Origin: Verrucomicrobiales bacterium
GTDB taxonomy: Bacteria > Verrucomicrobiota > Verrucomicrobiia > Limisphaerales > F1-80-MAGS106
DNA: 35,474 bases
Assembly: GCA_005805305.1 (NCBI GenBank)
Contig: SYMW01000127.1
Span: 1 to 35,474 of the forward strand
Reading direction: 5' to 3'
The notes under the pieces are model-generated. The model did not search any database. It was not told the origin of the DNA and saw only the letters and a list, made by a program, of their open reading frames with translations. The translations under genes and the position numbers were made by a program. Of this stretch, positions 1 to 35,474 are shown piece by piece. Position 1 is the stretch's first letter, and every line of letters begins with the position of its first letter.

Positions 1-677
1 ACAATCCGGATTACAACATCATCACGGTGGAAGACCCCGTGGAGTTCCAAATCCCGGGCATCAACCAGGTGCCAGTCAAAAAGGACATTGGACTCACGTT
101 CGCAGCGGTTCTTCGATCCATCCTCCGGCAAGACCCCGATATCATCATGATCGGGGAAATCCGCGACGAGGAGACCGCTGAAATTGCCGTGGAGGCCGCG
201 CTCACCGGGCACCAAGTGTTGAGCACCATGCACTGCAACGACGCCCCCGGCGCGATCTCCCGGCTCGACGACATGGGAATCGCTCCGTTTCTTATTTCTT
301 CATCCGTCATCCTCGCGTGCGCCCAGCGGCTGATGCGCCGTATCTGCCCCGCCTGCAAGGAGCCCATCACCTACCCGGCCAAGATGTTTGAAGACCTCGC
401 GCTCCCTGTTTCCATGTTCGAAGGAACCCAGCTTTATAAGGGCCGGGGCTGCGACCGTTGCAAAAACACGGGCTACTCGGGTCGGTGCGCCATCATTGAA
501 GTCATGTCTGTGAGCGACGAGATCAGGAAACTTGTCATCGAAAGGGCTAGCGCGATGGAGGTCGGCAAGGTCGCTTTGGAGCAGGGGATGAAAAACCTTC
601 GCATGGTCGCTGTCGACAAAGTGCGCGAAGGCATCTCGACGCTCGAACAAGTCTTGGTGCTGACGATGAGCCACTGA
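1..677 (+). CDS. gspE: GspE/PilB-family secretion ATPase, C-terminal part (5' end outside window)
   Basis: Hexameric cytoplasmic ATPase that powers assembly of type II secretion pseudopili or type IV pili. The frame is open from base 3, so the gene starts before the window and the Walker A loop is missing here. Visible family landmarks are the Asp-box region (TVEDPVE), the Walker B stretch ([17 protein letters not shown]), the His box ([15 protein letters not shown]) and, towards the C-terminus, the tetracysteine zinc site CPAC (codons 345-356) with CDRC (codons 450-461). It ends in TMSH and a TGA stop. The pseudopilins further right (25350-27223) are plausible clients of such a machine, though not adjacent. 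GspE and PilB cannot be separated from this fragment. The family call is secure; the symbol is less so. Confidence 0.93.
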
Positions 678-907
678 TCGTTCGCGTTCAGGATCCGTGG
701 TGACTTTCGTCGCACACCGTCGATGTCGACACTTTCAGCGAGCCCGCCGCGCATGACACGGAGCCGGGGAAAAGGCCAGGGAGCGGTGAGCCCGGATGGG
801 ATCAGCGGGCGGTTCGCGGCCGGGTCACGATGAATTGGACGAGACCCGACGAGATCTTAACTCCAAATGCCCTCGCCCAGGCGACATACCGATAACACCG
901 AACGCGG

Positions 908-2092
908 ATGAAGCGGGTCTTATTTGTCGACCATGTCGACCTCATTCTCGGGGGCGCGGAAATCAACCTGATCGAACTTCTCTCTGTTCCCGAGGCCTCG
1001 GGACGTTGGGAAGTGGGCTGCGCCTGCGCCCCGTCTGGCCCCCTGCGCGACGCTCTCGGAAAATGTCCCCGCGTTCAATTGTTTCGATACACCGCGTCGG
1101 TGGAGTTCAATCGCTTCAGATTGGTGGGCTGCCGTGGCAGTCTCTCGAAGATTTGGAGCGGGTGGAGATCCGTCCGCAGGGCGGCGGCCGAGCTGGAGGA
1201 CATCCGCGCGGCGTTCCGTCCGGACGCCCTCGTCTCGTGCGCTAATAAAGACCACTTCGCGTCCGCGTTCCTGCGATCTAGCGAATCCACAAGGGCCTTT
1301 TGGTGGGTGAACGATCTTCTCACGCCGGATTTCTTTTCTTGGCCCGCCCGGCGCCTCTTCTCGTTGATGGCAACTCGGCGCGCGACCGGGCTTGTCGCGG
1401 TTTCGCGCGCGGTGGCTCAGGCTTTAGTGGACGCGGGAGTGCCGTCGCGAAACGTCCGCACGATTCCCAACGGGATCCCGGTGGAGAGTTATTCCAGGCC
1501 CGCGTCCGGGAGGCTGCGCTCCAAAATCGGCGCCGGCAATCCGCTGGTCGGTGTGCTGGGAAGATTCACGCCTTGGAAAGGACAACACGTCGCGCTGGAT
1601 ATCGTCCGTCAATGCGTGTCCCGCGGACAGGCCGTCCATTTCGTTTTCGTCGGCCGCGCCTTCAACGAGGATCAAGAGTACGAGGCAGAGCTGCACAAGT
1701 TCGTGGCGCGGCACAACCTGTCGTCGAGCGTGACTTTCATGCCCTTTCAGTCGGATGTGGCCTCGGTGCTCGCCGACCTCGACATCGTGCTCCACACCTC
1801 CGTCAAGCCCGAGCCTTTTGGCCGTGTCATCATTGAGGCCATGGCCGCGGGAGCCATCGTGATCGCCGCGGCGGCCGGCGGTGTGAAGGAGATCATCGAG
1901 AGCGGCTCCACTGGTTTCCTGGTCGATCCCGGTGATGTGCCGGCCTACGTGGACGCGATCCAGCAAGCGTTGGGCAACCCCGCCCGTCGCCGGGCGATGA
2001 TTGCCGCCGCCAAGCTCGCGGTGAAGAGCCAGTTCTCGGTCGAGCGCGTCTTCGAGCAGTTCGACGAACTGATCACGAGCCTCAAACCCTGA
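908..2092 (+). CDS. Glycosyltransferase family 4 (GT-B fold), first of three
   Basis: Predicted cytoplasmic retaining glycosyltransferase that moves a sugar from a nucleotide donor to a lipid-linked or glycan acceptor. The N-terminus (LILGGAEINLIELL) is the usual GT4 acceptor-domain start. The donor-domain opening (GVLGRFTPWKGQ) and the EX7E signature EPFGRVIIE at residues 302-310 are clear, followed by the typical GGVKEIIESGSTGFLVDPGD segment. Length is 394 residues, normal for GT4. The ATG at 908 has no Shine-Dalgarno sequence; it is preferred because the predicted protein begins directly at the first beta strand (KRVLFVDH). It is the first gene of a run of glycan genes: its TGA overlaps the next ATG by one base. 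Donor and acceptor sugars cannot be told from sequence. Confidence 0.9.
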   Translation: MKRVLFVDHVDLILGGAEINLIELLSVPEASGRWEVGCACAPSGPLRDALGKCPRVQLFRYTASVEFNRFRLVGCRGSLSKIWSGWRSVRRAAAELEDIRAAFRPDALVSCANKDHFASAFLRSSESTRAFWWVNDLLTPDFFSWPARRLFSLMATRRATGLVAVSRAVAQALVDAGVPSRNVRTIPNGIPVESYSRPASGRLRSKIGAGNPLVGVLGRFTPWKGQHVALDIVRQCVSRGQAVHFVFVGRAFNEDQEYEAELHKFVARHNLSSSVTFMPFQSDVASVLADLDIVLHTSVKPEPFGRVIIEAMAAGAIVIAAAAGGVKEIIESGSTGFLVDPGDVPAYVDAIQQALGNPARRRAMIAAAKLAVKSQFSVERVFEQFDELITSLKP

Positions 2093-3282
2093 TGCACATG
2101 CGATTCGTGTTCCTCACGCTCGGATACCATCCCGATAAGCCGGGCGGCGCCTACCGTTACGTCGCGGAAGTCGCCGGGAAGCTGGTGCGCGCGGGCGCGG
2201 AGGTTTATGCGGTCTACCCCGGCGAGGCGCCGCGCGACGAAGACGAGGATCGAGAGGGGGTGAAACTCAGGCGCTTTGCGGATGCCAAAGGTTTCTTCGC
2301 CGCGAATTGGATCGTGGAGAATGCGAGAGCGGAGGCCAGGGTTCGCGAGATTGCCGCGGATCCCAAGCCGACGCTCTGGGTCGTGACCCATGCCTTCTTC
2401 GGCCGTTGTTCCGCCCGTTTGGGGAAGCCCTATGTCTCGCTATTCACGGGGCCATGGGCGCAGGAGTATCTTTTCTCGCGCGCCGGCCGCCAAGCGGGCC
2501 TATTCGATCGTCTGTTGCAGCAGGTCGTCGCCATCGGGATGCGGCGCGTCGAGAGGAGAACGCTCCAACGAAGCGCGCGCGTGCTCACCATTAGCGATTA
2601 CTACGTCAGCCAGCTCCCTTCCTGGCATCCGGGCTTCTCCCGTCCTGTGCGCATGATCTCGGGAGGAGTGGACCTCGAGCGATTCAGCCCCCCGGCCGAG
2701 CGGCACGCGCTGCGAACGCGATGGGGGCTGGCTTCTAACGAAAAGCTCCTGCTTTCCGTGCGCAGACTCGATCCCCGCATGGGTCTCGCGATGCTCGTCC
2801 GGGCTTTTCGCTCCGTCCCGGACCACGCCGACGCGCGATTGTGGATCGCCGGAATGGGATCGCAAAAAGAGGCCTTGGCCGCGCTCATTCGAGAAACGCG
2901 GCAGGAGCACCGCATCAAGCTCCTTGGTTTTGTCCCGGAGGAAGACCTCGCCGGCCTTTATGGCGCGGCCGATTGCACGATCGCGCCCAGCCTGGCGCTG
3001 GAGGGTTTTGGGCTGGTGCTCGTCGAGTCGCTCGCCTGCGGGACGCCTGTTCTGGGAGCGGATTCCGGGGCTATTTCCGAGATTCTAAAGCCCCTCGATC
3101 CTTCGCTGCTGTTCCCCTCGGGTTCGGAAGCGCAGCTGGGGTCTCTCTTGGCGGAGTTACTTCAGAATCCACTGAAACTTCCCGGGCGTGAACGATGCCG
3201 CGAATACTGCGCCCGTCATTTCTCTTGGGACAGACCTGCGCGCGGATTCCAAACCGCCTTCAATGAGCTTGTCCTGGCATGA
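2092..3282 (+). CDS. Glycosyltransferase family 4, second of three
   Basis: GT-B glycosyltransferase of 396 residues (394 if the second Met, two codons later, is used). The N-terminus contains TLGYHPDKPGGAYRYV, an acceptor-site loop rich in glycine. The donor domain has LSVRRLDPRMGL and the EX7E motif EGFGLVLVE at residues 304-312, then LACGTPVLGADSGAISEI. The start codon overlaps the stop of the upstream GT gene by one base and its TGA overlaps the downstream GT start by four (ATGA), so translational coupling within one transcript is likely. The role is inferred: sequential sugar addition to an envelope or exopolysaccharide repeat unit together with its neighbours. Confidence 0.9.
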   Translation: MHMRFVFLTLGYHPDKPGGAYRYVAEVAGKLVRAGAEVYAVYPGEAPRDEDEDREGVKLRRFADAKGFFAANWIVENARAEARVREIAADPKPTLWVVTHAFFGRCSARLGKPYVSLFTGPWAQEYLFSRAGRQAGLFDRLLQQVVAIGMRRVERRTLQRSARVLTISDYYVSQLPSWHPGFSRPVRMISGGVDLERFSPPAERHALRTRWGLASNEKLLLSVRRLDPRMGLAMLVRAFRSVPDHADARLWIAGMGSQKEALAALIRETRQEHRIKLLGFVPEEDLAGLYGAADCTIAPSLALEGFGLVLVESLACGTPVLGADSGAISEILKPLDPSLLFPSGSEAQLGSLLAELLQNPLKLPGRERCREYCARHFSWDRPARGFQTAFNELVLA

Positions 3283-4400
3283 GAATCCTCGAACTTGGAA
3301 AATTCTACGCTCCCCATCATGGCGGGATCGAAACCCTTCTGAAATCTTGGTGCGAGGGGTTCACGAAAAAGGGGGCACGGGTGGATTGTGTGGTGGCGAA
3401 TGATCAGGCTCGCTCGCTAACGGAGTCCCTGAACGGAGTCTTGGTGCATCGTTGCGCCAGTCTTGGCGCTGTTTTCTCGACCTCTCTTTCACCTCGTTAT
3501 CTGTTTGAGGCTCGCAGAATCCAGGCGGACATCTGGCATTTGCACGCACCCAACCCGCTTGCTGATTTGGCTGCATCCTTGTTTCTTGGCGATCGAAAGC
3601 TGGTCATCTCTTACCACAGCGATGTGGTCAACCAGGCTCGCGCACTCCGGTTTTACGGTCCGCTCCTGCGCCATGTCCTCGGCAGGGCAAACCGAATCAT
3701 CGTCGCCACGCCGAAGCACTTGGAGCATTCTTCCTGGCTTGCCGAACACAAGGATCGAGTTCGTTGCATCCCGTTCGGGATCGATCTCGGCCGCTTCGAG
3801 GCTGGTTGCCGCGACGAGGCGAGAATCGCGGAGTTTCGCGAACTTGCCAGAGGCCGACGGATCGTCTTAAATATCGGCCGACTGGTAGGATATAAGGGGC
3901 AACGCTTCCTGATCGAGGCTTGCCGCGAGTTGGACGTGGAGCTGTGGCTGGTGGGAACGGGACCGCTTGAATCAGAGTTGCGACACCTCGCCAGGACGCT
4001 GGGGATGGAGAGCAGGACCCGGTTCTGGGGATCGCTGCAGGATGCGCGGCTCCCTGCGGTGTTGCATGCATGCGATGTGTTCGCGCTGCCTTCCATCACT
4101 CCCAATGAGGCGTTCGGGCTTGTGCAAGTGGAGGCCATGGCCTGCGGAAAGCCGGTTATTTGTTGTGATTTGAAATCAGGCGTTCCATTCGTGAATCAAC
4201 ATGGACACACCGGGCTGGTCGTGCCACCGGAGAATCCGCAAGCCCTTGCGCGGGCCATTGGGCAGCTTTTGTCGGACAAGGCCATGGCAGACCGAATGGG
4301 AGCCGCCGGAAAGGCACGGGCTCGCTCAGAGTTCTCACTTCAGGTCATGATTGACCGTTATTGGAATTGTTTCAGGGAGCTGGCGACCGAAAACGATTGA
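3279..4400 (+). CDS. Glycosyltransferase family 4, third of three
   Basis: GT-B glycosyltransferase of 373 residues. It starts MRILELGKFYAPHHGGIE, a common GT4 opening in which the HGG loop lies at the acceptor site. It also has the HSD segment (VISYHSDVV), the donor-domain start LNIGRLVGYKGQ and the EX7E motif EAFGLVQVE at residues 277-285, then AMACGKPVICCDLKSGVPFVN. The C-terminus ends in the helical tail that crosses back to the N-domain. Its ATG overlaps the previous TGA by four bases, and it is followed after two bases by the WecA-like transferase, consistent with one polycistronic glycan operon. The sugar specificity is unknown. Confidence 0.91.
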   Translation: MRILELGKFYAPHHGGIETLLKSWCEGFTKKGARVDCVVANDQARSLTESLNGVLVHRCASLGAVFSTSLSPRYLFEARRIQADIWHLHAPNPLADLAASLFLGDRKLVISYHSDVVNQARALRFYGPLLRHVLGRANRIIVATPKHLEHSSWLAEHKDRVRCIPFGIDLGRFEAGCRDEARIAEFRELARGRRIVLNIGRLVGYKGQRFLIEACRELDVELWLVGTGPLESELRHLARTLGMESRTRFWGSLQDARLPAVLHACDVFALPSITPNEAFGLVQVEAMACGKPVICCDLKSGVPFVNQHGHTGLVVPPENPQALARAIGQLLSDKAMADRMGAAGKARARSEFSLQVMIDRYWNCFRELATEND

Positions 4401-4402
4401 GC

Positions 4403-5467
4403 ATGTTCGGCCATTACAAGACTTACCTTTCCCTCTTCGTCCTCTCCGCGCTCACGTCGTGGATCCTCACGCCCCTGGTCAGAAAACTGGCGTTTCGAGT
4501 AGGCGCGATTGATTTCCCCAACGAGCGCAAAGTGCACAAGGATCCCATGCCGCGGCTCGGAGGTCTCGCCATTTTCATCGGAATGTGCCTTCCATGGATC
4601 GGTCTGTATATCATCGAAAACTTCATCACCATTACATTTCAAAATTACGAGAAACTCTGGCTCAAGCTCATCGCCAGCTCGATTTCGATCCTCCTTCTCG
4701 GCGCCTACGACGATATCAAAGGCGCCAACGCGACTCAGAAATTCACGGTCCAGTTCGCCGTGGCTTTTTTCCTCTACTCAAGCGGGCTCCAGATTACCCA
4801 GCTCAGCAACCCTTTCGGGGAACCCATCCCCCTGGAGTGGCTCTCCATGCCCGTCACCGTCCTCTGGCTCGTCGGCATCACGAACGCCATCAACTTGCTC
4901 GACGGAATCGACGGCCTCGCGACCGGTGTCACGGGCTGCATCGCCCTTTCCCTGGCCGTGATCAACATCGCCAATGGCAATGTCATCGTCGCCCTCCTCA
5001 CGCTTTCGCTGGCCGGGGCCTGCTTCGGCTTTCTGCCGCACAATTTTTCCCCGACGAGCATCTTCCTCGGCGATACGGGAAGTCTCTTCATGGGATTCAT
5101 GCTCGCGGGAATTGGAGTCCTCTCTCTGTTCAAAACCACCACGCTCAGTTTTATCGCGGTGCCGTTTCTCGTTTTCGCCGTTCCGTTTTACGATACTATC
5201 ACGGTGATCATCCGGCGGGCGCGGGCGGGAAATCCTATTTTCGCGGCGGATCGATCGCATTTGCACCATCGCCTCCTCGCCTTGGGATGGGGCCAGCGCG
5301 GAGCGTCGCTGTTTCTCTGCGGGATCTCCGTTTGCATGGGCGGGGTGGCCGTTTTCCTGACACTCAACCAAGCGCGTGACCTCACTCTCTTCGCCTGGGG
5401 TTTCGTGCTTGCCGTCCTGGGCGGGGTCGGACTCTTGAGCCGTCGCGCGTTAAATCGCAGATCATGA
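4403..5467 (+). CDS. WecA/TagO/MraY-family undecaprenyl-phosphate sugar-1-phosphate transferase
   Basis: Integral membrane enzyme that starts lipid-linked glycan synthesis by moving a (usually N-acetyl-)hexosamine-1-phosphate from UDP-sugar to undecaprenyl phosphate. I chose ATG 4403 (354 residues), two bases after the preceding TGA; an upstream in-frame ATG at 4361 would overlap the GT gene and adds only a hydrophilic tail. Family motifs are in order: DFPNERKVH (37-45), the catalytic YDD (about 102-104), NLLDGIDGLATG (about 162-173), FLGDTGSLFMGF (about 220) and the HLHHRLL loop (about 285). About ten hydrophobic segments are visible. The C-terminus fits WecA/TagO better than MraY, which is longer at these loops. 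As priming enzyme it fits the three upstream GT genes functionally. Its stop overlaps moeA by four bases. Confidence 0.9.
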   Translation: MFGHYKTYLSLFVLSALTSWILTPLVRKLAFRVGAIDFPNERKVHKDPMPRLGGLAIFIGMCLPWIGLYIIENFITITFQNYEKLWLKLIASSISILLLGAYDDIKGANATQKFTVQFAVAFFLYSSGLQITQLSNPFGEPIPLEWLSMPVTVLWLVGITNAINLLDGIDGLATGVTGCIALSLAVINIANGNVIVALLTLSLAGACFGFLPHNFSPTSIFLGDTGSLFMGFMLAGIGVLSLFKTTTLSFIAVPFLVFAVPFYDTITVIIRRARAGNPIFAADRSHLHHRLLALGWGQRGASLFLCGISVCMGGVAVFLTLNQARDLTLFAWGFVLAVLGGVGLLSRRALNRRS

Positions 5468-6672
5468 TCCCTCTTGAGCAGGCCCTGGAAATGGTCCTGA
5501 AGGAGATCCACCCTCTGGAGTCGGAGGGCGTTGGGCTTTGGGACGCCGAGGCTCGTGTCGCCTCCGATTCAATACTGGCTCCCATCGACCTGCCTCCGTT
5601 CGACAATTCCGCCATGGACGGCTACGCCGTGCGCGCCGCGGATGTGCGGACCGCCTCCAGAGATCGTCCAGTCACCCTGGCTGTCCTTGGTGAAATCGCG
5701 GCTGGATCCGGATTCAGCGGCCGCGTTCGAAGTTTGGAGGCGGTTCGGGTTTTCACCGGCGCCCTTCTCCCAGCCGGGGCGGACGCCGTCGTCATGCAGG
5801 AGGACACAGGCCAATCCGCTGACGCCGCCCGCATTCAGGTTTTTGAGTCGGTGAAACCCTTCGAAAATGTGAGATTTCGAGGCGGGGACATCAAGAGGTC
5901 CTCTCTCTTGGTTTCCAGGGGGCAGACGATCGGGTTCGCGCAGCTGGCGATCCTCGCCGCCGCTGGCGTCGGCAGCATTCGAGCCTTCGCGCGCCCAAAA
6001 ATCGCCTTGCTCGCCACTGGCACCGAACTGTGCGAACCCGGCCAGCCTCTCGGCCCGGGGCAAATCTACGAGTCCAACCGGATCGCCCTGCGCGCGTTGC
6101 TCCGTCATTCCGGAGCGGAAACCATGGTCTTTCCGGTGGTGGCAGACTCTCTCGCGGCCACAAAAGCCGCGCTCCTGGAAGCGTTCGAGTCTTGCGACGC
6201 CGTCCTGTCAACCGGAGGTGTTTCCGTGGGGGATCACGATTACGTCAAACAGGCGTTCTCCGAGTTGGACGGGCGAATCGAGTTTTGGAAATTGGCGCTC
6301 AAACCGGGCAAACCGTTCGTTTTCGGTCAGCGAAAACAGGCGCCATTTTTTGGCCTTCCCGGAAATCCCGTTTCCGCCCTCGTCACCTTTCAACTAATCG
6401 TCCGGCCCGCCATCCAGAAGATGAAAGGAGTGATTTCGTGGCGCCAATCGGTCTCCATAGGAACGCTCCTGGAACCGATCAAGAACTCCGGAGATAGAAG
6501 GCAGTTTCTGCGCGTGAAAATGGATGTTGATGGTGGCGTGCGATTGGCGGGAGGCCAAGGATCGCACATCCTCAGCTCCTTGGCCGATTCGGATGGGTTG
6601 CTTGACATGCCCCCAGGTGAGATGCGCTCGAAGGGGGACCCTGTCTCCGTGATCAATTGGAACGGAGACTAG
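5464..6672 (+). CDS. moeA: Molybdopterin molybdenumtransferase MoeA
   Basis: Inserts molybdenum into adenylylated molybdopterin in the last step of molybdenum cofactor synthesis (cytoplasm). Length is 402 residues, as expected. Motifs are PPFDNSAMDGYAV (44-56), the VFTGALLPAGADAVVMQED region of domain II/III, the MoCF_biosynth signature STGGVSVGDHDYVK (249-262, with Asp257 and Asp259 in the positions of the metal and catalytic acids), GKPFVFG, and LPGNPVSA (from 298). Domain IV follows. The ATG overlaps the stop of the WecA-like gene in an ATGA, so translation is probably coupled although the pathways are unrelated. No other moa/mob/moe gene is in the window. Its TAG overlaps the stop of the convergent gene. 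Confidence 0.95.
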   Translation: MIPLEQALEMVLKEIHPLESEGVGLWDAEARVASDSILAPIDLPPFDNSAMDGYAVRAADVRTASRDRPVTLAVLGEIAAGSGFSGRVRSLEAVRVFTGALLPAGADAVVMQEDTGQSADAARIQVFESVKPFENVRFRGGDIKRSSLLVSRGQTIGFAQLAILAAAGVGSIRAFARPKIALLATGTELCEPGQPLGPGQIYESNRIALRALLRHSGAETMVFPVVADSLAATKAALLEAFESCDAVLSTGGVSVGDHDYVKQAFSELDGRIEFWKLALKPGKPFVFGQRKQAPFFGLPGNPVSALVTFQLIVRPAIQKMKGVISWRQSVSIGTLLEPIKNSGDRRQFLRVKMDVDGGVRLAGGQGSHILSSLADSDGLLDMPPGEMRSKGDPVSVINWNGD

Positions 6673-7742
6673 AATTTTCTGCTGGGAAATTCCAGCACGC
6701 CGGGACGGGGAGAAATGCTCTGGGGCTGCACCGAGGGAACAAAGTTGCCGCCCGAGCCGAAATTCAAAAAGCGCGAACCGCCAGGATCGATCGTGCCAAA
6801 CGACACAGAACTCCGCCCTTTGATCGCCTGTTGAAAGGGTGAGAGCAGTTCCTCTTTGCGTTGGACCAGATCGTCAACACCCCTCGAATTCGGCGACAAC
6901 GGCTTGGCTGATCCTATTTCTTTCCGCACCAAGTCCAAAGCAAAAGCGGCGACCGGTTCGATGGACGACGCCTCGCCAGGGGCCGTCATGAGGGGATTCA
7001 GCCCCCGCATTTCTTTTTGAGTCGTTTCCGCATGCGGATCCAGCAATCGCGCGAAATCGTCGCGGCTCTTCTGGGATTTCTCCCGTTCCTTCGCGGTTTT
7101 CGTGATCGAAAACGGGCTCGCCGTCATGGTGCCACCAAAAAGATCGGGCTGTTCCACTTGGGGACCGACCGGCTTCTTCTCCCGGTTGAAAGACAACTGC
7201 CCAAAGGAACCAACTTGCGACCGTCCCAAATCGAACCCCAACTGGCCGCCACCCCCCACAGCCTCCAACAACGCGCCCCCTTCATTCTTCTTCCCGGCAG
7301 GAACGTCCTCCCCGGCTATGAATCTCTCAAAAGAACTGCGCGGTCTCTGCTGCGCCGGATCAGAAACCCAATCCTCCTCTCGGACTCCCAAAGCGCTCTC
7401 GGGTGTCAAAAACTGGCTTCCTGCCTCCTCCGGCTTGTTCAACAAAAAATTCCTCTGCCGCTCGAGTTGCTCGATCTGCTTCTTCGAACGAGGCATCAAA
7501 GTGAAAGGTATCTCAGGAACGCCAACGACACCGCTGACCGAACTTTTCTTGTCCAGCTGGTCGAATTTTTCGAAACCCAGCCCCTTGCGGGCGTCCGCAT
7601 CGGGCAAGTCCGATTTTTTCACCGATTCATCGTAAATAATTTTCTCGCCCGCGAGACCGGCGGAAAGAACGGAGACCGCAGCGCACACCGCAGCCGTCCT
7701 CCATAAGGAAGCCAGACTTGAACTGAATTCGATGCGCCGCAT
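6669..7742 (-). CDS. Secreted protein of unknown function
   Basis: I do not recognise this 357-residue protein. From the ATG at 7742 it has a basic N-terminus (MRR), then a hydrophobic stretch ending AGLAGEK that looks like a Sec signal peptide. A longer form could begin at 7760, but it would place MYCKVL before the signal. The mature part is hydrophilic and low in cysteine, with KKQIEQLERQR (possible short coiled coil), Pro/Ser/Gly-rich stretches, and a C-terminus rich in FGSGGN/PSVQPQS. No catalytic motif is visible. It lies 58 bp downstream of the asparagine-synthetase-like gene and may be cotranscribed with it. Its TAG stop overlaps the TAG of convergent moeA within CTAG. Long open frame and codon pattern support a real gene. 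Confidence 0.75.
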   Translation of the reverse strand: MRRIEFSSSLASLWRTAAVCAAVSVLSAGLAGEKIIYDESVKKSDLPDADARKGLGFEKFDQLDKKSSVSGVVGVPEIPFTLMPRSKKQIEQLERQRNFLLNKPEEAGSQFLTPESALGVREEDWVSDPAQQRPRSSFERFIAGEDVPAGKKNEGGALLEAVGGGGQLGFDLGRSQVGSFGQLSFNREKKPVGPQVEQPDLFGGTMTASPFSITKTAKEREKSQKSRDDFARLLDPHAETTQKEMRGLNPLMTAPGEASSIEPVAAFALDLVRKEIGSAKPLSPNSRGVDDLVQRKEELLSPFQQAIKGRSSVSFGTIDPGGSRFLNFGSGGNFVPSVQPQSISPRPGVLEFPSRKF

Positions 7743-7800
7743 TAGAACTTTACAATACACCCACGGGAGCCCTCGTCAAAACAATCCGCTGTGTTTTCGA

Positions 7801-9120
7801 TCACGCATAAAGCGACAAAAACTCCCGCCTCAGTTCAGCCTCCTGGAGTTTGGAAGGTCCTTGAAGCCTCCCCAGATCGATGGCGCCGTGCTGGAAACGG
7901 CGCTTTGCAAACACCGGCATTTCAAATCCCGTCAGTGCCTTCACGCCACGACTCACGATCTCGCCCTTCAAATCGTAAAGCCGACCCGTGTCGTAGCGGG
8001 TCAACTCCAAAAACGGGATCCCTTCGGCCACTTCAACCACCGCCCCGCGCGTGAAGGGGCTGAAGCCTTCGAATCCAAGTGACGCGGATGGAGCATAAGT
8101 TCTTGTATAAGAACGACTCAGGCCTCCAGAATAAGTGAGCGAATGCTTGATTTTGCCAACCCCCCAACCCTCCTGGTAAAGCATCCTGTTGTGGATCACG
8201 CTGCGTATGGTCAATTCTGGATTTTCTTCGATTGGATAATCCTTCAGATTTTCATCGCCTCCGTCTCCGTCCATCAAGTATTTCCAGTCCGGATACCGTC
8301 TCCGAATTTCCTCGCAAAGCGCCAGCCCCATCGCGGCGGCCTCGATGTCCAGCGGCTTGTAGTCCTCCACCACGCGGATGGTCTTCTTGATGTCTATATC
8401 CGAAGCGGAGAGTTCCACCGGCTCCAGAAAAAGCCCCAATCCCAGCCGGTCCAAAAACTCTTTCGCTTGCCGTGAATCCGGCGCGTCCCCGATCTTCAAA
8501 GTGAACGCTTTTAACCGGGACGGGTTCAAACCCAGTTTCAGGAACAGATGATAGGTTACTAGAAACACCGCGCCGCTATCCACGCCTCCAGAAAACAGCA
8601 CGCCCACCGGCGAGCCGTCTGGCAAACGGCGAAGCCAATTCGCGATCACATCCGACAACGCGCCCACGTACCGCCTTCCCAGGATCTCCGGATCAGGCGG
8701 CAGCGCGTTCATCGGCGGATCGAAAAACCGGGTGTGGACCGGATCCGGATCGGGACACCCCACCAGTTGAATCTCGGTCACGTGGTGCGCCGGCACCATG
8801 CGTGTGTAGCTCGGATGAAACTGATCCGCCAGCCCTTCGCCCTTCAGCCACTCAAGAATCGAGTCTATGCGCTGTGCGACCACCAGGGCGGGCCCCTCAG
8901 AGCGCTTGGCTAAAAAGTACCGCATCGGACGATCCAAAGATCGCGCCATCCGCACCGTCTTCCCGCTCTTCGCCACGATCGCAAAAGACCCTTCAATCCT
9001 CCGCACCGCCTCCGGTTCGCCGGAAAGAATGATCGCCCGCGCTTCCTCCAGTTCGATTCCCTCCAAACGTTGAGCGCTCGGATCGATCAAATCCACGACT
9101 CTTTCCACATGCTGGTTCAT
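7801..9120 (-). CDS. Asparagine-synthetase-like ATP-dependent amide ligase lacking the N-terminal Cys
   Basis: 439 residues. The C-terminal synthetase domain is clear: a PP-loop ATP-pyrophosphatase motif SGGVDSG at 177-183 and MDGDGGDE (283-290), the equivalent of the acidic motif of AsnB. Family members adenylate a carboxylate and attack it with ammonia or an amine. The N-terminal half keeps only the later part of a class II glutamine amidotransferase fold (EGSFAIVAKSGK, ARSLDRPMRYF, VAQRIDSILEWL). It starts MNQHVERVV with no Cys2 nucleophile and lacks the glutamine-binding loops, so glutamine hydrolysis is unlikely. It may use free ammonia or make another amide or lactam, as beta-lactam synthetase does. 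The reaction is inferred; a general AsnB label would be too strong. No Shine-Dalgarno is seen before the ATG. Confidence 0.85.
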   Translation of the reverse strand: MNQHVERVVDLIDPSAQRLEGIELEEARAIILSGEPEAVRRIEGSFAIVAKSGKTVRMARSLDRPMRYFLAKRSEGPALVVAQRIDSILEWLKGEGLADQFHPSYTRMVPAHHVTEIQLVGCPDPDPVHTRFFDPPMNALPPDPEILGRRYVGALSDVIANWLRRLPDGSPVGVLFSGGVDSGAVFLVTYHLFLKLGLNPSRLKAFTLKIGDAPDSRQAKEFLDRLGLGLFLEPVELSASDIDIKKTIRVVEDYKPLDIEAAAMGLALCEEIRRRYPDWKYLMDGDGGDENLKDYPIEENPELTIRSVIHNRMLYQEGWGVGKIKHSLTYSGGLSRSYTRTYAPSASLGFEGFSPFTRGAVVEVAEGIPFLELTRYDTGRLYDLKGEIVSRGVKALTGFEMPVFAKRRFQHGAIDLGRLQGPSKLQEAELRREFLSLYA

Positions 9121-9249
9121 AGTGTTTTAAAGAAGTTTCGGACGGCCACCCCGAGAATCTGCCCCACGTCGTTCAAAAACTCAATTCTTTCGAAGCCACG
9201 CGGCAGCGACAAACCGCGCCCTGGGCAGGACGCCGCCGGAACCGCCGCC

Positions 9250-9927
9250 TCACCGGCCAAGGTGTTCGAACGGCAGATTCAAAATGCGATACTGTTTCCA
9301 GTCTTTGTAGTCAAAATGCCACCACTCGGCGGAGTAGACCGTGAACCCTTCGGCTTCCATCGCCCTCCGCAGCATATCGCGAAACGCCCTGGATTCCGGC
9401 GCCCCCCCCTCATAGGTGGGAAAGGCCCGCTCCGAAAACTCGTCATACTCGCTCGGCATTCTCACCGTCATTCCAGTCTTTAGATCGATCAGGCTTAAGT
9501 CCACCGCGCATCCGCGGTTATGCCGCGAGCCTTTGCGCGGGTTCGCCACAAACTCGATTCTCCTCTCCTCGTCGGACGCCGAATCCCAGAAAATCTTCGT
9601 CACCGACCACGGCCGGTAGCCATCAAACACCACCAGCCCGTAACCTCTTGCGTTGAGGGAGCGCTGGGCGCGGGACAGCGCCTCGGCCGCCGGCCGTTGC
9701 AGGAAAGCCCGAGCCTGCGCATACACGGGGCGCCCGAGAAAATTATTCGTGGTGGCATACCGGATATCCAGACGGATCGTGGGATCGATCTCCGCGATTT
9801 CCACGAGATCCGCTTCCTTGAACTCCCCCCGTTCTGGAGGCGGCCCGTGCTGGCATCCCGCGACGAGCGCGCAGAGGAGCAGAGCGAGGCAATTCTGAGG
9901 TCTGAGGTTTGACGAAGAGCGAGGCAT
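9250..9927 (-). CDS. ddpX: VanX/DdpX-type D-alanyl-D-alanine dipeptidase, lipoprotein
   Basis: Zinc metallopeptidase (M15D) that splits D-Ala-D-Ala. All active-site elements are visible: the Arg motif DGYRPWS (Arg105), the zinc ligands in SRHNRGCAVDL (His136, Asp143), and EWWHF (catalytic Glu201, zinc ligand His204). A signal peptide with lipobox LVAGC (Cys25) predicts export and lipid anchoring. It would therefore act in the periplasm on peptidoglycan-derived dipeptide, as in DdpX-like scavenging, rather than in the cytoplasm as in vancomycin resistance. No vanH, vanA or vanRS gene is nearby. The ATG and first codons (MPRSSSN) lie inside a dispersed repeat (9911-10014), so the leader was probably supplied or reshaped by that element. 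Confidence 0.92.
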   Translation of the reverse strand: MPRSSSNLRPQNCLALLLCALVAGCQHGPPPERGEFKEADLVEIAEIDPTIRLDIRYATTNNFLGRPVYAQARAFLQRPAAEALSRAQRSLNARGYGLVVFDGYRPWSVTKIFWDSASDEERRIEFVANPRKGSRHNRGCAVDLSLIDLKTGMTVRMPSEYDEFSERAFPTYEGGAPESRAFRDMLRRAMEAEGFTVYSAEWWHFDYKDWKQYRILNLPFEHLGR

Positions 9928-10014
9928 ATCGTTTATGGATCTGGTGAGTGATTTGGAAAAAATTTACCACCAGGATCTTGCGAAGATTCGCCAGGGGCAA
10001 CTGCCGTTTTAAGG
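9911..10014 (+). repeat. Dispersed intergenic repeat, copy 1
   Basis: About 104 bp shared with 20841-20910 and 33576-33667. Diagnostic cores are GATCTTGCGAAGATTC and GGCAACTGCCGTTTTAAGG. By hand alignment it matches copy 3 with about 12 differences and one gap over about 93 bp. It contains a 25-codon plus-strand reading frame (ATG 9935 to TAA 10012) ending ...AKIRQGQLPF. On the minus strand it separates the alpha/beta hydrolase (stop 10055) from the vanX-like gene and includes that gene's start codon (9925-9927). Confidence 0.85.
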
Positions 10015-10054
10015 TGATGGTTTATGGTTTACGGCTCGGATCTTCGTTCAATCT

Positions 10055-11152
10055 TCAACGTCGCAAACGCAGCCCCGGGAGGATCACATTCTCGATCGCA
10101 TGGTGTGAGATCATGTGGCTCGGCGCGACCTCATCGATCACGACTTGGAACGATCCCTGGCCCGTCCGGCGGAGCGCCTGCTGAACCCGCCCCTCGTATT
10201 CCCTCATCGACTGTTCATAATCCAAACCGGCGGTCTTCTCACTGTGCTGCGCCTGCCCAAAGCAACAATCATCCCGGCGGACCAAGATCTGGACTTGCTG
10301 CCGCCCTCGTCCATGAGCGCCCAGCAGATACAGGTCGGGATAACCGGCGATGGAGTAAAAGGACGGTTCAAATTGCTCCAGATCACCGACGGATCCACCT
10401 TGCCTCAGGTAGAGTGGAATGCTCCCGGCGACCGGGAAGCTGCGGCGTATGGCTGTATCTACCGCCGCGTAGACGGTCGTCGTCCAGCCTCCTCCGGAGA
10501 GTCCCGTCATGTGAAAAGAGCGGTACTTTGGAAAATTGCCCGCCTGGCTGCGCATTCTCAGATGGTTCAGGCAGACCGCGATCGGATCCAAAAAATACTT
10601 CATCGGGCTTCCCTCGCGCACAGCAGACCGCATCAACGCGTCATGACCACCCGTGCAATCTCCCGGGCTCATGTGCGGCATGAAAACGCCCAGAACTCCA
10701 TAGCCCTCCCGCAACAGGGCGTTGATCGTGCGCTGCAATCCGTAGCCAACCTCCCGCGGGGACGGATCGTCGTCCAGCGTGCAGGCGTGCCCGTGATGCA
10801 CCACCACCAGCTCGCGATTCGGCCGCGCGGGAATGAAATGATAGGCGAGCCCTTGCAACCCTGGCGATTGGTCCACTCGAAACTCATCCACTCGGGCCAG
10901 GTGGCTCAGGCCTTTCACGGGGCTCGGCACATTGGTCACGACGATGTCCGGAAGCCGTCGCTTGGGAAATCCCCCGGCTCCCCAAATGTAACGGACGAGC
11001 TCGTTTCGCTTTTTGGTCACGTCGCCAGACTTGTGAATCGTGACGGCACGATCGTCCAGCAGTGGCGGCGGGGCGCCATGGCCGGTTTCCCAAAGGCCGC
11101 TCAAAATGAGGAGTATGGGCAGGAGGGTGGAAGGTTTCGCGGTTGATCTCAT
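10055..11152 (-). CDS. Secreted alpha/beta-hydrolase-fold protein
   Basis: 365 residues from the ATG at 11152, chosen because a signal peptide (MRSTAKPST, then LLPILLILSGLW, cut near GHGA) follows at once; a start at 11176 would add eight residues. The nucleophile elbow GLSGGG (Ser219) and the strand-plus-oxyanion segment ELVVVHHGHA (114-123) are typical of alpha/beta hydrolases. Candidate acid and base are in RRDDCC and SHMISHH near the C-terminus. The substrate is unknown; a periplasmic or extracellular esterase or peptidase is likely. The gene is 179 bp downstream of dtd and is followed by repeat copy 1. No lid or binding domain is recognisable. Confidence 0.8.
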   Translation of the reverse strand: MRSTAKPSTLLPILLILSGLWETGHGAPPPLLDDRAVTIHKSGDVTKKRNELVRYIWGAGGFPKRRLPDIVVTNVPSPVKGLSHLARVDEFRVDQSPGLQGLAYHFIPARPNRELVVVHHGHACTLDDDPSPREVGYGLQRTINALLREGYGVLGVFMPHMSPGDCTGGHDALMRSAVREGSPMKYFLDPIAVCLNHLRMRSQAGNFPKYRSFHMTGLSGGGWTTTVYAAVDTAIRRSFPVAGSIPLYLRQGGSVGDLEQFEPSFYSIAGYPDLYLLGAHGRGRQQVQILVRRDDCCFGQAQHSEKTAGLDYEQSMREYEGRVQQALRRTGQGSFQVVIDEVAPSHMISHHAIENVILPGLRLRR

Positions 11153-11201
11153 GGCACGGTCGATCACGACGAGCACTGTTCAATAGGGATGCTCGGTGGA
11201 A

Positions 11202-11260
11202 TTCGATGGTCGACGATTGACGCTCCATGCCCGGCGGGTCAAGAAAAACTGACCATCGAA
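11202..11260. repeat. 10-bp inverted repeat in the gap between dtd and the hydrolase gene
   Basis: TTCGATGGTC at 11202-11211 and its exact reverse complement GACCATCGAA at 11251-11260, separated by 39 bases. It lies in the 179-bp gap downstream of dtd and upstream of the secreted hydrolase. It could be a loose hairpin or a paired protein site; there is no T-tract, so a classical terminator is unlikely. Confidence 0.5.
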
Positions 11261-11331
11261 GGCGGCTCCAAAGCCTCCACTCTCCCTCGATTCTTTTTCA
11301 CAAATGGCCTGAGAAAATCCGAGGTCTGAAC

Positions 11332-11784
11332 CTACTCCTTCGCTCTTGAATCCATCGGGATGGTGACGGGTCCTTCGTTCACCAGACTCACCATCATCTG
11401 GGCGCCGAACACGCCCGTGGCGACGGGTCTCCCCAAAAGCGCCGCCGATTGAGCCACGAAATCTTCGTAGAGTGGGATCGCGATCTCGGGCCTCGACGAA
11501 CGCGCGTAGGAAGGGCGATTTCCTTTCTTCGTGCTCGCATAAAGCGTGAACTGGCTAACAATAAGGAGGTCGCCTTGCACATCCGCGACGCAGAGGTTCA
11601 TGATTCCCGCCGCGTCGTCGAAAACGCGCAGCCGGAAAATCTTGCCAGCGAGCCAGCCAGCGTCCTCGGTTGTGTCCCGGTCCTCCACCGCGACGAGAAC
11701 CAATAGCCCGTGCCCAATCCGCGCGTGGATCGCCCCGTGAATGGCGACCGACGCCGACGAAACCCGCTGAATGATCGCGCGCAT
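11332..11784 (-). CDS. dtd: D-aminoacyl-tRNA deacylase
   Basis: Removes D-amino acids wrongly attached to tRNA (cytoplasmic homodimer). 150 residues from the ATG at 11784, the normal length; the longer open frame to 11895 only adds a tail that runs into the upstream gene. Motifs are the N-terminal MRAIIQRVSSASV, SQFTLYA (77-83, active-site SQFTL) and NEGPVTI (136-142), which holds the Gly-cisPro pair that screens the amino-acid chirality. It follows the nucleotidyltransferase gene after 32 bp and probably shares its transcript. No Shine-Dalgarno is seen. Confidence 0.96.
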   Translation of the reverse strand: MRAIIQRVSSASVAIHGAIHARIGHGLLVLVAVEDRDTTEDAGWLAGKIFRLRVFDDAAGIMNLCVADVQGDLLIVSQFTLYASTKKGNRPSYARSSRPEIAIPLYEDFVAQSAALLGRPVATGVFGAQMMVSLVNEGPVTIPMDSRAKE

Positions 11785-11816
11785 GCGTTGGACGTCGAAA
11801 GGAAGGGCGGGCAGGC

Positions 11817-12572
11817 TCAGCCGAAAGAGCCGGCCTCCAGTTGTTTGAGCACCTCGGGATCCCGCACATCCACCCATCGCCCTTGGATGCGGCACCCAGC
11901 GACCGTATGCTTCGCGTCCACGAGAGCAGCGATCGCGTCGGTGAGTTCATACTCCCCTCGAGGGGACTTTTGCAGCCGCGCCGTGAACTCGAAGACCACG
12001 GGCCTGAAGATGTAGATGCCGGCGTTGTACCATGCCGGATCGCCGGGCTTCAACCATCCTTGCGCCCGCAGCTCGTCGAGCTGGGCGGGGGAAGGTTTTT
12101 CCACAATTTTCTTGAGGCAAAATCTCTCGTCGAAGAAATTGATCCCTCCCTTGGTCACATCCTCCCCTTTCGTCACGGTGAGGAGTCCGGAAAAGGAACC
12201 CTGCTCGAACCGGGCGATCATATCGGCGTAGGTTTGGGGCGGCACCAGAATGTCCCCATAAGTGAGAAGGAAACAGTCGGCTCCCACGAAATCCCTGGCT
12301 AGCTCGGGAGCTTTTCCGGTTCCATCCTGGACGCGTTGTTCGGCGTATTCCAGGCGCATGCCCAGCTTCGAGCCGTCGCCAAAGTGGCTTGTGATCGCCT
12401 CTGATTTCCAACCGACGACGATGCACGCTTGAAGGATGCCCACGCTCTTGAGCCCGGTCAATATGTGCTCGAGGATGGGTTTTCCCTGGACCCTGAGCAT
12501 GGGCTTGGGCAATTCGTCCGTGAGGCCGCGCATGCGGGTGCCTTTGCCTGCCGCGAGAATGACTGATTTCAT
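11817..12572 (-). CDS. Sugar-phosphate nucleotidyltransferase (RfbA/GlmU-N fold)
   Basis: 251 residues from the ATG at 12572, where the Rossmann start SVILAAGKGTRM begins; an upstream extension to 12650 is not homologous. It has the nucleotide-binding GKGTRMRGLTDELPKPML segment (9-26), LLTYGDILV (catalytic metal Asp), VEKP, and WYNAGIYIF. Such enzymes condense a sugar-1-phosphate with NTP to give an NDP-sugar and pyrophosphate. There is no C-terminal left-handed beta-helix, so it is not full GlmU; glucose-1-phosphate thymidylyl-, mannose-1-phosphate guanylyl- or MurNAc-1-phosphate uridylyl-transferase are options. It could feed the glycosyltransferase cluster at 908-4400, but is on the opposite strand. 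It lies between apgM and dtd. Confidence 0.88.
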   Translation of the reverse strand: MKSVILAAGKGTRMRGLTDELPKPMLRVQGKPILEHILTGLKSVGILQACIVVGWKSEAITSHFGDGSKLGMRLEYAEQRVQDGTGKAPELARDFVGADCFLLTYGDILVPPQTYADMIARFEQGSFSGLLTVTKGEDVTKGGINFFDERFCLKKIVEKPSPAQLDELRAQGWLKPGDPAWYNAGIYIFRPVVFEFTARLQKSPRGEYELTDAIAALVDAKHTVAGCRIQGRWVDVRDPEVLKQLEAGSFG

Positions 12573-12668
12573 GTGATGAGAGAGGGAAGTCCGAGCTGAT
12601 TTTTGTGGAAGTAGAGGCGTGGAATCGATCCTTCCGAGGACGGATCCCACGCGCGTTTGCCCAGGTGC

Positions 12669-13895
12669 TCAGGCCCCGAACTTGTCGAACATTCGCGCGT
12701 GGGCCTGCATGTGGCGCATCAAAAACTTGGCCTCGAACAAGCCGAGCGAGCCCAGGTTTGCTCCCGTTTCTGAGAACCGCTCCAACTTATCCGATCCGGA
12801 GCAGGCGGAGTGCAGAAGCACGGGTTGCGGATGCCATGAATGGCTCTTCATGAAACACGGAGTCGAATGATCCCCAGTGATCGCGAGCACATCTGGTTTC
12901 TTCCGCAACAAAATGGGGAGCGCGGCGTCAAAGTCCTCGATCGCCCGCTTCTTGGCCTCGAAGTTTCCATCCTCCCCATGCATGTCTGTATATTTGTAAT
13001 GGATGAAGAAGAAGTCGTAATTGCCGTGCTCCGAAAGGTACTTCTCGAACTGCTGCCCGATGGTTTCTGGTCCTTCGATCTTGGTCATGCCGACCAATTG
13101 AGCCAGTCCCTTGTACATGGGGTAAACGGCGAGGCACGCCGGTTTCAGTCCATAGCGTTGCTCGAACAACGGAATTTCCGGCTGGTGCGCGATGCCCCTC
13201 ATCAGGAATCCGTTCGCGGGCGCCTTCTTAGCCAGCAACGGAAGCGCTTTGGAGTAGAACTCAGCAGCCAACTTCGCCGTTTTCTTCGCTTTCGCGGAAG
13301 CGGCATCGACCGGTTGTATGGCGGGTATAGGCAAGCCTTCGCGATGCGGATCGGCGTCGGTCAGTGGTCCCTCCAATCCTTTGCCGCGGAAAACGACGAC
13401 AAAACGATGACCCTTGCCCGCCTTGATCAACACCTCCGTGTCGCCAAGTTTCTTGATCTTTTTGGAGAGGAGAGCGCACAACTCCTCACAGACGGGCGTT
13501 TCGATGCGGCCCGCCCTGCGGTCCGTCACAATGCCCCGCGCCCCGAGCGTGCAAAAATTGGCCCGCGCGGCCACGTCTCCCGCTCCCAGTTCGATTCCCA
13601 ACCCAAGGGCCTCTATAACCCCTCGGCCAACCTGCGTCTCGATGGGATCGTAGCCGAAAAGCGCGAGGTGTCCCGGGCCACTGCCAGGAGTGATACCGGG
13701 CGCGACGGGAGTCATGCGTCCCTGCGCGCACCCTTGCCGGACCAAAGCATCCAGGTTGGGCGTGGCAGCCGCTTCGAGCGGGGTCATTTCATTCTGTGCC
13801 GTGGTCGCGATGTCACCCACGCCGTCAAGAACGACGAGGACAAGTTTGGCGCCCGTTTTCAAGGTCAGTTCCGAATAGAGATCGTCAAGTTTCAT
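12669..13895 (-). CDS. apgM: 2,3-bisphosphoglycerate-independent phosphoglycerate mutase, archaeal type
   Basis: Interconverts 3- and 2-phosphoglycerate in glycolysis through a phosphoserine intermediate with two metal ions. 408 residues, typical of ApgM and shorter than GpmI. Landmarks are the metal site LDGVGD (23-28), the phosphorylated Ser in GSGPGHLALFGYDP (Ser72), the ApgM-specific YKYTDMHGEDGNFEAK, and GDHSTP with downstream His in SHSWHPQP. The first gene of a minus-strand set apgM, nucleotidyltransferase, dtd; its promoter must lie in 13896-14127, shared with the divergent ruvX operon. A long plus-strand open frame across it is an antisense shadow. Confidence 0.95.
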   Translation of the reverse strand: MKLDDLYSELTLKTGAKLVLVVLDGVGDIATTAQNEMTPLEAAATPNLDALVRQGCAQGRMTPVAPGITPGSGPGHLALFGYDPIETQVGRGVIEALGLGIELGAGDVAARANFCTLGARGIVTDRRAGRIETPVCEELCALLSKKIKKLGDTEVLIKAGKGHRFVVVFRGKGLEGPLTDADPHREGLPIPAIQPVDAASAKAKKTAKLAAEFYSKALPLLAKKAPANGFLMRGIAHQPEIPLFEQRYGLKPACLAVYPMYKGLAQLVGMTKIEGPETIGQQFEKYLSEHGNYDFFFIHYKYTDMHGEDGNFEAKKRAIEDFDAALPILLRKKPDVLAITGDHSTPCFMKSHSWHPQPVLLHSACSGSDKLERFSETGANLGSLGLFEAKFLMRHMQAHARMFDKFGA

Positions 13896-14051
13896 GGTTG
13901 GAATCGAACGTTCGGCCCCAGGTCAGGGCGGGTTGTAGCGAGACGCCCTTGTCCGTCATGCCGGACGCATACTGTGGGGATCCCTAATGAGCGTCAAGAC
14001 CCAGATTGGGGCTCCCCGCTGCCTCTGTTGGAACGTCTCAACGCCACTTCA

Positions 14052-14084
14052 GGCGGCCTCCCAACTGGCCGGGCCGCCATTTTT
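14052..14084 (+). terminator. Terminator-like hairpin with T-tract in the ruvX leader
   Basis: GGCGGCC (14052-14058) pairs exactly with GGCCGCC (14072-14078) across a 13-base loop and is followed by A and five T (14080-14084). This is the shape of an intrinsic terminator reading on the plus strand, but it lies 43 bases before the ruvX ATG and no plus-strand gene precedes it. It is either an attenuator in the ruvX-truA-trmL leader or a block to upstream transcription. Confidence 0.5.
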
Positions 14085-14105
14085 ACAGCTTGCGAGTGGA
14101 GGCCT

Positions 14106-14111
14106 AGGAGG
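14106..14111 (+). promoter_or_regulatory. Shine-Dalgarno-like AGGAGG before ruvX
   Basis: A full AGGAGG sits 16 bases before the ruvX ATG at 14128, a longer gap than usual. It is notable because almost every other gene start in this window has no such sequence. It supports the short ruvX start over the in-frame ATG at 13987. Confidence 0.5.
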
Positions 14112-14127
14112 GTCCAATTTACTACCG

Positions 14128-14544
14128 ATGAGAATACTGGCTATCGATCACGGAACCAAGCGGATGGGCATCGCCGTCTCCGACGAGCTCAAGATGATCG
14201 CGCACCCGCTCGAGTTTATTCCAGCGGACCCGTTCGCTGGCTTTTTGGCTCGGCTCAAAACCTTGCTTCAAGAAAAAGAAGTCGAATTGATTCTCGTGGG
14301 GATGCCCCGCAACATGGACGGCAGTTACGGTGAGGCGGCGATTAAGGTGCGCGAATTCGTCAACACCATCCGCGAAGCCGTTACGGTGCCCATCCGCACT
14401 TGGGATGAGCGTTTGACGTCTGCTCAAGCAAACCGGCTGCTGATCCAAACGAACGTGCGGCGGGGAGATCGAAAGGCGCGCGTTGACAAAACCGCGGCTG
14501 CGATCCTGCTTCAGAGCTTTTTGGACGGCCTTCCCTCTTCCTGA
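14128..14544 (+). CDS. ruvX: RuvX/YqgF-type RNase H-fold nuclease
   Basis: Putative pre-16S rRNA 5'-end nuclease, also reported as a Holliday-junction resolvase homologue; RNase H-like fold. 138 residues from ATG 14128, where the family's first strand starts (MRILAIDHGTKRMGIAVSD, with Asp7 as first catalytic acid). Other motifs are LILVGMPRNMDGS, TWDERLTSAQA (catalytic Glu/Asp region) and the final RVDKTAAAILLQSFLD with the conserved Asp. The open frame extends to 13987 but the extra 47 residues are not family-like. It heads a compact set with truA seven bases downstream. Confidence 0.95.
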   Translation: MRILAIDHGTKRMGIAVSDELKMIAHPLEFIPADPFAGFLARLKTLLQEKEVELILVGMPRNMDGSYGEAAIKVREFVNTIREAVTVPIRTWDERLTSAQANRLLIQTNVRRGDRKARVDKTAAAILLQSFLDGLPSS

Positions 14545-14551
14545 CGACGTC

Positions 14552-15403
14552 ATGGCACTCGAAACCGTTAGGGTGAAATTGACAATCGCCTACGATGGTC
14601 GAGCCTATTCCGGCTGGCAGATTCAGAAGACCGGCTTGGGTGTTCAGCAACGGGTCGAGGAGGCTTTCGGCAAAGTGTTTTCTGCCCCGGTTCGCATCCA
14701 TAGCTCCAGCAGGACCGACGCTGGAGTGCACGCCCTGGGCATGGTCGCGCACGCGGACCTCGATGCCGGGCTGTTTCGAATGAGCCCTTCAAAGCTGGCC
14801 CTCGCCCTGAACGCGCACCTGCCCCAGGATATTCGCATCGTCTCCGCCCGGCGATGTTCAGGCCGGTTTCACGCGCGGTTTGATGCCGAACGGAAGCAAT
14901 ACCGCTATCTCGTCTGGAATCACGCGGCGCATAATCCATTGCTCCGCGAGCTTTGCTGGCACATTCCGCAAAAGCTCAACGTGAGCGTCATGAGGCAGTG
15001 CGCGCCGTTATTCCTCGGCAAGCGCGATTTTAAGTCCTTCGCCGGAACTCGCCCTTACGAGATGGATTCCACGGTGCGCACCCTATTTCGTTGCGACGTG
15101 CGGAAGCAGGGCTCTCTGTTGACTTTCATCATCGAAGGCGATGGGTTTCTTTATAAAATGTGCCGCGGGATCGTGGGAACACTCGTGCAAGTGGGTCAGG
15201 GAAAAATCTTGCCGGAGGCCGTGCCGGGGATGCTGGCATCCCGGGACAGGCGCTCGGGAGGCATGAGCGCGCCTGCGCAAGGCCTGATCTTATGGAAAGT
15301 GCGCTACCCCTCAACCGCCGCAGAATCATCCGGTTCAGCCTTTGAGAAAGAGGGCGCCGCCCCCCCCGTCGAGGAAGCGGCGCAGAAGACCAGAACCTCA
15401 TGA
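14552..15403 (+). CDS. truA: tRNA pseudouridine(38-40) synthase TruA
   Basis: Makes pseudouridine at positions 38-40 of the tRNA anticodon arm. 283 residues from ATG 14552. Motifs are LTIAYDGRAYSGWQIQ, the catalytic SSSRTDAGVHALG (Asp56), RFHARFDAERKQYRYLVWN, the FKSFAG segment, and FLYKMCRGIVGTLVQVGQG near the end. The C-terminal tail after about residue 255 (Ser/Ala/Glu-rich) is longer than in most TruA and looks disordered. It begins seven bases after ruvX stops and ends nine bases before trmL, so a three-gene RNA-processing operon is likely. Confidence 0.97.
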   Translation: MALETVRVKLTIAYDGRAYSGWQIQKTGLGVQQRVEEAFGKVFSAPVRIHSSSRTDAGVHALGMVAHADLDAGLFRMSPSKLALALNAHLPQDIRIVSARRCSGRFHARFDAERKQYRYLVWNHAAHNPLLRELCWHIPQKLNVSVMRQCAPLFLGKRDFKSFAGTRPYEMDSTVRTLFRCDVRKQGSLLTFIIEGDGFLYKMCRGIVGTLVQVGQGKILPEAVPGMLASRDRRSGGMSAPAQGLILWKVRYPSTAAESSGSAFEKEGAAPPVEEAAQKTRTS

Positions 15404-15412
15404 CATCAATCC

Positions 15413-15883
15413 ATGAACATCGTTCTCGTGGAACCTGAAATAGCCCCGAACGTCGGCAACGTCGCCAGGCTGTGCGCCGCCACACGAACGACCCTTCATC
15501 TGATCGAGCCATTCGGATTTCAACTGGACGACGCCAGACTCAGAAGAGCCGGCATGGACTATTGGACACACGTCCAGTGGAGGCGCTGGCAATCGTGGCA
15601 GGATTGCCTGGCCTCCAAGGAACGCGGCGCGCGGGTTTGGTTTGTCGAGTCCAACGGCCCCCAGCACTACGCGGAACCGCGATACGACTCCCTGGATTAC
15701 CTCGTCTTCGGCCGCGAGAGCGCCGGATTGCCTTTGGCATGGCTGGAGGCGAATCCAGCATCCTGGTTGCGCATACCCCTCTTCCACCGCGAATGCAGAT
15801 CTTTGAATCTGGCCAACTGCGCGGCGCTGGTTCTTTATGAGGCGTTGCGCCAGCAAGATTTTCGCGGCGAGCTCGCTCGCTGA
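15413..15883 (+). CDS. trmL: tRNA (cytidine/uridine-34 2'-O)-methyltransferase TrmL
   Basis: SPOUT-class methyltransferase that 2'-O-methylates the wobble base of leucine tRNAs with S-adenosylmethionine; acts as a dimer. 156 residues, the usual minimal size. The trefoil-knot motifs are MNIVLVEPEIAPNVGNVARLCAAT (1-24), YLVFGRESAGLP, and RSLNLANCAALVLYEALRQ near the end. It is third in the ruvX-truA-trmL set. A strong hairpin (15896-15923) follows 13 bases after the stop, suggesting the operon ends here. Confidence 0.95.
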   Translation: MNIVLVEPEIAPNVGNVARLCAATRTTLHLIEPFGFQLDDARLRRAGMDYWTHVQWRRWQSWQDCLASKERGARVWFVESNGPQHYAEPRYDSLDYLVFGRESAGLPLAWLEANPASWLRIPLFHRECRSLNLANCAALVLYEALRQQDFRGELAR

Positions 15884-15895
15884 GGTGCCGAGGTA

Positions 15896-15923
15896 TCTCC
15901 CCTGAGCGGCGCGCCAGGGGAGA
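15896..15923. terminator. Hairpin between convergent trmL and the Lys-rich gene
   Basis: TCTCCCCTG (15896-15904) and CAGGGGAGA (15915-15923) form a perfect 9-bp stem with a 10-base GC-rich loop. It sits between the trmL stop (15883) and the stop of the minus-strand Lys-rich gene (15940), where a bidirectional terminator is expected. No T-run follows on either strand, so it may be a transcript-end stabiliser instead. Confidence 0.55.
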
Positions 15924-15939
15924 CAATACTGATGTGCCT

Positions 15940-16065
15940 CTACTTCTTCTTGGCAGGCGCCTTTTTGGCCGGTGCCGCGGCCGCTTTCTTTTTGTCCGCG
16001 CTGCTGGCTTTGGCTTGTTTTTGTGTTGACTTCTTCTGGTTGGATTTTGGGGATTTGTCGCCCAT
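15940..16065 (-). CDS. 41-residue Lys/Ala-rich microprotein
   Basis: A short frame from ATG 16065 to TAG at 15940. The product starts MGDKSPKSNQKKSTQKQ and ends in alternating Ala/Lys/Pro. I count 14 Lys and 10 Ala in 41 residues and no Asp/Glu except two Asp, so it is strongly basic and probably disordered. I recall similar MGDKSPKS-type small proteins in diverse bacteria, including Planctomycetes and Verrucomicrobia, annotated only as hypothetical; this needs a database check. The composition suggests nucleic-acid or ribosome binding, but that is inference. It is convergent with trmL, with a hairpin between, and divergent from the TPR gene. A GGAGGAG at about 16097 is too far upstream to be its ribosome site. 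Confidence 0.7.
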   Translation of the reverse strand: MGDKSPKSNQKKSTQKQAKASSADKKKAAAAPAKKAPAKKK

Positions 16066-16346
16066 GGTCGTGGTTGTTTAATTTATGGGTTCACTCTCCT
16101 CCGATATGTCAGTTTCTCCGGAGGAAGTCCACATCATGCCCGCTCGTAGTTACTTTGTAAATGATGGACACAAATTGATCAGCGGATTGTGCGAGCCAAT
16201 CGCGTTTTTCCTGCGTCCTTGAACGGTCCTTTTTCGTTTTGCGTTTTGCAGCGTGACACCGCACGATGAACGTTAGGCTCTGGGTTCGGCCTCTCCGCAT
16301 CCGCTACGATGCCTGTCTCGTCGAACAATCCAGCGCCGTTATCGGC

Positions 16347-17567
16347 ATGCCCTTGCTCGCGCAATCCCATTTCTGGAGCCTTCTCTTTTCAGCCCTCCTG
16401 TTGGTCGGATTGCCCATCGCGTTTTGGCGATGGGCGCGGGGCACCGAAGAAGGACCGGTCAAGTTGTCGATGAAGGCCGTCCTCACCCTGTTTTGGATAT
16501 CTTCCATCGTCTTCTTGGCCGCCAAGGAAGCCGTTGGACTGGCGTTGGCAACCGCTCTGATCGGCGGTCTGGCGGTGTCGCTTGTGTGGGCGCCCACGTT
16601 AGGCGGAATGCTTTCCGACGGCATCGGCGGTGTCTACACCGGAGGCTCCACGGAAATCGAAACCAAGCCCCTGTATTCCTACGCAAAGGCCAAACTGAAC
16701 CGCGGGGACGTGACCGGCGCGATCGTTGAAGTGAGGAAGCAATTGGCGCAGTTTCCTGAAGATTTCGAAGGTCTGATGTGCCTGGCACGAATTTTCGTGG
16801 AACGACAGAACAACCTGTCTGACGCCGACGAAATTCTCGAGCGGATCAGCGTCGACCCGCGTTACAGCTCCGGCGAACAGGTGGCGGCCCTCAATCAACT
16901 CGCCGATTGGCGCCTCAAGTACGGCCTGGACAGCAACGGCGCGCGCGAGGCGTTGGAGGGCATCGTCCGACGATTCCCAGACACCGAGGCCGGCTATGTG
17001 GCCTCGCAGAGGCTAGCGCATCTCACCCCCCAGGAAATGCTCGACGAACGAACGCACCCGAAACCCATCGAAGTCGTGGAACATTTGGAAAAAGTCGGTC
17101 TGGAACCTCGCTTGAACCCGCATGCCGAAGTCTCTCCCGACACCGCCGGCCTGCGGGCCCAGCAACTCGTGGATCACCTCGCCAGCCACCCTCAGGACTT
17201 CGAGGCGCGCCTGGAGCTGGCCACGGTATACAACGACCATTTTGCCAGGCCGGAACTGGCCATTGATCAACTGGAACAACTCGCCGACCTGCCCAACCAA
17301 CCCGCGAAAAACGTGGTCCATTGCCTCCACCAGATCGCTGATATCCAGGTTGAAAAAATGCGCGATCCCGCGGGCGCGAAGAAAACGTTGCAAAGAATAG
17401 TCGAACTTTTTCCTCAAAGCGCCGCCGCTGAAAAAGCCCTCACGCGGATGAATTACCTCACCCTCCAGAGCAAGGGACAGCGTCCGGGAGGCCTCGTGAA
17501 GATGGGATCTTACCCTCAAAACATCGGTCTGAGATCAACTCACCGCCGGCACGAGGACCCTGGCTGA
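16347..17567 (+). CDS. Membrane-anchored tetratricopeptide-repeat protein
   Basis: 406 residues from ATG 16347; an in-frame ATG at 16266 would add 27 residues before the first membrane segment and cannot be excluded. Two or three N-terminal hydrophobic segments (FWSLLFSALLLVGLPIAFW, about 9-27; and about 45-82) are followed by TPR-like helical pairs: YSYAKAKLNRGDVTGAIVEV, FEGLMCLARIFVERQ, YRSSGEQ-type repeats, FEARLELATVYNDHFARPELAIDQLEQL, and AGAKKTLQRIVELFPQSAAAEKAL. TPRs bind partner proteins, so a scaffold role at the membrane is likely. No enzymatic motif is seen. Its TGA lies in the loop of a perfect hairpin. Function unknown. Confidence 0.82.
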   Translation: MPLLAQSHFWSLLFSALLLVGLPIAFWRWARGTEEGPVKLSMKAVLTLFWISSIVFLAAKEAVGLALATALIGGLAVSLVWAPTLGGMLSDGIGGVYTGGSTEIETKPLYSYAKAKLNRGDVTGAIVEVRKQLAQFPEDFEGLMCLARIFVERQNNLSDADEILERISVDPRYSSGEQVAALNQLADWRLKYGLDSNGAREALEGIVRRFPDTEAGYVASQRLAHLTPQEMLDERTHPKPIEVVEHLEKVGLEPRLNPHAEVSPDTAGLRAQQLVDHLASHPQDFEARLELATVYNDHFARPELAIDQLEQLADLPNQPAKNVVHCLHQIADIQVEKMRDPAGAKKTLQRIVELFPQSAAAEKALTRMNYLTLQSKGQRPGGLVKMGSYPQNIGLRSTHRRHEDPG

Positions 17568-17574
17568 GCCAGGG
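17558..17574 (+). terminator. Perfect 7-bp hairpin with the TPR-gene stop codon in its loop
   Basis: CCCTGGC (17558-17564), loop TGA, GCCAGGG (17568-17574). The three-base loop is exactly the stop codon of the TPR gene. There is no downstream T-run, so it may protect the transcript 3' end or slow the ribosome rather than terminate transcription. The convergent lipoprotein gene ends 98 bp further on; I see nothing else in that gap. Confidence 0.45.
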
Positions 17575-17671
17575 ATGGCCGCAGCCGCCTCGGCCAGGCG
17601 TTGCGGGCTCGCCGACGCCGACGGCCAGCGGGGTCAATGCGGCACCTTCCTCCGAGAAAGTGGCAGCCGCT

Positions 17672-18052
17672 TCAACGCAGCCGCAAAGCAATTTGCTTGT
17701 CGATCTCACTCGCCAGATCGACATCCGACCCGCCTCCCTTGTTCCGCGCTTGGACCAGGACCCGGGAGAGGTTGACATCCACTTCCTCCACCTTCACCCA
17801 CACGGTGCGATTGTCAATTCGCGCCTCCAAAACATGCGTCACGGTGTTGTCGCTCGTCAACTTTCCATTGAACGTCAGGACTTCTCGGGCAGCGGCCACA
17901 ATCTTGTCGACGGGACGCTCGTAGCGGCTTTCAATCTTATCCTTGGCAAAAGGGATGCCCATCCGGTTGCGGCCATCCGGGGTGCTGTAACAGCCAGTTA
18001 GATGTGACACAATCACGGCCAAAGCCAGCAAGCCAACGGTTTTAGATTTCAT
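17672..18052 (-). CDS. Small lipoprotein, DUF3568-like
   Basis: 126 residues with a lipoprotein signal (MKSKTVGLLALAVIVSHLTGCYS; lipobox LTGC, Cys21). The mature part has a repetitive alpha/beta look: YERPVDKIVAAAREVLTFNG, then strands TVTHVLEARIDNRTVWVKVEEVD, then a final helix SEIDKQIALRLR. This resembles small DUF3568-type lipoproteins in which a Tyr-x-x-Pro/Ala helix is followed by strands, but I cannot verify the family. It probably sits in the outer membrane leaflet facing the periplasm. It is downstream of the minus-strand MFS gene (63 bp gap) and convergent with the TPR gene. Function unknown. Confidence 0.8.
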   Translation of the reverse strand: MKSKTVGLLALAVIVSHLTGCYSTPDGRNRMGIPFAKDKIESRYERPVDKIVAAAREVLTFNGKLTSDNTVTHVLEARIDNRTVWVKVEEVDVNLSRVLVQARNKGGGSDVDLASEIDKQIALRLR

Positions 18053-18115
18053 GGAAGACTATGCAAGCACAACGACCTGACTCGTCAAGCCCTATCCCGC
18101 GTTCGCTCCAGGGGT

Positions 18116-19345
18116 TCAAGCTTTAACCTCGTCGATCAGAGCGTTCGCCGGCTTTCCGCGGTGCCCATGCTTCAGCTCGGGCAGTAAAATCATCGTCGCG
18201 CCGACGATCAGCAGCGCGTTCATGATGCCAAGCGCGCCGAAGGACAACGAGGCAATGGCATGGAAACCCACGATCGGAGCCAGGACTCCTCGGATGCCCG
18301 TGAAGAAGGTGTGCACCGACATGTAGTCCGCAACACGGCCTTCCGGGGCGAACCTCGTGACCCATAAACTCCAGGCCACGTCGCCCCCGGCGTTGGCGAT
18401 CCCGTGAATGACCGCCCCCAGAAAAAGCCCCCATAGATCCGTGCTCGTGAAGAAAGCAAGAATGCCCAAGGCGAACCCGACGTTGAGCGCCATCCTCAAC
18501 GCGAAAAAGTTTGCGTGGTCAAACAACCATCCCCAAACGGGGGTCAGCAACAATCGAGCGCAATTGGGGATCACGCCCGTCAACAGCGCAATTTGACTCA
18601 CCGTCAAAGACAAATTGTATTTGGGATTCGCCAGGTATTCGACCCTCATCGGCAGCATCATCAAATTGGCAAAGCCCATGAGCATCCAGCAAATCAGCGT
18701 TTGACGAAAAACCCGGTCCGAAGCCACAAAACGGAGGCCACGGAAAGGATGGGAGACACCCGTGCTCGCCAACCGGCCTGACGGACATCGCCCCAGACAG
18801 ATCGAGGCCAAGGCGAACGCCGCCGCAAACACCACCAGGAGCCAGGTAAAATGGCGCAAGTCTTGGGTCAGCACCCTTCCCGCGAACTCGCTAAAGAAGA
18901 TCGTCGCTCCAATCCGGATCATCATGGTTTGGGAGAACAAGCGCCCCCGGGAGTGGGCGGGATAGTTCTCCTGATAGATGTGGGTCAGCAACGGTATCAT
19001 CGCGGAAGAGGCCGCCATCGCCACGATCCCTCCGGCCGTGAAGACGACGATATTCTGAAAAATCGCCATGAGAAGGAAACAGGCGGCCCCGATTCCGGCC
19101 ACCCAAGACGCCGCCGAAGCGGTCTTCCACCTCCTGCTTTCGACCACGAACACCACCAGCGGCGAAAGGAGCAGGCCGACGCTACCGCCGCACGCGATCA
19201 ATGCTTTGACGGTGGCGCCCGCCTGAAACCAGCGGACCGCGATCAACAGCAGAAACGTGGTCCCCGCCGTCTCGATTATCCCGCTGGCAAGGGCGCGGAC
19301 GCGTTCGCATGCGAAAGTGCGCTGGGTGGCCTCGGCCGATGTCAC
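18116..19345 (-). CDS. Major facilitator superfamily transporter
   Basis: 409 residues with roughly twelve hydrophobic segments (for example FLLLIAVRWF, ALIACGGSVGLLLSPLVVFVV, AACFLLMAIFQNIVVFTAGGIVAMAA, TWLLVVFAAAFALASICLG, FFALRMALNVGFALGILAFF). A loop between segments has SRGRLFSQ, reminiscent of the MFS cytoplasmic motif but not canonical. The start is a GTG at 19345, since the nearby ATG is out of frame. The substrate cannot be inferred. It is followed by the DUF3568-like lipoprotein and preceded, after 84 bp, by an unrelated MFS gene of the same orientation. The two transporters share little visible sequence, so they are not a recent duplication. Confidence 0.85.
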   Translation of the reverse strand: MTSAEATQRTFACERVRALASGIIETAGTTFLLLIAVRWFQAGATVKALIACGGSVGLLLSPLVVFVVESRRWKTASAASWVAGIGAACFLLMAIFQNIVVFTAGGIVAMAASSAMIPLLTHIYQENYPAHSRGRLFSQTMMIRIGATIFFSEFAGRVLTQDLRHFTWLLVVFAAAFALASICLGRCPSGRLASTGVSHPFRGLRFVASDRVFRQTLICWMLMGFANLMMLPMRVEYLANPKYNLSLTVSQIALLTGVIPNCARLLLTPVWGWLFDHANFFALRMALNVGFALGILAFFTSTDLWGLFLGAVIHGIANAGGDVAWSLWVTRFAPEGRVADYMSVHTFFTGIRGVLAPIVGFHAIASLSFGALGIMNALLIVGATMILLPELKHGHRGKPANALIDEVKA

Positions 19346-19429
19346 GGAGGCATTAGCTCAGAGATGCGGGGAATTTGAAAAACAAGTTTTCACGAGCCCC
19401 CCGGCCGCGACCGGGAAAACCAGCCGCCC

Positions 19430-20734
19430 TCAAGCCGCCGCGGGCGCAGGCTCGTCCCGCAAATCTGGAAGCAGCAGCGCCACAAGCATCGCCGGGATGA
19501 AAAGAAAACTCACATAGAGAAGCGTGGTTCGCAGATCTCCAACCGGCGAGAGCAAGCCAAACACGACCGTGCCCGCCGCCGCGAAAATACGCCCAATATT
19601 GTAGCAAAACCCAGCGCCGGTGGTCCGCAGCAAGATGGGAAACAGCGGAGGCAGGTACATCGTGAAAAGCCCGAACACTCCGGAAAAGAACCCCACGCAG
19701 GGGATCAGCCGGAGCAACGCTCCGGAGTCGCGGGGGACCGAGTAGGTGAATGTCATGGCCACGAAGAATCCCAGGCACATCAGGGCGATGGAGCGCCTAT
19801 ACCCGACCCGCCGCGCCAGCCACGCGGCGAAGAAATTGCCCACAATCGACGCTCCTATGACAATGGCGAAGGCCTTGCTCGCCAGTTGATTGATCTCCTT
19901 GGGGGCCCAACCGCTGATGTCAGGCAAGCTGCGCAGATGCTGCAAGTGCCAAAACATGAACGCCCACCAGGCCGTGAGCGAGGTGGCGCAGACCAGGATC
20001 ACTAAAATCGTCGTCCGTCTGACGGACCCTCTGAAAAGATCACTGATTCCAGGCATGTCCCTTCCAGCCTTGGCTTTTGCGGACGCCCATTCCTCCGGTT
20101 CCGGAACATGCCGCCGAATCCAAAAAACCAGCAGCGCCGGAAGGATGCCCACCAGAAAGACATAACGCTCCCCCATCCCCGCCATCAGATACGTCGTTAA
20201 GGTGGCCAGCAACACGCCCATGTTCACTCCGGTCTGGAGCACCGCGGCAATCCACGCCCTCCAATGCTTGGGCCAGGTCTCCGACAGCAGCGAAGAACCC
20301 ACCGCCCATTCGCCTCCAATGCCCAGCGCCGCCAGGAACCGGAATATCAGCAACTGCCACCAGGTCTGTGCCACGGCCGAGAGCCCTGTGAACAACGCAT
20401 ATGTCAAAATCGTCAGGCACAACGCGCGGCTCCGGCCCAGTTTATCCCCAAGGCGTCCAAAGAACCCGCCTCCCAGTGCCCATCCAATGAGGAACGCGGC
20501 TTGGATCCATGAACTCTTCTCCTTCACCATCGCGTCTGTGGGGGACGAAGCCTGAATCAGCGTGGCGATGAACGGCGCGGCGACAATAGTGTAAAGATGC
20601 ATGTCCAGCCCGTCGAACAACCATCCCAGCCACGCGGCGATTCCCGATTTCCACTGATAAGAGGTGAGTTGGGTTCGGCCCTTGGCAGGCGATCCGGCCG
20701 CTGGCGGCTCTTGGCGCTCGGGAGACTGAGGCAT
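19430..20734 (-). CDS. MFS transporter, sugar/organic-acid:H+ symporter-like
   Basis: 434 residues. After a hydrophilic N-terminus (about 25 residues) comes WLFDGLDMHLYTIVAAPFI, the first segment with the Asp-containing pattern of the aromatic-acid and sialic-acid symporter groups. The classical loop GRLGDKLGRSRAL and the GIGGEWAVGSSLLSE motif are present. The second half carries ARRVGYRRSIAL and ends with a hydrophilic Pro/Ala tail. About twelve membrane segments are visible. Likely a proton-coupled importer of a small organic acid or sugar, but the substrate is unknown. The repeat element 20785-20910 lies just upstream, about 50 bp before its start codon. Confidence 0.88.
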   Translation of the reverse strand: MPQSPERQEPPAAGSPAKGRTQLTSYQWKSGIAAWLGWLFDGLDMHLYTIVAAPFIATLIQASSPTDAMVKEKSSWIQAAFLIGWALGGGFFGRLGDKLGRSRALCLTILTYALFTGLSAVAQTWWQLLIFRFLAALGIGGEWAVGSSLLSETWPKHWRAWIAAVLQTGVNMGVLLATLTTYLMAGMGERYVFLVGILPALLVFWIRRHVPEPEEWASAKAKAGRDMPGISDLFRGSVRRTTILVILVCATSLTAWWAFMFWHLQHLRSLPDISGWAPKEINQLASKAFAIVIGASIVGNFFAAWLARRVGYRRSIALMCLGFFVAMTFTYSVPRDSGALLRLIPCVGFFSGVFGLFTMYLPPLFPILLRTTGAGFCYNIGRIFAAAGTVVFGLLSPVGDLRTTLLYVSFLFIPAMLVALLLPDLRDEPAPAAA

Positions 20735-20784
20735 GCGGAGAGATGGTATCGAGTCGCCTCGGCACCGGCAATGAGACTTTTTAA

Positions 20785-20910
20785 CCTAAAAACGGCAGTT
20801 GAAGATCACGCAGATTTTCAAAAGCCTGGGTGAGAAAAGCTTGACGAAGAAGGAGGCATACCCCTTGTCGATCTTGCGAAGATTCGCCTTGGGCAACTGC
20901 CGTTTTAAGG
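20785..20910 (+). repeat. Dispersed intergenic repeat, copy 2, bounded by 17-bp inverted repeats
   Basis: CCTAAAAACGGCAGTTG (20785-20801) is the reverse complement, with one mismatch, of CAACTGCCGTTTTAAGG (20894-20910). The right part (20841-20910) matches copies 1 and 3, but lacks a 36-bp internal segment they have; the difference is a multiple of three. The whole can fold back and looks like a miniature inverted-repeat element or a two-armed repetitive palindrome. It sits between the AAA-FHA gene (stop 20960) and the MFS gene (start 20734), both on the minus strand. Confidence 0.8.
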
Positions 20911-20959
20911 TTTAAGCCTCGGTTTTCGTGGTGGCCTTGCCGCTGGAAAGAACGAGGCC

Positions 20960-22561
20960 TCAGCCCGGAGAGGCGCCGGGAGGGAAACCCGGCTTCAAGC
21001 CACCGGGCGCCGAAGGGTTGTCCTTAGGGGCCGCAGGGGGGGATCGATGAAAAAATCCTGTGGCGCCGTCGATCACCCCGGCTGGCACCGGCTTGCGCAC
21101 TTGATGGAAAATCAGGCGGAAAGGGCCTATGTCGATCCGCGCCCCATCCCGAAGCAGGGCCGGCTGGTCAAGAGCTTCTTCGTTGACGAAGGTGCCGTTG
21201 CTGCTGTTGAGGTCCCTGATTTCGTATTCTCCGGCAGCTCTCATTTGGATCTGGGCATGCCGCCGGGAAACCTTGTCATCGAGCAGGATCACGTCATTCA
21301 AAGCGGTTCGCCCGATGAAGCAGTTGTTTTTCAGCCGAACTTTCTCCCCGCCCGGTTTTTCAAGCTCACCAAACGGCAGGTGAGTCGCCGTCCAGGCATC
21401 ATCGAAAACTTCGTGATAGATCCGGTTGCGCACATAAAGTTCGCCAAACTCCGATCGAACGATCCCTGACAGACGCAACTGTCCGATGACTTCGTCGTCG
21501 TCGTTGTCCCGGACCGATTTGCCGCCACGAATCTGCTCGTAAAGACAGAGTCTTTCAATGGGATCCCCTTCTCCCCTCAACATTCGCTCCCTCACGAAGA
21601 GCAGGTTGTCGTCGAGCTCCCGGGCTCGGGGGCTCAGGAAAGTTTGCTCGCAGAGCATGTCGATCAAGCTATTCGACGGCATGTCCGCCGAGAGCGGCAA
21701 CACATCGACAGCCGCCAGGCACAGGCGCTGGGTCAGATAGGGATGCCCGTTCGTCCAAAGCAAAATGCGGTCGAAAAGCTCCAAACTTCTGGCGGGATTC
21801 GAGACATAGGACGGCATGGCCTGCTCCAGCCCCTGAATCAGGGGCGCCGCTTCCTCGGGCGTAAAATCCGTGACCTCGATGCGGCGCCCGATATGAAACG
21901 GCGTGGTTCTCACGTCCCGAATGAGTTCCGCAGGCGACGCGGCGCCCAGCAAGCAGAACGTGACTCGTTCGAGGTCGGGTTCAATCGGTCGGCGATTGTA
22001 AAACCCGCGAATCGCCGCGAAAAACTCGTCCGTCGAAAAGGGAAGGCTTCTGACGAGGTCTATTTCATCGACGAAAATCACGAGACGCGGCTGGTTCTCA
22101 TGGGTCCCAACGGCGGTGGGGGCAGGAGGAACGTCGCTCGCGACCAGGGGACCGGGGTAACGGCTCAGATTTGGCAGGATCACATGCTGGATCGCGGCCA
22201 GGGTGCGCTGCAATCCTCCCATCCGCTCGTTGAGATTCCAGAACGATTCGACCAGGTCCTCCATCCCCAACTGCCGACCCATGTGGAGCATCAGGCCGTC
22301 ATACCACTGTTCGATCGTGAGATTTTGGCCAATGGCGGTGAGGTCCAGCGTGACGACTCGGACGCCGGACGCTTTCAGCCGCGCCGCAGCCCGGCTCATC
22401 AGGGAGGATTTTCCCATTTGACGAGCCGTCAGGAGGTAGCAGAACTCGCCCTGCAGCAATCCGTGGATCAACTCGTGGTCCGCCCGGCGCTCGATGTAGC
22501 AAGAGGCTTCCGGGCGCAGAGTGCCGCCGGTCACGAAAAAACTAGGTAAGTGCGGGTTCAT
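20960..22561 (-). CDS. AAA-like NTPase fused to an FHA domain
   Basis: 533 residues. The N-terminal domain matches the AAA-like family seen beside WD40 or kinase modules (PF14516-type): a conserved opening FVTGGTLRPEASCYIERRAD, Walker A in TARQMGKSSLMSR (45-57), and Walker B IFVDEID (162-168). A helical segment follows. Residues about 408-488 form a forkhead-associated domain, with FIGRTALNDVILLD, the phosphothreonine-binding VSRRHAQI and LNSSNGTFVN. The last about 35 residues are Pro/Gly-rich. It probably couples phosphothreonine recognition to a nucleotide-dependent switch; no kinase gene is in the window. The ATG lies 20 bases inside mutS, and the domain starts right after it, so this start is firm. 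The biological role is unknown. Confidence 0.88.
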   Translation of the reverse strand: MNPHLPSFFVTGGTLRPEASCYIERRADHELIHGLLQGEFCYLLTARQMGKSSLMSRAAARLKASGVRVVTLDLTAIGQNLTIEQWYDGLMLHMGRQLGMEDLVESFWNLNERMGGLQRTLAAIQHVILPNLSRYPGPLVASDVPPAPTAVGTHENQPRLVIFVDEIDLVRSLPFSTDEFFAAIRGFYNRRPIEPDLERVTFCLLGAASPAELIRDVRTTPFHIGRRIEVTDFTPEEAAPLIQGLEQAMPSYVSNPARSLELFDRILLWTNGHPYLTQRLCLAAVDVLPLSADMPSNSLIDMLCEQTFLSPRARELDDNLLFVRERMLRGEGDPIERLCLYEQIRGGKSVRDNDDDEVIGQLRLSGIVRSEFGELYVRNRIYHEVFDDAWTATHLPFGELEKPGGEKVRLKNNCFIGRTALNDVILLDDKVSRRHAQIQMRAAGEYEIRDLNSSNGTFVNEEALDQPALLRDGARIDIGPFRLIFHQVRKPVPAGVIDGATGFFHRSPPAAPKDNPSAPGGLKPGFPPGASPG

Positions 22562-25199
22562 TCTCTGCTTTCACCGGCCTCGCCTCGGGGTCGAAAAACG
22601 AGAACAGGTCCATTTGGGGCGATGGAGCGAGGCGTTTCAACTTCTCTCTTTCCGCGCGATTCCGCGCGATCGCACGCGGCTGCCCCTCCGGCGTGAGCTC
22701 GGCCTCCTCCAGGTTGCGCAGAATCTCCTTGGCCCGATCCAGGACCGGCCGCGGCACCCCCGCCAAGCGCGCGACTTGAATGCCATAGCTCTTGTCAGCG
22801 CCGCCCTGCACAATCTTCCGCAGGAAGATGATTTGATCGTTCCACTCGCGAACCGCCACATTATAATTATGGATCCTCGGAAGGCGTCCCGCCAGCTCGG
22901 TCAGCTCGTGGTAATGGGTCGCGAACAGGGTCTTGGCCCCCACCTGGTTGTGCAAATGTTCCACGATCGACCACGCGAGGCTTAACCCGTCGAACGTGCT
23001 GGTGCCGCGCCCCACTTCATCCAGAATCACCAGGCTCCTGGGAGTCGCGCTGTTGAGGATATTGGCCGCTTCGCTCATCTCCACCATGAAGGTTGACTGT
23101 CCGCGCGAGACGTCGTCGCTGGCGCCAATTCGTGTGAACACCCTATCCACGAGATCGATCCTCGCCGAGGTCGCGGGCACGAAGCTTCCCGTGTGCGCCA
23201 GGAGCGCGAGCAGAGCGACTTGCCTGATGAAAGTGCTCTTCCCCGCCATGTTGGGGCCGGTGATGATGGCGATTTGACGGCTCGAACGGTCGAGCCGCGA
23301 ATCGTTGGGAACAAATTTTTCTTCCAGGAGCGATTGATCCAGGACGGGGTGCCGGCCCTCGCAAATCTCCAGCACGGATTCGTCGCCCACTTGGGGCCGG
23401 CAATAATTGTAAAGACGCGCCGTTTGCGCGAACGACGCCAACACGTCCAGTTGCGCCAGCGCCGAGGCGGTTTGTTGCGCGCGCGGGACCTCGGCCAGCA
23501 CCGATTCCCGAATCTTCTGAAACAGTTCGTACTCGAGCTTGATCGATCGCTCCTCCGCGCCCAGGATCTTGCCTTCCATCTCCTTCAGCTCAGGGGTGAT
23601 GAATCGCTCGCCATTGGCCACGGTCTGTTTGCGTAGGTAGTGCGAAGGCGCCTTGTCGAGGTTGGATTTCGTCACCTCGATATAGTAGCCAAACACGGAG
23701 TTGAACCGGATCTTGAGCGAGGCAATGCCCGTGGTCTCGATCTCCTTCTGCTGCAGCCGCGCAATCCATTCCTTGCCTTCGCTGCCCGCGCGACGCAACT
23801 CGTCGAGCTGGGCATCGAAACCCTCGCGAATGAGGCCCCCTTCCTTCACTGCGAGAGGGGGCGCGTCGACGATGCCTCGCTGGATCAGGTCCACGAGCCC
23901 AGGGGATTCGGCGATTTGCTCCAACAGCTCGAGGAGCAGCCGCGGTGGCGATGGATCCGCCACAGGATCTCCGTTTGAATGGCGAACGGCATCCTCCATG
24001 GCCGCGCTCAAAAAGGGGAGGGCTGCCCGCTTCGGCGGGGTCTGAAGGATCTGCTTCAAAACGGCTCGCAGCGGCGGCAATTGTTCGAGCGCAACGCGCA
24101 GAGCGACCAGATCCCGTCCGTTGCCCGAACCGATGCTCAGCCGGCTCACAGTACGTTCCAAGTCCCGCACCTCGCCAAGACACGCCTGAAGTTTTTCCAG
24201 AGACGGGCCGCTTTCATTGAGGCATGCCACCGATTCCTGGCGTTCGTGGATCGCTTCGAGGCGGGCCAGCGGCCTCAGAAGCCAGTCCCGCAACCGGCGC
24301 GCTCCCATGGGCGTGCAAGTCCGGTTTAAAGAGCCAAATAGTGAGGAGTCCCGGGCCGCGTCCTTGCGAAGAGGTTCGATCAACTCGAGATTTCTCACGG
24401 TCACAGTGTCCAGCACGAGATGGTCGGAAGAAAGATAGAACTGGAACCGCGTCAGATGGGACACATCGCGCCGGAGATGGTGGGTCAGGTACTGCAGCAC
24501 CCCTCCGGCCGCCCCTGCCGCCAGGCTTCTCCCTCGCAAACCGAGTCCGTCCAGGGTTCCCACCTTGAAATGCTCGCGAAGCGCGAACTGAGCGGTGTCG
24601 GGACCAAACACCCAGCCTTCGTGGGGCGTGATTGATCTCAGCCGCGGCCCCAAAAAAGCGCGCAGCGCGGTCGATTCGGACGGATAAACCACCTCGGCGG
24701 GAGCAAGGCGATCGAGCTCCATGGCCAGCGCCTGCTCGCCCTCGATCTCGGTGGCTTTGAACTCGCCTGTCGTGAGCTCCACGACCGCCAGCCCGTAGCG
24801 GGTGTCCGCTGCGCACACGGCGGCGAGATAGTTGCTCTGCGAGGCATTCAGGAGGCGCTCGTCGAAATGTGTCCCCGGGCTCAGCACCTGGGTCACTTCG
24901 CGTTTGACCAGCTTGCCGGGGCGCGCGTCCTCGGTTTGGTCGCAGATGGCGACCTTGCGCCCTGCCTTCAGGACACGGGAAATATAACTTCCCGCCGCAT
25001 GGTAAGGAATGCCGCACATGGGAACGGCGCCCCGTTTCGTGAGCGCCACGTTCAATATCTGGCTTCCCTCCAGGGCGTCCTCGAAGAATAACTCATAAAA
25101 GTCGCCGAGGCGAAACAACAGCAGGGCGTCTTTCGGCAGCTCGCTTTTGATTCGGCGATACTGCACCATCATCGGTGTCGATTGCGGTTCCTCTGCCAT
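22542..25199 (-). CDS. mutS: DNA mismatch repair protein MutS
   Basis: Recognises mispaired bases and short loops and recruits MutL. 885 residues, full length. Domain I contains the mismatch-reading RLGDFYELFFEDA; the connector, lever and clamp regions follow. The ATPase domain has ITGPNMAGKSTFIRQ (Walker A, with Ala where many have Gly), FTRIGASDDVSRGQSTFMVEM, and LVILDEVGRGTSTFDGL (Walker B and signature), then LFATHYHELTEL. The C-terminus ends soon after a helix-turn-helix-like segment. The ATG at 25199 (MAEEPQSTPMMVQYRRIK) matches the family start. The downstream AAA-FHA gene begins within its last 20 bases, so the two may be coupled in translation. mutL is not in the window. Confidence 0.97.
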   Translation of the reverse strand: MAEEPQSTPMMVQYRRIKSELPKDALLLFRLGDFYELFFEDALEGSQILNVALTKRGAVPMCGIPYHAAGSYISRVLKAGRKVAICDQTEDARPGKLVKREVTQVLSPGTHFDERLLNASQSNYLAAVCAADTRYGLAVVELTTGEFKATEIEGEQALAMELDRLAPAEVVYPSESTALRAFLGPRLRSITPHEGWVFGPDTAQFALREHFKVGTLDGLGLRGRSLAAGAAGGVLQYLTHHLRRDVSHLTRFQFYLSSDHLVLDTVTVRNLELIEPLRKDAARDSSLFGSLNRTCTPMGARRLRDWLLRPLARLEAIHERQESVACLNESGPSLEKLQACLGEVRDLERTVSRLSIGSGNGRDLVALRVALEQLPPLRAVLKQILQTPPKRAALPFLSAAMEDAVRHSNGDPVADPSPPRLLLELLEQIAESPGLVDLIQRGIVDAPPLAVKEGGLIREGFDAQLDELRRAGSEGKEWIARLQQKEIETTGIASLKIRFNSVFGYYIEVTKSNLDKAPSHYLRKQTVANGERFITPELKEMEGKILGAEERSIKLEYELFQKIRESVLAEVPRAQQTASALAQLDVLASFAQTARLYNYCRPQVGDESVLEICEGRHPVLDQSLLEEKFVPNDSRLDRSSRQIAIITGPNMAGKSTFIRQVALLALLAHTGSFVPATSARIDLVDRVFTRIGASDDVSRGQSTFMVEMSEAANILNSATPRSLVILDEVGRGTSTFDGLSLAWSIVEHLHNQVGAKTLFATHYHELTELAGRLPRIHNYNVAVREWNDQIIFLRKIVQGGADKSYGIQVARLAGVPRPVLDRAKEILRNLEEAELTPEGQPRAIARNRAEREKLKRLAPSPQMDLFSFFDPEARPVKAENEPALT

Positions 25200-25349
25200 G
25201 CTGTCTCGGCGCGCGCGCCCAAAGCGCCTCCACTCTCAACTCAACTTAACTCAACGAAAGGTTAGCGTCGAGGGACGCGGTGTGGAGGACAAAATGAAAC
25301 TCATTCACACCTCCCAGACTCCCCGGCGCCTGAAGGCTCCTCCCACAAT

Positions 25350-26183
25350 TTACTGCGGCCGCGTGGCCGGCGGCACGTACGTCTTGTTCCATTGAAATTC
25401 CCAGAGGGATTCCAGTTTCGCCAGCTCCACATGGCCGTCCATGCAAGCCATGTTGATCGAGCCTGGCAGCCGGCTTCCCATCGGAACGGATCGCGGCGCG
25501 GACTTGGCGCTGGTGCCGCCGTGGCGGGCGATGGTGTAGCGTGAAATGCCCCCTGCGGGCCCGTCCCCGAGATAGAGATTCCGTGCGGGTTTGTCAGTTG
25601 CTTCCGGCCACGCATCCACCCACATGGCGTCCCCAAAGCTCGGCGTCTTGGCGGGGTTGTCGATGCCGCCTTCGGTCAGGAACAACTTCGTTTGATTAAA
25701 GCCGTCCAAGTTTGAATAGAGCCAGCCGTTAAAAGAATAACTCCCTTGATACCCCAGCGCCCCGTTGGTCGGCCAAATCCAGGTTTCGTCCGCCGTCCCG
25801 TAGTTCGCGTTCAACGGATGCCGGGCGATCCGCTTGAGCGGCTTCGGCGCAGAAGGACATTCGCGAATCTGGTGCACCTGCGCCTGGTTGCGGATGAGGA
25901 TGGCCATCCAGAGATCGCGCTCCTGGGTATAGGGGAGAGCCTTGGACTGGTCGTTGACATACATAAAAAGAGCCAGGCCCATCTGTTTGAGATTGCTGGT
26001 GCATTTGATCTGCTGCGCCTTGGCTTTCGCGCGAGTCAGGGCCGGCAGCAGCATGCCCGCGAGGATGGCGATAATGGCCACAACCACGAGCAACTCGATC
26101 AGGGTGAATGCGGCTGAAGATCCTCGGGGTCGATGCGTCCATGAGGAGCGGGGCCACGCCGAGAACCTTTTAGAAGGTTGCAT
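25350..26183 (-). CDS. Type II-secretion-like pseudopilin (prepilin N-terminal motif), large
   Basis: 277 residues. After a basic 25-residue leader comes [25 protein letters not shown], the class III prepilin signal, with Phe26 as first mature residue, Glu at +5 and Ala (not Gly) at -1. Hydrophobic helix 1 anchors the protein; the rest ([20 protein letters not shown]...) is the typical large verrucomicrobial and planctomycetal pseudopilin body. The C-terminal [15 protein letters not shown] resembles the H-x9-DG-type ending seen in this group. It is likely processed by a prepilin peptidase and used by, or related to, the secretion ATPase at 1-677. It is divergent from another pseudopilin at 26414. 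No Shine-Dalgarno is seen. Confidence 0.9.
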
Positions 26184-26379
26184 GGTGCTTGTTGTGACAC
26201 GGAAGCGGCACGCTCACAAGCCCGTTCTCGTCCCCCGCGTTCCTAGAGGTCCTCCCGGCGGCCGCGGCTTGATTGGTGCGCACGTGGTACATCCTTGCAT
26301 CGTCCGCAGGAATCTGATAGGCATCGCCCCAGCACCGGAAACGCCCCTTTTGCCACGCTTGATCGTTGATCGCATTCAT
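26170..26379 (-). CDS. Possible 69-residue small protein upstream of the pseudopilin gene
   Basis: An open frame from ATG 26379 to TAA 26170 fills the gap between the divergent pseudopilins. It starts [14 protein letters not shown] and ends [13 protein letters not shown]. Its stop overlaps the start of the 25350-26183 gene by 14 bases, and a CGAGG stands nine bases before the ATG. Codon pattern (purine-rich first positions, GC-rich third) is coding-like. I do not recognise the family. It may be a leader peptide, a diverged pseudopilin tail, or simply the 5' untranslated region of the downstream gene. Its 5' end does not overlap the plus-strand pseudopilin if that starts at 26414. Low confidence. 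Confidence 0.35.
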
Positions 26380-26413
26380 CCCCCACAGCCTCGGCACCGC
26401 CCCACCCACACCC

Positions 26414-27223
26414 ATGCACACCGACACCCCATCCCGCGCGCCGCACGCATTCACGCTCATTGAGTTGCTGGTCGTGATCGCGATCATCGCGATTCTGGCG
26501 GGCATGCTTCTTCCCGCGCTCGGCAAAGCCAAAACAAAAGCGCAAGGGATCATGTGCATGAACAACACGAAGCAATTGATGCTTGGCTGGATCATGTACG
26601 CGGGCGATTCAAACGACCAGATTTGCAGATCGGGCGGGCTGGACACCCTCATCGACACTCATCGGCCGGCCAAAAACTACGGAGCGAACCAGCAGTGGTG
26701 CATGGGAACCATGCACGCGGCCCCGAGCTGGACGAACACGATCTTGATTCAAGATTCCTTGCTCTATCCCTACGTGAACAGCCTGTCAGTTTACAAGTGT
26801 CCAGCGGACCGGGCCACCACGAAAAACAACTACGGCAAAGGGGGGGGCATTCCCAAGGTTCGCAGCCTCGCCATGTCTTGCTGGATGAACCCCATCGTCG
26901 CTTGGGCAGGCGGCAGGGTGTATCGAAAGATCGACGACATCATCGACCCCTCCCCGGCCAATTGCTGGGTCACGATCGACGAAAACCCGGACAGCATTAA
27001 TGACGGATGGTTCGTGGTGAACCCAGACCCGAGCCGGGATTGGATTGATTACCCGGCTTCATACCACAACAAAGCGGGCGGCATTTCGTTCGCGGACGGA
27101 CACTCGGAGATCCGAAAGTGGCGCGACAAAGCCGTCGTCAACTTCCCCAGGAACAGTGGCGCCTCCGATCCCAAGGTGGACGACTTCCGCTGGATCCAGG
27201 AGCGCAGCACGCGCAAGTTGTAA
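26414..27223 (+). CDS. Pseudopilin-like protein with prepilin N-terminal motif
   Basis: 269 residues from ATG 26414; a TTG at 26366 would add 16 residues. A short leader ([12 protein letters not shown]) precedes [24 protein letters not shown], with Phe13 as first mature residue, Glu at +5 and Ala at -1. The body ([32 protein letters not shown]) and the C-terminal [14 protein letters not shown] fit the DG-type endings of verrucomicrobial pseudopilins. It is divergent from the other pseudopilin and 241 bp upstream of the giant secreted protein. The two pseudopilins share the N-terminus but differ in the body, so they are paralogues, not duplicates. The function of this very expanded family is poorly known. 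Confidence 0.9.
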
Positions 27224-27292
27224 CCAGCCCATCGCGATTTGGTCGCCGAGCCGCCGGCGGCGAATCGGCCAGCCCCCCGGACGGGAGCGGAC

Positions 27293-27309
27293 GGCGGGCT
27301 CGGCCCGCC
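27293..27309 (+). terminator. GC-rich hairpin after the pseudopilin gene
   Basis: GGCGGGC (27293-27299), loop TCG, GCCCGCC (27303-27309), then ATTTC. A perfect 7-bp stem 70 bases downstream of the pseudopilin stop, with only three T after it. A weak intrinsic terminator separating the pseudopilin from the giant gene is plausible. Confidence 0.45.
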
Positions 27310-27323
27310 ATTTCGGAACGTCG

Positions 27324-27337
27324 CTTGGCGCGCCAAG
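27324..27337. promoter_or_regulatory. 14-bp perfect palindrome upstream of the giant gene
   Basis: CTTGGCGCGCCAAG is an exact palindrome about 128 bases before the start of the 2029-residue gene. It has the symmetry of a dimeric regulator site, but no regulator gene is nearby and no second copy was found in the window. Regulatory role is a guess. Confidence 0.25.
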
Positions 27338-27464
27338 AGGCGGCCCCTCCATTTTGTCGGCTTTGTTGTTGAGTCGAGCCGTTTCCCCTGCTTTTCTCCT
27401 CGCGACCGTTCCAAAATCGAAACTGGTTCGCTTGAAGCCAAACCCAGATCGAAGCAAATCGAAT

Positions 27465-30400
27465 ATGTGCCGATATCTCCTGACCCTCCTGGCGGGATTC
27501 GCCTGTTGCCTCTGCGCTCATTCCACAACCGCTCAAACTTGGCAGCGCATCACGCCCAATGTCCCAGGAGCTCTCGGTAGCGGCAATATCGGCCCGATGG
27601 CCACCGATGGCACGCGGCTGTACGTGCTGGGCGCCCGGGGAGTGTTTGTCTCGAACAACGGCGGCGACACTTTCCAGGCGATCAACTCGGTGCCTGGAGC
27701 CTCGTACGGACTGGAGAAATACGGGCACCGATTCGTAGGCGTCGCGAATGGATTCGTTTGGGTGGGTTCGGACCCGGGAAGCGCTGCGATCAACGATGCC
27801 GCCGCCACCCTTCACAGGCTCATCCCGGGGCAGACGACATGGACCAAAAGCGCCGCCGGCTTTCCGATCGGCACTGTTGGCAATCAAGCCGATGACATCG
27901 CTTACGATGCGGCAACGGGAACTTATTACGTCGCGGCGGCGATCGGAGGCGCGTTCGTTTCCACCGATGGCGTCAACTGGGAAGCACGCAACAACGGCAA
28001 CGGCGGCGTCGGTTTGCCAGCCACCGTGGAGACGATTGATGGCGCCGCGTTCATGGTGCGGCCGCTCGGCGGCATCAACAAGACGACGGATCGCGGGCTG
28101 ACATGGTCGGCAACCCGCGCGTTTCCGGGGCCTTCGTCGAGCTATTTGCTCGCCCTAAACGGGCGGCTGATGATCGCCGTGAACGGGAATAATTTGTTGC
28201 AAGACGGCCTTTATTATTCCGACGACCAGGGGACCACCTGGACTTTCAGCCAAGGGTTGGCGGGAACGCACGATCTGACCACGGACGGCAGTCTTGTGTA
28301 CGCGGCGGGGCCGGGCCGCGGACTGAAGTTTTCCGCCACCGGCGGGTTGACCTGGGATAACTTGCCACTAACAGGAACTCCAGCGAGCTTCAGCGTCACG
28401 CGATTGGTGCGCGTGGGCGGCGGGCTCTTCCTTCTCGGCAACAGTGGCGGCGTTCCAGAGCTGTATCGAATGGATGCCTCCAACTATCCATTCAATCCGA
28501 CAACGCAGATCGCCGGCCAGCCGACGAACAGCCCGGCTTTGCTCGTCGGGGATTCCCACACGTTCCGAGTGGCCGCGGGAGGCCGAAATCTGCGCTATCA
28601 ATGGCGCAAGAATGGGGTCGATATTCCCGGAGCGGCGGCGGCGGCGCTCACCTTCTCGAGTTTGGTTTCCGGCGACACAGGCTCCTACGCCGTGGTGGTG
28701 ACGGGCGACTTCGGCCTCGTCACGAGCGCCACCGTGACGCTGAGCGTGACCTCTCGTGAAACAGGAAGATACGATCCCACTTTTCTTCCGCCACAGATCT
28801 CGGGAGTCAGCGTTGTCCTCGACGACTTCTCAGTCGTGACGTTGACGGGTTTTTCTGTTGCCCGCTCTCGAGGTGACAGTGGAGCCCGTGTGGCGGATCG
28901 AACCCTGCCGAGCGGCAACTTTCAGAGAATCATGAAGGACAGCCGCGGCCGGATCCTCGTGATGAGCACGGGCCCGAATCCGCCCCATCTGCTCCGATTG
29001 GATCCGATCACGCTCCTCGACGATCCGAGTTTCAAGGCTCCCGTCATGGCGGGCCATTTCACCGCCATCGCCGAGCTCCCGGGGAGAGGTTATCTCGCAG
29101 GCACCGCGCCCAATGCGACGGTCTCCGGACAACCGCTTAATCCAGTCATTTTGTGCCGCTACGATGGGTCGGTCGATCCTAGCTTTGACACGGGAGAATC
29201 GCCGGTGGAATCGTTCAACAGCGTGGTTTCCGGCATCTGGGTCACACCGGCTGGCAACATTTACGTGGCGAGCAATGTCGGCACTTTGAGCGCTCCCACC
29301 CTTCTCAACCGAAGTCAGATTCACCGCCTCACACCCAGCGGCCAAGTGGATCCCTCATTTGATCCCGCCGGGATGACTCAAGTCTATTTCGTCCACCCTT
29401 TGAACGGGGAACGACTGCTGGTCGTGACCGAATCATTCAACGCCACCCTCCGCGCGATCAAATCGGACGGGGTGTTCGACGCCACGTTCAATCCCACGGG
29501 AGCGCGGCTCAACCAGCCTCCCTTGGCGGCTGTCGAGCAAACCGATGGGAAAATAATCCTGGCCGGCGGGTTCACGTCTTTCGGCCCGAACCAAGTGGGC
29601 AAGCACATGCGTTTGAATCGGGATGGAACTCTGGATCCCGCTTACTACAACACGGTGAGCTACAATGGCGCCGCGAACGTGACGTCGCTCAGCTATGATC
29701 CGCGGGGTTTTATCTACTATTCCCCGAGCGTTGTTTCCACTTCCGCCACTTTCCAGAGCAGCACGGTCCGCGGGCTGGTCCGTGTTTTCACGGAGCCTTC
29801 TTCGTTGGCTATCTTCAGCCAAACCACAAGCCAGCGTGTTGCCTTGAACGAAAGCTTCGTCCTGTCGATCAACATCGTGAGCGCCTCCGCGGCAACCTAT
29901 CAATGGTTCAAGGACGGCGGGCTGATCCCTGGCGCCACCAGCGCGTCGCTGACAATCCCCTCCTTCACAGCGAAGGACAACGGCGCCTACACCGTCGAGG
30001 CGAGGAACTCTTCCGGAGTCATTACTTCCAGACCCGTTGATTTGGCGGTGATCAGCACGCCCGAAATTTATTTCCACCCTGCCAGCGCCAGCAAGCAACT
30101 GGGTTCAAGCTACACCTTCAGCGTCGTGGCCTCGGGCGCTGGAACTCTCAGCTACGCGTGGCGCAAGGATGGCGTTGCCATCGCCGGCGCCACCGGGAGC
30201 ACGCTGACGCTCACGAATATTCAATTCAATGCCGAAGGGGATTACACGGTCGTGATTGGCAACGCTTTCGGTTCGATCACAAGCCAGGCGGCTGCGCTTG
30301 CGGTGTTTGAGATCACGGGCGCCATCGTGCCGGCGTTCGCCGCGGTCAGCTTGGGCGGCGGGATCACGAAAATGGACCTGATGCCGGATGGCTCACTGCT

Positions 30401-33400
30401 TCTGGGAGGGACCTTCCTGCGTCCCGGCAACCAAGATCATCCTTGGTTCACGCGGATCGACACGAATGGCATGTTCGTCCCCGGGTGGACCAATAATCCG
30501 CCGGGGGGCATCACCGCCGGGATCGGGGTGTATTGCGTCAAGGCGCTGGCGAACGGCCAGGCTATCATCGCGGGTCAGTTCGGGAGAATCGGGGGCGTGC
30601 AACGAGTCGGCTTCGCCCGCTTGAACGCGAATGGCACGGTTGATGAAAGCTTCGGACACGCTACAATCGGGCCCAACTCGGCCGTCGAGGCGTTCGAACC
30701 CCTGCCGGATGGAACATTCCTAGTCGGCGGCATCTTCACCCAGTGGGGCGCGGAGGCCCGCCTTGGCCTCGTGCGCCTGACGGCGGGCGGATTGCTCGAT
30801 CCATCCTTCGCCCCCGCCTTGAATGACTTCGTCAGCGCCATCCATGTTTTGCCCGGGGGCCGGGCTTTTGTCGCCGGGCGGTTCTCCTCGATCGGCGGCC
30901 AAGTCCGATCAAGGATCGCTCGCCTCAACCCGGACGGCGCTGTGGACGCCTCTTTCGTCCCTCCAGTGATCGACCAGCCGATTTCCTCGATGGGCGTGGA
31001 CAGCGCGGGACGGATTGTGATTGGCGGATTCTTCACCACGGTGGACGGCATCGCGCAGAGAAGAATCGCGCGCCTGAACCCGGACGGCACGCTGGACACG
31101 ACTTTCGCGTCGGAGGCTCAGTTCTCCAGCCCCGTTCAATCCATCGATGTGCAGCTAAACGACAAGATCATTGCCGCTGGTAATGTTGTCGCTCGCCTCC
31201 TCCCTTCCGGAGCCGTGGATCCAACTTTCCAACTCGCCCCCGCCCTCAACGGTGGCGTCGGCCTCGTGAGAGCCACGCCCGAAGGCAGGCTCTACCTGAC
31301 GGGGAGTTTCACCTCCCCTGTTCGCAGCATCGTCGCCGTCACCACGGACCGCGCCGAGCTGGCTATCACTCGCGCCCCGTCCGCCATGGCTGCGGAGATT
31401 GGGGCCGGCGCCAGCCTGTCGGCAGTCGTCCACACGCTCAGCCCCGCCACGTATCAATGGCTCAAAGAAGGCGTTCCCATCGCGGGCGCCACGAGCCCAA
31501 CCCTGCGGTTCACGAGCCTCGCGAAAGCCGACGCGGGCCTCTATGCGCTCCGCGTGGTGAACAGCACGCGCGTTATCACGAGTTCCGCTGTGGAGCTGAC
31601 CGTGCTGGCGGAGCCCGTCCTTAAGGGCCAACCCGTCGCGAAGTCGGTCGCGGCTGGTTCGCGAGTCGCGTTTTCGGCCGCCTCGCAAGGTGCCGGAGCG
31701 TTGTCCTATCAATGGCGCAAGAATGGTTTTTCGATAAGCAACGCCGTGGGGGATTCCCTAACGATTCCCAGCGCGTCGCTCGATGACGCCGCCATCTATG
31801 ACGTGGTCGTTTCGAACACTCTGGGCGTCGTCACGAGCAGGCCCGCCGGATTAGGGGTCTTTGTGCCGGCTGGAAAACTCGATCTCAGCTTCAATCCCGG
31901 GGCCGGACCGAACAATACCGTGTTCGCCTCCGCCCTGTTGCCTGGCGGAAACCTGGCTATCGGCGGGGCTTTCACGGCGGTCAATGGACAAGCCAGAAAT
32001 CGCTTCGCGGTTCTTGACCCCGCGGGCGGGTTGGTGAACCTCGCCACCAACCCTGCTTTCAATCAACAAGTGACCGCTCTCGCCGCTCAACCCGACGGCA
32101 AATTCTTTGTCACCACCTTCGTTAGCATCAGCCGCTATAATGCCGACGGCAAGTTGGACACGTCGTTTCCAAACCTGGGGGAACAAGGGAATGCGATCGC
32201 TCTTTCAGGAGACACGGTGTATTTTGCCGGCTACTTCGGCAGCCAAAATCCGTCGGTGCGAAAGTTCAGCACTATCACGGGGGTGGAGGACGCCACGTTT
32301 AAAGCCAATGCCTCCGGTATTCGGGGCTGGACGCCCCAATCTTTGTTCGCCTATCCGGACGGCAGAGTGTTGGTGGCCGATCCCGGCAACGGAGTGCGAC
32401 GCCTCATCGCCGATGGATCCGCGGACACTTCGTTTGTGCCTCCCCAAATCGCCTATAGTGGTGGGGGACCACGTCCGATTTCCGCCATTCAAGCCGCCGC
32501 CAACGGTTCGATCTGGATAGGGGGCCTGTTCACGAGCGTCGGCGGGCAACCCCGAAATTACATCGCCCGGCTTCACTCAAATGGCGCCGTGGACACGGCT
32601 CTGCCTGACCCTGGGCTCAACGGCCAAGTCAGGGCGCTTCACTTGGCCGACGGGGCTGTGTTCCTCGCGGGAGACTTTTTTCCGGTTGTAGCAGGCCTTA
32701 ATTATCGAGGATTTCTCAAGATGTCGGCAGTCACGGGCTTGATTGACCCCGCTTTCGGGCCGTTTTCGTTGAATCAAGCCGCCAATACCCTTGCTGATGC
32801 TGGGAATGGCAAGCTGGTGCTCGCGGGAACGTTCGCCACGCCGTTGAAAGGCGTGGCGAGGGTTGTGACCCGGTCGGATGTCCAACTGGCGGTCACCGTT
32901 GCACCCACTTCTGTCAATGCGAACCAAGGGGATCCCATCAATCTCACGGTTGCCTGGAAGGGCGGTGGGGAAGCGACTTACCAATGGAAGAAGAATGGGC
33001 AAACGCTGCCAGGCGCCACCGAGCAATCCCTGCTCATCCCGTCAGTCGAAGCGTCGAACGCCGGCGACTACACGGTGATCCTAGCCGCTGGCGGCGAAAC
33101 GGTCAGCAGCGCCGCCGCCGCGGTGCGTGTTCGCGGCGGCGGCGGCAACGCCTCTTTCACACTTTGGAAGAGTCAGCATCCGTTCCCGCCAAACTTGGAT
33201 TCAGAGTCAAGCGACGCCGATGGCGATGGCTTGAACAACCTGGTTGAGTTCTATCTCGGCAGCAATCCGTTGGACAAGAAGAGCGGGCCGCGTCCTTCGA
33301 GCGGCGCCATCCTCGTGGATGGAGCGACTTATCCGGCCGTGACATTCATTCGCAACAAGGCCGCCGCCGGCCTCCGGCTCGAGGTTGTCGCGTCTTCCAC

Positions 33401-33554
33401 CGTCGTTTTCTCAGACAATCTTGGCACAACAGAAATAACCGAGGACTTGGGCGACGGCACCGAGCGGGTCGTTCTCCGATCCAACACAAGGACGTCGGCC
33501 CAGCCCACCCAGTTCATTCGCCTCAACCTCGCCGCCGATCCCCTCGCGCCTTAG
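27465..33554 (+). CDS. Giant secreted protein with Asp-box, Ig-like and delta-60-type repeats
   Basis: 2029 residues from ATG 27465, which is followed by a signal peptide (MCRYLLTLLAGFACCLCAHSTTAQT); the open frame upstream to 27045 is not coding-like. Order of modules: Asp-box beta-propeller region (about 25-335; SNNGGDTFQ, STDGVNWE, TTDRGLTWS, SDDQGTTWT); Ig-like 1 (about 342-430, YQWRKNGVDIPGA); delta-60-type block 1 (about 433-772, DPSFD repeats); Ig 2 and 3 (about 778-949); block 2 (about 950-1292, LNPDGTLDTTF); Ig 4 and 5 (about 1295-1467); block 3 (about 1468-1802); Ig 6 (about 1805-1892). A calcium-type DADGDGLNN (about 1917) and a short C-terminal domain follow. No anchor or LPXTG is seen. 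Probably an extracellular adhesin or glycan-binding protein; ligand unknown. Confidence 0.88.
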   Translation: MCRYLLTLLAGFACCLCAHSTTAQTWQRITPNVPGALGSGNIGPMATDGTRLYVLGARGVFVSNNGGDTFQAINSVPGASYGLEKYGHRFVGVANGFVWVGSDPGSAAINDAAATLHRLIPGQTTWTKSAAGFPIGTVGNQADDIAYDAATGTYYVAAAIGGAFVSTDGVNWEARNNGNGGVGLPATVETIDGAAFMVRPLGGINKTTDRGLTWSATRAFPGPSSSYLLALNGRLMIAVNGNNLLQDGLYYSDDQGTTWTFSQGLAGTHDLTTDGSLVYAAGPGRGLKFSATGGLTWDNLPLTGTPASFSVTRLVRVGGGLFLLGNSGGVPELYRMDASNYPFNPTTQIAGQPTNSPALLVGDSHTFRVAAGGRNLRYQWRKNGVDIPGAAAAALTFSSLVSGDTGSYAVVVTGDFGLVTSATVTLSVTSRETGRYDPTFLPPQISGVSVVLDDFSVVTLTGFSVARSRGDSGARVADRTLPSGNFQRIMKDSRGRILVMSTGPNPPHLLRLDPITLLDDPSFKAPVMAGHFTAIAELPGRGYLAGTAPNATVSGQPLNPVILCRYDGSVDPSFDTGESPVESFNSVVSGIWVTPAGNIYVASNVGTLSAPTLLNRSQIHRLTPSGQVDPSFDPAGMTQVYFVHPLNGERLLVVTESFNATLRAIKSDGVFDATFNPTGARLNQPPLAAVEQTDGKIILAGGFTSFGPNQVGKHMRLNRDGTLDPAYYNTVSYNGAANVTSLSYDPRGFIYYSPSVVSTSATFQSSTVRGLVRVFTEPSSLAIFSQTTSQRVALNESFVLSINIVSASAATYQWFKDGGLIPGATSASLTIPSFTAKDNGAYTVEARNSSGVITSRPVDLAVISTPEIYFHPASASKQLGSSYTFSVVASGAGTLSYAWRKDGVAIAGATGSTLTLTNIQFNAEGDYTVVIGNAFGSITSQAAALAVFEITGAIVPAFAAVSLGGGITKMDLMPDGSLLLGGTFLRPGNQDHPWFTRIDTNGMFVPGWTNNPPGGITAGIGVYCVKALANGQAIIAGQFGRIGGVQRVGFARLNANGTVDESFGHATIGPNSAVEAFEPLPDGTFLVGGIFTQWGAEARLGLVRLTAGGLLDPSFAPALNDFVSAIHVLPGGRAFVAGRFSSIGGQVRSRIARLNPDGAVDASFVPPVIDQPISSMGVDSAGRIVIGGFFTTVDGIAQRRIARLNPDGTLDTTFASEAQFSSPVQSIDVQLNDKIIAAGNVVARLLPSGAVDPTFQLAPALNGGVGLVRATPEGRLYLTGSFTSPVRSIVAVTTDRAELAITRAPSAMAAEIGAGASLSAVVHTLSPATYQWLKEGVPIAGATSPTLRFTSLAKADAGLYALRVVNSTRVITSSAVELTVLAEPVLKGQPVAKSVAAGSRVAFSAASQGAGALSYQWRKNGFSISNAVGDSLTIPSASLDDAAIYDVVVSNTLGVVTSRPAGLGVFVPAGKLDLSFNPGAGPNNTVFASALLPGGNLAIGGAFTAVNGQARNRFAVLDPAGGLVNLATNPAFNQQVTALAAQPDGKFFVTTFVSISRYNADGKLDTSFPNLGEQGNAIALSGDTVYFAGYFGSQNPSVRKFSTITGVEDATFKANASGIRGWTPQSLFAYPDGRVLVADPGNGVRRLIADGSADTSFVPPQIAYSGGGPRPISAIQAAANGSIWIGGLFTSVGGQPRNYIARLHSNGAVDTALPDPGLNGQVRALHLADGAVFLAGDFFPVVAGLNYRGFLKMSAVTGLIDPAFGPFSLNQAANTLADAGNGKLVLAGTFATPLKGVARVVTRSDVQLAVTVAPTSVNANQGDPINLTVAWKGGGEATYQWKKNGQTLPGATEQSLLIPSVEASNAGDYTVILAAGGETVSSAAAAVRVRGGGGNASFTLWKSQHPFPPNLDSESSDADGDGLNNLVEFYLGSNPLDKKSGPRPSSGAILVDGATYPAVTFIRNKAAAGLRLEVVASSTVVFSDNLGTTEITEDLGDGTERVVLRSNTRTSAQPTQFIRLNLAADPLAP

Positions 33555-33575
33555 CTTTTTTTGCGTGAGGCATGT

Positions 33576-33667
33576 GGCATATCCCGTATGCATCTGGTGA
33601 GTGATTCGGAAAAACTTTATCGCCAGGATCTTGCGAAGATTCAACTGGGGCAACCGCCGTTTAAGGT
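33576..33667 (+). repeat. Dispersed intergenic repeat, copy 3
   Basis: Fills the 106-bp gap between the convergent giant gene (stop 33554) and the esterase (stop 33661). It shares GATCTTGCGAAGATTC and a GGGGCAACCGCCGTTTAAGG end with copy 1, with one base lost from the T-run. The TAA stop of the esterase, read on the minus strand, is made by the TTTAAGG end of the repeat. The short plus-strand frame of copy 1 is still open here but runs past the repeat (..QPPFKVWPK). Confidence 0.85.
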
Positions 33668-34629
33668 TTGGCCAAAGCGTTGACGCCGAGCAGGCGCTGG
33701 CTTTGCAGCCAGGCCAGGCAACGGTCCGTCCAAGTCGACGCCGGCAGGCCGCTCTTGCGAACTCCGAATCCATGCCCGCCTCGCGCATAAACATGCAACT
33801 CCGCCTCCACGTTCGCCCGCTTCAAGGCCAGATACATCACGACGCTGTTCTCCACACCCGCCACTGGATCATCGGTCGCGTGCACCAAGAAGATGGGCGG
33901 CGTCTCCTTTGGAATCCGCATGTACGGGGCCAACACATCCTTGGCCACTTCAACTCCCGCGCGTTGTTGTTCAATGAAATACCCCGGATAAACCGCCACC
34001 GCGAAATCCGGTCGGCAGCTCGCTTTGTCCCGCTCGTCGACCGGCGCGTAGGCGCGCTGGTCGAAGTGGGTCGCCGCCGCCACAGCCAAGTGTCCGCCCG
34101 CCGAGAATCCAAGGATCCCAATCCGGCTCGGATCGATGCCCCATTCCGCAGCCTGGCTGCGCGCCAAACTGATAGCCCGTTGAGCGTCGAGCAGCGGGCC
34201 CGGAGCCGGCAGTCGCTCGGGCTGACCCGCGCGGCGTGGAACACGATATTTGAGCACGATTCCTGTCACCCCGACAGCATTGAGCCAAGCGGCCACCTCC
34301 TCCCCTTCCAGATCCCACGCCAGATTCCAGTAACCGCCGCCAGGACAGACGACGATCGCCATGCCTGTGTTCTTCTCTGCGGGAGGTTTGAAGAGAGTAA
34401 TGGTCGGCGTTTTGACGTTGGTGATCCACTTCGCATCCTTGGTGGGCGCTTCTTCGGGGGCGCGAACGCGCTCGGGGCCGATTTCTCGAACGTCTCCGGG
34501 AACCGCGCCCGGCCATACAGGGAGCACCACAGACTCCGCCGGATGGATGCGGGGAGAAATCAAAAAGAACCACACCAGGGTGACCGCCACCCGGGCACGA
34601 TTGGTTTTGAGATTCAGTTTCCCGCTCAT
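33661..34629 (-). CDS. Secreted alpha/beta hydrolase, esterase (acetylxylan-esterase/BD-FAE-like)
   Basis: 322 residues with an N-terminal signal (about 30 residues, VAVTLVWFFLISPRIHPA). The catalytic machinery is complete: oxyanion segment VVCPGGGYWNLAWDLEGEEVA, nucleophile elbow GFSAGGH, acid in VHATDDPV, and His in ARGGHGFG. This pattern is typical of secreted esterases that deacetylate plant polysaccharides or act on carbohydrate esters, common in verrucomicrobial genomes. The substrate is inferred only from family resemblance. It is convergent with the giant gene, and the last codon and stop come from repeat copy 3. No Shine-Dalgarno is seen before the ATG at 34629. Confidence 0.88.
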   Translation of the reverse strand: MSGKLNLKTNRARVAVTLVWFFLISPRIHPAESVVLPVWPGAVPGDVREIGPERVRAPEEAPTKDAKWITNVKTPTITLFKPPAEKNTGMAIVVCPGGGYWNLAWDLEGEEVAAWLNAVGVTGIVLKYRVPRRAGQPERLPAPGPLLDAQRAISLARSQAAEWGIDPSRIGILGFSAGGHLAVAAATHFDQRAYAPVDERDKASCRPDFAVAVYPGYFIEQQRAGVEVAKDVLAPYMRIPKETPPIFLVHATDDPVAGVENSVVMYLALKRANVEAELHVYARGGHGFGVRKSGLPASTWTDRCLAWLQSQRLLGVNALAKP

Positions 34630-34696
34630 GATGAATGGTGGAGAGTCCAGTGAACAGGAGTGCTGGTCAACGCTTTACGGAGTCAAGCGTCCGCGT

Positions 34697-34835
34697 CAGT
34701 GCATCCACAAGTTGTCGGTGAACTTGGCTGGCAGCCCGGAGCGCGGTTGTGTGCGGAGCACCAGCCGCAGCAGGTTTGGCGTGACAGCGCGCCTGAGATG
34801 CTGCTGAGACTGGCTTTCAGCACAGTCGCGCTCCA
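34697..34835 (+). repeat. 139-bp direct repeat, left copy
   Basis: Aligns without gaps to 35336-35474 with 8 differences in 139 bases (about 94%). Contains GGCTGGCAGCCCGGAGCGCG and GCTTTCAGCACAGTCGCGCT. Most differences are single bases scattered in the left half, as in an older duplication. Confidence 0.9.
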
Positions 34836-35335
34836 CCGACAACGCGTGGATGCACCGCTCCGCGCGGGCGGGAGGGGCGAAGATCCTATGCCACCGGATC
34901 AGGGGATCAAAAAAGAGCTTCCGGATCAGAAGATACGATGAGCCCGTCCCGAATCGGGGCCGGGATGCCTGCCCATCCATTCGAGCGAAATCCCAGCCCG
35001 CAAGAATTGAAGTTGTGAGCCCGGAGTGGTGGTGGCAAGAGTGGTGACGTGCTCAAAATTAGGGTTCACGCTGGTGGGAACGAGCCCACGACGGCCGACC
35101 TGCCTCCCGGAGTTCACACCGTTGGGCGGAACCCCTAAAATCCCCTCGTCCCGGAGCGGCCTGGCCGTGTGGCTCGGAGGCAGGTGTGCCGAGGAGGCTG
35201 AAAGCGCTTTTGAAGCGGGAAATCCCGGGCTGAGGCAGGCAGCCATGAACCGGCTGAATATCGCCAGGGTTCTGAGCTCCTGGACACGGGTGAGCATCCG
35301 AGCGGCTCTCCCTTGGCGTGGGACTGAGGTCAACC

Positions 35336-35474
35336 CAGTGCATCCGCAGGTTGACGGTGAATTTGGCTGGCAGCCCGGAGCGCGGTTGTGTGCGAAGCAC
35401 CAGCCGCAGCAGGTTTGGCGTGATAGCGAGCCTGAGATGCTGCTGCGACTGGCTTTCAGCACAGTCGCGCTCCA
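35336..35474 (+). repeat. 139-bp direct repeat, right copy, reaching the window edge
   Basis: Second copy of 34697-34835, 639 bases further on (start to start). It runs to the last base of the window, so the repeat may be longer than seen, and more copies may follow. No short target duplication or inverted ends can be judged. Confidence 0.9.

Follow-up and report, generated by a model that had tools for sequence, protein, structure and literature searches.

A conserved lysine-rich microprotein gene of Verrucomicrobiota and its predicted two-hairpin mRNA frame, reused for a second short peptide

Microproteins of a few tens of residues are usually written off as noise, and the locus considered here raises the question of whether such an open reading frame (ORF) is a gene and, if so, what its surroundings say of its function. 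The window, i.e., the whole stretch of 35,474 nt that was analysed (contig SYMW01000127.1 of a Verrucomicrobiales bacterium), holds the following ORF.

15940-16065 (stop included), minus strand: microprotein ORF of the MGDKSPK family, 41 aa, based on translation, homologues and coding-type substitutions.

The first-pass annotation had pointed to a 41-residue Lys-rich ORF at this place without giving its strand; the coordinates proved exact and Lys does make up about one third of the residues, the strand being the minus one, where translation from 16065 to 15940 gives MGDKSPKSNQKKSTQKQAKASSADKKKAAAAPAKKAPAKKK followed by a stop. On the plus strand of 15940-16065, the frame is interrupted by a stop. 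As many as 60 ORFs of at least 30 aa overlap 5 kb of this region; a 41-aa ORF by itself is no evidence of a gene and the case rests on comparison.

In BLAST searches against relatives (E < 0.01), full-length homologues with 53-78% identity were found in 22 of 58 genomes, own included, where the first-pass annotation had named a complete lack of homologues as speaking against a gene. A profile scan of a named genome collection confirmed 153 relatives, the best 80 of which were retained, and whole-genome profile searches returned one copy per genome. Among 59 members of 41 aa, the pN/pS ratio was 0.44 over codons 9-41, with a share of changed sites of 0.48 at the third codon position and of about 0.3 at the first and second, codons 1-8 having been omitted because the search pattern fixed them. 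Since homologues occur in 22/58 genomes, 153 relatives are confirmed and substitutions follow the frame, the ORF goes beyond chance; on this comparative footing, it is a genuine gene, conserved in Verrucomicrobiota and evolving as coding DNA. One genome has, besides an intact MGDKSPK copy, a second one with a broken frame and a weak leader match (L153:1002-1052, which is also the place of L030).

The microprotein is found mostly in Verrucomicrobiota, where 10 of the 194 genomes of an even sample match (E 0.001), and it is therefore patchy outside the window's order. The statement, in the first-pass annotation, that similar short basic proteins occur in several phyla agrees with several of the labels recovered, i.e., loci titled Bacteriovoracaceae, Deltaproteobacteria, Phycisphaerales, Chloroflexota and others, though these are sparse and the labels outside Verrucomicrobiota (Planctomycetes, Chloroflexota, delta-type) are record titles only. 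Titles of metagenome assemblies can err, and one microprotein locus bears the title Klebsiella; within the class that includes the Chloroflexota-titled genome, 5/150 genomes match, which argues against simple contamination. A search for phage homologues returned none.

Upstream of the ORF, alignment of 59 homologous leaders revealed a constant order, namely TTTACA, 17 nt, CANNNT, 6 nt, a hairpin, GAGUCAACC, an A-rich stretch and the start codon. In the window, the promoter elements are the following.

16156-16161, minus strand: -35 element TTTACA, part of a sigma70-like site.
16133-16138, minus strand: -10 element CATGAT (family consensus CANNNT), based on homologous leaders.

This sigma70-like site (TTTACA-17-CANNNT) is the only such site in the 440 bp of 15860-16300. 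Among the 59 leaders, TTTACA is exact in 47, the spacer between the two elements measures 17 nt in 50, and the -10 element has A at position 2 in all and T at position 6 in 58. The distance from the -10 element to the hairpin is 6 nt in 46 of the 59 (7 nt in the window); with a promoter about 6 nt before it, the hairpin should therefore form the 5' end of the mRNA. The earlier view of a real microprotein with its own transcription unit is supported, and the protein is absent from protein-family libraries.

Between promoter and start codon, the leader comprises three elements.

16097-16125, minus strand: 5' leader hairpin with GAAAC in the loop, stem 16125-16118 with 16104-16097, based on a match to the 5' hairpin model (R1) and covariation.
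16088-16096, minus strand: conserved single-stranded motif GAGTGAACC (family GAGTCAACC), leader alignment columns 36-44.
16066-16087, minus strand: A-rich translation start region without Shine-Dalgarno sequence, based on homologous leaders.

In the 59 leaders, 84.5% of the stem cells are paired, and this share falls to 42-47% when the partner is slid by one column; double-sided changes retaining pairing amount to 39 cells, against a shuffled mean of 12.5, and touch six of the eight pairs, while position 10/31 of the stem is unpaired in 25 leaders. The hairpin is short and folds alone at -11.4 kcal/mol, no more than a modest advantage over shuffles (z -0.8 to -2.8). In the family, the loop reads GNGAAAC...YAUN, then GAGUCAACC. 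In a held-out set, made up of second copies and of Opitutaceae-like members, 84% of cells pair and the covariation score is reached by no shuffle. R1 matches the window at 16081-16130 (E 2e-11), the single copy in a genome 82% complete; over 56 relatives, the 14 best matches all lie at the microprotein gene, and four Opitutaceae-like loci outside the model (L177-L180), of the same class as the window and another order, match directly before the ORF with E 1e-6 to 2e-9. Weak R1 matches were considered as extra leaders and dismissed: behind those inspected, no Lys-rich ORF stood at a suitable distance, and several of them lay in the coding sequence of other genes, with the exception of L139, a true second-type gene (see below). 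An upstream ORF in the leader (GGAG...AUG in the loop) was likewise rejected, as AUU, AUA or AUC may stand in place of its AUG and the reading frame is not maintained (by eye). The start region is 59% A in the homologous leaders, compared with 21% A before 18 neighbouring genes, and a Shine-Dalgarno-like 4-mer occurs in only 2 of the 59.

A second hairpin follows the ORF.

15894-15925, minus strand: 3' hairpin TGTCTCCCCTGG-CGCGCCGC-TCAGGGGAGATA, no U run in the window, based on hairpin search, the 3' hairpin model (R2) and covariation.

Lying about 13 nt (median) past the stop, it has 10-13 bp, a pyrimidine-rich 5' arm and the consensus CUGUCUCUCCUG...CAGGAGAGACAG (CUGUCUC...GAGACAG). In the window, its GC-rich stem of 12 pairs folds at -23.5 kcal/mol (z = -5.0 vs shuffles) and matches R2 at 15880-15931 (E 7.5e-5); covariation was counted in 50 cells, against 13.2 when shuffled, with double-sided changes in 11 of 12 pairs. 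The stem in the window is not followed by the U run of an intrinsic terminator, which several homologues do have. Both flanks put forward in the first-pass annotation, namely a hairpin (15925-15894, downstream) and a divergent gene (TPR, from 16266), are in place, the conservation of the 3' hairpin's sequence having been missed. Over 40 relatives, R2 matches adjoin the microprotein ORF with few weak exceptions; being scarce behind other genes, this hairpin is therefore not what usually ends transcription in these bacteria, and it seems to be limited to the window's order. The 5' loop was also considered as a pairing partner of the 3' hairpin, to which it is partly complementary by eye; as no covariation was seen, this was set aside. 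Neither the 5' nor the 3' element matched Rfam 15, at the gathering threshold in the window or at E up to 10 in 15880-16280.

Two hairpins at the ends of a short mRNA could act passively, the 5' one blocking end-dependent decay and the 3' one ending transcription and blocking exonucleases, so that the mRNA is stable and abundant and the loop is never read. Nearly all members have the leader hairpin where the 5' end is predicted, the 3' hairpin is very stable, and Opitutaceae-like L180 has an ordinary U-tailed terminator in its place, all of which would fit. A fixed loop would, however, be superfluous in a passive stabiliser, whereas GAAA never varies among the 59 leaders and scarcely varies among the held-out members, which come from two orders; GAGUCAACC, 3' of the stem, is conserved as well. 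Besides, R2 matches are scarce behind other genes, so that the 3' hairpin is not a generic terminator of these genomes. Passive protection thus seems rather unlikely, and active recognition of the leader is favoured because the sequence of the loop and its 3' flank is maintained in both orders, whereas the stem can vary.

The two hairpins are not restricted to the MGDKSPK family. In the fetched loci, extra R1 matches away from the known ORF led to a different ORF behind, of 22-27 codons and with the consensus MATKSKAKKPATKPAPKKKVAAKKK, at nine loci, namely L043, L044, L048, L056, L078, L095, L106, L112, and L139.

L078:2832-2912: second microprotein, MATKSKAKK..., 22-27 aa.

These loci have the same kind of promoter as the microprotein gene, R2 matches at all nine with E < 1e-3, and R1 is strong in most and weak in L106 and L139, none of the copies having been used in building either model. 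As judged from these matches, the promoter and two-hairpin frame is reused for a second, shorter lysine-rich peptide; to our knowledge, such a reusable frame for lysine-rich microproteins is undescribed. The transcription unit assumed in the first-pass annotation stands, enlarged by what it had overlooked, i.e., a covarying 5' hairpin and a second peptide family on the same hairpins. The hairpin models provide a search handle that reached a family of 22-27 aa hardly accessible to protein search, and the RNA around the ORF is an independent proof of a functional gene.

Because two conserved hairpins are particular to this short transcript and the frame is retained when the peptide differs, it might also be read as a dual-function small RNA, where the RNA is the main product, the hairpins act in trans and the ORF is secondary. 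This is very improbable: the ORF is under protein-level selection, contacts between the 5' and 3' ends with covariation are not seen, and in other phyla the ORF is found where the hairpin is missing and Shine-Dalgarno sequences are present: distant-phylum members gave no clear match to R1, and several have a Shine-Dalgarno-like sequence.

Turning to the peptide itself, it has a mean net charge of about +10, an invariant DKSPK start and, according to AlphaFold, a helix over residues 6-30 predicted with middling confidence (mean pLDDT 69). No family of Pfam-A, linker histone included, matched at E up to 10, no NCBIfam family fits, and no homologous PDB chain was found at E up to 10 with a profile of 22 members, bL37, bS22/bL38 and THX included. 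The window's copy lies between a convergent SpoU-type methylase gene and the divergent TPR gene (start 16266); within 4 kb, RRM genes occur at 20/106 loci, DEAD-box helicase genes at 16/106 and DnaJ genes at 15/106, in several arrangements, counts that are not independent and are inflated by shared ancestry, some genomes being sampled twice and synteny inherited. A control set of 158 kb, mostly DNA of relatives, contained none of the three. The synteny check advised in the first-pass annotation thus found recurrent neighbours in relatives, while these genes are absent from the window and from most loci. Because of the composition and the RRM, DEAD-box and DnaJ neighbours of relatives, the nucleic-acid or ribosome association that had been suggested is plausible, binding itself being inferred; most likely, the microprotein would bind RNA (ribosome, rRNA or mRNA) in RNA maintenance under cold or other stress.

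Alternatively, it could be a DNA-binding nucleoid protein resembling a histone H1 tail (KSPK, AAPAKKAPAKKK) rather than an RNA-binding one, as its composition and SPK motif would allow, the second peptide (KKPATKPAPKKKVAAKKK) resembling an H1 tail even more. With no Pfam match at E 10, a score of 9.8 bits (E 1.1) against the curated cut-off of 100 bits of the Rv3852 family (NCBIfam NF050153), and recurrent neighbours that are RNA and chaperone genes with no DNA genes, this is improbable.

Another protein gene follows the cassette in relatives, after either peptide, and is likewise lacking beside the window's copy.

L078:3028-3237 and 28 other loci: protein of about 70 aa, LKLxQGQVWKxG...RIVRLERLxVxYK...KKxFCRLLK.

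Like the second peptide, this neighbour found at 29 loci has no Pfam or NCBIfam family; a small beta-rich fold is predicted, with no significant PDB match (best E 0.014).

The sequence itself establishes that the promoter matches, that both hairpins covary, that the ORF is under coding selection and that the frame is reused. The reading we prefer, at a probability of roughly 0.45, is that of a small-protein gene which has its own promoter and a dedicated mRNA frame; its leader would be read by a factor and its peptide would bind RNA. RNA polymerase would start at or beside the base of the 5' hairpin, giving an mRNA of about 230 nt with a hairpin at both ends; the A-rich start region would be read without Shine-Dalgarno pairing, and the GAAAC loop and GAGUCAACC stretch may be the contacts of a trans-acting RNA-binding factor setting stability or translation. 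Candidates for this factor are the RRM protein, whose gene is often adjacent in relatives, or, in a feedback loop, the peptide itself.

Neither small structured leaders nor small basic proteins are new as such. Autoregulatory leader RNAs of ribosomal proteins likewise place a 5' hairpin with a conserved loop before a small basic protein gene; they differ in that no rRNA mimicry is seen here in 23S H11, one candidate site, and that the element is not in Rfam. In E. coli, 23S H11 presumably carries a GAAAC loop followed by AUCAACC, resembling the leader, whereas 17 related genomes read GUGAAACAUCUCAGUA...AAAACGAA or near, with only GAAAC in common; autoregulation by rRNA mimicry, the most attractive version, found no support at H11, the one site compared, and was dropped. 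The ompA mRNA carries a 5'-terminal stabilising stem-loop, comparable to the hairpin at the (here predicted) mRNA 5' end, but the present leader has a sequence-conserved loop and 3' flank particular to Lys-rich microprotein genes. On the protein side, actinobacterial bL37 has 24 aa and a helical N-terminus and sits in an rRNA pocket (PMC5876184), and bS22/bL38 are small extra ribosomal proteins of Borrelia (PMC10618245). The microprotein is like them in being very small, clade-restricted and overlooked by annotation, whereas no PDB chain matched it at E 10.

A search limited to open papers yielded nothing relevant on the microprotein gene or the RNA motif. Tentatively, and at less than even odds, the leader may represent a new class of cis-regulatory RNA, with a regulon of at least two families of short Lys-rich peptides and an RNA-binding protein or the peptides themselves as reader. 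If the loop is a regulatory site, it would offer a directly testable post-transcriptional circuit in Verrucomicrobiota.

Two further observations concern leader-like sequences. On a single contig, CTTCGGAGAAGCCGAAGACGG lies twice within a hairpin that has an A-rich stretch behind it (L143:154-195 and 1394-1435), probably an unrelated repeat. At seven Akkermansiaceae-type loci (L052, L057, L076, L087, L103, L105, and L113), the leaders are without the GAAAC hairpin; they exhibit promoter-like sites of the TTGAC type and other stretches resembling hairpins, several of which contain GGCAAYCC, possibly a diverged version of the 5' leader.
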